From Knoellia sp. p5-6-4 (GTDB lineage Bacteria > Actinomycetota > Actinomycetes > Actinomycetales > Dermatophilaceae), in contig NZ_JARGZF010000001.1 in assembly GCF_029222705.1 (NCBI RefSeq), positions 182,437-246,436 on the forward strand: 64,000 nt of DNA, given 5' to 3'. Both the position numbers and the translations under genes were made by a program. Positions 1 to 64,000 of this stretch are shown here, in pieces (the stretch's first letter is position 1; each line of letters opens with the position of its first letter). The notes under the pieces are model-generated. The model was not told the DNA's origin. It made no database searches and worked only from the letters and a program-made list of their open reading frames with translations.

Positions 1-459
1 ACGCGGCGCCTGGCCGGGCCAGACGTGACGGACCCGATGGCGGTCGTCGTGATCACCACCTTCGACCTCGATGAGTACGTCCTCGGCGCCCTACGCGCCG
101 GCGCCCGCGGCTTCCTGCTCAAAGACGCCGGGCCGGAGCTCCTCGTGCAGGCCATCCACGCGGCGGCCAACGGGGACGCGCTGATCGCCCCCAACGTCAC
201 CCGCCGGCTGCTTGCGACCTTCGCCGACCAGGCGCCGGTGGTACCGGTCCAGCCCATCGACCCGCTCACCGAGCGCGAGGAGGAGGTGCTCGCGCTGGTG
301 GCACGGGGCCGGACCAACGCCGAGATCGCCACCGAGCTCTTCGTCGGCCTGAGCACGGTCAAGACCCACGTCGCATCGTTGATGACCAAGCTCCGCGCCC
401 GCAACCGCGTCGAGATCGCGATGTGGGCATACGGCACCAGACGCGTGCGAGCCGACTAG
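1..459 (+). CDS. NarL/LuxR-family response regulator, C-terminal part (5' end outside window)
   Basis: The frame is open from the first base, so the gene starts upstream; about 152 codons are visible. They hold the end of a receiver domain: the switch threonine in VVVITTF, the ALRAGARGFLLKD segment with the conserved lysine, and then a linker. A LuxR-type helix-turn-helix follows, starting at PLTEREEEVLALVARG and including NAEIATELFVGLSTVKTHV. The phospho-acceptor aspartate would lie about 25-30 residues upstream, outside the window. Proteins of this family are DNA-binding partners of sensor kinases; DevR/DosR, LiaR and NarL share this layout. A DosR-like palindrome about 85 bp downstream and the nature of the following operon make a DevR-like role attractive, but that is inference. 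Confidence 0.9.
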   Translation, partial: TRRLAGPDVTDPMAVVVITTFDLDEYVLGALRAGARGFLLKDAGPELLVQAIHAAANGDALIAPNVTRRLLATFADQAPVVPVQPIDPLTEREEEVLALVARGRTNAEIATELFVGLSTVKTHVASLMTKLRARNRVEIAMWAYGTRRVRAD

Positions 460-533
460 TGGGTACAGATCGCAGCGCAGGCCCGTGGGGTCCGGTAGCC
501 CAGCGATGAGTGCGGCCGGTCGTGGAAGCCTGT
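459..533 (-). pseudogene. IS3-family transposase remnant (C-terminal end only)
   Basis: Read on the minus strand, 489-527 encodes FHDRPHSSLGYRTP followed by RACAAICTH and a stop. The RPHSSLGYRTP string is the hallmark C-terminal motif of IS3-family OrfB (rve integrase core) transposases. Nothing upstream in this frame continues the integrase fold, so only about 20 codons of the element survive. It lies directly against the stop of the response regulator and is evidence of past insertion-sequence activity at this locus. No terminal inverted repeats were recognised. Confidence 0.6.
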
Positions 534-541
534 GACAGCTG

Positions 542-555
542 GGGACCTTGGTCCC
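542..555. promoter_or_regulatory. DosR/DevR-like palindromic box
   Basis: GGGACC-TT-GGTCCC is a perfect 6-2-6 palindrome flanked by a further G and T. The mycobacterial DosR box is built on the same GGGAC...GTCCC arms around a short AT-containing centre. It lies about 60 bp upstream of the ATG at 614, where activator sites usually lie, and downstream of a NarL-family regulator gene. Binding by that regulator is inference. Confidence 0.5.
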
Positions 556-613
556 TGTCGGGTGGCACCGTGAGGAATGAGACTGCGCGGGTCGGAAGAA
601 AGAAGGTCTGGCC

Positions 614-850
614 ATGAGTCAGACGACAACACCGACGGGACCGACCCCCGGCCGCCAGGAGAGTTCGGTTCGGCAGGACGAGGCTCTCGAGCCGGAACCA
701 GACCCTCGTTCCACCCGGGCACGACCCGAGGTGCACGGTGGTATCGACGTGGTCAATGGCGCCTTGCTCCGCCTGCAACTGGACGCAGCCGCTCACTGTG
801 GCGCCGCCGCCCTGCCAGGCCGAGCAGGGCAGTCGTCACGATCCACCTGA
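614..850 (+). CDS. Small hypothetical protein, first gene of the CoA-binding operon
   Basis: This 78-residue frame opens with ATG after an AAGAAAGAAGG purine stretch and ends 10 bp before the next gene. The product is hydrophilic and low in complexity, rich in Thr, Pro, Arg and Glu (for example EALEPEPDPRST). It has no membrane segment or signal peptide and no domain I recognise. Its only support is the ribosome-binding-site-like sequence, its position between the DosR-like box and the CoA-binding gene, and the short gap. It could instead be untranslated leader. Confidence 0.35.
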   Translation: MSQTTTPTGPTPGRQESSVRQDEALEPEPDPRSTRARPEVHGGIDVVNGALLRLQLDAAAHCGAAALPGRAGQSSRST

Positions 851-860
851 GGAGGCCACC

Positions 861-1331
861 GTGCAAACCATCCAGCAAGCAGCTGCACAGTTCCTGTCCA
901 AGAAACGGATCGCAGTCACTGGTGTCTCCAGAAGCGCCCAGAACCACGGCGCCAACGTCGTCTTCAACCGCCTGAGAGACCGTGGGTACGACGTGTTCCC
1001 GGTCAACCCGAACACTGAGCAGGTCGAAGGTGTAACCAGCTACCACGATCTGCACAGCATCCCCGGAGGCGTCGACGCGGTCGTGATCGCCACCGCACCC
1101 TCGAGGGCCGAGGGGACGATGCGCGAGTGCGACGAGCTGGGGATCGAGCACGTCTGGATGCACCGCTCCTACGGCGCCGGCAGCGTCAACGAGGCCGCGG
1201 CCACCTATGGACGGGAACACGGCATCACCGTGATCGACGGAGGGTGCCCACTGATGTTCGACCCGACGGCCGACTTCGGCCACAAGGTCATGCGCGTGGT
1301 CTACCGGAGCCACGTTCCCAGGACCGTGTGA
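861..1331 (+). CDS. CoA-binding domain protein (YccU/COG1832 type)
   Basis: The product is 156 residues, a single Rossmann-like CoA-binding domain of the type found in succinyl-CoA synthetase alpha and stand-alone YccU proteins. Visible family features are KKRIAVTGVSRS near the start, GYDVFPVNPN, the VDAVVIATAP strand-turn, and EHVWMHRSYGAGSVNEAA with ITVIDGGCPLMFDP at the end. The GTG start was chosen because a GAGGAGG ribosome-binding site ends about 6 bases upstream and the CoA-binding fold begins immediately; upstream in-frame codons have no such support. It is the first recognisable gene of a plus-strand operon. CoA-binding proteins of this kind are found among actinobacterial stress and dormancy genes, which fits the neighbouring box. 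Confidence 0.85.
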   Translation: MQTIQQAAAQFLSKKRIAVTGVSRSAQNHGANVVFNRLRDRGYDVFPVNPNTEQVEGVTSYHDLHSIPGGVDAVVIATAPSRAEGTMRECDELGIEHVWMHRSYGAGSVNEAAATYGREHGITVIDGGCPLMFDPTADFGHKVMRVVYRSHVPRTV

Positions 1332-1369
1332 AGGCTCGGTCATCGCCCACCCACGAAGGGGAAGACACC

Positions 1370-2158
1370 ATGTCCTTCCTGGAAGTGACCGTCCGCGCCG
1401 AGGTGCGGCCGGGTCAGTTTGACGGCTTCAAGGCTGAGGCGGCCGAGATCGTGCGCCTCACCGCAGAGCAGGACACCCACACCTTGCGCTGCGACTGGTT
1501 CATCTCTGACGACCAGACCCACTGCCAGGTGCACGAGCTGTTCTCGGACGAACAGGGTTTGCTCGAGCACAAGATGCACACGATGGAGGCGACGACTCGC
1601 CTGTTCCGTGAGTACGCTTCCGGCCACCAGGCGACGCTCTTCGGCCAGGTCTCGCCCAGCTTCACCGACATCGTCCGAGCGCGCACGGGGACAGCGCCCC
1701 CCGTCTTCACCTTCCTGCAGGGACTCGACCCGAGCGGGCCCGGCGCCAGGACGGCCAGGCCCGAGGATGTGCGGAACCCGGCCGGCGAACGCCTCGAGGT
1801 GCATGCGCACATGCGGGTCCGACCGGGGCAGCTGGCGGGGTTCACCGCCCAGGCCGCCGAGCTCGTCGCGATCACTCGCGAACTGGACACCCAGACCAGC
1901 CGGTACGACTGGTATCTCGACGAGGACAGCTCCGTGTGCGAGGTTCACGAGGCCTACGTGACCGGCCACGGCCTGTTCGAGCACAACGCGCACATCGTGG
2001 GCGCGCGGGCGACCCTGTTCGAGCGCTACGCCGACGACCACCGGATGTCCGCCTTCGGCCACGTCTCACAGGAGCTCAGGGAGCTCGGCCGCAAGCACGC
2101 CGGCGGAATCGCCGTGTACTCGCTGCTGCAGGGCCTCGGAACCGCTGCCACGGTGTAG
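1370..2158 (+). CDS. Tandemly duplicated ABM-like (dimeric alpha-beta barrel) protein
   Basis: The 262-residue protein consists of two copies of the same domain of about 100 residues. Copy one starts LEVTVRAEVRPGQFDGF and copy two LEVHAHMRVRPGQLAGF. Both continue with an AAE(I/L)V helix, an R(C/Y)DW strand, a C(Q/E)VHE(L/A) strand and a GL(L/F)EH helix, matching antibiotic-biosynthesis-monooxygenase (ABM, YgiN-like) ferredoxin-type folds, which normally act as dimers. The fusion could therefore be a built-in dimer. A linker rich in Pro, Ala and Arg joins the copies around residues 125-145. Start at ATG with a GAAGGGGAAG ribosome-binding site. It follows the CoA-binding gene by 38 bp. Enzymatic activity cannot be inferred; quinone or small-molecule handling is possible. 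Confidence 0.75.
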   Translation: MSFLEVTVRAEVRPGQFDGFKAEAAEIVRLTAEQDTHTLRCDWFISDDQTHCQVHELFSDEQGLLEHKMHTMEATTRLFREYASGHQATLFGQVSPSFTDIVRARTGTAPPVFTFLQGLDPSGPGARTARPEDVRNPAGERLEVHAHMRVRPGQLAGFTAQAAELVAITRELDTQTSRYDWYLDEDSSVCEVHEAYVTGHGLFEHNAHIVGARATLFERYADDHRMSAFGHVSQELRELGRKHAGGIAVYSLLQGLGTAATV

Positions 2159-2179
2159 CAGGCCCAAGGGACACCAGCC

Positions 2180-3187
2180 ATGACCCGCACGCGCCCACTG
2201 GAACGGGTGACCGCCTCCGACCCCTTCCTGCTGCTGTGGGAGGACTACGGGTGGCCCACCGACATTGGAGGGGTAGCCTTCCTCGACGGCACCGACCTCC
2301 TCGACGCGGGGGGCACCGTACCCATCGACAAGGTGCGACGCCACCTCGAGCCCAAGCTCAGCTCCGTGCCCCGCTCCCGCCAGGTGCTCCACCAGCCGCC
2401 ACTCGGGCGGGGCTGGCCCCTGTGGGTCGACGCACCCTCCTTCGACCTCGCCGAACACGTCCGGGTCCGACCGCTGCCCGAGCCGGCCGACGAGGACCAG
2501 CTGCTGCGAGTCGCAGCGGCCCTGGCCGCCTTCGGCGCCTTGCTGGATCCGAGCGCTGACACGCCCAGCCCACCGGCACGATCCTGGTCCCCTAGTCCTG
2601 CGCCCACGCCAGCCCAGCTCCTTCGCGACAACATCGTCCGCCGGCGGAGTGAACTCGGACGGGCTCTGGCGGGACTCGCCCACCCGCGCGCGACGATCCG
2701 TCTGGCCCGGCAGGTGCTGCCGGCGTGGCGGGAGGTCCTGTCCGAGGCGCCCGCGCCGAGCACCAGCCTCAAGGTTCCGGTCAGTGCCGACCGGCGGTTC
2801 CTCGTCATCCGTGCCGAGCTTGGCACCGCGAGGCAGGTCGCGCGCTCACACGACGCCAAGGTCAACGACGTCCTGCTCACCGTGGTGGCCGCAGGCCTAC
2901 GTGAGCTGCTGGGCAGTCGCGGTGAGGATGTCCGTGGGCTGGTGAGCAACGTGCCCGGTCCGCCCACGCCGCTGTTCCTCGCAGGCGCGAGAGTGCTGGA
3001 GATGTTCCCGCCCATGCCCACGATGGGCAACCTCACCCTTGTCGTCGGGGCGCTCTCGTATGCCGGACAGCTCACCATCACCGCGTCTGTCGACGCCCAG
3101 CACCGCGCCGACGCGGGGACGTTCACCCAAGGCGTCCGAGCGGCGCTCGACCACCTCACGCGCACGCTCGCGCGCGCTGTCTCATGA
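2180..3187 (+). CDS. WS/DGAT-like acyltransferase with two internal deletions, lacking HHxxxDG
   Basis: The start (LERVTASDPFLLLWED) and the blocks PLGRGWPLWVDAPSFDLAEHVRV, LLDPSADTP, KVNDVLLTVVAAGLRELL, SNVPGPPTPLFLAGARVLEMFP and ALSYAGQLTITASVD are those of wax ester synthase/diacylglycerol acyltransferases. Known members are about 450-480 residues; this one is 335. The sequence jumps from LLRVAAAL straight to AAFGALLDPSADTP, so the segment carrying the catalytic HHxxxDG is absent. A second gap removes roughly 100 residues between GLRELLGSRGEDV and VSNVPGPP. The frame stays open across both gaps. It is either a recently decayed gene or a non-catalytic remnant. Stop and next start overlap (ATGA). 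The M. tuberculosis relative tgs1 is DosR-controlled. Confidence 0.75.
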   Translation: MTRTRPLERVTASDPFLLLWEDYGWPTDIGGVAFLDGTDLLDAGGTVPIDKVRRHLEPKLSSVPRSRQVLHQPPLGRGWPLWVDAPSFDLAEHVRVRPLPEPADEDQLLRVAAALAAFGALLDPSADTPSPPARSWSPSPAPTPAQLLRDNIVRRRSELGRALAGLAHPRATIRLARQVLPAWREVLSEAPAPSTSLKVPVSADRRFLVIRAELGTARQVARSHDAKVNDVLLTVVAAGLRELLGSRGEDVRGLVSNVPGPPTPLFLAGARVLEMFPPMPTMGNLTLVVGALSYAGQLTITASVDAQHRADAGTFTQGVRAALDHLTRTLARAVS

Positions 3188-4683
3188 GCGCCAACGACGT
3201 GGGACCCGGCGGTCGGGCAGTCCGGGGTCCGGGCCCAGCCGCCGATGTCCCACCTGAGGAAGCACGCCACGTCGCGCACGAACCTGCGAATGACGCCCTG
3301 ACGGGTTTCGTCCAAGCAGATGGATGCGAGCTGTACTACGAGCAACGGGGCGAGGGGGTGCCGATCCTGCTCATTCCTCCCGCGGGAACGACCGCCTCGA
3401 CCTGGGGGCCGGTGACGCAGGAGCTGGCCCGGGTCGCGAGGGTCATCACGTACGATCGCCGCGGCTACGCCCGCAGTGCCGGCCCACCCGTCCGCACCGT
3501 CTCACGGCATACGGCCGACGCCGCCACGATCCTGGAACACCTGGCCACCACGCGGGCCATCGCCGTGGGAACCAGCGCCGGGGCCACCATCGCGGTCGAC
3601 CTGGCCGTTCAACGGCCAGACCTCCTCCGGGCGGTCGTCGCGCACGAGGCTGCTTGGCGTGCCAACCGCCACGTGCCGACCCGATCCCAGCTGGCGTCTG
3701 TGGTCCATCTCGCCTGGCTGAGTGTCCTCAAGCGGCACGAGGAAGCGGCTGAGATCTTGCTGCGTGCCGCTTACTCCTACCGAGAGGGCGGCACCGCGTG
3801 GGACGCCTTCCCGGAGGAGTGGAGACGGATCGCCCGGGAGAACGCTCGAGCGGCGCTGTGGGACTTCCGCAACTCGATCGGTAACCACCCGTCCCCTGCG
3901 CAGCTCGCCACCCTCCGTCTCCCGGTCGTGTGCAGCTACGGCGCCCGCAGCCCCCGCAACATCGTCCGCCTGACCCGTGCTCTGGCGGCTGCCATCCCGA
4001 CCGCGCGTACCCAGGAGGTCCCTGGTGCAGGGCACGCGGCACCATTTGATGCCACAGCCGACTTCGTCCACCTCATCACCGACGTCATGACCAGCAGTGC
4101 CGACGTCCGCGCCATCGACTGGTCCGCTGCTTCAGGACCGCGCTGGAACGAGCCTCAAGGGCGAGTCGGGGCGGTCGCAAGCCGCGCACCGACAGGGTTG
4201 AGGAAGGGATTAACGGCTCCGATCGAGGCCTTCACCCGGTGGCTCTACCGCGGGGGTCGACCGAACTCGCTGGCACGCGCCCTCAACGGTGCGTGGGCGC
4301 GAGTCTTCGCGACAGGTCGCGGCCCCACAGCGGTCGCAACCCTCGAGGTCGTGGGCCGCAGATCGGGACGCCCCGTGAGGCTGCCCGTCGTGATCGCCGA
4401 CCTGGCTGGTGAGCGATACCTGGTGTCCATGCTCGGGGACGGCACCAACTGGGTGCGTAACGTCCGTGCTGCGGGCCACCGGGCCGTCCTCATCAAGGGC
4501 GGCCGAACACCGATCCGCCTGGAGGAGGTGCCGATCGAGCAGCGTGCCCCGATCATCAAGCGCTACTGCCAGGTCGCCACCAGCGGCCGCGTCCACATCC
4601 CCGTCGACCCCGCAGCGCCCGCTTCCGAGTTCGAGGCGATCGCCGCCCACTACCCGGTGTTCCGCATCACGAGGCTGCGCTGA
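3184..4683 (+). CDS. Alpha/beta-hydrolase fused to a deazaflavin (DDN-like) nitroreductase-family domain
   Basis: 499 residues in two parts. Residues about 40-300 form an alpha/beta-hydrolase: substrate entry strand ILLIPPAGTT, nucleophile elbow GTSAG with the serine, and the catalytic histidine in PGAGHAAPF. Residues about 345-499 match the F420-dependent nitroreductase/DUF385 family: LEVVGRRSGRPVRLPVVIA, YLVSMLGDGTNWVRNVRAAGH and the late FRITRLR strand. In known families these are separate proteins. The GTG/ATG choice is fixed by the ATGA overlap with the preceding gene, which also implies translational coupling. Physiological substrate unknown; a redox or ester-cleavage role in the same stress response as its operon partners is inference. 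Confidence 0.8.
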   Translation: MSANDVGPGGRAVRGPGPAADVPPEEARHVAHEPANDALTGFVQADGCELYYEQRGEGVPILLIPPAGTTASTWGPVTQELARVARVITYDRRGYARSAGPPVRTVSRHTADAATILEHLATTRAIAVGTSAGATIAVDLAVQRPDLLRAVVAHEAAWRANRHVPTRSQLASVVHLAWLSVLKRHEEAAEILLRAAYSYREGGTAWDAFPEEWRRIARENARAALWDFRNSIGNHPSPAQLATLRLPVVCSYGARSPRNIVRLTRALAAAIPTARTQEVPGAGHAAPFDATADFVHLITDVMTSSADVRAIDWSAASGPRWNEPQGRVGAVASRAPTGLRKGLTAPIEAFTRWLYRGGRPNSLARALNGAWARVFATGRGPTAVATLEVVGRRSGRPVRLPVVIADLAGERYLVSMLGDGTNWVRNVRAAGHRAVLIKGGRTPIRLEEVPIEQRAPIIKRYCQVATSGRVHIPVDPAAPASEFEAIAAHYPVFRITRLR

Positions 4684-5253
4684 GAGCAGACAAGCGCCAC
4701 ACCCTCATCATGCACCGGCGCACCCGCGGCATTCGCGTCGTCGAGGGCACGGCAGCCGTAGGGACGCTGCGCGCGAAATGCGGCAAAGTCAGCAGTGAGT
4801 GGCCGTGGTTCCGGTGGGTCCGACTCGCCCGCGAACACCTCCTCAGAAGAACACGCTCTTGACCGACCCCCGCCTGAACCCAGGAACCGGTCCGCGTGTG
4901 CCGGAGCCGACCTAACACCTCGAAGGCGGGCATCGCCACGCTCCGCCGGGCGCGAACCGCGCCATGACGGCATCCGCGACGATCCACCGCATCTCGCACA
5001 CGCTTCCGGCTACTCAGCGGCGCCTCGAGAGCGGCTCACCGGCTCCTCGTGTTCCACGCCCACACCCTCCTCAGGGTGGGGCTAGGAGAAGTGGCACTCG
5101 GGCACGACGGAAGGCGTCAACCCAGGAGCCGAGCGCGAACACGGAAGAAGTCACGTACTCACTCAGTGCGCGGAAGGGGCCAACCCCGGCCTCTCGGGTC
5201 TGCTGCACGAACGGGGATCCTTGGCGCGGGTCAGACGTCACGCGCCGCGGCCG
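4684..5253. other. Gene-free stretch between convergent genes
   Basis: 570 bp between the stops of the hydrolase fusion and the minus-strand LuxR gene. Open frames here are short, rich in Arg and Ser, and resemble no protein I know. It contains the left copy of a 16-bp direct repeat (4786-4801) and a 12-bp word, CGGAAGAAGTCA (5142-5153), both found again at 14432-14453. This makes it a candidate edge of an inserted segment. No clear terminator hairpin was found. Confidence 0.4.
4786..4801 (+). repeat. Left copy of 16-bp direct repeat (partner at 14438-14453)
   Basis: aagtcagcagtgagtg occurs here and identically, in the same orientation, at 14438-14453. The two copies bracket about 9.65 kb of accessory and decaying genes, and the right copy lies about 210 bp from the 3' end of tRNA-Val. 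This arrangement could be attachment-site-like, but no integrase was found between the copies and a chance match of this length is not excluded. Confidence 0.4.
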
Positions 5254-6885
5254 TCACTGCAGACCGTGTTCGTACGCGTAAGCGGTGGCGGCGGTGCGGC
5301 TGGGCAGTCCCAGTTTCGTGAGGATGTGGCTGACGTGGGTTGCCACGGTCTTCTCGCTGACAACGAGACGCTCGGCGATCTCACGGTTGGTGAGCCCCTT
5401 GGCGATGTGGGCCAGGACTTCTTCCTCACGGCTGCTCAGACCGCTGGACGGTGGGGCTGCGAGGTGCAACTCAGCCCTGGCAGCGGCCGCGTCGCGGACC
5501 GCGTCGAGGCGATCGAAGACGGCGACTGCACCGGCGAGCTCCATCTCGGCGCTGTCGTTGTCGCCAACCGCTCGGCACGCGGCCGCGATCAGGACCCTCG
5601 TGCGTGCGGCCTCGTAGGCCGCGTCCATCTCGCGCCATCCGGCGAGCGCTTGCCGAAGGGCGGTCTGGGCGGGTTCGGGCTGATCCTCCGCCAGGAGCAC
5701 GGCGCCCAGAGCCTTCAGGTGCAGCGCGGTCGGCAGCGGCCTCCCGAGCGCGCTGGACACCGTGCCGAGCTCATCGGCGGCAGCTCGCGCGTCGGTGACA
5801 TCACCGTCCGCGAGGGTGATCTCGACGTAGCCGGCAGCCAGTCGAGCGCGGGACATCGGGTCACCGGCCTCGCGATAGGCACGCCGGATGGCGGCAGTGG
5901 CCGCCTCGACCCTTCCCGTGGCCAAGCGCAGCAGCGCGAGCCCCGGCTGCGGATCGTGACCGAGCTCGCTGGCCAGCCGGAACTCGGCCTCGGCTGCGCG
6001 GTCTTGGGCACGGACCCGGTGCAGGTCGCCCTTCAGGTAAGCCGCGGCGCCCAGGGCCGGATGCCCCGTCGGCTGCGCCAGGCGTCGGCAAGCCTGCTCG
6101 ATCTGATCGGCCGCGGCGTCCCAGTCGCCGCGAAGGTACAGCATCTCAGCGCGATGGAGAAGGCACTGACCTCTGTACAGCATGAGCTCTGGCTGGCTGT
6201 CGACCCAGTGGCTCAGCGAAGCGGTCCACGCGTGGGCGCGACGGACGTCCAACAGTTCGTTGCAGCCCTCGATGACGGTGCAGTAGGCATCGCCGATGGC
6301 GACCGCCGAGACGTCGTTGGCCTCGATGGCGACCATCCCCTCGTCGAGCAGCGCAACCCCTTCATCCACCTGGTCGAGGTAGATGAGGCACCTGCCTTCG
6401 CCGATGCGTGCCAGCGCTGCGAGTTCTGGATCGTGGAAGAGGACGCCGATCTCGGCCGCCGCGTGGAACGCCTCATACCCGGCGCTCACGTCGCCGGAGA
6501 ACGTTGCGCGCATCGCGTTCGCGTAGCGCAGGTAGCCGCGTTCGACGCAGTCGATCTTGCGGTCGTCCAGCAACCGCTGGGCGCGGTCGATCCAACCGCC
6601 TGCGCGCGCCAAGTCGCCGTCGTTCAACAGCGCGAAAGCCAGCCAGAAGGCGCACCGGACCGCCCGTGCGATGTCGCCGCCGTGGGAACACTTCTCGTGC
6701 GCATTGATCCAGGCGGCCCGGCTCTCGTCGCTGAGTCCGGCGAGATAGGCCGCGGACGCCAGCCGCTCCAGATCGTCGACCTCAAGCGGCTCCACGACTG
6801 CGGCCGCGGACAACTCGTCGTATGCCCGCCGCCAGGCCTGTCGGTTGAACGCGTCCCGTGCGCTTCCGATGCCGGTGCTGCCCAC
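5254..6885 (-). CDS. LuxR-family transcriptional regulator with TPR-like sensor region
   Basis: 543 residues. Residues 1 to about 460 are a long run of Ala-rich helical pairs typical of tetratricopeptide-like repeats (AYEAFHAAAEIG, LMLYRGQCLLHRAEMLYLRGDWDAAADQ, ARLAAGYVEITLADGD). The last 65 residues are a LuxR helix-turn-helix: GLSSREEEVLAHIAKG, TNREIAERLVVSEKTVATHV and HILTKLGLPSRTAA. There is no receiver domain and no Walker A motif, so it is not a response regulator or a MalT-type STAND ATPase but the shorter TPR-HTH form. It reads toward the hydrolase operon and sits 27 bp downstream of the SnoaL gene on the same strand, so the two may be cotranscribed. Ligand unknown. Confidence 0.85.
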   Translation of the reverse strand: MGSTGIGSARDAFNRQAWRRAYDELSAAAVVEPLEVDDLERLASAAYLAGLSDESRAAWINAHEKCSHGGDIARAVRCAFWLAFALLNDGDLARAGGWIDRAQRLLDDRKIDCVERGYLRYANAMRATFSGDVSAGYEAFHAAAEIGVLFHDPELAALARIGEGRCLIYLDQVDEGVALLDEGMVAIEANDVSAVAIGDAYCTVIEGCNELLDVRRAHAWTASLSHWVDSQPELMLYRGQCLLHRAEMLYLRGDWDAAADQIEQACRRLAQPTGHPALGAAAYLKGDLHRVRAQDRAAEAEFRLASELGHDPQPGLALLRLATGRVEAATAAIRRAYREAGDPMSRARLAAGYVEITLADGDVTDARAAADELGTVSSALGRPLPTALHLKALGAVLLAEDQPEPAQTALRQALAGWREMDAAYEAARTRVLIAAACRAVGDNDSAEMELAGAVAVFDRLDAVRDAAAARAELHLAAPPSSGLSSREEEVLAHIAKGLTNREIAERLVVSEKTVATHVSHILTKLGLPSRTAATAYAYEHGLQ

Positions 6886-6912
6886 GGGCTCATTGTCGCG
6901 CGACTACGGCGC

Positions 6913-7305
6913 CTACGCCCAGAATGACGCCGCCTCGGCCGGCCCCGCCGCGATGAACCACATCTCCCGGATTCGACCGTCGTCGAACCGGTAGATGAAG
7001 GAGTCATGCATCTCCAACGTCCGCCCGTTGCGGCCAAAGACGGCGCGTTCCCACTCCGCCCCCCATTCGTCGTCAGCCAGGCAGAACAACTGCTCGAGCT
7101 TCACGTCCCCCTCGGTCAGCTCGAAGACGGTGCGAAGGGCTGCCAGCAAGCCGTCGACTCCGTAGTGGTCGCCTGCGAACGGAATGGGACCGCGGCCGTG
7201 GAAGACCATGTCGTCGGCGAAGATTCGGGTCAGCGTCTCGCGGTCGTTGTCGACGATCGCCTGGGTCATCCGGGCAATGGCCGCAATATTCGGGTGGCTG
7301 CTCAT
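6913..7305 (-). CDS. SnoaL-like (NTF2-fold) domain protein
   Basis: 130 residues with the layout of SnoaL/ketosteroid-isomerase-like proteins: an N-terminal helix (IAAIARMTQAIVDNDRETL), the FADDMVFHGRGPIPFAGDHYG turn, a middle helix GLLAALRTVFELTEG, and a beta sheet ending in SFIYRFDDGRIREMWF. The fold is used both for small-molecule isomerases and for non-catalytic binding; the sequence does not decide. The ATG at 7305 has AGGAGG a few bases upstream, whereas the frame remains open for another 220 codons without an obvious start. It is the first gene of a probable two-gene unit with the TPR-LuxR regulator. Confidence 0.75.
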   Translation of the reverse strand: MSSHPNIAAIARMTQAIVDNDRETLTRIFADDMVFHGRGPIPFAGDHYGVDGLLAALRTVFELTEGDVKLEQLFCLADDEWGAEWERAVFGRNGRTLEMHDSFIYRFDDGRIREMWFIAAGPAEAASFWA

Positions 7306-7588
7306 GGTGTCCTCCTTCGCTCGGGCTACCTCACGAAGCCACAGTAGGAACCACATACCGACTGCCACATCGGGAACACTGACGATCCCGCGACAAGGAC
7401 CGATCAGCAATTCCACTGATCCCGAGTGCGGATTCTTGGCTGGACCACCGCGGCTTTGCCCCTTGCGATAGGTGACCTCCTGCGGATGGAGGCTCCCGCC
7501 CGGCGCCTCGACTTCACAAATATCTGTATCACCACCTAGCTGAAGCGCCCCGAGTTCACTGCCGCACCGATACGAGTCGCAGTGCTCG

Positions 7589-7876
7589 GTGGAGGTCGCC
7601 GGAGTGGAACACTCGACGCCCCACCTGACGCATCGCGCCCCTCCGACTGCGCCTTGCACTCCCCCGCGCATTTTCGTAGCTGGCGAGTTCGTCGACACGG
7701 TGGCCGGCATTGCGGACCCACGCACGGAGATCGTCGGGCCGCGCGCGCCCGGCGGAGGGACCTGGATCGAGCTCTCCAGCTCCCTCAGACCGGCGCACCA
7801 GCCCGGATCGCCCACCGCGATCGCCACGGAGCTGGGCTTGGGCAATACGCCGACGGCCGCCAACGTTCTCTTCTGA
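7589..7876 (+). pseudogene. Glyoxalase/VOC-family gene remnant
   Basis: The stretch FVAGEFVDTVAGIADPRTEIV, followed by GGGTWIELSSSLRP, resembles the central part of VOC proteins whose consensus runs ...EWVDRVVGLDGV..EIA....G..RLEL..F..P. The first beta-alpha unit with its metal ligand is missing, and the reading after ELGLGN loses similarity to the usual ...H(I/V)AF.VDD. segment before stopping. The best explanation is a truncated or frameshifted VOC gene. The alternative, a short divergent VOC protein of 95 residues, is less likely because one ligand half is absent. Confidence 0.4.
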
Positions 7877-8381
7877 GCACGAAGTACTGCCCCCATCCGG
7901 ACGCCCGGCGCCCACCCATTAGGGGCGCCCCGCGTCGCGCACAACGATGCGGCCCAACCTTGGCGCTTCACGTTGCTGGGGGTGAGCGGCCCAACTGTTG
8001 GCGCGCTGGAGCTGGCCGAACTGTCTGCCGTGACGGACGCTGTGAGGCTTGAGTGGCTTTGCCCGTCACGGCGCCGCCGTCGTGCTCGTGGCCCGCAGCC
8101 AGGTGCCGGCCGTCAGGACGGACGCGGATCCCAGGTCGACCGGGATGACGACCGCCGCCGTCGCTACGGCAGACGGATGATCTGCCGCAACGACGAGCCG
8201 ACGTCCACACAGGATGCGGCGGCATCGGGACCTCGTGTGCGAGGGACCTCGCGCGCTATTGAGGGACTTCGGCCCTTTTCTCCGGGTGTCGCTCAGCGTT
8301 GCGTGGTAACTGCCGGAGGCCCACGCCGGGGGTCGCCACTCGGACACTCGAGTGACAAGTTCAGGAGGAGGTGAGGGGGCG
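7877..8381. other. Intergenic stretch with repeated GGGAC half-sites
   Basis: 505 bp with no recognisable coding region on either strand. Open frames are rich in Arg, Pro and Ser and match nothing I know. Its right end contains three GGGAC words (8227, 8243, 8263) upstream of the lipoprotein gene, described separately. An AGGAGG ribosome-binding site begins at 8363 for the next gene. Confidence 0.4.
8226..8277. promoter_or_regulatory. Cluster of DosR-like half-sites upstream of lipoprotein gene
   Basis: Three GGGAC words occur in the same direction within about 50 bp. The last is part of an imperfect inverted repeat, GGGACTTCGGCCCTT (8263-8277), in which the right arm differs from a perfect GTCCC by one base. 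This resembles degenerate DosR boxes, which often occur in pairs. It lies about 105-155 bp upstream of the GTG at 8382. A regulatory role is inference from similarity to the perfect palindrome at 542. Confidence 0.3.
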
Positions 8382-8930
8382 GTGAAGTTGCCATGCGCCG
8401 CGACTTCAGCATTGCTCGCGCTCGTGGTCAGTTTGGGTGCATGCGGCGCTGGCAGCGATAAGCCCCGCGTTCGCTCAGGGGGAGAGGTCGCGAACGGGCA
8501 GACGACGCAACCGACAACGGGCGAGACACCATCAAGCAGCCAGAGAATGATCCCGTCGAGCTCACCGACGACATCCCCAACCAGCCCGACGTTCTCGCGT
8601 ACCTCGCCACCAGACAGGGATCTGGTATCGAACCTGGACGCCCGGGCCGCACAGTTCATGACGCTCAGGAGCGCGCAACGATCTCAATGGCACGGCATGG
8701 CGGCATACCGGCTGCGGCTCTCAACAGGCAGCGCTTGGGCGATCGCAGGAAGCCCCGACAGGGTCGTCCCGCTAGTTCTGAAGGATAGCGCCTACTCCCC
8801 CGCCGCCTCCCTGCTCTTCCGATCGGGCCCTTACGTTCTCTTCTTCCCGGAAGAAGTGCCGGAAGCGTTCTACACGCACCTCGGTCCCATCCCTGGCATG
8901 GCATTCATCGACTCTGATCTCTACCGATAG
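8382..8930 (+). CDS. Putative lipoprotein with Ser/Thr-rich linker
   Basis: 182 residues. The N-terminus is a lipoprotein signal: a hydrophobic core (SALLALVVS) and lipobox L18-G-A-C21. A linker of about 45 residues rich in Ser, Thr and Pro follows, as in surface-anchored Gram-positive lipoproteins. The C-terminal 120 residues (AAYRLRLSTGSAWAIAG, LVLKDSAYSPAASLLF, YVLFFPEEVPEAFYTHLG) look globular but match no family I recognise. GTG 8382 was chosen over an upstream in-frame GTG (8352) because AGGAGGAGGTGAG lies just before it. Base composition is less GC-rich than in the core genes, consistent with acquired DNA. Confidence 0.65.
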   Translation: MKLPCAATSALLALVVSLGACGAGSDKPRVRSGGEVANGQTTQPTTGETPSSSQRMIPSSSPTTSPTSPTFSRTSPPDRDLVSNLDARAAQFMTLRSAQRSQWHGMAAYRLRLSTGSAWAIAGSPDRVVPLVLKDSAYSPAASLLFRSGPYVLFFPEEVPEAFYTHLGPIPGMAFIDSDLYR

Positions 8931-10336
8931 CCCCGACACAAGGCTCGTGCGCCGCCACGCACCCGCCCAGCATTCTTTTCTCGACGGTCGGCAGTGCGGC
9001 TGATTAGGCCGGGAAGACGCCGCGTGAGCGCGCAGCCCGCGCACGGCATCACCAACTTCCCTCAGCAACTCCGCACCCCTTCGACCGCTCGCTTTTCAAA
9101 CGCCCCACGCGGTTTCATGGCAATCGCCGGAAGAGGAGCATGGGAGGGCATCCCGTTAATCCAATCCGGGGTCCGCCCGTAAGGAAGCACCAGCGATGAC
9201 AGCTACGTCGGACGCCTCCACACTTCCCACGGACTGGCCCACGGCCGCAGGCAAACGTGGGTACGGTCGGGGACTCGGCGGCTGCGTTGTGGTAGGAGTC
9301 GCCCTTGGACCCCACGAAGGCGACCGCACCGGCCGAGGCGAGGCGTCCGCTGTAGCGAATCGCGAGATAGCGCCGCTACCTCGGGCTCGAGGCTCTGGCC
9401 CGTTCACGCGCCGTCCTGACCACCACCGACGCCAAGGAGGACATCACCACCATCGTCAACGCCCTCAGCGCCTGACACGCACACACGGATCGCTGACGTA
9501 CACCACGCTCCGGGACTTGACCCTCGAGGTAACGCCTTCGTGCGAATGACGGTGGCCCTCCTAAGCCAAATCACGTCGTTCGCTCTCGGCTCGCGTGGGT
9601 CGACCGGACGACCGTGTACCGGGGCGGGCGCACTTTTCGGTGAGGACCGCGACTTCAGGTATCGCCGTCCGCACCCACGAGCCGCGAGAAGGCCGGTCGC
9701 TTCGGTCTTCGCTCAGTTCGCCCACCATCATCGCGTTTTGAGTGAAGGGTCCGGGGTGCTCCCCCGAATATTGTTAGAAGACGCGATGGGAGATGCGTAG
9801 ACCCCTCGCTTGAAGTGCTTCAGGGTCTACTGCTCTAGCTTGGGAATCGGATCCATCGGCGTCCCCATCCCCAGTGGGGAGCGCCTCCTCCGACGACGAG
9901 TTTCCTGATTCCTGCTCGAGAGGGCATATTTCGGATATCAGCGACGCCCCTGAGTCCGCCACGCGCATGAACGACCGCACCGGACTTGCTCGTCAACATG
10001 CCGCATCAGCATGTCGTGGTCAGCCCTATCCGTGCAACATCCGACCACGGAGGCATCACGGAACTAGGTGATCGTATGCTTCCGTTTCCCGGTCTGAAGA
10101 TCAGCACGCCCATATACGTCCTTAGGGGACTGGTGACTTTGGACTTACCGGTGCTTCGTCTCCTAGGCCCGGTGCGCTCCCGCTTACGTGGGAGACATGA
10201 GGCATCTGGCCTAGACAGGTGGGTTCGTATAGTCGCAGGGCAGTGTCGGCGCGCCTGGCGTTCGCGGTCCTTGGCGGGCAAGCACGACGGTCCCCGAGGC
10301 GCATCCTTGGACAGGGAAGCGCGTGAGGGACCGACC
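8931..10336. other. 1.4 kb stretch without a supportable gene
   Basis: No frame on either strand gives a convincing protein. A frame starting at ATG 9196 has an AAGGAAG ribosome-binding-site-like stretch, but after about 40 codons it becomes Arg/His-rich noise. A different frame ending at about 9474 reads ARSRAVLTTTDAKEDI then TTIVNALSA, as a C-terminal end might, but it has a stop just upstream. The segment is locally less GC-rich. A hairpin lies at 9797-9830. It is most simply decayed accessory DNA. Confidence 0.4.
9797..9830. repeat. Hairpin with bulged 5' arm
   Basis: GTAGACCC (9797-9804) pairs perfectly with GGGTCTAC (9823-9830). Inside it TGAAG (9811-9815) faces CTTCA (9818-9822), leaving CTCGCT as a one-sided bulge. 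There is no T-tract on the plus strand, so it is not a classical intrinsic terminator. Its function is unknown; it could be a protein-binding or recombination site remnant. Confidence 0.45.
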
Positions 10337-10598
10337 ATCACAGCCATAGCCCCTGCGTTCAACATGAACGCCACCTACCCGTCCACCTCCGGCGCGGTCC
10401 TCACGGCCCGCTCGACGTTCGGCTCGGCAGAGGGCAACTTCGCCTGGAACGAGTTCGGCACCGACATCGGAACCCTGACCCGTCACCGCCGGCACCACGG
10501 TCAACGCCGTTCTCTTCAACCACAAGACGTCGATCGCGCAAGGTACGAAGGCCTCCGGCCAGACCTGGACCGCGACGGCAACGATCACCTTCAGCTGA
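10337..10598 (+). pseudogene. Frameshifted phage-type structural (tail-associated) protein remnant
   Basis: Two frames combine into one recognisable pattern. From 10337 one frame reads FNMNATYPSTSGAVLTARSTF then GSAEGNFAWNEFGTDIGT. A second frame from about 10480 reads VTAGTTVNAVLFNHKTSIAQ then GTKASGQTWTATATITFS and a stop at 10596. The FxWNEWG.....G(T/A)......LN(R/H)K...LGTKT.G..WT.TVTI(T/S) pattern is familiar from small phage tail-region proteins. The switch of frame in the middle indicates a one- or two-base indel. It ends 7 bp before the DUF1996 gene. Confidence 0.5.
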
Positions 10599-10605
10599 GG
10601 ACATC

Positions 10606-11580
10606 ATGAAGAAGATCTACGCCCTGGTGGCTACTCTGTGCCTGGCCCTCGTGGCCGGCGTGATGCTCGCCGCTCCCGCCTCCGCCCTCGGCAAGGTGAG
10701 GTGCGACCTGAACAAGTCCGGTGTCGAGCTGAATTTCCCCAGTCACGTCGGCACCGCTCGCGCCGAGATCGACCCTATCGTCAACCACAACCAGTACGGT
10801 GCCTCGCACCTCCACGATTTCTTCGGAGCTGCTTGGATGAAGGGCGTTGCGGGAGAACCGCACTGGGTGACGCAGGTCGGGAACGCGGCGAACTACTCCA
10901 GCCTGACGAACACCAAGACGTCGTGTCGGATCGCAGGGGACACGGCCGGCTATTGGACTCCGGCGCTGAAGTACATCAGCGGACCCAAGGCCGGCCAGTA
11001 CGTCCCGGTGACCCAGTTCACCGCGTACTACAGGGGCTTCAACGGCCAGACCACTCACGCCGGCTCCCAGGCTCACCCGGCTGACGTGAGGCTCGTTGCC
11101 CAGGACATGGTCGGCAAGGGCCTGTCCGGCTGGACCTGTGGCCAGAACTCGACGGTTACGGGTGGTGTCAACGGGATTCCCAACTGCTCTGCCTCGAACG
11201 GCGGCCCAGGGGATCAGCTCACGGCACACATCAACTCCCCGTCTTGCTGGAACGGCAACGCGCCGAACCACTCGAGCAGCGAGGTCGGCGACACCCGTGA
11301 CAACGCCGACTGGACCTACCCGGCGAACTCCGCCAGTGCCTGCCCGGCGAGCTACCCGATCGAGGTCACCCAGCTTCGCCAGACCATCCAATACGCGTAC
11401 TACGGCGCGGGCGCCGACGGCACCAACGTCGCCCTCGAGTCGGACCCGCCTGGCGGCGACGGCACCACGATGCACGGCGACTTCTGGAACACCTGGAATC
11501 AGTCGATCTTCGAAGGGTTCATCCGTAAGTGCGTGCAAGGTCTCTCGGCGACGACCTACACCGGTTCTTGCGGCCCGTGA
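10606..11580 (+). CDS. Secreted DUF1996-domain protein
   Basis: 324 residues. Residues 1-27 are a classical Sec signal peptide (KK, hydrophobic core, ASA|LG cleavage site). The mature part matches DUF1996, a domain of secreted fungal and actinobacterial proteins: DPIVN with SHLHDFFG-type SASHLHDFF, the KTSCRIAGDTAGYWTPALKY block, YYRGF, and CWNGNAPNHSS. Several cysteine pairs suggest disulfides outside the cell. The DUF1996 function is unknown. ATG is preceded by a weak GAGGACATC purine run. A strong hairpin terminator follows. Being 7 bp downstream of a phage-type fragment, it may have travelled with that DNA. Confidence 0.8.
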   Translation: MKKIYALVATLCLALVAGVMLAAPASALGKVRCDLNKSGVELNFPSHVGTARAEIDPIVNHNQYGASHLHDFFGAAWMKGVAGEPHWVTQVGNAANYSSLTNTKTSCRIAGDTAGYWTPALKYISGPKAGQYVPVTQFTAYYRGFNGQTTHAGSQAHPADVRLVAQDMVGKGLSGWTCGQNSTVTGGVNGIPNCSASNGGPGDQLTAHINSPSCWNGNAPNHSSSEVGDTRDNADWTYPANSASACPASYPIEVTQLRQTIQYAYYGAGADGTNVALESDPPGGDGTTMHGDFWNTWNQSIFEGFIRKCVQGLSATTYTGSCGP

Positions 11581-11598
11581 CCGACGTCGCTTAGACAG

Positions 11599-11630
11599 GC
11601 GCCCCTGCTCCTACCCTGGGGCAGGGGCGC
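11599..11630 (+). terminator. Intrinsic terminator after the DUF1996 gene
   Basis: GCGCCCCTGC (11599-11608) and GCAGGGGCGC (11621-11630) form a perfect 10-bp GC-rich stem with a 12-base loop, 18 bp after the stop codon. No long U-tract follows, as is common in high-GC Actinobacteria. Confidence 0.75.
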
Positions 11631-11963
11631 ACTCATCTGGAGGAGGTGAAGACCCTGGGCACGCCCACACTGCAGGCATCGTTGGTCTCCGGCGACCAGC
11701 CCGCAGACGTCCGCGTCATTCACTCCTCACTCGCCACAGACAGGAACAGGACCGTCACAGGGAGGCAGAACAGGGCTGTTCGCCTCGCTTGGGCATGCCC
11801 CCTGTGCCGGCAACTTCCTGACCGGGCGGACGAGCCCGCGCGGCTACATGGCGAGTCCGCACCACGCGCGATCAACCGATGATGCGAACGGGGTGTGTCT
11901 CTCCGCCGCCTGTCGGCACGTGAACGCCCCTCTGCGCCCGCCCGAGGTGAGCGCTACCGACCG
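11631..11963. other. Short gene-free stretch between convergent genes
   Basis: 333 bp between the DUF1996 terminator and the end of the minus-strand acetyltransferase. A GTG frame at 11646 sits inside an AGGAGG run, too close for normal initiation, and its product resembles nothing. I see no other feature. Confidence 0.35.
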
Positions 11964-12557
11964 TCAGGGCGACGCGTCGAGTCGGTGTCGCACCACTCTC
12001 CGGCGCAGGGTAGGCGACGCCTCGACCTCGTAGCCGGCGTCGAGGAAGACCTGGAGCAGCCCGACCGACGCCTCGTCCCAGATCACGGTCTTCCCCGGCG
12101 GTGGCTCGGTGGGGTAGCCCTCGAGGACGCGGGCGCCGACCTGTCTGCCGTACTCGACGGTGGCGGCGGCGAGCTCGTACATCAGCCCCTCTCGACGGAA
12201 GCCCTTACGCACGACGAAGCAGGTGACCGACCAGACGCCCTCGAGGGCGGGGTCCATTCGCATCCACGACTTCTGCCGGGCCCAGATCCTCGGGTAGTTC
12301 TCCCGCGGCTCTACCGCGACCCAGCCGGCCGGCTCGTCGTCGACGTACCCAATGAGGCCGGACGTGGGGCCGCCCGTGCCGCAGCCGGCCTGCTCCAGGA
12401 GCGCGGCGTCGCGCTCCTCCTGAGTCGTGTCGCGCCAGATCCAGCCCGGGACCTTGAGCGCCTGGCAGCGGCACTTGCGGGCGCCGCCGGAGTCGAACAC
12501 GGCCTCCACGTCCTCGCTCGTCGCGTCGTTGGCCGGTCGCCAGCTGAACTCGGGCAT
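11964..12557 (-). CDS. GNAT-family N-acetyltransferase
   Basis: 197 residues with the GNAT layout. Beta strands around LIGYVDDEPAGWVAVEPRENYP are followed by the central motif A, WSVTCFVVRKGFRREGLMYEL, in which R/K-G-x-R/K-x-x-G-L binds the pyrophosphate of acetyl-CoA. A helix AAATVEYGRQVGARVLEGYP and a C-terminal strand GLLQVFLDAGYEVEA complete the fold. The N-terminal CRCQALKVPG segment is seen in actinobacterial GNATs of unknown substrate. It is a single gene on the minus strand between two gene-poor gaps. The acceptor molecule cannot be predicted. Confidence 0.8.
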   Translation of the reverse strand: MPEFSWRPANDATSEDVEAVFDSGGARKCRCQALKVPGWIWRDTTQEERDAALLEQAGCGTGGPTSGLIGYVDDEPAGWVAVEPRENYPRIWARQKSWMRMDPALEGVWSVTCFVVRKGFRREGLMYELAAATVEYGRQVGARVLEGYPTEPPPGKTVIWDEASVGLLQVFLDAGYEVEASPTLRRRVVRHRLDASP

Positions 12558-12804
12558 ACCGCGAGACTAGTGGCGGGCCGGGCGCCAGTTGCGACGCCAT
12601 GACAGTCGATCCGTGACCTCGTCGGTGCGTCACTCCGCCGCCTGCCGGCCGCGGTCTTGGGGGGGACCGTCGGTGCGCGCGGCGTGCCGTGCCGGTAGAC
12701 CTCCTCCAACGTCCTCGTGTCGGGTCCGCCCCTGCAGTGAGGAGATCCGGGCACCTCGGTCGCTCGACCAAGAACCGGGGTGCCACTCGTTGGATCGTGC
12801 CCGG

Positions 12805-13629
12805 TCAGGAACTCGGTGACTGCGTCGGATCGGTAGGAGGCGAAAGCCGTTCCTGCAGCGCCCGCGCCAGGCATCCGTACGCCCCGTCGAGCAGGTCGGG
12901 TACGCGTCGCCTCACCTCCTCGGCGGCCCCGCACGTGTCGAGGGCGTGCAGGATTGCGTGGAGGAGCACCTCGGCGTGGATGTGGACGAGGCCGAGGCGT
13001 TGCTGCTTGTGGCCGGTGTCGTGCAGGTATGCACGAAACGAGGACCAGCGGGTGGTGCCTTCCTTGTGGTATTCCCACACCTCCCACTCCTCGCCGGGAC
13101 GGGGCCCGCCGACCGGGACCAGCAGCGAGCAGTTGGCGTCGAAGCCACGCGCGATGGCAAGCGCGTCCTGCATCGGCCGGTGGTCGCGCACCTCGTCGCC
13201 CTCGAACACAGGCGTCAGGTCGACACCGCCGCCGTCCGCGTCGATCTCGTCTTGCAGCTCCAGCCAGATCTCGACCGCCTGAGGATCGACCTCGACGTAC
13301 GGTCGTACTTCAGCGACCGGAACGAAGCCCCATGCCTCGCCGGAGTCGCCGGACCGATACGAGCTCGTCGTCAGGGCGCCCATCGTGTCGCCGTACGCGC
13401 CGTCGGAGAGCAGCAGGAACTGCCGGTAGGACGGCGGAAGATGCACGCCCAACCTACGTTCAGCGGCAGCCACAGCGGACTCAGTAGCAGGCGCGCGGAG
13501 GAGGCTGCCGGTGCGCGCGGCCGCCGCGACGGGGCGCTCCAGCGCTCCGAGGCGCGCCAAACAGGCAGCACTCCACTGGCGCAACAACCCGTCAAGGTCG
13601 TCGGCCGGCCACTCTTTCAGTCGGACCAC
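12805..13629 (-). CDS. SMI1/KNR4 (SUKH) family protein
   Basis: 274 residues. Residues about 50-210 carry SUKH-1 features: AAERRLGVHLPPSYRQFLLLSDGAYGDTMG, where (L)P..Y..FL...(D/N)G is the family signature, followed by the characteristic acidic WxP-like strand and VWEYHKEGTTRWSSFRAYLHD near the end. SUKH proteins frequently act as immunity proteins in contact-dependent or polymorphic-toxin systems. No toxin gene is adjacent here, so an orphan immunity gene is one possibility and general regulation another. The GTG start at 13629 is the first in the frame; later starts would cut the N-terminal helix. Confidence 0.7.
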   Translation of the reverse strand: MVRLKEWPADDLDGLLRQWSAACLARLGALERPVAAAARTGSLLRAPATESAVAAAERRLGVHLPPSYRQFLLLSDGAYGDTMGALTTSSYRSGDSGEAWGFVPVAEVRPYVEVDPQAVEIWLELQDEIDADGGGVDLTPVFEGDEVRDHRPMQDALAIARGFDANCSLLVPVGGPRPGEEWEVWEYHKEGTTRWSSFRAYLHDTGHKQQRLGLVHIHAEVLLHAILHALDTCGAAEEVRRRVPDLLDGAYGCLARALQERLSPPTDPTQSPSS

Positions 13630-13826
13630 CCCAGAACCCTAGAACCGGGTGCGCCTCCGCACAGCCGATCAGCCGCAGCACAAAGCGCTGCAAATGCACC
13701 CCACGTGGCCTGTCGGTCTCTCCGACACTTCGGGCCTTTGGCAGAACAACTCCGGGGCGCGTCTTTCCGCCGCGTGTCTACTGATCGCCGCTTCGGCCGT
13801 GGGCGCATGCCCGGGTTGGGCGTCGG

Positions 13827-14196
13827 TCAGCCCACCGAGTTGGGTATGAACGGCGTGAGGCAGACCGGATGGCCGGCCGGATCGAGTAGCACTCGGCAGC
13901 GTGGATCCGGCTGCTCTGGAAGCCTGGCGCCAAGCGCGACCGCCCGCTCCTCAGCCGCGTCGAGATCGTTCGCGGTGAGATCAAGATGCACGACCGCGGT
14001 CCCTGGCCAGTGTGGGGGACATAGTCCTCGACGTGTTGCGCGATCAGCACAGCCTCGGGAACCTCGATCCCGACGCTCGACCCCTTCCCCCACATCTGAC
14101 GCCCCCGAGCAGCCCGCGATAGAAGTCGGCAAGCCGCTGCGGGTCGGGGGAGCCCAGGGAGATGCCCACCAGCTTGGCTTGGCCAAATGCGGTCAC
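13827..14196 (-). pseudogene. Glyoxalase-like (VOC) gene broken by two frameshifts
   Basis: Three frames together reconstitute one actinobacterial VOC protein. From GTG 14196 one frame gives TAFGQAKLVGISLGSPDPQR followed by LADFYRGLLGG. A second gives SVGIEVPEAVLIAQHVEDYVP. The third gives WPGTAVVHLDLTANDLDAAE, a helix, then RVLLDPAGHPVCLTPF and the stop. Each piece aligns end to end with the usual VOC order, so the gene has suffered at least two indels. It lies between the SUKH gene and the tRNA cluster in the decaying region. Confidence 0.7.
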
Positions 14197-14437
14197 AGCG
14201 GCACCCTATGCGCTGTGTCGCGCCTGGACCGGTTCTCAACGTCCGAATTGCTGCCGCGAGCCACCCGCTCGAACGAGAGGATCGGAGATGTGTCTATTCG
14301 CCGCGAGGCCACAGCTTCGCCAGCACCAGGGCCCACCGACGCCGCATGCTCGAAGGTGCTACTCCCTCGGCACCACACACTCGCAGTCCGGGGCAGTTGG
14401 CACCCAGCCACGCCCCGACCGCGCGTAGCTTCGGAAG

Positions 14438-14453
14438 AAGTCAGCAGTGAGTG
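14438..14453 (+). repeat. Right copy of 16-bp direct repeat (partner at 4786-4801)
   Basis: Identical to the copy at 4786. Here it is preceded by CGGAAGAAGTC, which also occurs at 5142. It lies about 210 bp from the encoded CCA end of tRNA-Val. Confidence 0.4.
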
Positions 14454-14551
14454 AGCTCAGAATCCGCCGCGGTGGCGCACACCACGGGGCACCCCCACTT
14501 ACGACGAGGGACCCCCGCGGACGGTCGTGCCGAGTGAGTGCGAACGACTTA

Positions 14552-14572
14552 GTCACTCAGTTGGTCACTCAG
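14552..14572 (+). repeat. Tandem GTCACTCAG pair
   Basis: Two identical 9-bp words are separated by TTG, less than 95 bp from the 3' end of tRNA-Val. They could be arm-type integrase-binding sites or chance; no direct evidence decides. Confidence 0.4.
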
Positions 14573-14661
14573 AGCCATGGAAGAGGTCAGATTTAGCCCT
14601 TCCCGGCGGACAAGAGAACAACCCCCGATCCGCGCTTCCGCAGCTCAGGGGCCGTTCGTGT

Positions 14662-14736
14662 TGGTGGGCGATACTGGGTTTGAACCAGTGACCTCTTCCG
14701 TGTCAAGGAAGCGCGCTACCACTGCGCCAATCGCCC
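14662..14736 (-). tRNA. tRNA-Val (GAC)
   Basis: The minus strand folds as a complete cloverleaf. Acceptor GGGCGAT pairs with ATCGCCC; the anticodon stem CTTCC/GGAAG encloses TTGACAC with anticodon GAC; the T-arm has GGTTCAAACC. A discriminator A is followed by an encoded CCA (14662-14664). It is the last of three tRNAs in the cluster, with its 3' end facing the accessory region. Confidence 0.97.
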
Positions 14737-14766
14737 TGGGGTGTTGCTCGGGGTCTTGCGTGATCG

Positions 14767-14837
14767 AGGTGGAGACGGGATTTGAACCCGTGTACGCGGC
14801 TTTGCAGGCCGCTGCCTCGCCTCTCGGCCACTCCACC
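14767..14837 (-). tRNA. tRNA-Cys (GCA)
   Basis: Acceptor GGTGGAG pairs with CTCCACC, with discriminator U as expected for tRNA-Cys. Anticodon stem GCGGC/GCCGC encloses CTGCAAA with anticodon GCA. T-loop GGTTCAAATCC is present. CCA is not encoded. Confidence 0.97.
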
Positions 14838-14861
14838 GTGAAGGCGGTCTTGATCCCTCCG

Positions 14862-14934
14862 AGCGGATGACCGGTCTCGAACCGGCGACCTCAACCTTGG
14901 CAAGGTTGCGCTCTACCAACTGAGCTACATCCGC
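14862..14934 (-). tRNA. tRNA-Gly (GCC)
   Basis: Acceptor GCGGATG pairs with CATCCGC, discriminator U. Anticodon stem CAACC/GGTTG encloses TTGCCAA with anticodon GCC. T-arm GGTTCGAGACC is present. It is the first of the Gly-Cys-Val cluster, which is transcribed leftward and is a common actinobacterial arrangement. Confidence 0.97.
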
Positions 14935-15072
14935 GCTGCTCACAGCGTTGTTATTCCTTCGCTGTGCGGCGGGAGAGACATTAGCCGATCCCCGCCGTGA
15001 ACTCCAAACCGGCTGTCCAGCGGCCCCGGTCACCGCCTCGACGGACCCCGTTGGACCCGCCGACACCCCCGT

Positions 15073-16299
15073 TCAGGAGGCCGACCGCGCCGCCCTCCGG
15101 GCGGCCTTCCGGGCCGCCTTTCGCGCGACCCGCTCGGGGTCCTCGGGGAGCGGCGTCAGGGGTCTGGACTTCTTCCGCTTCGCAGCAGCCGGCTCCTCAC
15201 TGCCGTCCCCCGCCCCCGCACCGGCCGGCGCCCCGACAGGCTCGTCCGGCGTCCCCACAGGCCCACCAGGCGCCCCGCCGAGCCCCCCGAAGACCTCGGC
15301 CGCAGCCTCGGGCTCCCCCGCCCCTCCCGAGCGGCCGGCGGCCTCCTCGGCGGTCCGGCGACGGCGCACCTCCCGCTTGACCCACCCGACAGCCCGGGCC
15401 CGCGCGCTGGGCCGCTCCTGCACGGGCCACAGCAGCCGGATGGCGGCGTTGAGGGCAGCGCCGATGAGGATGGCGATGGCGAGGAAGTACAGCCAGATCA
15501 GCAGCACGATCGGCGTGCTCAGCGGCCCGTAGATCGACGTGCCCCCCAGAGAGGCCGCGACCGTGCCGCGGAGCACGAACGACGACAGCGCCCAGATGAC
15601 CAACGTCAGCACGGCGCCGGGCATGTCCCTCAGCCACGGCGTCCGGCGTGGCGTGGAGATGTGGTAGAGCGTCGTCAGGCTGGCGACGGCGATGAACGTC
15701 ACCACCGGCCAGTAGAGCCAGAACAGGAAGTCCAGGCTCTCCGGCAGCAGCGCCTCCAGCCACGTCGGGCCGATCAGCACCAGTGGGATGACGATGATCC
15801 CGACGACGAGCGAGACCAGGTACAGCGTCAGCGACAGGGCACGGGTCTGCACGATGCCTCGCACACCCGACTGCCCGTACATGATCGAGATGGTGTCTAC
15901 GAAGACGTTGAGGGCGCGCGACCCCGACCAGATCGACAGCAGGAAACCGACGGAGATGAGGTCCAGGCGCCCCCTGCCCAGCACGTCGTTGACGGTCGGC
16001 AACAGCGCGTCCGTGATCAACGTGTCGGTGAGGAAGCGCTCCGCCCAGGTCTGGATCCCGCCGGTGATCTCGTCGACCGTCTCCTGGCCGAGCCACTGCC
16101 CGACGTAACCGACCCCGCCGAAGAGCCCCAGCACCAGTGGTGGCAGCGACAGCAGCGCGAAGAAGCCCGCCTCGGACGCCAGCCCGGTCACGCGGTAGCG
16201 CAGACAGACCCGGATCGTCTCGACGGTCAGGCGCGCCAGAGCCGTCGCCCCCGGCACCCGGGCGAGGTGTCTCTTCACCCGCGCCTTCACGCTCACCAC
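15073..16299 (-). CDS. YihY/BrkB-family integral membrane protein
   Basis: About 408 residues. Residues from about 45 to 290 contain six hydrophobic segments of the YihY/UPF0761 (formerly ribonuclease BN) family: GFFALLSLPPLVLGLFGGVG, LISVGFLLSIWSGSRALNVF, LSLTLYLVSLVVGIIVIPLV, a tryptophan-rich segment, LTLVIWALSSFVLRG and VLLIWLYFLAIAILIGAALN. The last 110 residues are a cytoplasmic tail, first Gly/Ala/Pro-rich and acidic, then strongly basic (RKAARKAARRAAR). The function of the family is unsettled. Start: adjacent GTG codons at 16299 and 16296 follow a GGAG; an upstream ATG (16338) also exists. It is divergent from aidB. Confidence 0.85.
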   Translation of the reverse strand: MVSVKARVKRHLARVPGATALARLTVETIRVCLRYRVTGLASEAGFFALLSLPPLVLGLFGGVGYVGQWLGQETVDEITGGIQTWAERFLTDTLITDALLPTVNDVLGRGRLDLISVGFLLSIWSGSRALNVFVDTISIMYGQSGVRGIVQTRALSLTLYLVSLVVGIIVIPLVLIGPTWLEALLPESLDFLFWLYWPVVTFIAVASLTTLYHISTPRRTPWLRDMPGAVLTLVIWALSSFVLRGTVAASLGGTSIYGPLSTPIVLLIWLYFLAIAILIGAALNAAIRLLWPVQERPSARARAVGWVKREVRRRRTAEEAAGRSGGAGEPEAAAEVFGGLGGAPGGPVGTPDEPVGAPAGAGAGDGSEEPAAAKRKKSRPLTPLPEDPERVARKAARKAARRAARSAS

Positions 16300-16387
16300 T
16301 CCGCAACGGTATCCCGGCGCCTCTCCGTCGGCCCGCATGTGACACGTCTGACGCGGCAACGGCCTGATCACGCCGCCCTGTCCGCCC

Positions 16388-16393
16388 TAGGCT
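16388..16393 (+). promoter_or_regulatory. -10 element of a probable leaderless aidB promoter
   Basis: TAGGCT is followed by six bases and then the GTG start at 16400. This distance places the transcription start on the start codon. No ribosome-binding site is present, which supports a leaderless mRNA. Confidence 0.5.
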
Positions 16394-16399
16394 GCCGAG

Positions 16400-18046
16400 G
16401 TGAGCACCCACGCCGTCACCAACCAGGTACCGCCGCTTTCCGGCCACAGCCTGCTGACCAGCGACCCCGCGCTCGAGGAGGGCCTGCGACGCTGGGCCGG
16501 CGCGACGGCATACGAGGACATCGCCGTCCTCGCGGAGCTGGCCGGCCGTCCCGAGGCCCAGCGGGCCGGCGACCTGGCCAACCTCCACACGCCGGTGCTG
16601 CGCACCCACGCACCCACCGGTGAGCGGGTCGACGAGGTGGAGTTCCACCCCTCCTGGCACGACCTCATGGACACCGCCGTCGTCCACGGCCTCACGGCCG
16701 GACCGTGGACCGAGCCTGCGGGCAGCGGCGCCCACGTGCGCCGGGCGGCCGGTTTCATCGTCTGGTCCCAGGTGGAGGCCGGGCACCTGTGCCCCGTGTC
16801 GATGACGTATGCCGCCGTGCCCGCCCTGCGCGCCAACCCCGAGCTGTCTGCGGCATGGGTGCCGAAGCTCGCCTCCCGGGAGTACGACTTCGGTCTGCGC
16901 CCCCTGTCCGGCAAGCGCGGCGCCATCGCCGGCATGGGCATGACGGAGAAGCAGGGCGGCTCCGACGTGCGCGCCAACACAACCGTCGCGACCGCTGCAC
17001 CGGGTGGCCCCCTGGCCGGCGGCCACACCTACCGGCTCACCGGCCACAAGTGGTTCCTCTCGGCGCCGATGAGCGACGCCTTTCTCGTGCTCGCCCAGAC
17101 CGAGGCCGGCCCCACCTGCTTCCTCGTCCCCCGTGTCCTCGACGACGGGACCCGCAATCCCTTTGCGCTGCAACGCCTCAAGGACAAGCTGGGCAACCGC
17201 TCCAACGCCTCGTCCGAGGTCGAGTTCGACGGCACCTGGGGTGTGCGCGTCGGCGACGAGGGACGCGGCGTGCGCACCATCATCGACATGGTCGCCTCCA
17301 CCAGGCTCGACTGCGTGCTCGGCTCCACGGCCACCATGCGGCAGGCCGTGGTGCGCGCCGTCCACCACGCCCGGCACCGCTCCGCCTTCGGGGCTCGGCT
17401 CGTCGAACAGCCGCTGATGCGCAACGTGCTCGTCGACCTCGTCCTCGAGACCGAGGCCGCCACCACGCTGTCGCTGCGCCTCGCACACGCCGTCGACGAG
17501 GGCGACTCCGACTTCTCCCGGCTCGCCGTCGCGGTCGGCAAGTACTGGGTGTGCAAGCGCACTGCGCCGGTCGTGGCCGAGGCGCTGGAGTGCTTGGGCG
17601 GCAACGGCTACGTCGAGGAGAACGGCCTCGCCCGCCTCTACCGCGAGGCGCCGCTGAACTCGATCTGGGAGGGCTCGGGCAACGTCAACGCCCTCGACGT
17701 GCTGCGCGCCGTCTCGCGCCAGCCGCAGGCCGTCGAGGCGTTCGTCCGCGAGGCCAAGCGCGGCCTCGGCCACAGTGCCGCACTCGACGACGCCATCGAC
17801 GGCCTCGAGGAGGTGGCCCGGTATGCCGCAGAGCCCGGCGCCGCCGTCGGCGCCCGTCGGGTCGTCGAGACGCTGGCCGTGACCCTCCAGGCCGCGCTCC
17901 TGGCCCAGCACGCGCCGAGCGAGGTGGCCGACGCGTTCGTCGCCAGCCGGATCGCCGGCGGTCACGGTCACACGCTGGGCACCCTCGACGGCTCTCTGGT
18001 GCAGGACAGCGCGGAACGGATCCTCGAGCGCGCACTCGTGCTCTGA
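16400..18046 (+). CDS. aidB: AidB-like acyl-CoA dehydrogenase family protein
   Basis: 548 residues, the size of AidB. Diagnostic segments are GMGMTEKQGGSDVRANTT (the FAD-contacting loop of AidB), HKWFLSAPMSDAFLVLAQT, the domain-four motif ECLGGNGYVEENGLARLYRE with the family-specific acid, and the GSGNVNALDVLRA segment. AidB is induced in the E. coli adaptive response to alkylation, binds FAD and DNA, and is thought to protect or repair promoters. The start is GTG 16400, preceded by TAGGCT plus six bases and no ribosome-binding site. The stop codon lies inside a perfect terminator hairpin shared with the convergent ABC-transporter operon. Confidence 0.9.
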   Translation: MSTHAVTNQVPPLSGHSLLTSDPALEEGLRRWAGATAYEDIAVLAELAGRPEAQRAGDLANLHTPVLRTHAPTGERVDEVEFHPSWHDLMDTAVVHGLTAGPWTEPAGSGAHVRRAAGFIVWSQVEAGHLCPVSMTYAAVPALRANPELSAAWVPKLASREYDFGLRPLSGKRGAIAGMGMTEKQGGSDVRANTTVATAAPGGPLAGGHTYRLTGHKWFLSAPMSDAFLVLAQTEAGPTCFLVPRVLDDGTRNPFALQRLKDKLGNRSNASSEVEFDGTWGVRVGDEGRGVRTIIDMVASTRLDCVLGSTATMRQAVVRAVHHARHRSAFGARLVEQPLMRNVLVDLVLETEAATTLSLRLAHAVDEGDSDFSRLAVAVGKYWVCKRTAPVVAEALECLGGNGYVEENGLARLYREAPLNSIWEGSGNVNALDVLRAVSRQPQAVEAFVREAKRGLGHSAALDDAIDGLEEVARYAAEPGAAVGARRVVETLAVTLQAALLAQHAPSEVADAFVASRIAGGHGHTLGTLDGSLVQDSAERILERALVL

Positions 18047-18077
18047 CACGCCGGCGGTCGGGCCGGCGTGTCAGAGC
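18040..18077. terminator. Bidirectional terminator overlapping the aidB stop codon
   Basis: GCTCTGACACGCCGGC (18040-18055) and GCCGGCGTGTCAGAGC (18062-18077) form a perfect 16-bp stem with a six-base loop. The aidB TGA is part of the left arm. It sits between the convergent aidB and sugC-like genes and can serve both. Confidence 0.85.
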
Positions 18078-18084
18078 GCACGGG

Positions 18085-19329
18085 TCAGGCCTCGCCCTCG
18101 TCCCTCTCCCCCGAGGCCATCGCCGGCGCGGAAGGCGGGTTCTCAGGGCTGTCCTCGTCGGTGGGCCGGGCCACCAGGTTCTGTCCGGTCTTGGCGTCGA
18201 AGATCTGCATCTTGCTCGTGTCGTACCAGAGCTCGACCTCCGCTCCCTCCCTCACCCGCGAGGCTGCGTCGAGGCGCGCGGTGATCGTGATGCCGTCCCC
18301 GTGCAGGTCGTAGCCGGTGTCCGCCGCCAGGTCCTCGAGGTCCTTGGAGTGCGCTTCCTCGGCCCGCAGGGTGAAGTAGACGAACACGTCAGAGCCCATC
18401 GACTCGACGAGGTCGACAGTCGTTGTGAAGCGCCCACCCTCGCTGTCGCGCACGATCTTCGCGTCCTCGAAGTGCTCGGGGCGGATGCCGATGATCACGT
18501 CGCGGACGTCACCGGCCTTCTCGATGGCCTTGCGTGCGCCCTCGGGCAGCTTGGCCTCGCCCAGCGGGCTCGTGATCCTGCCCTCGCCCACCTTGCCCGG
18601 CAGGAAGTTCATCGACGGGCTGCCGATGAAGCCTGCGACGAAGAGGTTGACGGGGTGGTCGTAGAGCTCCTGCGGGGAGCCGACCTGCTGGATGAGACCC
18701 CCTCGCATCACGACGACCCGGTCGCCGAGGGTCATCGCCTCGGTCTGGTCGTGCGTGACGTAGATCGTCGTGGTCCCCAGCGCCTTCTGGATGCGGGACA
18801 CCTGGGTCCGCATCTGCACCCGCAGCTTGGCGTCGAGGTTCGACAGCGGCTCGTCCATGAGGAAGGCCTTGGGCTGGCGCACGATCGCCCGTCCCATCGC
18901 CACGCGCTGGCGCTGGCCACCGGAGAGGTTCGACGGCTTGCGGTCGAGGTGCTGGGTGAGCTCCAGCATCTCGGCTGCCTCCTTGACCTTCTTGTCGATG
19001 GTGGCCTTGTCGACGCCGGCGAGCTTGAGCGGGAAGCCCATGTTCTCGCCGACGGTCATGTGGGGGTACAGCGCGTAGGACTGGAACACCATGGCGATGT
19101 CACGGTCCTTGGGGGCCTTGTCGTTGACCATTTGGCCGTCGATGATCAGCTTGCCCTCGGTGATGTCCTCGAGGCCGGCAATCATGTTCAGCGTGGTCGA
19201 CTTCCCGCAGCCCGATGGGCCGACGAGGATGATGAACTCACCATCGGCGATGGTGAGGTTGAAGTGGTCCACGGCCAGCGCACCATCGGGGTAGCGCTTG
19301 ACCACGTTCTCGAGGACGATCTCGGCCAT
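18085..19329 (-). CDS. sugC: Trehalose/sugar ABC importer ATPase (SugC/UgpC-MsmK type)
   Basis: 414 residues. Walker A GPSGCGKST at about residue 38, Q-loop FQSYALYPHMTV, ABC signature LSGGQRQRVAMGRA, Walker B AFLMDEPLSNLDAKLR and H-loop VTHDQ are intact. The C-terminal 170 residues are the regulatory OB/TOBE region of CUT1 ATPases (GIRPEHFED, VDLVESMGSDVFVY). It energises import of the sugar bound by the lipoprotein encoded at the head of the operon. It is the last gene of a four-gene minus-strand unit (binding protein, two permeases, ATPase) in the same order as mycobacterial lpqY-sugA-sugB-sugC. A shared MsmK-like role for other CUT1 systems is possible. Confidence 0.88.
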   Translation of the reverse strand: MAEIVLENVVKRYPDGALAVDHFNLTIADGEFIILVGPSGCGKSTTLNMIAGLEDITEGKLIIDGQMVNDKAPKDRDIAMVFQSYALYPHMTVGENMGFPLKLAGVDKATIDKKVKEAAEMLELTQHLDRKPSNLSGGQRQRVAMGRAIVRQPKAFLMDEPLSNLDAKLRVQMRTQVSRIQKALGTTTIYVTHDQTEAMTLGDRVVVMRGGLIQQVGSPQELYDHPVNLFVAGFIGSPSMNFLPGKVGEGRITSPLGEAKLPEGARKAIEKAGDVRDVIIGIRPEHFEDAKIVRDSEGGRFTTTVDLVESMGSDVFVYFTLRAEEAHSKDLEDLAADTGYDLHGDGITITARLDAASRVREGAEVELWYDTSKMQIFDAKTGQNLVARPTDEDSPENPPSAPAMASGERDEGEA

Positions 19330-19364
19330 CTCTGCTCCTTCAGTCGTTCACGGTGATCGGGCGC

Positions 19365-20198
19365 TCAGCCCTTGACGGCGCCGGAGGTCAGGCCGGCCAC
19401 GATGCGCCGCTGGAAGAGCAGCACGAAGATGACGATGGGGACGGTGATGACCACGGCCGCAGCGGCGATGGGCCCGACGGGCTTCTCGAAGGTCGTGGCA
19501 CCGGTGAAGTACGACATGGCCGCGGGCACCGTTCGGGATGCCGACGTGGAGGTCAGCGAGATAGCGAACAGGAAGTCGTTCCAGCAGGCGATGAAGACGA
19601 GGATCGCGGTGGTGAACACCCCAGGCATGGCCAGTGGGGTGATCACCTGGCGGAAGGCCTGGAAGGGCGTGGCCCCGTCCATCTTGGCCGCCTTCTCCAG
19701 CTCCCAGGGGATCTCGCGGAAGAACGCCGACAGGGTGTAGATCGCCAGCGGCAGCGCGAAGGTGACGTAGGGGATGATCAGGCCCATCCACGTGTCGAAC
19801 AGCCCTATGCTCGTGAGGATCTTGAACAGCGGCGTCACGAGCGCGATCTGCGGGAACATCGAGATCAGCAGCGACACGGCCACGATCGTCTTCTTCCCCG
19901 GGAAGTCCAGGCGCGCAATCGCGTACGCCGCCATCGTGCCGAACACCAGCGCGATGAACGTGGCGATGAGGCAGATGCCGATCGAGTTGATCAGCGCGCG
20001 GGTGAAGTCGCTGTTCTCGAAGATCTGGGTGTAGCTCTCGGTGGAGGGCGAGACCGGCAGGAACCTGCCGTCGTTGAGCGTCCCCGCGTCCTTGAGGGAC
20101 ATCGAGATGATCCAGACGACCGGGATGAAGGCGTAGAGCAGGACGATGGTGTTGATGCCCCACCACGTCCACTTGCGCTGAGCGGTCTCCTGGCGCAT
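19365..20198 (-). CDS. sugB: Sugar ABC transporter permease (SugB/MalG type)
   Basis: 277 residues with six hydrophobic segments and the MalG-type cytoplasmic coupling motif: [26 protein letters not shown], the EAA loop that docks on the ATPase. The N-terminal segment [20 protein letters not shown] and the late [21 protein letters not shown] are typical of the family. ATG 20198 was chosen rather than the ATG 27 bases upstream because it begins one base after the stop of the preceding permease and has GGAGG in the right place; this implies translational coupling. Forms the transmembrane pore with the SugA-like protein. Confidence 0.88.
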
Positions 20199-20199
20199 G

Positions 20200-21171
20200 T
20201 CAGCGCCTCCCTTCCGTGTCCGCACCTGGTGCCGCCGCCCCGAACAGCTTGATGAAGAGGAAGGCGATGATGGCGATGGTGATGAAGATCAGGATCGCCA
20301 TGGTCGAGCCGATGCCGAGGTTGAGGCCTCTGATGAGGTTGTTGTAGGCGACCATCGACACCGACGACGTGCCGTTGGCGCCGCCCGTCAGCACGAAGAT
20401 GTTGTCGAAGATGCGGAACGCGTCGAGGGTGCGGAAGAGCAGCGCCACCAGGATGGCCGGCTTGATCAGGGGCACCGTGATCTGCCAGAAGCGCTGCCAT
20501 GCCGTGGCCCCGTCCATCGAGGCGGCCTTGAGCAGGTCCTCCGGCACGAGCGCGAGCCCGGCCATGAGGAGCAGCGCCATGAACGGCACCGTCTTCCACA
20601 CCTCGGCGAGGATGATGATCGCCACGGAGGGCCACCTCTCGGTCAGCGGCGCGTTCTCGCCGGCGAGCCACCCGAGGTTCTGCGTCCAGGCGAACCGCCA
20701 CGAGAAGGCCGCCACGACCGTGACGATCGCGTAGGGCACCAGGGCGGAGGTGCGGACCAGGCCGCGGCCGACGATGGTGCGGTGCATGACGATCGCGAGC
20801 AGCATCCCGAAGACGAGCTCGAGCGCTGCGCTCACGACGGTGATGAGCATCGTGATGCCGAATGCGTCCCACCAGATGGGGCTGGACAGGACCGTGACGT
20901 AGTTCTCGAGCCCGATGAACTCGTTCTGGTCGGGGGTGCGGAGGTCGGCGCGCTGCAAGGAGAGCCAGAAGGCGTAGAGGATCGGGTATGCCGTCACCGC
21001 CAGCATGGTGATGACGGCCGGCGCGCAGAGCAGCAGGCCCAGCCGACGCTCGGCCCGCTTGCCCTCGCTGAAGCGCTGACGGGCGATCTCGGTGCCGCGG
21101 TCGGTGCCGGCTCCCCGTGCCTGGTCCCGTTCGACCTCGGCGCCGGGCTGCGTGGGGAGGTTGGTGCTCAC
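20200..21171 (-). CDS. sugA: Sugar ABC transporter permease (SugA/MalF type)
   Basis: 323 residues. After about 55 hydrophilic residues there are six membrane segments ([45 protein letters not shown] and so on) and a conserved EAA coupling loop ([26 protein letters not shown]). This is the MalF/UgpA-type partner. GTG 21171 overlaps the stop of the binding-protein gene (GTGA), so it is translationally coupled. ATG codons further in would remove the first membrane segment. Confidence 0.88.
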
Positions 21172-22478
21172 GGCAGGATCCCCTTTCCGTCAATGGCCTG
21201 CTGGATGGAGTCATCGAGCTCGGCCGCACTCTGCTCGGGGTTGATGTCTGCCGGTGGCGACAGCGAGGTGGAGACGATCGTCGAGATGTTCTGGTAGATC
21301 GGCGTCACCGGGCGAGGAACTGCGTTCTTGAGCTCCTCGAGCATGACGTCACCCATCGGGTACTGCTTCCGGAACTCCTCGTTGGAGGTGTAGATCCGCT
21401 CGAAGACGGGAGCGTCACCGGCATCGAGCGCCGCCCGCAGCTGGTTCTCCTCCGACCGCAGGCACATCCCTGCCTCGAAGGCCTCCTCCTTGTGCTCGCT
21501 GTAGGTGCTCACCGCGTAGTTCATCCCGCCCAGGGTCACCTTCGGCGCGTCACCCTCGTTGACGGTCGGGAACGGCGCGTAGCCGAGGTCGTCCGCGACC
21601 TCCTTGCTCTTGGGGTCGGTCTCGCCTGCGCTGCGCATGGCGCTGAGCACATAGGGCCAGTTCAGGGCGAACGCGGCTCTGCCGGCCTGGAGGTCGGCGA
21701 AGACCTCGGGCTCCTGGGAGTTGGACAGCGATGCACTGGTCAGGCCCGAGGTGGCCAGCTTGTTGAGCAGGGTGAGGCCCTGAACCGCCTTCTCGTCGAT
21801 GGTTGCCTCGGTGCTGTCCTCGTTGACGAACGTGCCGCCGTAGGCGTTGAGCATGTTGTTCACGTTCACGACGTAGCCCTCGTACTGGGCGGCCGTGAAC
21901 GCGATCTGGTACGGCTTGCCCTCGTCCTTGAGCTTCTGGGCTGCGGCCATCAGCTGGTCCCAAGTCTTGGGTGCCTCGGGCACGAGCGACTTGCGGTACC
22001 AGAGGATCTGGACGTTGGTCGTCCTCGGCACGGCGTACAGCTTGTCCTTCCACGTCGCGGTGTCGACCGGCGGCTGGAGGACGCCCTCGATGGCCTGGGC
22101 CTTCTTGTCGCCGGTGATCTCCTCGATCCACCCCGCCTCGGCGAACTCGGCTGTCCAGGTGACGTCCATCCCCAGGAGGTCCATCCCCGTGTCCTTGGCC
22201 GCGAGCCGGCGGACGAACTGCTCGCGCTGGCCGTCGGCGTCGCTCGGCAGCAGGTTCCCGACGATGGTGTACCTGCCGGCCGCCTTCTTGTTGCAGTCCG
22301 CGAGGATGTCCTCGAAGCCGACCGCACTCGCTCCGCCGTAGAGATTGACGACGACGCCCTCGTCTCCGCCGCCGGCGCAGGCGGCAAGCCCGCCGGTGAG
22401 CCCCAGCACGGCCCCCACGGCCAGCACGCGGGCGCGTCGCCGCCTCCCTGCCCTACCTCGTCCGGTCAGTGACCTCAT
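21168..22478 (-). CDS. lpqY: LpqY-like trehalose-type substrate-binding lipoprotein
   Basis: 436 residues. Arg-rich N-terminus, hydrophobic core and lipobox LAAC with Cys34 predict an anchored binding protein. The mature part fits the LpqY/ThuE group of family-1 sugar-binding proteins: LLPSDADGQREQFVRRLAAKD, LGMDVTWTAEFAEAGWIEE, KDKLYAVPRTTNVQILWYRK and FALNWPYVLSAM. In mycobacteria LpqY-SugABC recycles trehalose released during cell-envelope mycolate transfer; here, outside mycolate producers, trehalose or another glucoside scavenging is likelier. ATG 22478 has GAAGGAGCG directly upstream. A CRP-type palindrome lies between promoter and start. Confidence 0.85.
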   Translation of the reverse strand: MRSLTGRGRAGRRRRARVLAVGAVLGLTGGLAACAGGGDEGVVVNLYGGASAVGFEDILADCNKKAAGRYTIVGNLLPSDADGQREQFVRRLAAKDTGMDLLGMDVTWTAEFAEAGWIEEITGDKKAQAIEGVLQPPVDTATWKDKLYAVPRTTNVQILWYRKSLVPEAPKTWDQLMAAAQKLKDEGKPYQIAFTAAQYEGYVVNVNNMLNAYGGTFVNEDSTEATIDEKAVQGLTLLNKLATSGLTSASLSNSQEPEVFADLQAGRAAFALNWPYVLSAMRSAGETDPKSKEVADDLGYAPFPTVNEGDAPKVTLGGMNYAVSTYSEHKEEAFEAGMCLRSEENQLRAALDAGDAPVFERIYTSNEEFRKQYPMGDVMLEELKNAVPRPVTPIYQNISTIVSTSLSPPADINPEQSAAELDDSIQQAIDGKGILP

Positions 22479-22504
22479 CGTCGCTCCTTCGGCAGGCGGC
22501 GGCG

Positions 22505-22520
22505 TGTGATCGGTGTCACA
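22505..22520. promoter_or_regulatory. Perfect CRP/GlxR-type palindrome upstream of lpqY
   Basis: TGTGA-N6-TCACA is a full match to the CRP consensus and extends to GTGTGATCGGTGTCACAC. It lies 27 bp upstream of the lpqY ATG and just downstream of the predicted -10 box, where a bound regulator would block rather than help RNA polymerase. Regulator identity is inferred. Confidence 0.7.
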
Positions 22521-22534
22521 CATCCTGTGGGTCG

Positions 22535-22563
22535 AAACTAGGCACTCGTGGCGGTGCGCGCAA
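22535..22563 (-). promoter_or_regulatory. Predicted sigma-70-type promoter of the lpqY-sugABC operon
   Basis: On the minus strand TTGCGC (22563-22558) and TAGTTT (22540-22535) are separated by exactly 17 bases. The predicted start is near 22528, giving a leader of about 50 bases that contains the CRP-type palindrome and the ribosome-binding site. Confidence 0.55.
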
Positions 22564-22594
22564 CAGTTGTGACGCAGGAGTCATCCGCCCCGTC

Positions 22595-23581
22595 TCAGGT
22601 CGCCGCCAGCCGGGCCTTCTCCGTCTCCACGTCGTAGTCGGCGGCAGGCCACTGGGGGTCCATGGCCCGCAGGTGCTCGAGCACGAGGTTCTGCACCGCG
22701 AGCCGGGCGTACCACTTGCGGTCGGCCGGCACGACGAACCACGGGGCCTCGGCAGTGGAGGTCTTCTCCAGCACTGCCTGGTACGCCTCCTGGTAACGCG
22801 GCCACAGCATTCGCTCGTCGACGTCGCCGGGGTTGAACTTCCAGTTCTTGTCCGGCCGGTCGAGGCGCCGCATGAGCCGGGACTTCTGCTCATCGGACGA
22901 GACGTGCAGCATCACCTTCACCAAGGTCGTCCCGGACTCGACGACGGACTGCTCGAAGGCGTTGATCTGGGAGTAGCGCCGCGACCAGGTGCTGCGCGGC
23001 ACCAGTTCGCGCACCCTCACGATCAGCACGTCCTCGTAGTGCGAGCGGTCGAAGACGCCCACCTGCCCCGGCTGCGGGAGCGCGTTGCGGATGCGCCAGA
23101 GGAAGGGGTGCTTCCTCTCCTCGGCCGTCGGCGCCTTGAAGGCGGTGTAGCTGACGCCCTGCGGGTCCATCTCCCCCACGACGTGCCGCATGATGCCGCC
23201 CTTGCCCGAGGTGTCCATCCCCTGCACGACCAGCAGGAGCGAGCGCCGGCCGCCCATCCTCGACTCGGCGTACAACCTCTCCTGCAGCTCGCTGGTCTCA
23301 CCGGCGAGAGGCACCATCGCCTCCTCGGCCGCCGCCTTGTCGCCGTCCCAAGCCGGCGTCGCCCGCGTGTCGGTGTCGAAGAGGCTGAAGCCCTCGCCGA
23401 CGCGCAGCGCCTCGGTGAACGAACCGGGCTGCATCGGCTTAGCGGCCGCCTTCGGCGTCGGCAGCACCTCAGCCGTGGCGAGCGGGTCGCCGCCCGACGC
23501 GCCCTTGCCCCGAGCCTTCCCGGCCTTGGCCTTCCCGGACTTCTTGCCGCTCTTCTTCTCCGACTTCGCCATGGAGGGCAT
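22595..23581 (-). CDS. ppk2: Polyphosphate kinase 2 family protein
   Basis: 328 residues. The N-terminal 35 residues are Lys/Gly/Ala-rich. The kinase core has Walker A GMDTSGKGG, the lid-type segment FDRSHYEDVLIVRVRELVP and ERMLWPRYQEAYQAVLEKTS, all PPK2 features. PPK2 enzymes transfer phosphate between polyphosphate and nucleoside mono- or diphosphates; the single-domain form with a basic tail usually acts on AMP or ADP. Start: ATG 23581, 7 bases after the zapE stop; an ATG three codons later is an alternative. Probably cotranscribed with zapE. Confidence 0.88.
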   Translation of the reverse strand: MPSMAKSEKKSGKKSGKAKAGKARGKGASGGDPLATAEVLPTPKAAAKPMQPGSFTEALRVGEGFSLFDTDTRATPAWDGDKAAAEEAMVPLAGETSELQERLYAESRMGGRRSLLLVVQGMDTSGKGGIMRHVVGEMDPQGVSYTAFKAPTAEERKHPFLWRIRNALPQPGQVGVFDRSHYEDVLIVRVRELVPRSTWSRRYSQINAFEQSVVESGTTLVKVMLHVSSDEQKSRLMRRLDRPDKNWKFNPGDVDERMLWPRYQEAYQAVLEKTSTAEAPWFVVPADRKWYARLAVQNLVLEHLRAMDPQWPAADYDVETEKARLAAT

Positions 23582-23588
23582 CGTGGCA

Positions 23589-24635
23589 TCAGCCCATGCC
23601 GTGCGCGACCTCTCCGACTCCCTCGCGTGCCAGCGCGGTCAGCCGCGACACCGCCCGGAAGTACTTCTTCCGGTACCCGCCCTTCATCAGCTCGGGCGTG
23701 AACAGCTCGCCGAGCGGGTGGCCGCTGGCGAACACGGGGATGTCGTTGTCGTAGAGCCGGTCGGCCAGGACCACCAGTCGCAGCGCCACCATCTGGTCCG
23801 AGATTGGCCGCACCCCCTGCCAGCCGACCGAGGTGACCCCGTCGAGCAGCGCGTGGTAGCGGCTGGGGTGCACCTTCGCGAGGTGAGTCGTGACGTCGTC
23901 GAACCGGTCGCACAGCCCGCCCACCTCCGAGACGCGGGCGGCCACCTCCTCGTCCGACAGCGGCGGTGGGCTCGGCGCCAGGCCTCGGTGCCGGTAGTCC
24001 TCGCCGTCGACCGTGAGAACCTCGAACCGGTCGGACAGCGCCTGGATCTCGCGGAGGAAGTCCTCGGCGGCGAAGCGACCCTCGCCGAGGGCGCCGGGCA
24101 GGGTGTTGGACGTCGCCGCGAGCCCCACCCCGGACTCGCTCAGCCGGGTCAGGAGGGTGGCCATCAGCACGGTGTCGCCCGGGTCGTCGAGCTCGAACTC
24201 GTCGATGCACAGCAGCCGGTAGCCCTGCAGGGCCGTGACGGTCTCCGAGAACCCGAGCGCGCCCACGAGGTTGGTGAGCTCGACGAAGGTGCCGAACGCC
24301 TTGGGTTCGGGAGCGGCGTGCCACAGGCTCGCGAGCAGGTGCGTCTTGCCCACGCCGAAGCCGCCGTCGAGGTAAACGCCCTTGGGCCCCTGCTGACGGT
24401 CGCTCCCCCGGCGCCACCAGCGGCCGCGACCACCGCCCGCCCCGTTCCCGGCAGCGCCGTCCAGCCGCGCGGCATACTCCTCCAACCGCTGCACCGCAGC
24501 GGCCTGGCTCGGCTGGGCGGGGTCGGGCCGGTAGGTGGAGAAGCGCTCGGCGTCGAAACGCGGCGGGGGCACGAGCTCGCGGATCAGCCGCTCGCGGTCG
24601 AGGAGGGGCTCGCGGGTGGTGATCGAGGTGGACAC
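23589..24635 (-). CDS. zapE: ZapE/AFG1-family cell-division ATPase
   Basis: 348 residues. P-loop GGFGVGKTHLLASLWH about residue 85 and Walker B RLLCIDEFELDD with the downstream DDPGDTVLM and sensor-like ATSN motif define the AFG1/ZapE family. In E. coli ZapE is a Z-ring-associated ATPase that modulates FtsZ bundles; AFG1 in mitochondria helps protein quality control. The GTG at 24635 begins just before the conserved N-terminus and is preceded by TACGCT and six bases without a ribosome-binding site, consistent with a leaderless message. It is divergent from the RibD-like gene (33 bp apart). Confidence 0.88.
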   Translation of the reverse strand: MSTSITTREPLLDRERLIRELVPPPRFDAERFSTYRPDPAQPSQAAAVQRLEEYAARLDGAAGNGAGGGRGRWWRRGSDRQQGPKGVYLDGGFGVGKTHLLASLWHAAPEPKAFGTFVELTNLVGALGFSETVTALQGYRLLCIDEFELDDPGDTVLMATLLTRLSESGVGLAATSNTLPGALGEGRFAAEDFLREIQALSDRFEVLTVDGEDYRHRGLAPSPPPLSDEEVAARVSEVGGLCDRFDDVTTHLAKVHPSRYHALLDGVTSVGWQGVRPISDQMVALRLVVLADRLYDNDIPVFASGHPLGELFTPELMKGGYRKKYFRAVSRLTALAREGVGEVAHGMG

Positions 24636-24668
24636 ACCGGCAGCGTAGTGAGTGGCACACTGCGGGGC

Positions 24669-25406
24669 ATGCGCCTGCTCCTCGACGAGACCGGCTCGCA
24701 CTCCCCCGGCGAGACCCTCGACGAGGCCGCCCTGGCCGAGGTCTACGCCCCGCCCGCCGGCCCGTGGCTGCGGGCGAACTTCGTCTCCACCCTCGACGGC
24801 GCGGCCACCGGCGCCAACGGTCGCTCCGGCACGATCAACACCGCCGCGGACGGCGTGGTCTTCCGGCTGCTGCGACGGCTGAGCGACGTGGTCGTCGTGG
24901 GCGCGGGCACGATCCGCGCCGAGGGCTACACGCGGCTCGGCGCCGAGGACGGGGGCCCGCTGCCACTCGCCGTGGTGAGCAACAGCGCCCGGGTGCCGCA
25001 GGCCCTGCTCGCTCCCGCGCCGGGCCGGGGCGACGTCCTGCTCGTGACGCACCGTGCCGCGCCGGCCGACGCGGTCGCGGCGGCTCGCCGAGCCCTGGGC
25101 GACGCCGGCGTGCTCCTCTGCGGCGACGACGCGGTCGACCTGCCAGAGCTGCGCCGGCAGCTGACCGACAGGGGTATGCCGCGCGTGCTCACCGAGGGCG
25201 GTCCGAGCCTGCTCGGCGCGATGCTGTCAGCCGGCGTCGTCGACGAGCTGGACCTCACGTGGTCGCCCGTCGCCGTCGGCGGCGACCAGGGCCGGATCGC
25301 CCGTGCCCCGGCGTTCGAGGTGCCGCTGGCGCCGATGGCCCTGGTGGAGGGCGACGGCACCGTCATGGGCCGCTGGCGGGTGGTGCACCCGGCGGCCGAC
25401 CACTAG
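24669..25406 (+). CDS. RibD C-terminal-type pyrimidine reductase family protein
   Basis: 245 residues matching the RibD_C/dihydrofolate-reductase-like fold: WLRANFVSTLDGAATG near residue 40, the turn VVVVGAGTIRAEGY that binds the NADPH, and RVLTEGGPSLLGAMLSAGVVDELDLTW, the usual signature of 5-amino-6-ribosylaminouracil reductase domains. No deaminase domain is present, so this is a stand-alone reductase paralogue; whether it serves riboflavin synthesis is uncertain. ATG 24669 is the only start near the conserved region. Stops overlap by two bases with the convergent hydrolase gene. Confidence 0.85.
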   Translation: MRLLLDETGSHSPGETLDEAALAEVYAPPAGPWLRANFVSTLDGAATGANGRSGTINTAADGVVFRLLRRLSDVVVVGAGTIRAEGYTRLGAEDGGPLPLAVVSNSARVPQALLAPAPGRGDVLLVTHRAAPADAVAAARRALGDAGVLLCGDDAVDLPELRRQLTDRGMPRVLTEGGPSLLGAMLSAGVVDELDLTWSPVAVGGDQGRIARAPAFEVPLAPMALVEGDGTVMGRWRVVHPAADH

Positions 25407-26572
25407 GGGGAGACGAACTCCCGCACGGCGTTCTCCCAGCGCTGCGGATCGGTGTTCCACTCCTTGGTGTGCCGCGCGGTCTCCCACGGCTCGAACCGGA
25501 CCAGGTCGGGCCGCGCCTCGGCCAGCCGCTCGGACGGCCCGACCGGCACGAACTCGTCGTCGACGGAGTGGATGAGCAGGATCCGGTGCCGCAGCTCGTC
25601 GGCCCTGGCCACCCAGTTGGTCTTGGCCACGTCGACGGGGTCGTGCACACCGACGAGCCTGCGGGCCCAACGCTTGCCCATGAGGGTGCGGCTGAGCGTC
25701 CCCACGGGAGCCGGCACGCCGTGGCCCCGGGCGTGGTGGGCGAGCACGTCGTTCCAGTCGATGACCGGCGCGTCGAGCACGACGTGGCTGACGTGCCCGG
25801 TGAGCCACGAGCGGTCGAGCGTCTGCAGCACGATGGCGCCGCCCATGGACCATCCCACCAGCACCAGCTCGCGCGCTCCCTGCTGCACGGCCCACAGGGC
25901 GGCATCCTCGATGTCGCGCCACTCGGACAGCCCCAGGTTGTAGCGGCCGTCGGGACCGCTCGGCGCACCGAGGTCGTTGCGGTACGACGGCACCAGGACG
26001 TTGATCCCGCTGTCGCGCAGGGGTGTGATGGCGCGCAGACACTCCTCGCGCCGCGCGCCCCGCCCGTGGACGAGGACCGCCCAGCGGTCCGTGGGCCGCT
26101 CGGCCTCCACGACCCAGGCTGCCATCGGCCCGAGCTCGGTCGGCACCTCGACATGCCGGGTCGGGAGGCCGAGAGAGCGGTCCGGGGACGAGCCGTAGTA
26201 GTACTGGTTCCACCGGGCGAACCCCGGCGCCAGGCGTCCGAAGTCGACACCGAGCAGCTCGCGTCGCACCCTGCCCCGCTCCTGGTCGAGCTCCAGGACG
26301 TCACCGACCCGGCAGTGGCCCTCCGTGCCGTCCAGCCACAGCCCGTACCGCCCCGGCACGGCGCTGTCGGCGCTGAGCCCCAGCGTCACGCTGTGGTCGT
26401 CCACCGCGAGGATCTCGGTGTCGTCGGGCCGCTCCCGGTCGGGGGTGAGGGCGCGGCGGGCGAAGTAGGCGGCGGCGCTGATCGAGGACAGGGCACCGAG
26501 GGCGGTGACGGAGCCACCGGTGATCGCCGCACCCAGCGCGGCCCGCCGGACGACGTCGCGACTGGCCCCCAT
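25403..26572 (-). CDS. Membrane-anchored alpha/beta-hydrolase
   Basis: 389 residues. An N-terminal hydrophobic segment (residues about 10-38, ALGAAITGGSVTALGALSS) suggests a membrane anchor or uncleaved signal. A beta-rich region of about 110 residues precedes the hydrolase, which has an oxyanion-region VLVHGRGARREECLR, nucleophile elbow GWSMGGA, acid in LIHSVDDEFVP and a histidine in ETARHTKEWNTD. The layout matches a widespread but uncharacterised actinobacterial family. It is 4 bp downstream of ligD on the same strand. Probable esterase or peptidase-like enzyme facing outward; substrate unknown. Confidence 0.8.
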   Translation of the reverse strand: MGASRDVVRRAALGAAITGGSVTALGALSSISAAAYFARRALTPDRERPDDTEILAVDDHSVTLGLSADSAVPGRYGLWLDGTEGHCRVGDVLELDQERGRVRRELLGVDFGRLAPGFARWNQYYYGSSPDRSLGLPTRHVEVPTELGPMAAWVVEAERPTDRWAVLVHGRGARREECLRAITPLRDSGINVLVPSYRNDLGAPSGPDGRYNLGLSEWRDIEDAALWAVQQGARELVLVGWSMGGAIVLQTLDRSWLTGHVSHVVLDAPVIDWNDVLAHHARGHGVPAPVGTLSRTLMGKRWARRLVGVHDPVDVAKTNWVARADELRHRILLIHSVDDEFVPVGPSERLAEARPDLVRFEPWETARHTKEWNTDPQRWENAVREFVSP

Positions 26573-26576
26573 CAGG

Positions 26577-28715
26577 TCAGTCCCCGCCGCTCAGCACGTC
26601 GGCGAGGTCGAAGCTGACCGGCTCGTCAAGCTGCTCGTAGGTGCACGAGCGGGGCTCGCGGTCCGGCCGCCACCGGACGAACTGGGCGGTGTGCCGGAAG
26701 CGCTCGCCCTCCATGTGGTCGTAGCGCACCTCGACGACCCGCTCCGGCCGCAAGGGTGTGAACGAGAGGTCCTTGCCGGCGGCCCACCGGCTCTGCTCGG
26801 CGTTGCGGGGGGTGCGGGTGCCCTCCTCCTGGCGCGCCCACGCCCAAGGGTGGTCGTCGAAGGTCGTCACGAGCGGCTGCAGCTCCTCGAAGAGCTCACG
26901 GCGGCGCGCCATCGGGAAGGCGCCGATCACCCCCACGCTCACCAGCTCTTCGCCCCGGTAGAGCCCGAGCAGCAGGGAGCCGATCGCGTCGGGCCCGCTC
27001 TTGTGGGTGCGGTATCCGGCCACCACGCAGTCGGCGGTGCGCTCGTGCTTGACCTTGAACATCACCCGCTTGTCGGGCTGGTAGGTGCCGTCGAGCGGTT
27101 TGGCGACGACGCCGTCGAGCCCGGCGCCCTCGAACTGCTCGAACCACTCGAGCGCCAGCGCACGGTCCCGCGTCGCACGCGTCAGGTGCACCGGCGGCTC
27201 GGCGTCGGCCAGCGCCTCCTCGAGCAGCGCCCTCCGCTCGGCGAACGGACGCTCACGCAGGTCGTCGTCACCGAGGGCGAGCAGGTCGAAGGCGACGAAG
27301 TGGGCCGGCGTCTCCTGCGACAGCTTCCTGACCCGGCTGGAGGCCGGGTGGATGCGCTGCTGGAGCAGGTCGAAGTCGAGGCGGTCGCCGGTCGGGCCGA
27401 CGACGACGATCTCGCCGTCGACGACGCACCTCTCCGGGAGGTTCGCCTTCACGGCCTCGACCACCTCGGGGAAGTAGCGGGTCATCGGCTTCTCGTTGCG
27501 GCTTCCGATCTCGACGCGGTCGCCGGAGCGGAACACGATCGAGCGGAACCCGTCCCACTTGGGCTCGTAGAGCAGGTCGCCCTCCGGCATGGCCTTGACC
27601 GACTTGGCCAGCATCGGGGCGACGTGCGGCACCAGCGGCAGCCCCCACTCGGCGTCGCGGTCCGCCTTGGGCCCGAGGTAGTCGCGGTCCTGGCGGTCCT
27701 GGCGGCGCTTGCTCGGCTGCACGCGCGGCGGCTCCCCCGGCATCTTCGGGTAGTCGGGCGGGAACGGCATCTCCCCCAGCCCACGCTCGTGGACGTCCTT
27801 GTCCCACAAGGCGATCGCTGCCGACACGTCACCGACGGCGTCGTCGATGTCCGCCCAGGCGTCGCCGTCGGCCGCGAGCATCGAGGGCACCGTCCGCACG
27901 GTGAAGTCGCCGGGACTCACGCCCTTCAGCGCCTCCCAGCTGACCGGCATACTCACCGGTGCACCCGGCAGCGGACGCGGGCTCCATGCCGAGGCGATCG
28001 TGCGGTCACGGCACGCCTGGTTGAAGTCGACGAAGACGCGCTCGCCCCGCTCCTCCTTCCACCACGCCGTGGTGACGAGGTCGGGCAGGCGGCGCTCGAG
28101 CTCGCGCGCGATGCCGATGACGCCGTGGCGCACGTCGAGGAACTCGTGGGTGGGGCGCACGCGGCAGTAGACGTGCACGCCGCGGTTGCCGGAGGTCTTC
28201 GCCCAGCCGGTCAGCCCGATCTCGGCGAGCACGTCGCGCAGCGCGAAGGCCGCCTCCACGGCGTCGGTGAAGGTACGGCCCGGCTGGGGATCGAGGTCGA
28301 TGCGCAGCTCGTCGGGGTTGTCGACCGCTTCCGTGCGCACGGGCCACGGGTGGAACGTCACGGTGTTCATCTGCACGGCCCACACCGCGGTCGCGGCCTC
28401 GTCGACCACCAGCTGCGGGTGCCTGCGCCCCGAGGGGTAGGTGCACATCACCGTGCGCGCCCACTCGGGCACCCCGCGGGGCGGGTTCTTGGAGTAGAAC
28501 TCCTCCCCGTCGACGCCCTCGGGGAACCGCTGGAGGGTCACGGGGCGGTCGCGCAGCGCACCCATGAGCGGCTCGGCCACCGCCATGGTGTAGGCCGCCA
28601 GGTCACCCTTGGTGATGCCTGCGTCAGGCCACATCACCCGGTCAGGGCTGGAGACGCGCACCTCGCGCACCCCGTCGGGGCCGGGCACCTCCAGGACCAG
28701 CGGCTTGGCGCTCAT
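26577..28715 (-). CDS. ligD: LigD-type polymerase-ligase for non-homologous end joining
   Basis: 712 residues with order polymerase then ligase. Polymerase (residues about 15-300): catalytic acids in RIDLDPQ (D140, D142) and FVDFNQA (D230), plus KTSGNRGVHVY. Ligase (about 365-712): nucleotidyl lysine K386 in EPKWDGFR, motif III-like AFDLLALGDDD, motif IV DGVVAKPLDG and motif V MFKVKHERTADCV. The 3'-phosphoesterase module seen in some LigD proteins is absent, and the inter-domain linker is basic (QPSKRRQDRQDRD). LigD normally works with Ku; no ku gene is in the window. Confidence 0.92.
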   Translation of the reverse strand: MSAKPLVLEVPGPDGVREVRVSSPDRVMWPDAGITKGDLAAYTMAVAEPLMGALRDRPVTLQRFPEGVDGEEFYSKNPPRGVPEWARTVMCTYPSGRRHPQLVVDEAATAVWAVQMNTVTFHPWPVRTEAVDNPDELRIDLDPQPGRTFTDAVEAAFALRDVLAEIGLTGWAKTSGNRGVHVYCRVRPTHEFLDVRHGVIGIARELERRLPDLVTTAWWKEERGERVFVDFNQACRDRTIASAWSPRPLPGAPVSMPVSWEALKGVSPGDFTVRTVPSMLAADGDAWADIDDAVGDVSAAIALWDKDVHERGLGEMPFPPDYPKMPGEPPRVQPSKRRQDRQDRDYLGPKADRDAEWGLPLVPHVAPMLAKSVKAMPEGDLLYEPKWDGFRSIVFRSGDRVEIGSRNEKPMTRYFPEVVEAVKANLPERCVVDGEIVVVGPTGDRLDFDLLQQRIHPASSRVRKLSQETPAHFVAFDLLALGDDDLRERPFAERRALLEEALADAEPPVHLTRATRDRALALEWFEQFEGAGLDGVVAKPLDGTYQPDKRVMFKVKHERTADCVVAGYRTHKSGPDAIGSLLLGLYRGEELVSVGVIGAFPMARRRELFEELQPLVTTFDDHPWAWARQEEGTRTPRNAEQSRWAAGKDLSFTPLRPERVVEVRYDHMEGERFRHTAQFVRWRPDREPRSCTYEQLDEPVSFDLADVLSGGD

Positions 28716-28784
28716 GGCGGGAGCCTAGTCGGCGCGACCACCGGCGGCGGGAACGTTCGGGAGGCCGTCGCGGTTGTCCCCAGC

Positions 28785-29207
28785 ATGGAGCAGACCAACC
28801 GCACGTATGCCGTCACGAAGTCCGAGGACGAGTGGAAGGCTCAGCTCAGCCCGGCGGAGTACCAGGTGCTGCGACAGGCGGGCACGGAGCGCCCCTTCGT
28901 CGGCGAGTACACCGACACCAGGACCGAGGGCGTCTACGCCTGCCGGGCCTGCGGTGCGGAGCTCTTCACCTCCGACACCAAGTTCGAGAGCCACTGCGGC
29001 TGGCCGTCGTTCTACGCCCCCCTCGCCGAGGACCGGGTCGAGTACATCGAGGACACCAGCCTCGGCATGAAGCGCGTGGAGGTGCGCTGTGCGACCTGCG
29101 GCAGCCACCTCGGGCACGTCTTCGAGGGCGAGGGCTACGACACGCCCACCGACCAGCGCTACTGCATCAACTCCATATCCATGACGCTGCGCCCGAAGGC
29201 CGGCTGA
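28785..29207 (+). CDS. msrB: Peptide-methionine (R)-S-oxide reductase MsrB
   Basis: 140 residues, standard MsrB length. Zinc ligands C53/C56 and C102/C105 form two CxxC motifs, the catalytic cysteine is C127 in RYCINS and a probable recycling cysteine is C71 in HCGWPSF. The enzyme reduces methionine-R-sulfoxide in proteins, regenerated by thioredoxin. ATG 28785 starts just before the conserved VTKSEDEWK; no ribosome-binding site is evident. In mycobacteria msrB likewise lies near hemQ. It is convergent with the DUF1810 gene. Confidence 0.95.
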   Translation: MEQTNRTYAVTKSEDEWKAQLSPAEYQVLRQAGTERPFVGEYTDTRTEGVYACRACGAELFTSDTKFESHCGWPSFYAPLAEDRVEYIEDTSLGMKRVEVRCATCGSHLGHVFEGEGYDTPTDQRYCINSISMTLRPKAG

Positions 29208-29215
29208 GGTCCCGC

Positions 29216-29650
29216 TCAGATCCGGCGCAGCGTCTCGGGGTCCTCGGCTCCGCCGAAGTACCTGTCGAGCACCGCCCGGAACGACGCGCGCTGCTCGTCG
29301 GTCTCGGCGGCGTGGGCGAACAGCGTCATCGACGACTTGAGCTTCATCGCGTCGACGGTGCCGAGGACCGCCACCGGGTCGTGCGTCGGCAGGCCTGCCA
29401 GGGTGTCGGCGCACTCGACGAGCCGCGGCCCCAGCGTCGGGTGCGCGAGGTAGGCGCGCGCCTCGTCGAGGCCGGACAGGGCGTAGAACCGGGCGGACTC
29501 GCTGCGGCCGAGTCCCGCGACCTGGGGGAAGACGAACCACATCCAGTGGCCCGTCTTGCCCCCGGCCCGCAGCTCGCGCAGGGCTGAGGCGTACCTACCG
29601 CCCTCCTCCTGGGCCGTGACGAACCGGGTGAGGTCGAAGGGCGCACTCAT
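29216..29650 (-). CDS. DUF1810 family protein
   Basis: 144 residues. The DUF1810 signature is plain: FVTAQEEGGRYASALRELRAGGKTGHWMWFVFPQ near the start, GLGRSESARFYAL and the TL(G)PRLVECADTL helix, then DAMKLKSSMTLFA and the end PETLRRI. The family is small, cytosolic, mainly helical and of unknown function. Two ATGs (29659 and 29650) three codons apart are possible; the second is favoured because a GGATGGGC lies upstream. It is a single gene between convergent msrB and the next minus-strand gene. Confidence 0.85.
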   Translation of the reverse strand: MSAPFDLTRFVTAQEEGGRYASALRELRAGGKTGHWMWFVFPQVAGLGRSESARFYALSGLDEARAYLAHPTLGPRLVECADTLAGLPTHDPVAVLGTVDAMKLKSSMTLFAHAAETDEQRASFRAVLDRYFGGAEDPETLRRI

Positions 29651-29723
29651 GCTGCCCATCCTGCCGGGTGCGCGCTGCCTGCGTCACCGATGCGTCCATG
29701 GCATACGCACCGCCGGACCTGCC

Positions 29724-30080
29724 CTACGTCCTGTGGCTGGCCACCAGCTGCGCGGGAGGGGCGGGGGGCTGGGTCGGGTCGACCCCGTGGACCTTGGGGA
29801 TCACGACGTCCCGCACGTACCGCTCATGGTCGGTCGTCGGGTTCTGCAGCATGTCCGCGAAGAGCTGGCTCATCTGGTCCTGGTCGACGCCCTCCCACAC
29901 CAGCACCATCAGGTCGCCCATCGGCGTCGGCTGGTGGAAGACGTGCTCCGCCGTCACCCCACCGCGACGCAGCAGCTCGCGCTGCGCGTCCCCCCTGGCG
30001 CCGGACGTGGCCTCGTCCAGGAACTGTTTCCAGCCCCCCATGTCGGCGATGGGCATGACTGCCACGGCGAACTTCTCCAT
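29724..30080 (-). CDS. Conserved-looking hypothetical protein, 118 residues
   Basis: The protein starts MEKFAVAVMPIADMGGWKQF and continues with an EATSGARGDAQRELLRRGG helix, a strand EHVFHQPTPMGDLMVLVWEG and a C-terminal VIPKVHGVD. The mixed strands and helices suggest a small dimeric alpha-beta barrel-like domain. An AGGAGGTC ribosome-binding site about 6 bases upstream of the ATG supports expression. I do not recognise the family. No hydrophobic segment or signal. It stands alone between hemQ and the DUF1810 gene. Confidence 0.7.
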   Translation of the reverse strand: MEKFAVAVMPIADMGGWKQFLDEATSGARGDAQRELLRRGGVTAEHVFHQPTPMGDLMVLVWEGVDQDQMSQLFADMLQNPTTDHERYVRDVVIPKVHGVDPTQPPAPPAQLVASHRT

Positions 30081-30192
30081 CGGAGACCTCCTGTGCTGGT
30101 GTCCCCTGCTCCTGCAGTCTCGTCGCGAGGTCAGGACCGAACCATGGCTATTCGGGATGGCACATCCGAGGGAGGTGGGCCAGTGACCGCCC

Positions 30193-30903
30193 TCAGCGCA
30201 GCGACTGGAGCAGCTCGCCGACCTCGACCCGGCGCCCGGTGTGGAACGGCACCTCTTCCCGGACGTGCATCCGCGCCCGGGACGCCCGCAGCTCGCGCAT
30301 GAGGTCGACGATGCGGTGCAGCTCGTCAGCCTCGAACGCCAGCACCCACTCGTAGTCGTTGAGGGCGAAGGACGCGATGGTGTTGGCCCGTACGTCGGGG
30401 TAGTCGCGCGCCATCTGCCCGTGCTCGCGGAGCATGTCGCGGCGCTCCTTGTCCTCGAGCAGGTACCACTCGTATGAACGCACGAACGGGTAGACGCAGA
30501 TGAAGTCCTTGGGCTCCTCGTCGGCGAGGAACGCCGGGATGTGGCTCTTGTTGAACTCCGCCGGCCGGTGCAGCGCAGCAGCCGACCAGGTCGGCTCGAG
30601 CAGCTGCCCGAGTCGCGTCTTGAGGAAGCGCCGGTAGGCGCCCTGCACGTCCTCGATGCGCTCGGCGTGCCACCACACCATGAAGTCGCAGTCGGCCCGC
30701 ATGCCGCCGATGTCGTAGACCCCGCGGGTCAGCACGCCCTCGCCCTCGAGCTCGGCGAAGAGCTCCTCGACCTCCTTGGCCATGACGTCACGCTCGTCAC
30801 CGAGCGGCGCGGTCACGGCGAAGACGGACCACATGGCGTAGCGGATGGAGGCGTTGATCTCGCGGATGCGCGACGGGGAGGGCTTGCCGGTCATGTGCCC
30901 CAT
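30193..30903 (-). CDS. hemQ: Coproheme decarboxylase HemQ (chlorite dismutase family)
   Basis: 236 residues. Features of Hem[34 protein letters not shown], the [19 protein letters not shown] segment with the tyrosine needed for oxidative decarboxylation, and [21 protein letters not shown] with the haem-ligating histidine. It performs the last step of the Gram-positive coproporphyrin-dependent haem pathway, turning coproheme into haem b. The first ATG is two bases after the hemY stop; an ATG three codons later is equally possible. Cotranscribed with hemY. Confidence 0.93.
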
Positions 30904-30905
30904 TG

Positions 30906-32336
30906 TCACCCGTGCGCCCCGGCGATGGTCAGGTGGGTCGCGACCCCGGCGGCCGCTGCCCGCCCGCTGGCGATGCACGCCGGTATGCCGACGCCGTCGT
31001 AGGCGGCCCCGGCGACTTCCAGCCCCGGCAGGTCCGCGACGGCTGCCCGCACCCGGGCGACGCGCGCCGTGTGGCCGACGGCGTACTGCGGGAGCCCACC
31101 ACCCCAGCGCTGGACGTTGGCGTCCAGCACCCGGGTCAGCGGGCGGCCCAGCGCCTGGCCGACCTCCTCTGCGGCCAGGGCGACGAGGCCGTCGTCGGGG
31201 CGCTGCAGGTCGGCCTCCTCCCGCGCCCTGCCGACCGACGCCCGCAGGAAGAACACGTCGTCGGACAGGGCGCCGACCCACGCCCACTTGTTGGACGAGA
31301 ACGTGCTGGCCTTTATGCCGCGGCCGTCGACGGGCGGCACGAGGAAACCCGATCCGGGGAGGTCGCCGAGACCGTCCTTGGCGACGGCGAGGGTGACGAT
31401 GGCCATCGACGCGTACTCGATCGCTGAGAGCTCCTCGGCTGCGGCCGGTGCGTGCCGACGCAGCAGGCGGGCCGCCGGCGCAGCAGGCACGGCCAGCACG
31501 ATGGCGTCCGCCTCGAGCCGTTCGGGAGCCGGACGCGGGCCCGTGACGACGGTCCACCCACCGTCTGGGCGCCGGTGGAGATCGCGAGCGATCAGCCCGG
31601 AGCGGATCTCCACGCCCCGCGCCCGGAGCGCGTCGACGAGCAGCTCCGCGAAGCGCCCCATCCCGCCGACCACTCCGGCGAAGACGGGACTGGTGTTCGG
31701 CGCCCCGGCCGCCGCCGCAGCGCGGGCGGCGGCGCCGAGGCTGCCCCCGGAGCGGGCCACCTCGAACAGGCCCGGCACACACGCCTGCAGGGACAGGCGG
31801 CTGGCGTGCCCGGCATACACGCCGCCCAGCAGCGGCTCGACCAGGCGGTCCACGACCGCGGTCCCCAGCCGCGCGCCGACGTAGTCGCCCACCGCGACGT
31901 CGTCCTCCAGCGCCCCCGCGGGCCACGGCTGCTCGTCGGCTGCGCGGGCCACCTCCTCGTTCGTGAGCAGGCCCCGTGCCGCCTCAGGCTCACCGGGCAC
32001 CCCCATCAGCGTGCCCTTCGGCAGCGGGTGCAGGTCGCCTCGCGACCAGACGCTCGCCGCCGTGGTGGCGGGATGGGTGAGCAGGCCTCCGGCACCGGCC
32101 TCCTCCACCAGCTCGACCGCCTCGGGTCTGCGCGCGAGCACCGACTCGGCGCCGACATCGACGCGCCGACCCGCCACGGTCTCGAGGCGGAGCTTGCCGC
32201 CCGGCCGGTCCGAGGCGTCGACCACGCAGATGTCGCAGTCGGGCAGGCGGTGTGAGAGGTCCCAGGCAGCGGCCAGCCCTGCGATGCCCCCTCCGAGCAC
32301 GACGACGCGGGGGGCGGGAAGGGAGGTGCTGGACAC
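30906..32336 (-). CDS. hemY: Coproporphyrinogen/protoporphyrinogen oxidase (HemY/CgoX)
   Basis: 476 residues. N-terminal dinucleotide fold [15 protein letters not shown], the FAD-binding [12 protein letters not shown] and [15 protein letters not shown], and a C-terminal [21 protein letters not shown] that contacts FAD are those of HemY-type oxidases. In Actinobacteria with HemQ the enzyme acts on coproporphyrinogen III. GTG 32336 was selected because it precedes the beta-strand of the FAD fold by few residues; earlier starts have no support. It overlaps functionally with hemQ directly downstream, while hemE lies 2.7 kb away beyond two plus-strand genes. Confidence 0.9.
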
Positions 32337-32455
32337 GGGCCCACTCTGCCAAGGCCGTGACCGAATCGACACCGCGGGGTGGGAACCCGGGACGGGCGAC
32401 GACCCCTCCCACAGGTGTCCAGCCGTGCAGCGCCAGTCGAGCCCAGGGGGCCGCC

Positions 32456-33412
32456 ATGAACGTCAACCGTCACCTCCGCCGGACCACCGCGGCGCTCGTC
32501 GCCGGGGCAGCAGCCCTCCTGCTCGCGTCCGCGTGCAGCGGATCCGGGAGTGACTCCTCGACGGGCGCGGTGGCCCGCGACAGCGCCGGCAGCGAGGCGC
32601 AGCCCCCCAGCGCCGGGCAGGACAGGTCCGGCGGCGCCAAAGGCGGCCCCGACAACGGCAGCTTCGGCCGGGTCGACCCCGCAGCGGTGACCGCCCAGTC
32701 CGAGTACCTCGCCCGCAGCGCCGTGCTGGCCCTGAAGGTGAAGAGCATCGCTGCGGCGGCGGCCTCCGTGCGCTCCATCAGCACCGCGCACGACGGGGTC
32801 ATCCTGAGCGAGAGCATCGGGGACGGCGGCGAGACCCCCGTGCCCGACCGGGGCAGGATCACGGCGATGAACTACGGCCAGATCACCATCTCGGTGCCCG
32901 GGAACCGGCTCGACCAGGCGCTGGCCGCGCTCAGCGAGGTCGGAACCGTGATCCGGCGAGAGTCCACCAGCGAGAACGTCCGCGAGGAGTACATCGACAC
33001 CGAGAGCCGGGTGAAGACGATGCGGGCGAGCGTCGACCGCGTGCGGGCGCTGATGGCGCGAGCCACCGACATCGCCCAGATCGTGACGCTGGAGTCCGAG
33101 CTCAGCCGGCGCCAGGCCGACCTCGAGGCGCTCGAGGCGCAGCTCGCCTCGCTCAAGGACCGGGTGGCTCGCGCCCCCATCCAGGTCAGCCTGACGACCG
33201 ACTCCGACGTGATCGTCTCCGACGACAACGATGGCTTCCTGGCGGGTCTCCAGGGCGGCTGGAGTGCCTTCACCGCGTCGGTGGTCGTGCTGCTGACCGC
33301 GCTCGGCGCCGTGCTGCCCTTCGCCGTCACCGCCGCGGTGGTCGCCCTGCCGGTGTGGTGGGTGGTTCGACGCCGTCGGGCCCACCGCTCCCCCGTGAAC
33401 GCCGCCGGCTGA
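32456..33412 (+). CDS. DUF4349-domain lipoprotein
   Basis: 318 residues. N-terminal signal with lipobox ASAC (Cys27), then a Ser/Gly/Pro-rich spacer. The DUF4349 core includes SEYLARSAVLALKVKSI, YGQITISVPGNRLDQALAAL, SENVREEYIDTESRVKTMRAS, a coiled-coil stretch (ARATDIAQIVTLESELSRRQADLEALEAQ, broken here) and a final membrane segment VVVLLTALGAVLPFAVTAAVV with basic cytoplasmic tail. Lipid anchor plus C-terminal membrane helix suggests an envelope-spanning structural or sensor role. Family function unknown. GTG/ATG: ATG 32456 follows CAGGGGG. The amylase gene starts 14 bp after its stop. Confidence 0.85.
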   Translation: MNVNRHLRRTTAALVAGAAALLLASACSGSGSDSSTGAVARDSAGSEAQPPSAGQDRSGGAKGGPDNGSFGRVDPAAVTAQSEYLARSAVLALKVKSIAAAAASVRSISTAHDGVILSESIGDGGETPVPDRGRITAMNYGQITISVPGNRLDQALAALSEVGTVIRRESTSENVREEYIDTESRVKTMRASVDRVRALMARATDIAQIVTLESELSRRQADLEALEAQLASLKDRVARAPIQVSLTTDSDVIVSDDNDGFLAGLQGGWSAFTASVVVLLTALGAVLPFAVTAAVVALPVWWVVRRRRAHRSPVNAAG

Positions 33413-33426
33413 CAGACTCGGGCCCC

Positions 33427-35022
33427 ATGGGTAGACGCGACGAGGGGTGGTGGCGCTCCGCCGTCGTCTACCAGGTGTACGCGCGGTCGTTCACCGACAG
33501 CAACGGCGACGGCGTGGGTGACCTGGCCGGCGTGACGAGCCGCCTCCTGCACATCGCCGACCTCGGCGCCGACGCCATCTGGCTGACGCCGTTCCAGCGC
33601 TCACCGCAGGCCGACCACGGATACGACGTCGGCGACTACTGCGACGTCGACCCGCTGTTCGGCACCCTCGGCGACTTCGACCACCTCGTCTCTGCGGCGC
33701 ACGCCCTGGGACTGCGCGTCATCGTCGATTTCGTGCCCAACCACTGCTCCTCCGAGCACCCGGCGTTCCGCGCGGCGCTGGCCGCTGGGCCAGGCAGCCC
33801 CGAGCGAGCCCGGTTCCACTTCCTGCCCGGGCGCGGCGTGCGAGGTGAGCTGCCACCCAACAACTGGCCCAGCGTCTTCGGCGGGCCTGCGTGGACGCGC
33901 GTGACCGAGCCGGACGGCAGCCCTGGTCAGTGGTACCTGCACCTGTACGCGCCCGAGCAGCCCGACTGGAACTGGCGGCACCCGGCCACCGGGGCGCTCA
34001 TGGACGAGGCCCTGCGCTTCTGGCTCGACCGCGGGGCCGACGGCGTGCGCATCGACGTCGCGCACGGTTTGTTCAAGGCCGACGGCCTGCCCGACCACCG
34101 GGCTCCCAGGGAGATCGAGCCCATGCGGCTGCGTGGCAACCCGCTTGCCTGCGACCAGGAGGAGGTGCACGAGGTCTACCGGCGCTGGCGCGGCATCTGC
34201 GAGGAGTACTCCCCCGAACGCGTCCTCGTGGGCGAGGTCAACCTGCTGCCGCAACGAGCGGCCCGCTACCTGCGGCCCGACGAGCTCCACCAGGCGTTCG
34301 CGTTCGCCTTCCTCGCCGCCCCCTGGGACGCCCAGGCGTGGCGGGCCGCGGCCACCGAGCTGCTGGAGTCTGCCGAGGCAACCGGTTCGCCTGTCACGTG
34401 GGTCGTCGAGAACCACGACGTCGTGCGCACCCCCACCCGCTACGGCGGCGGCTCGCGGGGCACGGCCCGAGCCAGGGCCGCCGTGCTGGCCGTGCTGGCC
34501 CTTCCGGGTTCGGCCTACCTCTACCAGGGTCAGGAGCTCGGGCTGCCCGAGGTCGACGTGCCGGTCGCGGCGCGGCAGGACCCGGCGTGGCTGCGCTCCG
34601 GCGTGACGCGGGACGGCGCACGGGTGCCGCTGCCGTGGACCTGCGACCCCGCGGGCGCCCACGGCTTCTCGTCGGAGCCCACCGCCCAGCCCTGGCTGCC
34701 GCTGCCCGTCGACGGCTGGGCCGCCCTCTCCGTCGCCGCCCAGAGCGGTCGGCCGGAGTCGACCCTCGAGCTGTGCCGGCGGGCGCTGGCGCTGCGTCAC
34801 CGGCTCCACGCCGAGGGACGGCTCGCCCCCGACGACGCCACAGCGGTCGTGGTGCAGGGCGGGGGCCTCCTGGTGGCGGACCGCGGCAACCTGCGCCTCG
34901 TCGTCAACCTCGGCGAGGAGCCCGCGGTGCTCCCGCCGGGCGAGGTGCTCCTCACGAGCGGACCGCTCGTGGTGGTGGACCAGCTGCCGCCGGACACGGC
35001 CGCCTGGCTCAGTGGGTGGTGA
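33427..35022 (+). CDS. GH13 alpha-glucosidase/oligo-1,6-glucosidase
   Basis: 531 residues, (beta/alpha)8 barrel of GH13: AVVYQVYARSFTDSNGDGVGDL with the N-terminal calcium-type loop, conserved region I VIVDFVPNHCSSEHP, region II GVRIDVAHGLFK with the nucleophile Asp, region III RVLVGEVNLLP with the acid/base Glu, and region IV VENHDVVRTPTRY with the transition-state Asp. Region V-like QPDWNW and the start suggest the alpha-1,4/1,6-glucosidase subfamily acting on short malto- or isomalto-oligosaccharides inside the cell. It may complement the sugar importer and glycogen-debranching genes nearby. ATG 33427 is close to the stop of the DUF4349 gene; likely cotranscribed. Confidence 0.9.
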   Translation: MGRRDEGWWRSAVVYQVYARSFTDSNGDGVGDLAGVTSRLLHIADLGADAIWLTPFQRSPQADHGYDVGDYCDVDPLFGTLGDFDHLVSAAHALGLRVIVDFVPNHCSSEHPAFRAALAAGPGSPERARFHFLPGRGVRGELPPNNWPSVFGGPAWTRVTEPDGSPGQWYLHLYAPEQPDWNWRHPATGALMDEALRFWLDRGADGVRIDVAHGLFKADGLPDHRAPREIEPMRLRGNPLACDQEEVHEVYRRWRGICEEYSPERVLVGEVNLLPQRAARYLRPDELHQAFAFAFLAAPWDAQAWRAAATELLESAEATGSPVTWVVENHDVVRTPTRYGGGSRGTARARAAVLAVLALPGSAYLYQGQELGLPEVDVPVAARQDPAWLRSGVTRDGARVPLPWTCDPAGAHGFSSEPTAQPWLPLPVDGWAALSVAAQSGRPESTLELCRRALALRHRLHAEGRLAPDDATAVVVQGGGLLVADRGNLRLVVNLGEEPAVLPPGEVLLTSGPLVVVDQLPPDTAAWLSGW

Positions 35023-35030
35023 GCGCGCCA

Positions 35031-35091
35031 GCTCAGCGCGTCGTGAGCAGGCCGCTCAGCGCGTCGTGGGCACCGCTCAGCGGGCGCTGAT
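35031..35091. repeat. Three degenerate tandem units between amylase and hemE stops
   Basis: GCTCAGCGCGTCGTGAGC (35031), GCTCAGCGCGTCGTGGGC (35054) and GCTCAGCGGGCGCTG (35075) follow each other with spacing of 23 and 21 bases. The third unit contains the hemE stop codon. It may be a local duplication of the gene end or a polymerase-pausing element. Confidence 0.55.
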
Positions 35092-36135
35092 CTCGTGCAC
35101 CAGCTCCGTGACGCGGGTGAGCACGTCGGGGTCGGTGTCGGGCAGGACGCCGTGGCCGAGGTTGAAGATGTGGCCCGGGGCCTGGCGGCCCTGCTCCACG
35201 ATCTCGCGCACCTTGGCCTCGAGGGCGTCCCACGGCGCGAACAGCAGGGCCGGGTCGAGGTTGCCCTGCACCGCGTAGTGCCCACCGAGCCTGGACAGCG
35301 CGTCGGAGAGGGAGATCCGGAAGTCCACGCCGACGACGTCGGCGCCGGCCGCGCCCATGAGCGGCAGGAGCTCGGAGGTGCCGACGCCGAAGTGAATCTT
35401 CGGCACTCCGAGGTCGGTCACGGCCGCGAGCGCCCGCGCCGAGTGCTTCTGCACGAAGCGCTCGTAGTCGGCCCGGGGCAGCGCACCCACCCAGGAGTCG
35501 AACAGCTGCACCGCCGAAGCCCCGGCCGACGCCTGCACCCGCAGGAACTCCCCGGAGATCTGGGCCAGCCGGGCGCACAGGTCGTCCCACAGCTGCGGGT
35601 CGCCGTACATGAGCGCCTTGGTGTGCTCGTGGTTCTTGCTGGGCCCGCCCTCCACGAGGTAGGAGGCGAGGGTGAACGGCGCCCCCGCGAAGCCGATGAG
35701 CGGCGTCGTGCCCAGCTCGCCCGTGAGGATCTGCACGGCCTCGGTGATGTAGGGCACGTGCTCGGGCGTCAGCTCGGGCAGCCGGTCGAGGTCGGCACGG
35801 GTGCGGAACGGCTCCGCCACGACGGGCCCGACCCCGGGCTTGATGTCGAGGTCGACGCCCACGGCCGCCAACGGGACGACGATGTCGGAGAAGAAGATCG
35901 CGGCGTCGACCCCGTGGCGGCGCACCGGTTGCAGCGTGATCTCGGCGACCAGGTCGGGCCGGCGGCACGACTCCAGCATGGGGATGCCCTCGCGCACGCG
36001 CCGGTACTCCGGCAGGGACCGACCGGCCTGACGCATGAACCACACGGGCGTGTGCGTCACCGGTTGCTGGCGCGCGGCCCGCACGAGGTTGCTGTCGTCG
36101 AGCTGGGGGTTGTCGAGCATGTGGGAGGCGGTCAC
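35077..36135 (-). CDS. hemE: Uroporphyrinogen decarboxylase
   Basis: 352 residues, the usual HemE length. The signature [14 protein letters not shown] and the segments [35 protein letters not shown] and [26 protein letters not shown] are intact. The enzyme removes the four acetate carboxyls of uroporphyrinogen III to give coproporphyrinogen III, the substrate of HemY here. GTG 36135 or the ATG five codons on could be the start. It is minus strand, convergent with the amylase and followed downstream by the tandem repeats. Confidence 0.95.
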
Positions 36136-36168
36136 CGGGCGAGTCTTTCACGCCGCCCTCGCGACGGC

Positions 36169-36993
36169 TCAGGCGGCGATGACCGCGACCCCGACCAGGC
36201 TGAGAGCCACCCCGACGGACTGGATGAGCAGCAGCCGCTCGTGCAGCAGGAACCGCGCGAGCAGCACCGTGACCACCGGGTACAGCGAGCCCAGCACGCT
36301 GGCGACACTCACCAGGCCGCGGGAGGAGGCGAAGGCGAACAGGCCGTTGGCCGCGAGGTCGCCGACCCCGATCGCGAGCAGGCCCGGCATGTCGCGGGCC
36401 ACCATGCCACCGGCGGTGCGCAGCGCCAGGGCCGCCACCACGAAGACCGTGACCGAGGTCAGCCGCATGCCCCACAGCGTGTGCAGCAGCGACTCGCGCG
36501 CCCCCCGGTCGAGACAGTAGAGGGCCAAGCCGAAGCCGACGGCCGCCACGCTCGCCAGCAGCACGGGTCGGGCGGACACGTCCCCGGACAGCTCCGGCCC
36601 TGAGGCGAGCGCGATGCCCAGCACGGCCAGCAGCATCCCGAACCACGTGCTGGCGGGCGGTTGCTCACCGCCGAGCAGCCCGAGCAGCACCGGCACCACC
36701 ACGCCCAGTGACGCCACCGGCGCCACGACGCCCATGGTGCCGCTGCTCAGCGCCGAGTAGAAGCTGACGAGGCCGATCGTTGCCGACGCCCCGGCCGCGA
36801 CCGACCACAGCGGCCAGCCGTCGACGGACATCTCGCCCCACTGGAGCAGGACGACGACGGAGACCACGACCAGGCCCAGCCCCTGCGACCAGGCGACCAC
36901 CGCTGCTGCCGGCCGGCTCTTGGACTTCAGGCCCGCGAAGAAGTCCGCGGTGCCCCAGCACACGCTCGAGGCGAGGGCGAGCAGCGACAGCAT
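36169..36993 (-). CDS. DMT-superfamily (EamA-type) transporter
   Basis: 274 residues, nearly all hydrophobic, with ten predicted membrane helices in two EamA-like halves (first: LLALASSVCWGTADFFAGL to VVVPVLLGLLGG; second: LLASVAAVGFGLALYCLDRG to IQSVGVALSLVGVAVIAA). Gly/Ser-rich turns such as FYSALSSGTMGVVAPVASLG and FASSRGLVSVASVLGSLYPVV are typical of drug/metabolite exporters. Substrate unknown. ATG 36993 is the first codon of helix one. It lies just upstream of hemE on the same strand but 33 bp away; a cotranscript is possible. Confidence 0.85.
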   Translation of the reverse strand: MLSLLALASSVCWGTADFFAGLKSKSRPAAAVVAWSQGLGLVVVSVVVLLQWGEMSVDGWPLWSVAAGASATIGLVSFYSALSSGTMGVVAPVASLGVVVPVLLGLLGGEQPPASTWFGMLLAVLGIALASGPELSGDVSARPVLLASVAAVGFGLALYCLDRGARESLLHTLWGMRLTSVTVFVVAALALRTAGGMVARDMPGLLAIGVGDLAANGLFAFASSRGLVSVASVLGSLYPVVTVLLARFLLHERLLLIQSVGVALSLVGVAVIAA

Positions 36994-37055
36994 GGCGGCA
37001 CGGTACCGAGCCGCGCCGGGGCCGGGCGACGACGCCCCGCGCCGCCCGGCTCGGC

Positions 37056-37979
37056 TCAGCTGGCTGGCTCCGTGGTGCCCCAGACCTGCTTGCTGTGCTG
37101 GTAGGCGCTCTTCTCCAGCTTCAGCGCGGCGGCCCGGGCCTTGGCGAGAGCGGCGGAGTCGAGCGTCTCCGCCGACACCAGCTCGAGGGTCTCCCTGGTC
37201 GGGTCCGTCCCGCCCCAGCCGACCCGCACGTTCCCGACGCCGGGCGCGTAGTACTTCAGCTGCAGGGCCCCCGGCTCGTCGTCGCTGGACTCCTCGGTGA
37301 CCTTGACCCCCTCGTAGCAGCCCGCCTGGACGCACGTGCGCTGGTCGACCTTGATGACCCGGGCCCGGTCGGACCAGCCCACCTCCGGCCCCCAGCCCTG
37401 CGAGTAGCTCGGGTCACCCGCCGTGTCGCCCTCCCGGATGGTGATGCCGGCCTGGGCTCCCTTGACGCCGTGGACCCACGCGGGCGTCTCGACGACCTTG
37501 CCCTCCTCGTAGACCTCGGGGTACTGGCCCAGGTGCCAGATCGTCTTGTCGTCGGCCTGGGCGAAGAGCGCCAGCTCGGCCTCCTCGAGCTGACCGTCTG
37601 AGTAGTCGAGCTCCAGCACCATGACCGCTTCGACTCCCGCGACGACCTTCGTCAGGTCGGTCACCGTGAACTCGACCCGGTGCGGGATCTTCTCGTCCTC
37701 CTCGATCGTCTGGCCCCGGTAGACCATGTGGGTGCCGGGCTTCATCGGCAGCCAGGTGCTGTCCACCGTGGTGGGGCTCGTGAACCTGGAGACGTCGAAG
37801 CCCTTGGCCGGTCCGGTCGTGGGCTGCTCGACCGGTGTGGGCGTAGCCGTCGTGGTCGTCGACGACGTGGTCGTGCCCGCGCCGGCCGGCTCGGAGGCGT
37901 CGCCGCAGGCCGCCGCCGCGAGGGTGAGTGCCGTCCCCAGCACGATGGCCGCGGAGGTTGTCGAACGTGGTTGTCGCAT
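37056..37979 (-). CDS. Putative secreted lipoprotein, actinobacterial, unknown function
   Basis: 307 residues. A signal with hydrophobic core and lipobox AAAC (Cys25) is followed by a Thr/Pro-rich linker. The globular part contains RFTSPTTVDSTWLPMKPGTH, MVYRGQTIEEDE, VEFTVTDLTKVVAGVEAVM and DYSDGQLEEAELALFAQ, GVKVTEESSDDEPGALQLKY and GVGNVRVGW. The beta-rich pattern with a lipoprotein anchor is found in many Actinobacteria, but I know no function. ATG 37979 is preceded by GGGAGGG. No partner gene is evident. Confidence 0.8.
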   Translation of the reverse strand: MRQPRSTTSAAIVLGTALTLAAAACGDASEPAGAGTTTSSTTTTATPTPVEQPTTGPAKGFDVSRFTSPTTVDSTWLPMKPGTHMVYRGQTIEEDEKIPHRVEFTVTDLTKVVAGVEAVMVLELDYSDGQLEEAELALFAQADDKTIWHLGQYPEVYEEGKVVETPAWVHGVKGAQAGITIREGDTAGDPSYSQGWGPEVGWSDRARVIKVDQRTCVQAGCYEGVKVTEESSDDEPGALQLKYYAPGVGNVRVGWGGTDPTRETLELVSAETLDSAALAKARAAALKLEKSAYQHSKQVWGTTEPAS

Positions 37980-38187
37980 CTGGCCCTCCCTGAGGTCCAT
38001 CGGCCCCGGCCCTGCGGGCCCACCCGTCGGGGCGACTTCGGGTATGCCTTCAGGTTCACCCCGGGCCCGTGGCACCGGGCAACCTCCACAATGCCTAGCC
38101 CGGCTCCGCGGAAGGGTGGAGTACGGGTCGCGGGGGCGACACGAGCACGCGGACCTCCCCGGGAAAGGCGCCCCCGCGGCATACGCT

Positions 38188-38778
38188 GTGGAGGTGGGCA
38201 GCAGATCGGTCACCGGTGACCAGTCACCCGAGTTCGCGCAGGCGCTCAGCGAGCTGCGCGGCGCACGGCTGCGCCCCGAGGTGCGTCTGAGCGAGGTGCC
38301 TGCACCGCAGCGCATCGCACCGTATGCCGTGGCCCTCACCGCCGAGGTGGTGGGCAGCGCCGGGTCCGAGGACGAGCTCGCCTCCGGACGGTTCGTCCTG
38401 CTGCACGACCCCTCCGCACCGGAGCCGTGGGACGGGATGTGGCGGGCGGTGACGTTCGCGCGCGCCGAGCTCGAGCCCGAGCTCGCGAGCGACCCCATGC
38501 TCGGGTCGGTCGGATGGGCCTGGCTCATCGACGCCCTCGACGGCCACCGGCTCCCCTACACGGCCGAGGCCGGCACGGTCACCCGCGTGGTCTCGGAGAG
38601 CTTCGCCGGCCTTTCAGACCGCCCGGCCAGCGTGGAGATGGAGGTGCGCGCCTCCTGGACCCCGCTGGGCGGGAGCCTCGGCGACCACCTCGAGGCCTGG
38701 TGCGACCTGCTCTGCACGATCGCCGGGCTGCCCCCGCTGCCCGAGGGCGTCATCGCCCTGCCCGGGCAGCGGCGCTGA
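38188..38778 (+). CDS. DUF3000 family protein
   Basis: 196 residues. DUF3000 pattern: FAQALSELRGARLRPEVRL, EVPAPQRIAPYAVALTAEV, DELASGRFVLLHDPSAPEPWDGMWR, VGWAWLIDALDGH, YTAEAGTVTRVVSESFAGL and EAWCDLLCTIAGLPPLP. The family is cytosolic, restricted to Actinobacteria and placed beside rnd and hemE in mycobacteria (Rv2680-type), as here. Function unknown. GTG 38188 follows the word ATACGCT with no ribosome-binding site, so a leaderless message is possible; GTG 38194 is an alternative. It is 32 bp upstream of rnd. Confidence 0.88.
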   Translation: MEVGSRSVTGDQSPEFAQALSELRGARLRPEVRLSEVPAPQRIAPYAVALTAEVVGSAGSEDELASGRFVLLHDPSAPEPWDGMWRAVTFARAELEPELASDPMLGSVGWAWLIDALDGHRLPYTAEAGTVTRVVSESFAGLSDRPASVEMEVRASWTPLGGSLGDHLEAWCDLLCTIAGLPPLPEGVIALPGQRR

Positions 38779-38804
38779 CCTCCCGGGCACGTGGCCGGTA
38801 GGTT
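38775..38804 (+). promoter_or_regulatory. Predicted promoter of rnd, leaderless
   Basis: CTGACC (38775-38780) and TAGGTT (38799-38804) are 18 bases apart; six bases after the -10 comes the rnd GTG at 38811. No ribosome-binding site is present, so transcription should begin at the start codon. Confidence 0.5.
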
Positions 38805-38810
38805 AGCCGC

Positions 38811-40079
38811 GTGACACCATCGGAACCCGCGGCGGCGGCGGCCGCGGTCGAGCCCGCGCTCGAGCCTGCCGTCGAGCCCGCGCCCGAGGCGCTCACGCCG
38901 CTCGACGCCCCCGCCGAGGGTGTCCCCGACGTCGTCACCGACGAGCGACGGCTCCTCGAGGCGGCAGAGGCGATCCGCGCCGGCGAGGGCCCGGTGGCCC
39001 TCGACGCCGAGCGCGCCTCGGGGTACCGGTACGGGCAGCGCGCCTACCTCGTCCAGCTGCGCAGGGAAGGTTCCGGCACCTGGCTGATCGACCCCATCGC
39101 GGTACCCGACCTCTCCCCCGTCGGTGAGGCCATCGGCGGCGCGGAGTGGATCCTCCACGCCGCGACCCAGGACCTACCCTGTCTCGCCGAGGTGGGGCTG
39201 CGACCACGGCAGCTGTTCGACACCGAGCTGGCCGGGCGGCTGCTCGGCCTCCCCCGCGTCGGGCTCGCCGCCGTGGTGGAGCACTACCTCGGCCTCTCGC
39301 TGGCCAAGGAGCACTCGGCGGTCGACTGGTCGACCCGACCGCTGCCCGAGCCGTGGCTGCTCTACGCGGCTCTCGACGTCGAGGTGCTCGTGGAGCTGCG
39401 CAACCTCATGGGCGTCGACCTCGCCCGGCAGGGGAAGGCCGGCTGGGCCCGCGAGGAGTTCGAGGCCCTGCTGGACTTCACCGGACCGGGACAGCGGGTC
39501 GACCCGTGGCGCCGCACCTCCGGCATGCACAAGGTGCGACAGCGGCGCGGGGCCGCCGTCGTGCGCGAGCTGTGGGAGACCCGCGACCGCATCGCCATGG
39601 ACCGTGACGTCTCCCCCGGCCGGGTCCTGCCCGACGCGGTGCTCGTCGAGCTGGCCATGGCGGCGCCTCGGAGCGTGCACGAGCTGCCGCGCGGCCACCG
39701 CGCCATCCAGCGCTACCAGCGGCAGTGGCTCGAGGCGGTGCGGCGGGCCCATGCGATCCCCGAGACCGACCTGCCGCCGCTGACACTGCGCTCCGACGGG
39801 CCGCCACCCCAGCGCGCCTGGGCCGACCGCGACCCCGTGGCCGCCGAGCGGCTCACCGCCACCCGTGCCGCGCTCACCGCGTTCGCCCAGGAGCACGACA
39901 TCCCGGTCGAGAACGTCATGTCGCCCGACCCCCTTCGCCGGGTCATCTGGACCCCGCCGGCGGACCGTTCAGCCGCCGGCTTCACTGCCGCGCTGCTCGC
40001 GCTCGGCGCCCGGCAGTGGCAGGTCGACATCGTGGCGCCCATGGTGGCTGCGGCGTTCGAGGCGCACCCTGACGCCTGA
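38811..40079 (+). CDS. rnd: Ribonuclease D
   Basis: 422 residues. A DEDDy 3'-5' exonuclease domain spans residues about 40-210: exo I PVALDAERASGYRYGQRAYLVQ (D-x-E), exo II WILHAATQDLPCL, and exo III YAALDVEVLVELR with the tyrosine. HRDC-type helices follow (VSPGRVLPDAVLVELAMAAPRS with HELPRGHRAIQRY). It trims the 3' ends of tRNA precursors and other stable RNAs. The first 35 residues are Ala/Pro/Glu-rich and dispensable-looking. GTG 38811 has no ribosome-binding site but a -10 box six bases upstream, indicating a leaderless mRNA. Confidence 0.93.
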   Translation: MTPSEPAAAAAAVEPALEPAVEPAPEALTPLDAPAEGVPDVVTDERRLLEAAEAIRAGEGPVALDAERASGYRYGQRAYLVQLRREGSGTWLIDPIAVPDLSPVGEAIGGAEWILHAATQDLPCLAEVGLRPRQLFDTELAGRLLGLPRVGLAAVVEHYLGLSLAKEHSAVDWSTRPLPEPWLLYAALDVEVLVELRNLMGVDLARQGKAGWAREEFEALLDFTGPGQRVDPWRRTSGMHKVRQRRGAAVVRELWETRDRIAMDRDVSPGRVLPDAVLVELAMAAPRSVHELPRGHRAIQRYQRQWLEAVRRAHAIPETDLPPLTLRSDGPPPQRAWADRDPVAAERLTATRAALTAFAQEHDIPVENVMSPDPLRRVIWTPPADRSAAGFTAALLALGARQWQVDIVAPMVAAAFEAHPDA

Positions 40080-40167
40080 CGTCCCGCAGGCACGCCGGAC
40101 GCTCGTACGGGGGGCACCGGGCCCCTCGCCCCACTCCCGGGGTGACGGCTCTCACCCGAGGGACTGA

Positions 40168-40196
40168 CTGACTCTGCGGTTACCGGCAAGTAGCAT
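40168..40196 (+). promoter_or_regulatory. Predicted fadA-fadB promoter
   Basis: CTGACT (40168-40173) and TAGCAT (40191-40196) lie exactly 17 bases apart, about 60 bp upstream of the fadA GTG. This transcript has a normal leader with AGGAGG. Confidence 0.5.
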
Positions 40197-40258
40197 CGCT
40201 GGAGTACCCACCGGCTCGCCGGTGACGTCCCACCGACCACCTAGCCAGGAGGCCACCC

Positions 40259-41476
40259 GTGCCCCGCACTCTGCGTGAGGTCGTGTTCGTCGACGGTGTG
40301 AGGACGCCGTTCGGCAAGGCCGGGGAGAAGGGCATGTACGCCCAGACCCGTGCCGACGACCTCGTCATCAAATGCATCCGCGAGCTCATGCGCCGCAACC
40401 CCGGTCTGCCACCGGAGCGGGTCGAGGAGGTGGCGATCGCCGCCACCACCCAGATCGGCGACCAGGGCCTGACCATCGGCCGCATGGTCGGCCTGCTGGC
40501 CGGTCTGCCCAAGACCACCCCCGGCTACTCCGTCGACCGCATGTGCGCCGGAGCCCTGACCGCGGTCACCACCACGGCCTCCTCGATCGCCTTCGGCGCG
40601 ATCGACGTCGCCATCGCCGGTGGTGTCGAGCACATGGGCCGCCACCCGATGGGTGAGGGCGTCGACCCCAACCCGCGGATCGTCGCCGAGAGGCTCGTCG
40701 ACCCCTCTGCCCTGGTCATGGGCAAGACGGCCGAGAACCTGCACGACCGCTTCCCCGAGCTGACCAGGGAGCGCTCCGACGCGTTCGCCGTGGGCTCCCA
40801 GGACAAGCTGGCCAAGGCCTACGCCAACAACCAGATCCAGCCCGACCTCGTGCCGGTCGCCACCCGCCACGACCAGCTCGGCTTCGGCCTCGCCACGGCC
40901 GACGAGCCGCCGCGCCCGGGCACGACCACCTCGGACCTGGCCGGCCTGAAGGCCCCGTTCCGCCCGCACGGCAAGGTCACCGCGGGCAACAGCGCCGGCC
41001 TCAACGACGGCGCCACCGCGTGCGTCCTGGCCAGCGCCGAGGCTGCCGAGGAGCTCGGCCTGACCGTCAAGATGCGCCTGGTCGACTACGCCTTCGTGGG
41101 TGTCGAGCCCGAGGTCATGGGCATCGGCCCGGTCCCGGCCGCCGAGAAGGCCCTGAAGAAGGCAGGGCTCACCATCGACGACATCGGCCTCTTCGAGCTC
41201 AACGAGGCCTTCGCCGTGCAGGTCCTGGCGTTCCTCGACCACTTCGGCCTCGCCGACGACGACGAGCGCGTCAACCCCTACGGCGGCGCCATCGCGGTCG
41301 GCCACCCGCTGGCCTCCTCCGGCGTCCGCCTCATGAACCAGCTGGCCCGCCAGTTCGAGGAGCACCCCGAGGTGCGCTACGGCATGACCGCGATGTGCAT
41401 CGGCATCGGCATGGGCGCAGCCGTCATCTGGGAGAACCCGCAGCACGCCGACTACGGCAAGGAGGTTGCCGCGTGA
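40259..41476 (+). CDS. fadA: Acetyl-CoA C-acyltransferase (thiolase, FadA)
   Basis: 405 residues. Thiolase landmarks: nucleophile C96 in SVDRMCAGAL, the NEAFAVQVLAF segment, the catalytic histidine in GGAIAVGHPLASSG and the second cysteine in TAMCIGIGMGAA. It cleaves 3-ketoacyl-CoA in the last step of fatty-acid beta-oxidation. GTG 40259 has AGGAGG six bases upstream. The gene overlaps fadB by 4 bp (GTGA), the usual arrangement for a FadA-FadB complex (subunits of the trifunctional enzyme). Confidence 0.95.
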   Translation: MPRTLREVVFVDGVRTPFGKAGEKGMYAQTRADDLVIKCIRELMRRNPGLPPERVEEVAIAATTQIGDQGLTIGRMVGLLAGLPKTTPGYSVDRMCAGALTAVTTTASSIAFGAIDVAIAGGVEHMGRHPMGEGVDPNPRIVAERLVDPSALVMGKTAENLHDRFPELTRERSDAFAVGSQDKLAKAYANNQIQPDLVPVATRHDQLGFGLATADEPPRPGTTTSDLAGLKAPFRPHGKVTAGNSAGLNDGATACVLASAEAAEELGLTVKMRLVDYAFVGVEPEVMGIGPVPAAEKALKKAGLTIDDIGLFELNEAFAVQVLAFLDHFGLADDDERVNPYGGAIAVGHPLASSGVRLMNQLARQFEEHPEVRYGMTAMCIGIGMGAAVIWENPQHADYGKEVAA

Positions 41477-43602
41477 GCGAGCAGCAGACCCCCCAGACCC
41501 CGCGCACGGACGGCTTCGAGGAGGTCGTGACCCACGCACACGTGCGCGACGTCCAGCTCCCCGGCGGCGCCGGCACCCTTGCGCTCATCACCCTCGACAA
41601 CGGCTTCGACCACACCAAGCCCAACACCTTCGGGCCGCAGGGCATCGCGGGCATCCACGCGGCCGTCGAGGGCCTGCGCGGGCGCGCCGAGGCCGGCGAG
41701 GTCCAGGCCGTGGGCATCACCGGCAAGCCGTTCATCTTCGCCGTCGGCGCCGACCTCAAGGCGGTGGCCGGAGCGGCCGAGCGTGGGCAGGCGCTGGCCG
41801 TTGCCCGCGCCGGCCACGCGGCATACGCGGCCGTCATGGACCTGCCGGTCCCGACCTTCGCCTTCGTCAACGGCGCCGCCATGGGCGGCGGGGTGGAGAT
41901 CTCGCTCGCGTGCGACTACCGCACCATCTCCTCCGGCGTGCCCGCGGTGGCGCTGCCGGAGACCTTCCTCGGGCTCGTCCCCGGTTGGGGCGGCTGCTAC
42001 CTGCTGCCGAACCTCATCGGTCCGGCGAACGCGCTCAAGGTCATCATCGAGAACCCGATGAACATGAACCGGATGCTCAAGGGCCCGCAGGCGTTCTCGC
42101 TCGGCATGGCCGACGTCATGTTCGAGCCTGCCGACTTCCTCGAGGAGTCACTGCGCTGGGCGGCCGGCGTCGTCTCCGGCGAGGTCACCGTGCAGCGTCC
42201 CGAGGTCTCGCGCGAGGAGGCCGAGTGGGCTGCGGCGGTCAAGGCTGCCAAGGGCCTGGTCGACCTCAAGACCGGCGGCAGGTCGCCGGCGCCGTACCGC
42301 GCGCTGCAGCTCGTGCAGGCAGCCCGCACCGCCACCCGCGACGAGGCGTTCGCGGCCGAGGACGAGGCGCTGGCCGACCTCGTCATGGGTGACGAGCTGC
42401 GCGCCGGGTTGTACTCGTTCGACCTCGTGCAGCGTCGCGCCAAGCGACCGGCCGGCGCGCCCGACAAGGCGCTCGCCCGCCAGGTCACCAAGGTCGGCAT
42501 CGTCGGGGCCGGCCTCATGGCCAGCCAGCTCGCCCTGCTGTTCGCGCAGCGGCTCGAGGTGCCGGTCGTGATGACTGACCTGGACGAGGAGCGCGTGGCC
42601 AAGGGCGTGGCCTACGTCCGGGGCGAGGTCGACAAGCTGCTCGCCAAGGGCCGGCTGGGCCAGGACAGGGCCAACCGCCTCAAGGCGCTGGTCACCGGCT
42701 CCACGTCCAAGGACGGCTTCGCCGACGCCGACTTCGTCATCGAGGCCGTCTTCGAGGAGATGGGCGTCAAGAAGACGGTGTGGGCCGAGGTCGAGGCCAT
42801 CGTGAGCCCCGAGTGCGTGCTCGCCACCAACACCTCGTCGCTGTCGATCACCGAGATGGCGGCCGACCTGACGCACCCCGAGCGGGTCGTCGGCTTCCAC
42901 TTCTTCAACCCCGTCGCCGTCATGCCCCTGCTCGAGATCATCAAGGGCGAGCGCACCGACGACGCCACTCTCGCCACGGCGTTCGCCACCGGCAAGGCGC
43001 TGAAGAAGACGACCATCCTGGTCAAGGACTCCCCCTCCTTCATCGTCAACCGCCTCCTCGGCCGCTTCATGGGCGAGGTCGCGAAGGTGGTCGACGAGGG
43101 CACCCCGATCGAGGTGGCCGACAAGGCCTTCGCGGGCCTGGCCCCGATGCCGCCGTTCGTCCTGCTCGGCCTGGTGGGTCCGGCGATCGCCCTGCACAAC
43201 AACGAGACCCTCGCCAAGGCCTTCCCCGACCGCTTCTACGTCTCGGAGAACCTGCGCCGGGTCGTCGAGGCCAGGAAACCGGCGATCTACATCTGGCCCG
43301 AGGGCAGGCCGGTCGTCGACCCCGAGGTCGAGGCGCTCTTCGAGAAGCCGGCCGACCCGGTGGTGCTCACCGTCGAGCAGGTGCGCGAGCGCGTGCTGTC
43401 GGTGCTCGCCGAGGAGGCCCGCCTCATGCTCGACGAGGGCGTCGCCCAGGCACCGATGGACATCGACCTCGCCATGATCACCGGCGCCGGGTTCCAGTTC
43501 TGGAACGGCGGGCTGACCCCGCTGCTCGACCGTGAAGGCATCTCCGAGAAGGTCGCCGGCAAGCGCTTCCTGCCCCCGGGTGTGGCCAGCGTCCCGGCCT
43601 GA
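41473..43602 (+). CDS. fadB: FadB/FadJ-type enoyl-CoA hydratase/3-hydroxyacyl-CoA dehydrogenase
   Basis: 709 residues. Residues 1 to about 300: crotonase domain with the two catalytic glutamates in GAAMGGGVEISLACDYR and ALPETFLGLVPGWGG. Residues about 340 to 520: Rossmann dehydrogenase VGIVGAGLMASQLAL, ATNTSSLSITEMA, catalytic histidine in FHFFNPVAVMPLLEII, followed by the C-terminal helical domains (FIVNRLLGRFMGEVAKVVDEG, and a second copy near 690). It hydrates and oxidises the acyl-CoA before thiolysis by FadA. GTG start overlaps the fadA stop. A 19-bp terminator follows. Confidence 0.95.
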   Translation: MSEQQTPQTPRTDGFEEVVTHAHVRDVQLPGGAGTLALITLDNGFDHTKPNTFGPQGIAGIHAAVEGLRGRAEAGEVQAVGITGKPFIFAVGADLKAVAGAAERGQALAVARAGHAAYAAVMDLPVPTFAFVNGAAMGGGVEISLACDYRTISSGVPAVALPETFLGLVPGWGGCYLLPNLIGPANALKVIIENPMNMNRMLKGPQAFSLGMADVMFEPADFLEESLRWAAGVVSGEVTVQRPEVSREEAEWAAAVKAAKGLVDLKTGGRSPAPYRALQLVQAARTATRDEAFAAEDEALADLVMGDELRAGLYSFDLVQRRAKRPAGAPDKALARQVTKVGIVGAGLMASQLALLFAQRLEVPVVMTDLDEERVAKGVAYVRGEVDKLLAKGRLGQDRANRLKALVTGSTSKDGFADADFVIEAVFEEMGVKKTVWAEVEAIVSPECVLATNTSSLSITEMAADLTHPERVVGFHFFNPVAVMPLLEIIKGERTDDATLATAFATGKALKKTTILVKDSPSFIVNRLLGRFMGEVAKVVDEGTPIEVADKAFAGLAPMPPFVLLGLVGPAIALHNNETLAKAFPDRFYVSENLRRVVEARKPAIYIWPEGRPVVDPEVEALFEKPADPVVLTVEQVRERVLSVLAEEARLMLDEGVAQAPMDIDLAMITGAGFQFWNGGLTPLLDREGISEKVAGKRFLPPGVASVPA

Positions 43603-43611
43603 CCCACGGAG

Positions 43612-43657
43612 CCCACGTGGCCGGCACACCGAAGTGACGGTGTGCCGGCCACGTGGG
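43612..43657 (+). terminator. Long perfect terminator after fadB
   Basis: CCCACGTGGCCGGCACACC (43612-43630) and its exact inverse (43639-43657) form a 19-bp stem with an eight-base loop, starting 10 bases after the stop. Confidence 0.9.
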
Positions 43658-43795
43658 TGGCTCACCCGGCGCCCGGTGACGGTGCGGTCGCTCACCAGCT
43701 GAGATCGCACTGGGCTGCTGTGCTGGGTGCGGGTACCGTGCTCTGGGTTTCCGCCCCTCGGCCGGCTACTTGGGCCTTCGGCGCGTCGGTGTGCA

Positions 43796-43822
43796 TCTAT
43801 CTCATATGTGAGTTATCTTCCT
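43796..43822 (+). promoter_or_regulatory. AT-rich leaderless promoter of HTH-MurA with CTCA/TGAG inverted repeat
   Basis: In a GC-rich genome, 43796-43822 is strikingly AT-rich. It contains the -10 TATCTT (43814-43819) seven bases before the GTG and, upstream, CTCATATGTGAG (43801-43812), a 4-4-4 inverted repeat. The helix-turn-helix of the encoded protein could bind here; this is inference. Confidence 0.4.
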
Positions 43823-43826
43823 TGGC

Positions 43827-45356
43827 GTGACTTCGACCTACCTGACGCGCATCGGCACCCTCATTCGTGACGCCCGCCGCCACAAGGGCATGACCCAGAA
43901 CGAGCTTGCCGAGTCCCTCGGCACGAGCCAGAGCGCCGTGGCCCGCATCGAACAGGGCAAGCAGAATCTCAGTCTTGAGATGCTTGCCCGCATCGGCGAG
44001 AGCCTCGACTCCGAGTTCGTCTCGCTCGGCCACAGCGGGCCGCAGCACCTGCGCATCGTCGGGGGCACCCCTCTGTCGGGGTCGATCGACGTCAAGACCT
44101 CCAAGAACGCCGCGGTTGCGCTGCTGTGCGCCTCGCTGCTCAACAAGGGCCGCACCACGCTGCGCAGCCTGGCCCGCATCGAGGAGGTCAACCGCATCAT
44201 CGAGGTGCTCACCTCGATCGGCGTGCGCACCCGCTGGCTGCCGGACAGCAACGACCTCGAGATCACGCCGCCGGCCCAGCTCGACCTGGCCAACATCGAC
44301 GTCGCCGCCGCGCGTCGCACCCGCACCGTGATCATGTTCCTCGGGCCGCTCCTGCACGAGCTCGAGCAGTTCCAGCTCCCCTACGCCGGCGGCTGCGACC
44401 TCGGCACCCGCACCGTCGAGCCGCACCTGGCCGCGCTGCGCTCCTTCGGGCTCGGCGTCACGGCCACCGCCGGCTTCTACGACGCCTCGGTCAACCCCCA
44501 GATCACCCCCGGCAAGCCGATCGTGCTCACCGAGCGCGGCGACACCGTCACCGAGAACGTGCTGCTCGCCGCCGCCCGCCACGAGGGCGAGACCGTCATC
44601 CGCAACGCCAGCCCGAACTACATGGTCCAGGACCTCTGCTTCTTCCTCCAGGAGCTCGGCGTCGAGATCGAGGGCATCGGCACGACCACGCTCACCGTGC
44701 GCGGCCGCCGCCACATCGACGTCGACGTCCAGTTCTCTCCCTCGGAGGACCCGATCGAGGCGATGAGCCTGCTCGCCGCAGCGGTCGTGACCAGCTCGGA
44801 GATCACCATCAAGCGGGTGCCGATCGAGTTCCTCGAGATCGAGCTCGCCACGCTCGAGGGCATGGGCATGAAGTACGGCATCACCGAGGAGTACCTCTCC
44901 GCGAACGGCCGCACCCGACTCGTCGACCTGACGACGATGCCGGGGCAGCTGCACGCGCCGATCGACAAGATCCACCCGATGCCGTTCCCCGGCCTCAACA
45001 TCGACAACCTGCCGTTCTTCGCCCTGATCGCCGCCTGCGCCGAGGGCACGACGATGGTGCACGACTGGGTCTACGAGAACAGGGCGATCTACCTGACCGA
45101 GCTCACCAAGGTGGGCGCCAAGGTGCAGCTGCTCGACCCGCATCGGGTGATGATCGAGGGCCCCACCCGCTGGCGGGCCGCCGAGGTCATCTGCCCGCCG
45201 GCGCTGCGGCCGGGCGTGGTCGTGCTGCTCGCGATGCTGGCGGCCCCCGGCACGTCGGTGCTGCGCAACGTCTACGTGATCAACCGTGGCTACGAGGACC
45301 TCGCCGAGCGCCTCAACGCCCTCGGCGCGACCATCGAGACCTTCCGCGACATCTAG
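43827..45356 (+). CDS. murA: HTH-domain MurA (UDP-GlcNAc enolpyruvyltransferase fusion)
   Basis: 509 residues. Residues 1-70 are an XRE/Cro-type helix-turn-helix: GTLIRDARRHKGMTQNELAES followed by LGTSQSAVARIEQGKQNLSL. Residues about 75-509 are an EPSP-synthase-fold MurA: KTSKNAAV (K93, N94 equivalent to the K-N of E. coli MurA) and the catalytic-type cysteine C190 in AGGCDLGTRTVEPH. MurA transfers enolpyruvate to UDP-GlcNAc, the first step of peptidoglycan precursor synthesis, so a fusion with a DNA-binding domain could autoregulate. Key residues are intact. GTG 43827 is seven bases after a -10 box, with no ribosome-binding site. Confidence 0.88.
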   Translation: MTSTYLTRIGTLIRDARRHKGMTQNELAESLGTSQSAVARIEQGKQNLSLEMLARIGESLDSEFVSLGHSGPQHLRIVGGTPLSGSIDVKTSKNAAVALLCASLLNKGRTTLRSLARIEEVNRIIEVLTSIGVRTRWLPDSNDLEITPPAQLDLANIDVAAARRTRTVIMFLGPLLHELEQFQLPYAGGCDLGTRTVEPHLAALRSFGLGVTATAGFYDASVNPQITPGKPIVLTERGDTVTENVLLAAARHEGETVIRNASPNYMVQDLCFFLQELGVEIEGIGTTTLTVRGRRHIDVDVQFSPSEDPIEAMSLLAAAVVTSSEITIKRVPIEFLEIELATLEGMGMKYGITEEYLSANGRTRLVDLTTMPGQLHAPIDKIHPMPFPGLNIDNLPFFALIAACAEGTTMVHDWVYENRAIYLTELTKVGAKVQLLDPHRVMIEGPTRWRAAEVICPPALRPGVVVLLAMLAAPGTSVLRNVYVINRGYEDLAERLNALGATIETFRDI

Positions 45357-45444
45357 GACCGGCCGCCCACCCCGAGGGCGGGCCCACACACGATGGGGTC
45401 GAACTGTGGGGTCGGCGCACACGCCCGCCGCCGGGGTCGCTACC

Positions 45445-45450
45445 TAGTCT
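45445..45450 (+). promoter_or_regulatory. -10 element, probable leaderless bdhA promoter
   Basis: TAGTCT is followed by seven bases and the ATG at 45458, without a ribosome-binding site. Confidence 0.5.
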
Positions 45451-45457
45451 TCGGCGC

Positions 45458-46231
45458 ATGTCGACGACGACCGAGCCAGCCCCGCAGCTCGACCTCACCG
45501 GGCGCACGGCCCTGGTCACCGGCGCCGCCAGCGGCATCGGCGCGGCCTGCGTGACGCGCCTCGCCGGGGCCGGCGCGAAGGTGTATGCCGTCGACCGCGA
45601 CGGCGAGGGCCTTCGCCAGTTCGCCGACGTGGGCGCGGTGACGCCCCTGCCCGTGGACCTCGCCGACCTCGACGCCGTGGACACCCTGCCGGCGCAGGTC
45701 GACATCCTCGTCAACAACGCGGGCATCCAGCACGTCAGCCCCATCGAGGACTTCCCGACGGAGACCTGGGACCTCATCATCCGGCTCATGCTCACCTCGC
45801 CGTTCCGCCTCGTGCGGCGCGTGCTCCCCCACATGTATGCCGGTGAGTGGGGCCGCGTCGTCAACGTGTCCAGCGTCCACGGCCTGCGCGCCAGCCCGTA
45901 CAAGTCGGCTTACGTGTCGGCCAAGCACGGCCTCGAGGGCCTGTCGAAGGTCACCGCCCTGGAGGGTGCCCCGCACGGCGTCACGAGCAACTGCGTCAAC
46001 CCGGCCTACGTGCGCACGCCACTGGTGGAGCGGCAGATCGCCGACCAGGCCCGGGCGCACGGCATCGGGGAGGACGAGGTGGTCGAGAAGGTGATGCTGA
46101 CCCCGGTCGCCGTCAAGCGGCTCATCGAGCCCTCCGAGGTGGCCGACCTCGTCGCCTACCTGTGCGGGCCGTCGGCCGCGTCCATCTCAGGGAGCTCCTT
46201 CACCATGGACGGCGGCTGGACCGCCCACTGA
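45458..46231 (+). CDS. bdhA: 3-hydroxybutyrate dehydrogenase (SDR)
   Basis: 257 residues. NAD-binding TGAASGIGAACV, NNAGIQHVSPIEDFP, the catalytic serine in VNVSSVHGL and YVSAKHG with the Y-x-x-x-K pair, and a C-terminal ASISGSSFTMDGGWTAH define the SDR family; the NNAGIQHVSPIE signature and SPYKSAYVSAKHGL correspond to 3-hydroxybutyrate dehydrogenases. It oxidises (R)-3-hydroxybutyrate to acetoacetate, linking storage or ketone metabolism to central carbon. The regulator gene begins 43 bp after its stop. Confidence 0.85.
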   Translation: MSTTTEPAPQLDLTGRTALVTGAASGIGAACVTRLAGAGAKVYAVDRDGEGLRQFADVGAVTPLPVDLADLDAVDTLPAQVDILVNNAGIQHVSPIEDFPTETWDLIIRLMLTSPFRLVRRVLPHMYAGEWGRVVNVSSVHGLRASPYKSAYVSAKHGLEGLSKVTALEGAPHGVTSNCVNPAYVRTPLVERQIADQARAHGIGEDEVVEKVMLTPVAVKRLIEPSEVADLVAYLCGPSAASISGSSFTMDGGWTAH

Positions 46232-46261
46232 GCCCGCCATGAGCCTGACCGGAGACAGTCC

Positions 46262-46267
46262 TAGGAT
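46262..46267 (+). promoter_or_regulatory. -10 element, probable leaderless promoter of the GAF-PucR regulator
   Basis: TAGGAT is followed by seven bases and the ATG at 46275, which decides the start over an ATG 36 bases upstream. Confidence 0.5.
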
Positions 46268-46274
46268 CGCCCCG

Positions 46275-48128
46275 ATGGAGACCGACGAGCCCGCCGCGCT
46301 GCGCCTGCTCCGACTGCTGGCCGAGGGAGCCCCCGTGGCCGAGCTGTCGACGGTGGACGACTCCGACGGTGAGGCACGCGAGCTCGCCCTGCGGGTGCGC
46401 GCGGCCCTGGAGTCCCGCCGGCGCCGGGAGGCCGAGCTCACCGCCCTGGTCGACACGGCCCGCGACCTCGCCGCGCTCCGCGACCCCTCGGGCGTCCTCG
46501 ACGCCATCGTGCGACGCGCGAGGACCCTCCTGGGCACCGACGTGGCCTACCTGACGCTCTACGACCCCGAGGCCGGCGACACATTCATGCGGGCGACCGA
46601 CGGCTCGGTGAGCGCCGAGTTCCAGGTGGTGCGGCTCTCCTTCGGCGACGGCCTCGGCGGCCTGGTGGCCAAGAGCCGCAAGCCGTACTGGACGGCCGAC
46701 TACTTCCACGACGACCGGTTCCAGCACACCGGCCAGATCGACAGCGCCGTGGGCGACGAGGGCCTGGTCTCCATCTGCGGCACCCCGCTGCTGGCGGAGG
46801 GCGAGTTCCTCGGTGTGCTGTTCGCGGCGAACCGCTCGACCCGCCCCTTCAGCCCCGACCAGGTCGCCCTGCTGGCCTCGCTCGCCGCGCTGGCCGCCGT
46901 GTCGATCGTGCAGACCCGGGCCGCCGCCGAGACGGCGGACGCCCTGGCCCAGCTCTCGGCCGCCCACGACCTGGTGCGGCACCACACGGCGGGCATCGAG
47001 CGGGCCGCCGCGGCCCACGACCGGTTCGCGGCGCTGGTGCTCGAGGGCGGTGGCGTGGAGGACATCACGGCCGCCCTGGCCGAGCTGCTCGGCGGCTGGG
47101 TCGTCCTGCTCGGTGACGAGGGCGAGCTCCTGAGCCAGTCGGACGGCTCGTCCCAGGAGGACCCCGACCTCGCCGCCCTGCAGGCGAACCCGGCCGTGCG
47201 CGACACCACCCGCACGGGCCGCCTGGCGCACGACGGCACGACGTGGGCCATCGGCGTGCAGGCCGCGCACTCGCAGATGGGGGTGCTCGTCCTCGGCGGA
47301 GTGGCGCACCTCGACGAGTCCGACCAGCGCACCCTGGAGCGCGCGGCGGTCGTCTCGGCCCTCGTGCTCCTCTTCGAGCGCGCCGCCGCTGACGCGGAGC
47401 AGCGGGTGCGCACCGACCTCGTCTCCGACCTCATCACGGGGCGAGGCGACACCAGCGCCCTCCAGGCCAGGGCCCGGGCCAGCGGCGTGGACCCCACCCG
47501 GCCCCACGTGGTCCTCGTGGCGACCGCCGGCGACGACGTCCCCCGCAGGACGCTGCTGATGTCCGCGCACGCCGCAGCGGGACCCGGATCCATCGCCGGC
47601 GAGCACGACGGCCGGGTGGTCGCGCTCGTGCCCTCCGAGGACCCCCAGGGCGCCGCAGCCGAGCTCGCCCGCCGGCTGCGCCGGCTCGGCAGCATCACGG
47701 TCGGCGGCGCCGGTCCGGTGCGGGCGCCAGAGGACGTGCCCGCGTCCTGGGCGGAGGCGGCCCGCACCTCTGCCGCGCTGTGCGCGCTCGGGATGGGGGG
47801 CACGGGAGCCTCGGCAGCGCACCTCGGCTTCGCGGGTCTGGTCGTCGGGAACGACCCGGACGTCGACGGCTACGTGCGCCGCCACCTCGGACCGCTGCTC
47901 GACTACGACGAGCGCCGAGGGGCCGAGCTGGTCAAGACGCTCGCGGCCTACTTCGACGCCGGCACCAGCCCGCGCCACGCCGCCACGGCCCTGCACGTCC
48001 ACGTCAACACGGTCAGCCAGCGGCTGGACCGCATCTCGGCGCTGCTCGGCGCGCAGTGGCAGCACCCGCGGCAGTCACTGGAGCTGCAGCTGGCCCTGCG
48101 GCTGCGTCACCTGATGACGTCGAGCTGA
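46275..48128 (+). CDS. GAF-domain PucR/CdaR-type transcriptional regulator
   Basis: 617 residues. Residues about 50-210 form a GAF-like sensor (AIVRRARTLLGTDVAYLTLYD, FQVVRLSFGDGLGGLVAKSRKPYW, LVSICGTPLLAEGEFLGVLFA). The C-terminus, residues about 545-610, is the PucR helix-turn-helix: LVKTLAAYFDAGTSPRHAATALHVHVNTVSQRLDRI (split here by the 20-residue limit) and a final helix LQLALRLRHLM. Such proteins respond to a small metabolite. Its position right after bdhA suggests control of 3-hydroxybutyrate use, by inference. Start ATG 46275 from the -10 position. Confidence 0.82.
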   Translation: METDEPAALRLLRLLAEGAPVAELSTVDDSDGEARELALRVRAALESRRRREAELTALVDTARDLAALRDPSGVLDAIVRRARTLLGTDVAYLTLYDPEAGDTFMRATDGSVSAEFQVVRLSFGDGLGGLVAKSRKPYWTADYFHDDRFQHTGQIDSAVGDEGLVSICGTPLLAEGEFLGVLFAANRSTRPFSPDQVALLASLAALAAVSIVQTRAAAETADALAQLSAAHDLVRHHTAGIERAAAAHDRFAALVLEGGGVEDITAALAELLGGWVVLLGDEGELLSQSDGSSQEDPDLAALQANPAVRDTTRTGRLAHDGTTWAIGVQAAHSQMGVLVLGGVAHLDESDQRTLERAAVVSALVLLFERAAADAEQRVRTDLVSDLITGRGDTSALQARARASGVDPTRPHVVLVATAGDDVPRRTLLMSAHAAAGPGSIAGEHDGRVVALVPSEDPQGAAAELARRLRRLGSITVGGAGPVRAPEDVPASWAEAARTSAALCALGMGGTGASAAHLGFAGLVVGNDPDVDGYVRRHLGPLLDYDERRGAELVKTLAAYFDAGTSPRHAATALHVHVNTVSQRLDRISALLGAQWQHPRQSLELQLALRLRHLMTSS

Positions 48129-48298
48129 CCCTCGATGGCGTCGGCGACGGCCGCCACCCCGGGGGCGTCCAGCCTGCCGCGCCGCAGCGCCCCTCCGGCC
48201 CAGGGCTCATGGGCGCGCAGGATCGAGGCCCGGGCGGGCGCGGCGGACAGACCCGAACAGGCCGCGGCAGGTCCTCGTGCTGTTCGACGGTGCCGGGG

Positions 48299-50173
48299 TC
48301 AGGACAGGCGGGCCACCAGCTCGCTGGCGATGCTCTCGGGAGTCAGCCCGAGCCGGTCGAGGATCTGGCCGCGCGAGGCGTGGTCGATGAACTCGGTGGG
48401 GATGCCGTGCTGGTGCACGGGCACCGACAGCCCCGCCTCGGTGAGCGCGGCCGCGATGTGCGTTCCCACGCCGCCGATCTCGAGGTTGTCCTCGATGACG
48501 GCGACGGCGCGGGCGGAGCGGGCGGCCTCGACCAGGTCGGGGCTGACCGGGAGCGACCAGCGCGGGTCGACCACCTGGACGCGCAGGCCCTGGGCCTCGA
48601 GCTTCTCCCCGACGGTGAGCGCCGGCGCCGCCATGCAGCCGATGCCCACCACGAGCAGGTCGATCCCGTCGCCGTCGCCCGCGGGCTGGCGCAGCACGTC
48701 GACGCTGCCGAGGCTTGCCACGGCCGGGATCGGCTCGGGCGCAGTGCCTTTCGGGAAGCGGATCACGCTCGGCGCGTCGCTGATGTCGACCGCGTCGCGC
48801 AGGGCGGCGCGCACCTGCTCGCCGTCACGGGGCGCCGCGAGGTGCAGTCCGGGCACCATGCCGGTGAGCGTCATGTCCCACATGCCGTGGTGGGAGGCGC
48901 CGTCGGGACCGGTGATGCCCGAGCGGTCGAGCACGAACGTGACGCCTGCCTTGTGCAGCGCACAGTCCATGAGCAGCTGGTCGAAGGCGCGGTTCAGGAA
49001 CGTCGCGTAGACGGCGATGACCGGGTGGAGCCCGCCGAAGGCCAGGCCTGCGGCCATGGTGGTGGCGTGCTGCTCGGCGATGCCGACGTCGAAGATCCGT
49101 TCGGGGTGTGCCGTGGCGAAGTCGCTGAGGCCGACCGGGATGAGCATGGCTGCGGTGATGCCCACGACGTCGTCGCGCTCCGCGCCGATGGCGACCATCT
49201 CGTCGCTGAACTCGTCGGTCCAGGAACGTCCGGAGATCTCCAGGGGCAACCCGGTCTCGGGGTTGATGACGCCCACGGCGTGGAAGCGGTCGCCCTCGTG
49301 GTTGCGGGCGTGGTCGTAGCCGCGGCCCTTCTGCGTGATGACGTGGACGAGGACGGGAGCGCCGTACGAGCGGGCCCGGCGCAGCGCCGCCTCCACCGCC
49401 TGCTCGTCGTGCCCGTCGACCGGACCGAGGTACTTCAGGCCGAGGTCCTCGAACAGCCCCTGCGGGGCAACGATGTCCTTCAGGCCCTTCTTCATGCCGT
49501 GGAGCGTCTCGTACATCGCACCGCCGACCACCGGGGTGCGGTGCAGCGTGTGCTTGCCCCAGTCGAGGAAGCGCTCGTACCCACGGGTGGTGCGCAGCGT
49601 GGCGAGGTGGTCGGCGAGGCCGCCGATGGTCGGGGCGTAGGAGCGGGTGTTGTCGTTGACGACGATGACCAGCGGCAGGTCCTTGTCGGCGGCGATGTTG
49701 TTGATCGCCTCCCATGCCATGCCGCCGGTGAGCGCGCCGTCGCCGATGACGGCGACCGTGTGCCGGTCGCGCTCGCCCCGCAGGCGGCGCGCCTTGGCGA
49801 TGCCGTCGGCCCACGACAGGGACGTGGAGGCGTGCGAGTTCTCCACGACGTCGTGGGGAGACTCGGCGCGGCTCGGGTAGCCGGAGAGGCCGCCACGGGT
49901 GCGCAGGCCCGTGAAGTCCTGCCGGCCGGTCAGCAGCTTGTGCACGTAGGACTGGTGGCCGGTGTCGAAGACGATGGCGTCCCTGGGGCTGTCGAAGACC
50001 CGGTGCAGGGCGATGGTGAGCTCGACCACGCCGAGGTTGGGGCCGAGGTGGCCCCCGGTCTTCGACACGGAGTCGACGAGGAAGGTGCGGATCTCCTCCG
50101 CGAGGCCCGGCAGCTGCGAGGCGGAGAGCCGCTTGAGGTCGTCAGGGCCGGTGATGGTCTCGAGCACACCCAC
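48299..50173 (-). CDS. dxs: 1-deoxy-D-xylulose-5-phosphate synthase
   Basis: 624 residues. DXS features: [19 protein letters not shown]-like segment ([20 protein letters not shown]), [16 protein letters not shown], thiamine diphosphate-binding [16 protein letters not shown], and C-terminal pyrimidine/transketolase domains ([30 protein letters not shown]). It starts the MEP isoprenoid pathway, condensing pyruvate with glyceraldehyde-3-phosphate. GTG 50173 or the GTG at 50167 could be the start; no strong ribosome-binding site is seen beyond AAAGGA. In mycobacteria dxs lies in the same neighbourhood. Confidence 0.95.
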
Positions 50174-50209
50174 GATGAGGACAGTCCTTTCCAGGGGAAC
50201 CGTCTGAGT

Positions 50210-52312
50210 CTATGCGCTCCCCACGGACACCTCGAACTCGTCCGGCAGCCCGGTCACCAGCGCGGTGCCGTCGTGCCCCGCCTGCACCGAGAACGGGTGG
50301 CCGTGGAACCGCAGCCCGTGGACCGTGACGGCCCCGAAGGGCGCGGTCGGAGGCGGGGTCACCAGGAGCCCGCCACCCCCGTCCGGCCTCAGCCCGAGCG
50401 CCACGGTGACGAGCACCGCGGCCGACGCGGCCGACCAGGCCTGTGGCAGGCAGGACGCGGGGTACGGCGCGGGCCGACCCAGGAGCGGCAGGCCGGAGTA
50501 CAGCTCCGGGTAGCGGTAGCCGAACGCCTCCCCCGCGTCGAGCAGCGCACGGGCGACGCGTCCCGCGGCCGCCCGGTGCCCCTCGCGGGCCAGGCCCCAG
50601 GCGGCGATGGCCGTGTCATGGGTCCAGATCGAGCCGGTGTGGTAGCCGATCGGGTTGAAGCCCCCGTTGCGGCTGCCCAGCGTGCGCACGCCGAAGGCGT
50701 CGAGCATCTCGGCACTCGTGAGCACCTCGGCGACGCGCACCGCCTGGCCGCCGGTCACGGTGCCGGTGCCGAGGACGTGGCCCATGTTGGAGCCGAGGCC
50801 GTCGACGGCCGCTCCGGACCCGTCGAGCGCCATCGCCAGGTGGTCGCCGGCGTCCGTGGACACCCAGAACCGCTGCGCCACGCGGTGGCGGAGGGCGGCC
50901 GCCGCCTGCTCCGCCTCGAGCGCCCCCTCCTCCCCCAGCGCCCCGAGGAGGCGGGCCGCGTGGTCGAGGGCCTCGACGGCATACGCCTGGGCCTCGACCA
51001 GCGCGATCGGTCCTTCCGCAATGCGTCCGTCGCGCCAGCGGATCGCGTCGACGGAGTCCTTCCACCCCTGGTTCGCCAGACCGGTGCCGGTCGTGTCGAG
51101 GTACTTCAGCAGGCCGTCGTCGTCGGGCTGGCCCGGGCCGGTGAGCCACCCGACGGCGGCCCTCAGGGCGGGCAGCAGCTCGCGCACCTCGCTCTCGGGC
51201 AGCCCCCACTGCCAGGCCTCGCCGAGCAGGGTCACCCACAGCGCGGTCGCGTCGACGGTGCCCCAGTAGACCGGCGGGAGCGACAGGCCGCTCTCCGGGT
51301 CGTGGTATGCCGTGCGGCGCAGCTCGTGGGGGATCTTGCCGGGCGCCTCCGCGGTCTCCTCGTCGAACCGCCGCCCCTGGCGGCGGGCGAGCGTGCGCAG
51401 GGTCCCGGCCGAAAGCTCGGTACCGAAGGGCAGCATCATCCGGGCCGTCCACAGCGAGTCACGCCCGAACAAGGTGAGGTACCAGGGCGACCCGGCCGCC
51501 GCGAACACGTCGTCCGGCGCCTGCGGGTCGCGCAGCAGCAGGTGGCGCAGGTCGTCGACGGCGGCCGTGAAGGCCCTCCCCAGCCGGGGGTCGTCGGACT
51601 CCACCACCAGGCCCTGCCAGAGCGCCGCATCGGACCCACGGTCGGCGTCCAGCGCCGACACGGCGGTGCGCCGGACGTCGGCGCTGAGCACCACGGTGGC
51701 GGTCGCCTGCGGGGGGACCTCGAGCGCGAAGACGGCACGGACGACACCTCCCTCCCCGGTGACCTCCTCGGGCGCCGGGTCGAAGGCGACGGCCGTCTCG
51801 TGCCGGTCGAGCGCGAACGTGGCGACGACCGGTGCGATGCGCGGCTCGACCGGCTGCTCAGCGGTGTGCCCCGCCTTCACCGCGGCGATGCCGCGTCCGT
51901 CGGCCGCGACCTCGAGCTGCAGCCGGCAGCTCACCGGGTCGGGTCCCCGGTTGGTGACGGCGACCCGTTCGCGCAGGTGCGGCCCCTCCAGTTCCCTGGT
52001 GCGCCGGACCTCGACCTGGGGGTCGGCACCGGGGACGCCGAGGTTGCGGGCCGACAGGAGGAACTCGGCCGTGGCGCCGCGCGCCTCGCTCGCCACCCAC
52101 GCAGGGGCCTCGCCCTGCACCGTGAGTGCGAGGTGGCTCAGGACGCGGACGTCGTCGACGTAGAGACCGTGCGCCGAGCCGGCGGTGACGTCACCGGAGC
52201 GGCCCGACAACACGGTGGTGTTGCCGTCGACGCAGGTCGTCAGGGTGTGCAGCCATGGCTGGCGGGCCGGTCCGTCAGCCGGACCGGCTGCAGCTCGCGA
52301 CTGCGGGGGCAC
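50210..52312 (-). CDS. Glycogen-debranching-type amylo-alpha-1,6-glucosidase
   Basis: 700 residues. An N-terminal beta domain (VLSGRSGDVTAGSAHGLYVDD, TRELEGPHLRERVAVTNRG) of the glycogen debranching enzyme N-terminal family precedes an (alpha/alpha)6 barrel with AAGSPWYLTLFGRDSLWTARM, the conserved DxLxT/S-like segment, YHDPESGLSLPPVYWGTVDATALW, YLDTTGTGLANQGWKDS and RNGGFNPIGYHTGSIWTHDTA. It is expected to hydrolyse alpha-1,6 branches of glycogen-like polymers in the cytoplasm, though members also act on other oligosaccharides. ATG 52312; upstream small gene 22 bp away. Confidence 0.85.
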   Translation of the reverse strand: MPPQSRAAAGPADGPARQPWLHTLTTCVDGNTTVLSGRSGDVTAGSAHGLYVDDVRVLSHLALTVQGEAPAWVASEARGATAEFLLSARNLGVPGADPQVEVRRTRELEGPHLRERVAVTNRGPDPVSCRLQLEVAADGRGIAAVKAGHTAEQPVEPRIAPVVATFALDRHETAVAFDPAPEEVTGEGGVVRAVFALEVPPQATATVVLSADVRRTAVSALDADRGSDAALWQGLVVESDDPRLGRAFTAAVDDLRHLLLRDPQAPDDVFAAAGSPWYLTLFGRDSLWTARMMLPFGTELSAGTLRTLARRQGRRFDEETAEAPGKIPHELRRTAYHDPESGLSLPPVYWGTVDATALWVTLLGEAWQWGLPESEVRELLPALRAAVGWLTGPGQPDDDGLLKYLDTTGTGLANQGWKDSVDAIRWRDGRIAEGPIALVEAQAYAVEALDHAARLLGALGEEGALEAEQAAAALRHRVAQRFWVSTDAGDHLAMALDGSGAAVDGLGSNMGHVLGTGTVTGGQAVRVAEVLTSAEMLDAFGVRTLGSRNGGFNPIGYHTGSIWTHDTAIAAWGLAREGHRAAAGRVARALLDAGEAFGYRYPELYSGLPLLGRPAPYPASCLPQAWSAASAAVLVTVALGLRPDGGGGLLVTPPPTAPFGAVTVHGLRFHGHPFSVQAGHDGTALVTGLPDEFEVSVGSA

Positions 52313-52334
52313 GCTCCGACCCTAGACCTGCCCG

Positions 52335-52703
52335 TCACAGGCGGGGGACGAATCGCCTGCCCTGGAGGGCCTCGTACAGCAGGGCGGCGCTGCGCTTGGC
52401 CGCGAGCAGCCGCACCCCCTCGGCCTCGATGTCGGCCATGATCTGCGCCAGCCCGTCGGCGGGGACCCGGTCACCGAGCTCCACGCGCGACTCACGGTAG
52501 GCCTGGCGCATGGCCACCAGCTGCGCCTCGATGTGCCGGGACGCCACCCAGGCGAGCGCCACCGGGTACCGCCGCCAGCCGGCATACCCGCGGTAGTCGG
52601 GCGGGCAGTGGTCGAGCAGCCACGACACGGCGGGCACCTGCCACCCCTCGCTCTCGGGCGGGGGGACGCCATCGGGCCAACCGGGGGGCACAGCGCTGCT
52701 CAC
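52335..52703 (-). CDS. Conserved actinobacterial small protein
   Basis: 122 residues. Recognisable blocks are WQVPAVSWLLDHCPPDYRGY, AGWRRYPVALAWVASRHIEAQ and DRVPADGLAQIMADIEAEGVRLL. The Trp/Tyr-rich first half and helical second half occur in many Actinobacteria as a short uncharacterised protein. No membrane segment. GTG 52703 is chosen because it starts the conserved part; an earlier frame opening has no similarity. Lies 22 bp upstream of the debranching gene and may be cotranscribed. Confidence 0.7.
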   Translation of the reverse strand: MSSAVPPGWPDGVPPPESEGWQVPAVSWLLDHCPPDYRGYAGWRRYPVALAWVASRHIEAQLVAMRQAYRESRVELGDRVPADGLAQIMADIEAEGVRLLAAKRSAALLYEALQGRRFVPRL

Positions 52704-52758
52704 AGCGCCATTGTCCGCGACGGGGCCGACAGACCCCGTCCCGGACCCGACCGCCGGC

Positions 52759-53721
52759 TCAGTCCTGCGGCACCCCCGTCTGGTCACGCACGTACTGCCA
52801 GAAGCTCTTGCGTGCCTGCTCCGTCTCCCGGTGCAGGGGCCCGTAGTGGGTGGGGCGTGGGCGCCGGTCCTGCCAGAAGAGGCCGGTAGGCCACGGGTCG
52901 GGCGTGGCCGTCAGCCAGACGGTGGTGTCGGCGCCGGCCTCGGCGGTGCGCAGCAACGGACCCATGACGCGCACGAAGCCGGGCAGCGCCTCGTCGAGGC
53001 CGGGCGTGCGGCCCCAGCCGGGGTGCAGGGACGCCACGTCGATCCCGTGCCGGCCCAGTCGCTGCGCCCACTGCTCGGCCAGCACCACCTGCATGCGCTT
53101 GGTGCGCGCGTAGGCCGTCACCCCGGAGTACTCGCCCCGGGCGTACTCGTAGTCGTCCTCGGGCAGCCCCTGGCCGTACATGCCACCGGAGGCGACGACG
53201 AGCACCCGGCCACCACGCAGCACCTCGGCCAGGCGGAAGGTCATCAGGTGCGGCCCGAGCACGTGGGTCGCCAGCGTGAGCTCGTGGCCCTGGGGTGTGG
53301 TCCCGCGTTCCGGCGGCAGCAGGCCGGCGTTGTGGACGAGGGCGTGCAGGGAGGTCACCTCGCGCGACAGCGTCGCGCAGTAGTCCTCCACCGCTTCGAG
53401 GTCGCCGACGTCGCAGGCGGCGGAGTGCAGCCGCGCGTCGGGGTGCTGTGCCCGGATCTGCTCCTCGGCGGTGTGCAGGCGGTCGAGGCTGCGCCCGACC
53501 AGGTGCACGTCGGCGCCCAGCCCGGCCAGGCCGGCGGCCGTCGACAGGCCCAGTCCCCCGCTGGCGCCGGTGACCACGACGTGCTTGCCGCGCAGCGCGT
53601 CAGCGGGCGGGTCGGCAGGCCACCAGTACTGCCGCAGGGCGGGGCCGACCCTCGACCACCCCAGCACGACGGACTTGTCGAGCAGCCAGTCCAGGGCAGT
53701 GGCAGGACGCGATGAGCTCAT
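52759..53721 (-). CDS. Short-chain dehydrogenase/reductase
   Basis: 320 residues. Cofactor loop VVVTGASGGLGLSTAAGLAG (residues about 48-67), ALVHNAGLLPPE, RVLVVASGGMYG with the catalytic serine region, Y-A-R-T-K (YARTKRM) as the catalytic Tyr/Lys pair and VASLHPGWGRTPG. The extra N-terminal helix and C-terminal FWQDRRPRPTHY region suggest the DHRS12-like or oxidoreductase group of SDRs. Substrate unknown. It is divergent from nothing nearby and convergent with none; acnA lies on the same strand upstream. Confidence 0.82.
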   Translation of the reverse strand: MSSSRPATALDWLLDKSVVLGWSRVGPALRQYWWPADPPADALRGKHVVVTGASGGLGLSTAAGLAGLGADVHLVGRSLDRLHTAEEQIRAQHPDARLHSAACDVGDLEAVEDYCATLSREVTSLHALVHNAGLLPPERGTTPQGHELTLATHVLGPHLMTFRLAEVLRGGRVLVVASGGMYGQGLPEDDYEYARGEYSGVTAYARTKRMQVVLAEQWAQRLGRHGIDVASLHPGWGRTPGLDEALPGFVRVMGPLLRTAEAGADTTVWLTATPDPWPTGLFWQDRRPRPTHYGPLHRETEQARKSFWQYVRDQTGVPQD

Positions 53722-53790
53722 GACGCCAACGTAGGCGTCGTGGCCTGCAACCGCGCGCCGCCGGGTGAGCCACCGACCCCGGACACGACG

Positions 53791-53829
53791 GAGGGGTATG
53801 CCGCGTGGTGACCACGCGGCATACCCCTC
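53791..53829 (-). terminator. acnA terminator built from an inverted pair of GTATGCCG words
   Basis: A near-perfect 39-base palindrome: left arm GAGGGGTATGCCGCGTGG, right arm its exact inverse, joined by TGA. It follows the acnA stop by 18 bases. Both arms contain the overrepresented octamer GTATGCCG in opposite directions. Confidence 0.85.
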
Positions 53830-53847
53830 TCGTTGCGGTGCTAGGCG

Positions 53848-56646
<2,799 letters not shown>

Positions 56647-56676
56647 AGCCTGCTCCTTCCGCAGCAGAGTCTCATT

Positions 56677-56694
56677 TATCTTGACGTCAAGATA
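56677..56694. promoter_or_regulatory. Operator-like 18-bp palindrome upstream of acnA
   Basis: TATCTTGACGTCAAGATA is perfectly palindromic and lies about 30 bp upstream of the acnA start, close to a TAGATA box on the minus strand, where a repressor would overlap the transcription start. Aconitase genes in other Actinobacteria are controlled by TetR-type AcnR; identity of the regulator here is unknown. Confidence 0.65.
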
Positions 56695-56760
56695 TCTAAC
56701 CACATCGGCACCGTCCAGTGCTCCCCCGCCCGCGTACGGCGCGACGGGGAGGCTGCGCCG

Positions 56761-57180
56761 CTACGAATCCAGTCGATCCTTCTCCAAAGCCTCCCGCAAG
56801 GAAAGGGGCAGCGGCTTCTTGGCCCGCACGGCCAGGCCCGCGGCGACGTAGGTGATGGTCACGACCGCGCACAGCAGGCCGTCGCCGGCCCGGTGGATCT
56901 CGTGGCGCAGGGTGAAGGACGACTCCCCCACGCGCACGGGCCGGACCACGATGTCGGCGTGGTCCCCCGCCTGGAGGCTGGCCAGCCACTCGATGTCGGC
57001 GTGGCGCACCAGCGGCACCGCGTCATCGGCGATCGCCTTCTCCAGCGGGTACCCCAGGGACGCGAGGTAGGCCAGCCGCGCGTCGTCGCACCACGCGAGG
57101 TACCACGCGTTGAAGACCACCCCCGCCTGGTCGACCTCGAAGAAGCGCACCTCGACGGTGTGGGTGAACGGCTGGCTCAC
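56761..57180 (-). CDS. Acyl-CoA thioesterase, hotdog fold (4HBT family)
   Basis: 139 residues. The hotdog pattern EVRFFEVDQAGVVFNAWYLAW with the catalytic-type aspartate (D17, four residues before GVVFN) and the segments DIEWLASLQAGDHADIVV and SSFTLRHEIHR are those of 4-hydroxybenzoyl-CoA-thioesterase-like proteins (YbgC type). Substrate unknown. The start GTG directly follows the stop of the preceding RNA methyltransferase (TGA-GTG), so the two are coupled. Confidence 0.85.
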   Translation of the reverse strand: MSQPFTHTVEVRFFEVDQAGVVFNAWYLAWCDDARLAYLASLGYPLEKAIADDAVPLVRHADIEWLASLQAGDHADIVVRPVRVGESSFTLRHEIHRAGDGLLCAVVTITYVAAGLAVRAKKPLPLSLREALEKDRLDS

Positions 57181-58416
57181 TCAGGCTCCCTGCGGCTCGA
57201 AGACGGCGAGGCACTCGACGTGGTGGGTCATGGGGAAGGCGTCGAAGGCGCGCAGCGCGCGCAGGCCGTAACCGGCCTCCTTCAGGTATGCCGTGTCGCG
57301 GGCGAGCGCGGCCGGGTCACAGGCCACGTAGGCGACGACCCTCGGGCCCAGGCTCGCGACCTGCTGCGCGACCTGTCGGCCAGCGCCGGTGCGCGGTGGG
57401 TCGAGCACCACGAGATCAGCGCGAATTCCCTGTCGCACCAGTGGCTTCAGCACCTTGTCCACCCGCCCGGGTCGCAGCTCCACCCACGGGTGCGTCCGCG
57501 TGTTGCGGCGGGCGCTGGCCATCGCCGGCCCCTCCGCCTCGACGGCGAGCACCGCCCCGTCCGGCCCGACCGCGTCGGCGAGGGCGAGCGCGAAGAGCCC
57601 CACGCCGGCATACAGGTCGACCGCGCGCTCACCCTGTCGCGGACCCAGCGCCTGGAGCACCGCGTCGACGAAGGTCGCCGCGGCACCGGGGTGCACCTGC
57701 CAGAACCCGCGCGAGCCGACCTCGAAGGTCGCCTCCCAGGCCCCCGCGCGGACCGACTCTCGGACCACCGGGGCGGTCTTCTCGCCGCTGGGCACCGGCA
57801 CCACCACGGCTTGCTCGGTGGTGCTGGGCGCGACGACGTCGACGGCCCGCTCACCCGGCCAGCTCCTGCCGAGGACTCCGGCCTCCCGCACGCGGTCGTG
57901 GGCGATGAGGCAGTCCTCGACGGTGAGGACGTCGTGGGAGCGGTGCCGGCGCAGGCCGGGTCGGCCCTCGGCGTCGACGGCGAACTCCACGCGCGTGCGC
58001 CAGCCGAGGCCGTGGCGGTCGCCCGGCACCGCCTCGACCTCGATGTCGACGTCCAGCCCCGCCAGGCGGGCGAACTGCTCGCGCACCACGCTCGCCTTCA
58101 GGTGCCGCTGCTCGCTCAGCTCGACGTGCTGGAAGTCGCAACCACCGCACAGCCCGGGACCGGCATACGGGCAGGGCGCGGCGACCCGGTGCGGGCTGGC
58201 CTCGAGGACGTCCACGGCATCGGCGCGCACGAACCGCTGGCCGGGCCTGGCCTCGGTGATGCGTACCCGGACCCGCTCCCCGGGCAGCGTGTGGCGCACG
58301 AACACGACGCGCCCCTCGTGCCGGGCGACGCAGTGGCCGCCGTGGGCCACCGGTCCCACGACCACCTCGACCTCGTCGCCGGTGGCCAGCTCGCCGAGGT
58401 CCGGGGCGTCGGTCAT
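57181..58416 (-). CDS. TrmA/RlmD-family RNA uracil-C5 methyltransferase
   Basis: 411 residues. An N-terminal TRAM domain (VEVVVGPVAHGGHCVARHEGRVV) precedes cysteines C82-C91-C94 region (CPYAGPGLCGGCDFQH) and C163-type CLIAHDR that form an iron-sulphur site. The Rossmann methyltransferase has VDLYAGVGLFALALA (SAM loop), VVLDPPRTG and the catalytic cysteine in YVACDPAALARDTAY. These methylate a uridine at C5 in 23S rRNA or tRNA; the target cannot be told. ATGA overlap with the upstream permease gene fixes the start. Confidence 0.87.
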   Translation of the reverse strand: MTDAPDLGELATGDEVEVVVGPVAHGGHCVARHEGRVVFVRHTLPGERVRVRITEARPGQRFVRADAVDVLEASPHRVAAPCPYAGPGLCGGCDFQHVELSEQRHLKASVVREQFARLAGLDVDIEVEAVPGDRHGLGWRTRVEFAVDAEGRPGLRRHRSHDVLTVEDCLIAHDRVREAGVLGRSWPGERAVDVVAPSTTEQAVVVPVPSGEKTAPVVRESVRAGAWEATFEVGSRGFWQVHPGAAATFVDAVLQALGPRQGERAVDLYAGVGLFALALADAVGPDGAVLAVEAEGPAMASARRNTRTHPWVELRPGRVDKVLKPLVRQGIRADLVVLDPPRTGAGRQVAQQVASLGPRVVAYVACDPAALARDTAYLKEAGYGLRALRAFDAFPMTHHVECLAVFEPQGA

Positions 58417-60419
58417 TCGCCGCGCCGCACGGCGCCGACCGAAGGACCGTCGAGCCGCTCCTCCTGGCCCTCCGAGGAGGCGAGCTGCCACGGCACGCTC
58501 GCGACCATCACGCCCGGGGTGAACAGCAGTCGTGACTTCAGCCGCAGGGCGCTCTGGTTGTGCAGCACCTGCTCGTACCAGCGGCCGAGGACGTACTCCG
58601 GGATGTAGACCACGACGACGTCGCGCGGGTTGCCGCTGCGGATGGACTTCACGTAGTCGACGACCGGCCGGGTGATCTCCCGGAAGGGCGAGTCGAGCGC
58701 CTTGAGGGGGACGGGCAGGTCGCGACGGTCCCACTCCTGCTGCAGCGCCTTGGTCTCCTCCGTGTCGACGTTGACCGTGATGGCTTCGAGCACCGAGGGC
58801 CGGGTCGCCCTCGCGTAGGCCAGCGCGCGCAGCGTCGGCTTGTGGATCTTGGAGACCAGGACGATCGCGTGCACGCGCGAGGGCAGCCGCTGGTGGTCGA
58901 TGTCGCTCTCGGAGACAGCGAGCTCCTCGCGGACCCGGTCGTAGTGCCTGCGGATGCCGAGCATCAGGAAGAACAGCACGACCATGGCGGCGATCGCGTA
59001 GCCAGCGCCGTGCATGAACTTCGTGGCGAGGACGACCAGCAGCACGATGCCGGACATCGCCGCGCCGATGGCGTTGATGATGCGGCTGCGCTGCATCCGG
59101 GCCCGCGCGGCGGGGTCCCGCTCCAGGGGCAGGTGCCGGTTCCAGTGCCGGATCATGCCGGTCTGGCTGAGGGTGAAGGACACGAAGACGCCGACGATGT
59201 AGAGCTGGATCAGCTTCGTCACCTGGGCGTCGTAGAGGACGATGAGGAACGCCGCGGCGCCCGCCAGGATGATGATGCCGTTGGAGAAGGCGAGCCGGTC
59301 GCCGCGGGTGTGCAGCTGGCGGGGCAGCCAGCCGTCCCGCGCCAGGATCGACCCCAGCACCGGGAATCCGTTGAAGGCGGTGTTGGCCGCCAGGAAGAGG
59401 ATGAGCCCGGTCACGATGGAGACGAGGATGACTCCGGGGGTGAAGTCGTCGAAGACCGCATGGGCGACCTGGCCCATGATGGTCTCCTGGACGTAGTCCT
59501 CCCCCACCGGCTGGCCGTTGCGCCTCAGCTGCTCGGCCGGGTTCTCGGCGTACTTCACGCCGGTCCACGTGGCGAGCGCGATCATCGACAGGAGCATCGT
59601 GACGGCGATGGTTCCCATCAGCAGCAGGGTCGTGGCGGCGTTCCTGCTCTTGGGCTTCTCGAAGGCGGGGACACCGTTCGAGATCGCCTCCACGCCGGTG
59701 AGCGCCGCGCAGCCCGAGGAGAACGCGCGGAGCATGAGGAAACCCATCGCGAGCGCGCTCATGGCGGCGTGCTCCGGGTCGGCCACGAGCTCGAGCGAGG
59801 CGCTCTCCGCCTGGGGCAGCGTGCCCGTGAAGTGCCTGACCATCCCGACGGCGGCCATGCCGAGGACGCTGACCATGAACAGGTAGGTCGGGGCGGCGAA
59901 GGCGGCACCACTCTCCTTGACACCGCGCAGGTTGATCGTGGTCAGCAGCACCACGAGCCCGACCGCCACGAGCGCCTCGTGGCCCCGCACGAAGGGCAGC
60001 GCCGCAGCGGCGTTCTGCACACCGGAGGAGATCGACACGGCGACGGTCAGCACGTAGTCGACCAGCAGGGCGCTGGCGACGGTGAGGCCCGCCCTCGGGC
60101 CGAGGTTCACGGTGGCCACCTCGTAGTCACCACCACCGGAGGGGTAGGCGTGCACGTTCTGGCGGTACGACGCGACGACCACCAGCATGACCGCCACGAC
60201 GCCGAGCGCGATCTCCCAGGAGTGCGTCAGCGCCAGGGCACCACCGGCCAGACCGAGGGTCAGGAAGATCTCGTCCGGTGCGTAGGCCACCGACGACAGG
60301 GCGTCGCTCGCGAACACGGGGAGGGCGAGCTTCTTCGGGAGGAGCGTCTCCCCCAGCCGGTTGCTCTGCATGGCACGACCGACGAGGAGGCGCTTGACGA
60401 GGCGTCCAGAAGTTGGCAC
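58413..60419 (-). CDS. KimA-like APC-family potassium importer
   Basis: 668 residues. The first 470 residues hold twelve hydrophobic segments and closely follow the KimA (YdaO) pattern: LPKKLALPVFASDALSSVAY, SYRQNVHAYPSGGGDYEVA, ASALLVDYVLTVAVSIS, FSSGCAALTGVEAISNGVPAF, LAANTAFNGFPVLGS and RGDRLAFSNGIIILA. The last 170 residues are a soluble C-terminal domain resembling universal stress proteins. KimA brings in potassium with proton in Gram-positives. The gene is divergent from two trkA-like RCK genes; the ATG is the first in frame. Confidence 0.8.
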   Translation of the reverse strand: MPTSGRLVKRLLVGRAMQSNRLGETLLPKKLALPVFASDALSSVAYAPDEIFLTLGLAGGALALTHSWEIALGVVAVMLVVVASYRQNVHAYPSGGGDYEVATVNLGPRAGLTVASALLVDYVLTVAVSISSGVQNAAAALPFVRGHEALVAVGLVVLLTTINLRGVKESGAAFAAPTYLFMVSVLGMAAVGMVRHFTGTLPQAESASLELVADPEHAAMSALAMGFLMLRAFSSGCAALTGVEAISNGVPAFEKPKSRNAATTLLLMGTIAVTMLLSMIALATWTGVKYAENPAEQLRRNGQPVGEDYVQETIMGQVAHAVFDDFTPGVILVSIVTGLILFLAANTAFNGFPVLGSILARDGWLPRQLHTRGDRLAFSNGIIILAGAAAFLIVLYDAQVTKLIQLYIVGVFVSFTLSQTGMIRHWNRHLPLERDPAARARMQRSRIINAIGAAMSGIVLLVVLATKFMHGAGYAIAAMVVLFFLMLGIRRHYDRVREELAVSESDIDHQRLPSRVHAIVLVSKIHKPTLRALAYARATRPSVLEAITVNVDTEETKALQQEWDRRDLPVPLKALDSPFREITRPVVDYVKSIRSGNPRDVVVVYIPEYVLGRWYEQVLHNQSALRLKSRLLFTPGVMVASVPWQLASSEGQEERLDGPSVGAVRRGE

Positions 60420-60475
60420 GCAGACACTCTAGGCCGCCGCCGCATGGGCTTGCGCATCCGTAGGCCCGCACCGTG

Positions 60476-60481
60476 TAGCGT
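60476..60481 (+). promoter_or_regulatory. -10 element, probable leaderless trkA promoter
   Basis: TAGCGT is followed by seven bases and the GTG at 60489, without a ribosome-binding site. Confidence 0.5.
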
Positions 60482-60488
60482 CGCTGTC

Positions 60489-61157
60489 GTGCATTTCGTG
60501 ATCATGGGCTGTGGCCGTGTGGGCTCCACGCTCGCCCGCAGCCTCGAGCGTCAGGGACACGACGTCGCAGTGGTCGACCAGGACGAGTCCGCGTTCCGCA
60601 GGCTGGGCTCCAGCTTCGAGGGCCGGCGCGTCACCGGGGTCGGCTTCGACCGCGACACGCTGATCGACGCCGGCATCCAGCAGGCCTACGCCTTCGCGGC
60701 GGTCTCGAGCGGTGACAACTCCAACATCCTCGCGGCTCGTGTGGCCCGCGAGACCTTCGGGGTCGAGCACGTGGTCGCCCGCATCTACGACCCCGGCCGT
60801 GCCGAGGTCTACCAGCGCCTCGGCATCCCCACGGTGGCCACCGTGAAGTGGACGGCCGACCAGATGCTGCGCCGGCTCCTCCCCCAGGGCCACGTCCCCG
60901 AGTTCACCGACCCGTCGGGCAAGGTCGTCCTCGCCGAGGTCCCCGTCAACCCGGGCTGGGTCGGGCGCCGGATCACCGACCTCGAGGGCGCCAGTGGTGG
61001 CCGCGTGGCCTTCCTGACCCGCCTCGGCTCCGGCATGCTCCCCGGCGCCGACACCGTCTACCAGGAGGGCGACCTGCTCCACATCGCCACCCTCGCCGGG
61101 GAGCTGCCCGTGGTCGAGCGCGTGCTCGACTCCGCTCCCCAGCCGGCCGAGGCCTGA
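60489..61157 (+). CDS. trkA: TrkA/CeoB-like potassium-uptake regulator (RCK)
   Basis: 222 residues. Residues 1-125 form an RCK_N domain (VIMGCGRVGSTLARSLER, AVVDQDESAFRRL, QQAYAFAAVSSGDNSNILAARVA); residues about 145-215 an RCK_C domain (LAEVPVNPGWVGRRITDLEG). RCK proteins gate potassium transporters in response to nucleotides (NAD/ATP, and in some Gram-positives c-di-AMP via RCK_C). It is followed 17 bp later by a second RCK protein, as in mycobacterial ceoB-ceoC. Confidence 0.9.
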   Translation: MHFVIMGCGRVGSTLARSLERQGHDVAVVDQDESAFRRLGSSFEGRRVTGVGFDRDTLIDAGIQQAYAFAAVSSGDNSNILAARVARETFGVEHVVARIYDPGRAEVYQRLGIPTVATVKWTADQMLRRLLPQGHVPEFTDPSGKVVLAEVPVNPGWVGRRITDLEGASGGRVAFLTRLGSGMLPGADTVYQEGDLLHIATLAGELPVVERVLDSAPQPAEA

Positions 61158-61174
61158 GGCAAGGAAGGACCCCC

Positions 61175-61858
61175 ATGCGAGTCGTCATCGCCGGAGCGGG
61201 CAGCGTCGGGCGCTCCATCGCGCGCGAGCTGATCCACAACGGCCACCAGGTGCTCCTCATGGACCGCGAGCGCAAGGACGTGCAGGCCAGCCGGGTGCCG
61301 GAGGCCAACTGGCTGCTGGCCGACGCCTGCGAGATCGCCGCCCTGCACGAGGCCGGCCTCGCCGACTGTGACACGGTCGTCGCCGCCACCGGCGACGACA
61401 AGGTCAACCTCGTGGTGTCGCTGCTGGCCAAGACCGAGTTCGGGGTGCCGCGCACCGTGGCCCGCGTCAACAACCCCAAGAACGAGTGGATGTTCGACGA
61501 GGCCTGGGGCGTCGACGTCGCCGTCTCCACCCCGCGGCTGATGACGGCCCTCGTGGAGGAGGCCGTCAGCATCGGCGACCTCGTGCGCATCTTCCAGTTC
61601 CAGCAGGGCCGGGCGACGATGGTCGAGCTCACGCTGCCCGCCGACAGCCCGTATGCCGGCAAGCGCGTCGGCGACATCACCTTCCCCGGTGAGACGGTGC
61701 TGGTGGGCATCATCCGCGAGGACCACCCGATCGCCCCGTCGCGCGACGACTCCCTCGAGCCCCACGACGAGCTGCTGTTCATCACCACGCCGGAGTTCGA
61801 GGACTCCCTCGAGGCGATGCTCAGCCCCGGAGACCGCCACCCGCGCGAACGCGACTGA
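61175..61858 (+). CDS. TrkA/CeoC-like potassium-uptake regulator (RCK)
   Basis: 227 residues with the same two-domain layout as its neighbour: NAD-binding RVVIAGAGSVGRSIARELIH, ADACEIAALHEAGLADCDTVV and ATGDDKVNLVVSLLAKTEFG, then an RCK_C domain (ELTLPADSPYAGKRVGDITF, VGIIREDHPIAPSRD, DELLFITTPEFED). It probably forms heteromers with the first TrkA. AAGGAAGG lies 6 bases before ATG 61175. Convergent with the DUF3159 gene (12 bp apart). Confidence 0.9.
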   Translation: MRVVIAGAGSVGRSIARELIHNGHQVLLMDRERKDVQASRVPEANWLLADACEIAALHEAGLADCDTVVAATGDDKVNLVVSLLAKTEFGVPRTVARVNNPKNEWMFDEAWGVDVAVSTPRLMTALVEEAVSIGDLVRIFQFQQGRATMVELTLPADSPYAGKRVGDITFPGETVLVGIIREDHPIAPSRDDSLEPHDELLFITTPEFEDSLEAMLSPGDRHPRERD

Positions 61859-61870
61859 GGGCCGGGCCGG

Positions 61871-62602
61871 TCACGGCCTGGGTTCGCCGCCGGCGTGGTG
61901 CGCGGCCTGCCAGGTCTGCTCGCTGTCGGGCGCCGGCACCACCTGCGGGGTCTGGCCGCGCAGGAGCATCCAGCCCATGACAGCGACCGCGACCACCCAG
62001 GCCGGCCACCCGAGCGCCACCTTGGCGACCCCCAGCCAGGCGACCTGCCCGGCGAAGTAGAGCGGGAGCATGATCGCCACCCGCACGGCATACAGGGCCA
62101 CCAGCACCATCGTGAGCCGCTGGCACACCCGCACCAGACCGGGGTCGCGTCGCCACGCGAACGGGTCCTCGGCCATCCGCGGGTCACCCACGCCCACCAT
62201 GAACCCGACCACGGGCCAGCGCACGAGCACCGAGACCAGCGTCCCCACGCCCCACGCGGCGCTGGTGAGGATCCCGGGCAGGAAGGCGTCCTCGGCGCGC
62301 CCGCTGCGCAGCGCGAAGAACGCCGCGATGGCGGTGGCGAACACCGCGGAGAGGATGAACTGAAGGCTCTGCCGCTGGACCACGGCCACGACCGCGAGGA
62401 CCGCCGTCAGCACGCCGGCGGTGACCACCGCGGTCATGATGTCCTTCTGCCACGTCCACACGACGACGAACGCCACCATGGGCAGCGCCGACTCGATGGA
62501 TCCGCGCCATCCGCCGAGCGCTGTCGAGAGCCGGTGGCGGATGACCTCCTCGACCGTCGGCGCCGGGTGGGTCGCCGCGACGGGCTCCTGCTCAGTGGCC
62601 AC
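61871..62602 (-). CDS. DUF3159 family membrane protein
   Basis: 243 residues with five to six membrane helices (SALPMVAFVVVWTWQKDIMTAV, VLTAVLAVVAVV, ILSAVFATAIAAFFAL, ILTSAAWGVGTLVSVLV, RLTMVLVALYAVRVAIMLPL, WVVAVAVMGWMLLRG) in the DUF3159 pattern, with GGWRGSIESALP before helix one and GDPRMAEDPFAWRRDPGLVRVCQ in the loop. Actinobacterial family of unknown function encoded beside trkA and the OB-fold gene. Overlaps the OB-fold gene by 11 bp, suggesting a single transcript. Confidence 0.87.
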   Translation of the reverse strand: MATEQEPVAATHPAPTVEEVIRHRLSTALGGWRGSIESALPMVAFVVVWTWQKDIMTAVVTAGVLTAVLAVVAVVQRQSLQFILSAVFATAIAAFFALRSGRAEDAFLPGILTSAAWGVGTLVSVLVRWPVVGFMVGVGDPRMAEDPFAWRRDPGLVRVCQRLTMVLVALYAVRVAIMLPLYFAGQVAWLGVAKVALGWPAWVVAVAVMGWMLLRGQTPQVVPAPDSEQTWQAAHHAGGEPRP

Positions 62603-63011
62603 GGGACGGCACGATCTCGTAGGCGGGGTTGAAGATGGTCGGCATTCCTCTCAGGTACGTGACCCGTCCGGTCGCGCGCAGGTAGGTGCCCGGCTCGATG
62701 CCACCGATCGTGCGACGCCCGAGCCAGATGAGGTTGATGGTCCGGCTGCCGTCGTAGAGGTCGACGACGAGGGCCGGCACGTTGACCCGCGGGCGCAGCG
62801 TCACGGCCCGCACGGTGCCGGTCACGGTCGCGACCTGGCGGTCCTTGAGGTCGGACATCCGGGTGGCGCCGTGCCGGGCCGTGTCCTCCTGCAGCTCGGC
62901 GGCCTCGATCTGCTGGGCCGTCCTCGTCAGCCGCTCACCGAGCCGCCCGAGGAGCGAGCGGTGGTGGCCGTCCGCTGTGCTGGTGCCCGAGGATGCAGGG
63001 GTTGCCGCCAT
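62592..63011 (-). CDS. OB-fold nucleic-acid-binding domain protein
   Basis: 139 residues. A helix (LLGRLGERLTRTAQQIEAAELQED) precedes an OB-fold: QVATVTGTVRAVTLRPR, VPALVVDLYDGSRTINLIWLG, GTYLRATGRVTYLRGM and a final FNPAYEIVP. The arrangement is the tRNA_anti-like OB of actinobacterial proteins located between DUF3159 and DUF3710. Likely binds nucleic acid; partners unknown. The start at ATG 63011 lies 9 bp downstream of the DUF3710 stop. Confidence 0.85.
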   Translation of the reverse strand: MAATPASSGTSTADGHHRSLLGRLGERLTRTAQQIEAAELQEDTARHGATRMSDLKDRQVATVTGTVRAVTLRPRVNVPALVVDLYDGSRTINLIWLGRRTIGGIEPGTYLRATGRVTYLRGMPTIFNPAYEIVPSRGH

Positions 63012-63019
63012 CGAAAGCC

Positions 63020-63802
63020 CTACCGGACCTCGGTGATCTCGGGCCCGCGCTCGAACGGGTTGAGGTCGTCGGCGCTGCGGCCGGTGCCCTCGTCGTCCAC
63101 CTCGTCCTCGACCGCATCGGTGACCTCCTGCGGGAGGCGCAGCGGGAGCAGCTCGCGCGGCGCCATGGCGACGTCGCCACGCACCACCACGGTCTGGCGG
63201 AGCACGTCCATGAGGGCCTCGGCGGCCTCGTCCTCGATCGCGGCACGGCCGGAGAAGACGGCACGCAGGAACCATCGCGGCCCGTCGACACCCACGAACC
63301 GCGCGGGGGCGAAGACGGTGCGGCCGTCCGGGCCGGCGCTCGGCATGCGGGTGCGCAGCTCGGTGCCGAGGACGCCGCGCTGCTCGTCGGCCGTGCCGCC
63401 CTGGCTCACGATCGACTCGGCGATCTCGGAGCGGATGTCGTCCCAGATGCCCATGGTCTTGGGCGCCGCGAACGCCTGGAGCTGCACAGCCGAGTCGCCG
63501 AGGACGGCGGTGGCCCCCACGACGTTCTGGGTCGCCTCCTCCACCTCGAGCCGCAGCTCCATGCCCGCCACGCCCTTGATCCACAGCGCGCCGAGGTCGA
63601 GGCGGCCGGTGGGGCCGTCGACCTCGCTGGCGTCGAAGGGCCCCTGCGCCTCGGCGGCACCCGCGTCGCCCGTGGCCTCGGCGGCCGACGATGTGGGCTG
63701 GCCCTCGACGTCCTCGGGAGCGCGGTGCTCCCGGGCCTCGTCGGGGGTGACGGTGTCGTCGCCGGTCGGCTGCTGGTCCTTGTTGCGTCGGAAGATGCTC
63801 AC
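63020..63802 (-). CDS. DUF3710 family protein
   Basis: 260 residues. The first 60 are hydrophilic and acidic. The DUF3710 core reads GRLDLGALWIKGVAGMELRL, ATAVLGDSAVQLQAFAAPKT, GIWDDIRSEIAESI, ELRTRMPS, RFVGVDGPRWFLRAVFSGRAA and LMDVLRQTVVVRGDVAMAPR. Actinobacterial protein of unknown function, encoded directly after dut in mycobacteria as here. GTG 63802 was chosen because it starts 7 bp after the dut stop and matches the family start (SIFRR). Confidence 0.88.
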   Translation of the reverse strand: MSIFRRNKDQQPTGDDTVTPDEAREHRAPEDVEGQPTSSAAEATGDAGAAEAQGPFDASEVDGPTGRLDLGALWIKGVAGMELRLEVEEATQNVVGATAVLGDSAVQLQAFAAPKTMGIWDDIRSEIAESIVSQGGTADEQRGVLGTELRTRMPSAGPDGRTVFAPARFVGVDGPRWFLRAVFSGRAAIEDEAAEALMDVLRQTVVVRGDVAMAPRELLPLRLPQEVTDAVEDEVDDEGTGRSADDLNPFERGPEITEVR

Positions 63803-63809
63803 TGCCTCG

Positions 63810-64000
63810 TCAATCTCTCGATGGTGCGTCTGGTGCCAGTGCGTCCGGGGTGGCGCCGAAGCCACCACTGGCCCCGTGTCCAGTCTCCCCCCGAGCGGTC
63901 TCGGTGAGCGTGTCGACCTCGGTGAAATCGGCCAGTGCGACCTGCTGGACGACCAGCTGGGCGATCCGGTCACCCCGCTGGACGGTGAACGGCTCCCGCG
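63810..64000 (-). CDS. dut: dUTP diphosphatase, C-terminal part (start outside window)
   Basis: About 63 residues: [23 protein letters not shown], a typical dUTPase motif 4-5 region, and the terminal Gly-rich motif in [19 protein letters not shown], which closes over the substrate in the trimer. A tail of about 12 residues ([11 protein letters not shown]) extends beyond the usual end. The enzyme hydrolyses dUTP to dUMP, preventing uracil incorporation and feeding thymidylate synthesis. The gene begins off the right edge; it heads the dut-DUF3710-OB-DUF3159 operon. Confidence 0.92.

What the first reader, a model, noticed from the sequence alone, without database searches (positions are those of the whole stretch)
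58413..61858. KimA-like transporter facing two RCK proteins: a compact potassium module
A KimA/YdaO-type importer with an extra soluble C-terminal domain is divergent from two TrkA/Ceo-like RCK proteins, and no Trk membrane subunit is present in the window. The RCK pair may gate the KimA-like protein directly, which would differ from both KtrAB and classical Trk. In some Gram-positives RCK_C domains and KimA both respond to c-di-AMP.
Basis: partly seen in the sequence, partly recalled or inferred. Interest (0 to 1): 0.52.

Follow-up and report, generated by a model that had tools for sequence, protein, structure and literature searches.

The report
Potassium importer paired with RCK ring
A potassium importer of the KimA family sits next to, and in some relatives in one operon with, two ring-forming regulator genes that normally control a different class of potassium transporter, which suggests a regulated uptake system that could explain the missing membrane part of the mycobacterial "Trk" system.

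Summary
A 668-aa KimA (58413-60419, -) faces two RCK genes (60489-61157, 61175-61858, +). Its soluble C-terminal domain is not extra but the normal KimA domain. Ten ion-pathway residues checked are identical in 41 of 41 family members; the c-di-AMP pocket is nearly so. The RCK pair is of the two-subunit TrkA ring type. The genome has no TrkH/KtrB, KdpA or Kup match and one KimA.

RCK2 occurs in 143 of 148 class genomes; 100 of these lack TrkH and 97 of the 100 have a KimA. KimA and RCK2 are adjacent in 110 of 143. Outside the class KimA stays near in 36 of 38 judgeable loci, with eight KimA-RCK1-RCK2 operons. TrkH loci have their own RCK in 18 of 20.

Against: KimA is missing in 10 of 143, seven of them with TrkH; another neighbour is linked in 33 of 38; RCK pairs also stand beside other pumps. 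Gating of KimA by the ring is inferred, not shown. c-di-AMP probably acts on KimA, not on these RCKs. New variant of a known kind.

The parts
58413..60419 (-). kimA-like K+/H+ symporter gene, 668 aa, KimA subfamily of KUP
   Evidence: phmmer to B. subtilis KimA 6s3k E 9.6e-111, residues 8-645; AA_permease_2 E 5.2e-29
58920..60398 (-). membrane domain of KimA (about residues 8-500); window residues D39 Y46 D121 T125 T241 E244 Y407 of the K+/H+ pathway
   Evidence: mapped by hand on the alignment to KimA D36 Y43 D117 T121 T230 E233 Y377 (named in PMC6994465); each 41 of 41
58485..58868 (-). cytosolic C-terminal domain of KimA (about residues 518-645), predicted c-di-AMP site
   Evidence: H620 N621 Q622 41 of 41, S623 34 of 41; R367, in the membrane domain, 40 of 41; pocket residues named in PMC10284832
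60420..60488 (.). 69-bp divergent intergenic region between kimA and RCK1
   Evidence: no Rfam match at gathering score here, so no ydaO riboswitch
60489..61157 (+). RCK1 (CeoB / TM1088A type), RCK_N + RCK_C, GCGRVG nucleotide motif
   Evidence: model mean pLDDT 92.5, best PDB match 3l4b; profile scores TM1088A 112.8 over TM1088B 79.5 bits
61175..61858 (+). RCK2 (CeoC / TM1088B type), RCK_N + RCK_C, GAGSVG motif
   Evidence: profile scores TM1088B 104.5 over TM1088A 59.7 bits

Best explanation
A potassium uptake system whose membrane part is a KimA-type K+/H+ symporter and whose cytosolic regulator is a two-subunit RCK ring. Shown by sequence: KimA homology, kept K+, proton-coupling and c-di-AMP residues, two RCK proteins of the TM1088A/B (CeoB/CeoC) type, long-lasting linkage and operons. 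Inferred: RCK1 and RCK2 form a hetero-octameric ring that docks on the KimA dimer and raises or lowers its activity according to adenine nucleotide or NAD(H) binding, while c-di-AMP shuts the same transporter through its own C-terminal domain. In genomes without TrkH, as here, this would be the 'Trk' of these actinobacteria.
For: Ion-pathway residues 41 of 41, c-di-AMP pocket nearly so. Own genome: 0 TrkH, 0 KdpA, 0 Kup PF02705, 1 KimA, 1 diadenylate cyclase domain. Class set of 148: RCK2 143, KimA 134, TrkH 47; 97 of 100 RCK2-bearing TrkH-less genomes have KimA. Adjacent and divergent in 110 of 143. Outside the class 36 of 38 judgeable loci keep KimA (one of them, L212, only pieces) while TRAM stays in 0, DUF3159 in 1, DUF3710 in 0 of 38. 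KimA is on the same strand yet adjacent in 11 of 66; 8 of 11 same-strand loci examined have the KimA stop 8-61 bp before the RCK1 match. An RCK gene lies beside TrkH in 18 of 20 TrkH loci. Outside genetics in M. tuberculosis: ceoB and the adjacent Rv2690c went the same way in one transposon screen (PMC12216072, passages and section 13) and both stand in a table of regions enriched for variants (PMC13308281, preprint, table passages).
Against: No interaction or transport was measured. In the passages I read, B. subtilis KimA takes up K+ in E. coli without mention of an RCK partner (PMC6994465). Ten of 143 RCK2-bearing genomes lack KimA; in 15 more the best KimA is distant (E above 1e-100). The gene called OB-fold here is linked in 33 of 38 loci, so linkage is not specific. 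RCK pairs also sit beside P-type cation ATPases (L103, L113, L031) and an H+-pyrophosphatase (L101). Eight of 66 phylum-set places were not adjacent to a listed KimA (one of them, L102, does show a KimA). The tree-similarity test did not discriminate.
Confidence: 0.55

Rival explanations
1. The RCK ring is a portable regulator with several clients. It serves KimA in most genomes but also other cation or proton pumps; KimA is one client, not the dedicated partner.
For: An RCK1-RCK2 pair beside P-type cation ATPases in L103, L113, L031, downstream of an H+-pyrophosphatase in L101; an RCK2 paralogue divergent from a Na+/H+ exchanger with its own TrkA_C in L114 and L115; RCK2 kept without KimA in 10 of 143.
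Against: Rare against 110 of 143 and 36 of 38 KimA-linked loci; the six genomes concerned (G102, G023, G457, G146, G074, G150) also have a KimA, and four of the six loci are second copies.
Confidence: 0.25
2. KimA and the RCK pair are independent K+ genes that merely share an old chromosomal block and a divergent promoter region; the ring has no effect on KimA activity.
For: In the class the block also holds TRAM methyltransferase, DUF3159 and other genes with no evident K+ role; the OB-fold gene stays in 33 of 38 loci outside the class; KimA has its own predicted c-di-AMP control.
Against: Outside the class TRAM stays in 0, DUF3159 in 1, DUF3710 in 0 of 38, KimA in 36; orientation changes and operons appear; ceoB and Rv2690c come up together in PMC12216072 and PMC13308281.
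Confidence: 0.13
3. The RCK pair is an ordinary TrkA half-system and works with a TrkH/KtrB coded elsewhere; KimA is a bystander.
For: NCBIfam matches are all TrkA models; 7 of 10 KimA-less RCK2-bearing genomes have TrkH, against 36 of 133 KimA-bearing ones; TM1088A/B of Thermotoga works with TrkH TM1089 (PMC4380455 passages).
Against: No TrkH in the window's genome or in 100 of 143 RCK2-bearing genomes; an RCK gene lies beside TrkH in 18 of 20 loci.
Confidence: 0.05

Closest known systems
KimA (YdaO) of Bacillus subtilis, KUP-family K+/H+ symporter, PDB 6s3k, 8b70
   Same: Nearly whole-length homology, all K+/H+ residues named in PMC6994465, most of the c-di-AMP pocket
   Different: P479 of the pocket is Leu in 41 of 41, W592 is Phe (40) or Tyr (1), R587 is Lys in 40 of 41; no RCK partner is known for it (recalled); no riboswitch in the window
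TM1088A/TM1088B two-subunit TrkA gating ring of Thermotoga maritima (PDB 3l4b)
   Same: Two short RCK proteins from neighbouring genes that overlap by 1 or 4 bases in 25 of 40 loci here; of the two chains RCK1 scores better to A, RCK2 to B
   Different: Partner there is TrkH (TM1089, PMC4380455 passages); here no TrkH and a KimA neighbour; the TM1088A chain is 143 aa and is matched by RCK1 only over residues 2-118
CeoB/CeoC 'Trk' of Mycobacterium tuberculosis with the adjacent Rv2690c
   Same: Two TrkA proteins (PMC13163235, PMC4553272 passages) with an adjacent membrane-protein gene (PMC12216072; named so in PMC8805019, PMC10534295)
   Different: In the passages I saw no membrane subunit of that Trk is named and Rv2690c is not called KimA; that it is one is my inference from gene order, partly recalled
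KtrAB / TrkAH
   Same: RCK protein plus membrane K+ transporter
   Different: Membrane subunit there is TrkH/KtrB; here a KUP-family (LeuT-fold) protein
CpeAB / KhtTU antiporters with c-di-AMP-binding RCK_C
   Same: RCK_C protein next to a K+ transporter, CpeAB in actinobacteria (PMC10117811 passages)
   Different: c-di-AMP signature found in 0 of 41 RCK1 and 0 of 41 RCK2; importer, not antiporter

Membership tests
KimA (KUP family) | Sequence homology over membrane and cytosolic domain | tested here: met
   E 9.6e-111, residues 8-645 of 668
KimA (KUP family) | K+ site and proton-coupling residues D36 Y43 T121 T230 E233 Y377 | tested here: met
   41 of 41 each
KimA (KUP family) | c-di-AMP pocket R337 V457 L461 P479 V506 H579 N580 Q581 S582 | tested here: met
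   eight of nine identical in the window, P479 is Leu; binding itself untested
KimA (KUP family) | K+/H+ symport, homodimer, inhibition by c-di-AMP | not testable with these tools
   needs protein work
Trk/Ktr system | TrkH/KtrB membrane subunit | tested here: not met
   0 PF02386 matches in the genome
Trk/Ktr system | Cytosolic RCK protein(s) | tested here: met
   TrkA_N and TrkA_C
Two-subunit TrkA gating ring (TM1088A/B type) | Two adjacent genes of A and B type | tested here: met
   single-chain TrkA scores higher than either
Two-subunit TrkA gating ring (TM1088A/B type) | Hetero-octameric ring | not testable with these tools
   only a monomer model of RCK1
c-di-AMP-binding RCK_C proteins (KtrA, CpeA, KhtT) | Signature (I/L)(I/L)X2DX1RX5N(I/L)(I/L), as given in PMC10117811 | tested here: not met
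   0 of 41 RCK1, 0 of 41 RCK2

The most novel reading that the evidence does not exclude
An RCK gating ring acts on a LeuT-fold (KUP) secondary transporter: the actinobacterial 'Trk' (CeoBC) is really a KimA-CeoBC complex with two inputs, nucleotide state through the ring and c-di-AMP through the KimA C-terminal domain, and the same ring has been moved in evolution to P-type ATPases and other pumps.
Probability: 0.42. Interest if true: 0.78.

Novelty: new variant of a known kind. Interest (0 to 1): 0.58.

Why it matters
RCK rings are known partners of TrkH/KtrB, 2-TM channels and cation/proton antiporters (recalled; the PDB hits are TrkA, Ktr, GsuK, MthK, KefC); a KUP symporter as partner would be new. 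It would name the membrane part of the mycobacterial 'Trk' system: the passages I read describe it as two TrkA proteins (PMC4553272, PMC13163235), and PMC13163235 says that its triple mutant in Trk and Kdp appears to implicate alternative K+ uptake. Listings and passages in which I found no statement of a KimA-RCK or CeoB-Rv2690c complex: (open-licence PMC papers only; most hits seen as listing only). PMC12216072 comes nearest: it groups ceoB with the adjacent Rv2690c as genes of the Trk system.

Tried and rejected
Extra C-terminal domain: rejected, it is part of KimA. RCK pair as c-di-AMP sensor: signature absent. ydaO riboswitch in front of kimA: the only Rfam matches in the window are three tRNAs. 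TrkH as partner: rejected for the window's genome and unlikely in general. Apparent KimA loss in 10 of 80 named loci: three have only 325 to 1672 bp upstream in view; the other seven were sent to with 21 KimA-bearing ones, and all seven genomes have a KimA; in five its coordinates lie about 1-30 kb outside the stretch held (that the contig is the same is my inference). Tree-similarity test (82 loci): partial correlations KimA-RCK1 0.38 and KimA-RCK2 0.41, but KimA-DUF3159 0.40 and RCK1-TRAM 0.75 as well, so it does not discriminate and I give it no weight. KimA-TrkH replacement: TrkH in 7 of 10 KimA-less against 36 of 133 KimA-bearing RCK2 genomes, but four of the seven are one family, so not counted as proof. 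Fisher test RCK2 by KimA (133, 10, 1, 4), p 2.5e-4, ignores kinship.
Full report
What is there. The window (GC 0.65-0.74 in 4-kb steps; actinobacterial by its gene block and by the relatives found) carries kimA at 58413-60419 (-), RCK1 at 60489-61157 (+) and RCK2 at 61175-61858 (+). On the left is an RlmD-like TRAM methyltransferase gene (57181-58425, -), on the right a DUF3159 gene (61871-62602, -), then a short gene without a Pfam match that I call OB-fold from recall, and DUF3710. KimA aligns with the solved B. subtilis KimA over residues 8-645 of 668, E 9.6e-111, so the C-terminal soluble domain is not an addition.

Is KimA a working KimA? I mapped by hand the residues named in PMC6994465 and PMC10284832 (passages read) onto the alignment and counted them in 41 class members (alignment A1). 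D36, Y43, D117, Y118, T121, S125, T230, E233, N237 and Y377 are identical in 41 of 41. Of the c-di-AMP pocket, R337 is kept in 40, V457 in 39, L461 in 37, V506 in 39, H579, N580 and Q581 in 41, S582 in 34 of 41; P479 is Leu in all 41. All 41 come from loci chosen for having KimA next to the RCK pair. The genome has one diadenylate cyclase domain. So K+/H+ symport inhibited by c-di-AMP is the natural expectation; it was not measured.

What are the RCK proteins? Both match TrkA_N and TrkA_C. The AlphaFold model of RCK1 (mean pLDDT 92.5) matches best the two-subunit ring TM1088A:TM1088B of Thermotoga (TM-score 0.52, the two domains being set differently), then TrkA, GsuK and KtrA. Between the two Thermotoga chains the RCK1 profile prefers TM1088A (112.8 over 79.5 bits) and the RCK2 profile TM1088B (104.5 over 59.7); single-chain TrkA scores higher still. 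PMC4380455 (abstract and passages) says that a two-subunit TrkA homolog exists in M. tuberculosis. In 40 of 40 class loci fetched, KimA and RCK1 are divergent (gap 31-426 bp with starts picked by script), and RCK1 and RCK2 overlap by 1 or 4 bases in 25 of 40.

Who is the membrane partner? In the window's genome TrkH, KdpA and Kup (PF02705) have 0 matches; K+ channels were not searched. A third RCK protein (TrkA_N and TrkA_C) lies elsewhere. In the same 148 class genomes RCK2 is found in 143 (E 1e-10 or better), KimA in 134 (E 1e-20 or better), TrkH in 47 (E 1e-3 or better). From these tables: of 100 RCK2-bearing genomes without TrkH, 97 have KimA; the three others are G414, G397 (its contig ends inside RCK2) and G451 (76% complete). 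Of 43 RCK2-bearing genomes with TrkH, 36 have KimA. Of the 133 KimA-bearing ones, 118 have a close KimA and 15 only a distant one (best E above 1e-100; one of these, G404, has it at the locus). Of five genomes without RCK2 one has KimA, a copy 50% identical (G268).

Linkage. KimA and RCK2 are adjacent in 110 of 143, always divergent. Of 80 named loci found through RCK1, 70 show a divergent KimA, two of them weakly. Since a whole block of unrelated genes is conserved in the class, this alone proves little. Outside the class I looked at 49 loci (the non-class genomes among the 66 best RCK2 places of the phylum set); 11 are cut by contig ends, with KimA in view in 7 of them. In the 38 judgeable ones KimA is near in 36 (in L212 only pieces), RCK1 in 38, OB-fold in 33, TRAM in 0, DUF3159 in 1, DUF3710 in 0. 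In one search, 58 of 66 places are adjacent to a KimA, 47 divergent and 11 on the same strand. Of 11 same-strand loci examined (ten of those eleven, and L230), eight have the KimA stop 8-61 bp before the RCK1 match: a KimA-RCK1-RCK2 operon. Nine of the 49 loci show two KimA copies, and KimA with a doubled C-terminal domain is common there. The high OB-fold figure warns that linkage is not exclusive.

TrkH is served by others. In 20 TrkH loci fetched from 17 genomes, 18 have an RCK gene beside TrkH; in L033 and L040 none was found.

Ten of 143 RCK2-bearing genomes lack KimA: G307, G397, G411, G414, G451, G455, G477, G479, G485, G493; seven have TrkH. In eight of these (not G397 and G451, whose contigs end too early) TRAM, RCK1, RCK2 and DUF3159 stay together and KimA is absent between TRAM and RCK1. 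KimA is also gone from that place in G415, G417, G488, G496 and G426, which keep a distant KimA, and in the family-f85 loci L098-L100, whose genomes keep a close KimA elsewhere. So the pair is not strictly tied to an adjacent KimA. Yet in G307 RCK1 is frameshifted (a sequencing error cannot be excluded), and in family f89 RCK2 is 49, 45, 50 and 50% identical to the window's in the four KimA-less genomes (46% in G426, which has only a distant KimA) against 62, 65, 62, 62 and 62% in five KimA-bearing ones, as if the constraint had changed. G411 and G479 show no such drop (64 and 65%, family mates 64-67%); G414 has no family mate to compare. In 28 named genomes, nearly all Streptomyces or Kitasatospora, seven of them chosen for lacking KimA near RCK1, all 28 have KimA and 6 have TrkH.

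Other clients. An RCK1-RCK2 pair stands by a P-type cation ATPase in L103 (the genome's only RCK2 match), L113 and L031 (second copies), downstream of an H+-pyrophosphatase in L101, and an RCK2 paralogue faces a Na+/H+ exchanger with TrkA_C in L114 and L115. These six genomes also have a KimA. A portable ring is therefore a serious rival.

Literature. PMC12216072 (passages and section 13) reports ceoB and the adjacent Rv2690c together in a transposon screen; PMC13308281 (preprint, table passages) lists Rv2690c and ceoB among regions with an excess of variants, within-host by its title; PMC11878324 (passages) reports changes in rv2690c and ceoC in one late isolate. PMC10117811 (passages) lists Vnz_27465 as KimA-like (39%), finds no TrkH or KtrB in S. 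venezuelae, and reports that the RCK_C of Vnz_27460 does not bind c-di-AMP (unpublished data cited there). That Vnz_27460 and 27465 are neighbours is inferred from the tag numbers; that Rv2690c is a KimA and that ceoB and ceoC are Rv2691 and Rv2692 is recalled or inferred, since the M. tuberculosis locus was not found.

Verdict. Most likely a KimA importer with a dedicated or principal two-subunit RCK ring (0.55), new variant of a known kind. The functional link is well supported by context and outside genetics; physical gating is inference.

Noticed in passing
L104, L105, L108, L109, L110, L112, L116 and others: KimA proteins outside the class often carry a second, tandem copy of the cytosolic C-terminal domain, and nine of 49 loci hold two KimA genes near one RCK pair.
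   Followed up: partly
L103:4662-9119; L113:5001-9471; L031:7130-11330: RCK1-RCK2 pair beside a P-type cation ATPase, a possible second client of the ring.
   Followed up: partly
L101:4308-8054: H+-pyrophosphatase gene directly upstream of an RCK1-RCK2 pair without KimA nearby.
   Followed up: partly
L114:3762-6112; L115:3396-5769: A single RCK2 paralogue divergent from a Na+/H+ exchanger that has its own TrkA_C domain.
   Followed up: partly
window 62592-63005 (-): A short gene (called OB-fold here from recall, no Pfam match) stays near RCK2 in 33 of 38 loci outside the class, almost as faithfully as KimA; its role is unknown.
   Followed up: no
L096:1471-2139 (own genome, contig C1, near 1285307): A lone RCK protein (KtrA-like by eye) in a genome without any TrkH/KtrB match.
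   Followed up: no
L149, L160, L163, L164: In some Streptomyces other genes lie between RCK1 and the likely KimA (among the ORFs scanned a TrkA_N protein, PucR-type regulators, a DDE endonuclease).
   Followed up: partly
L013:5962-6700: RCK1 is frameshifted in the KimA-less, TrkH-bearing relative G307.
   Followed up: partly
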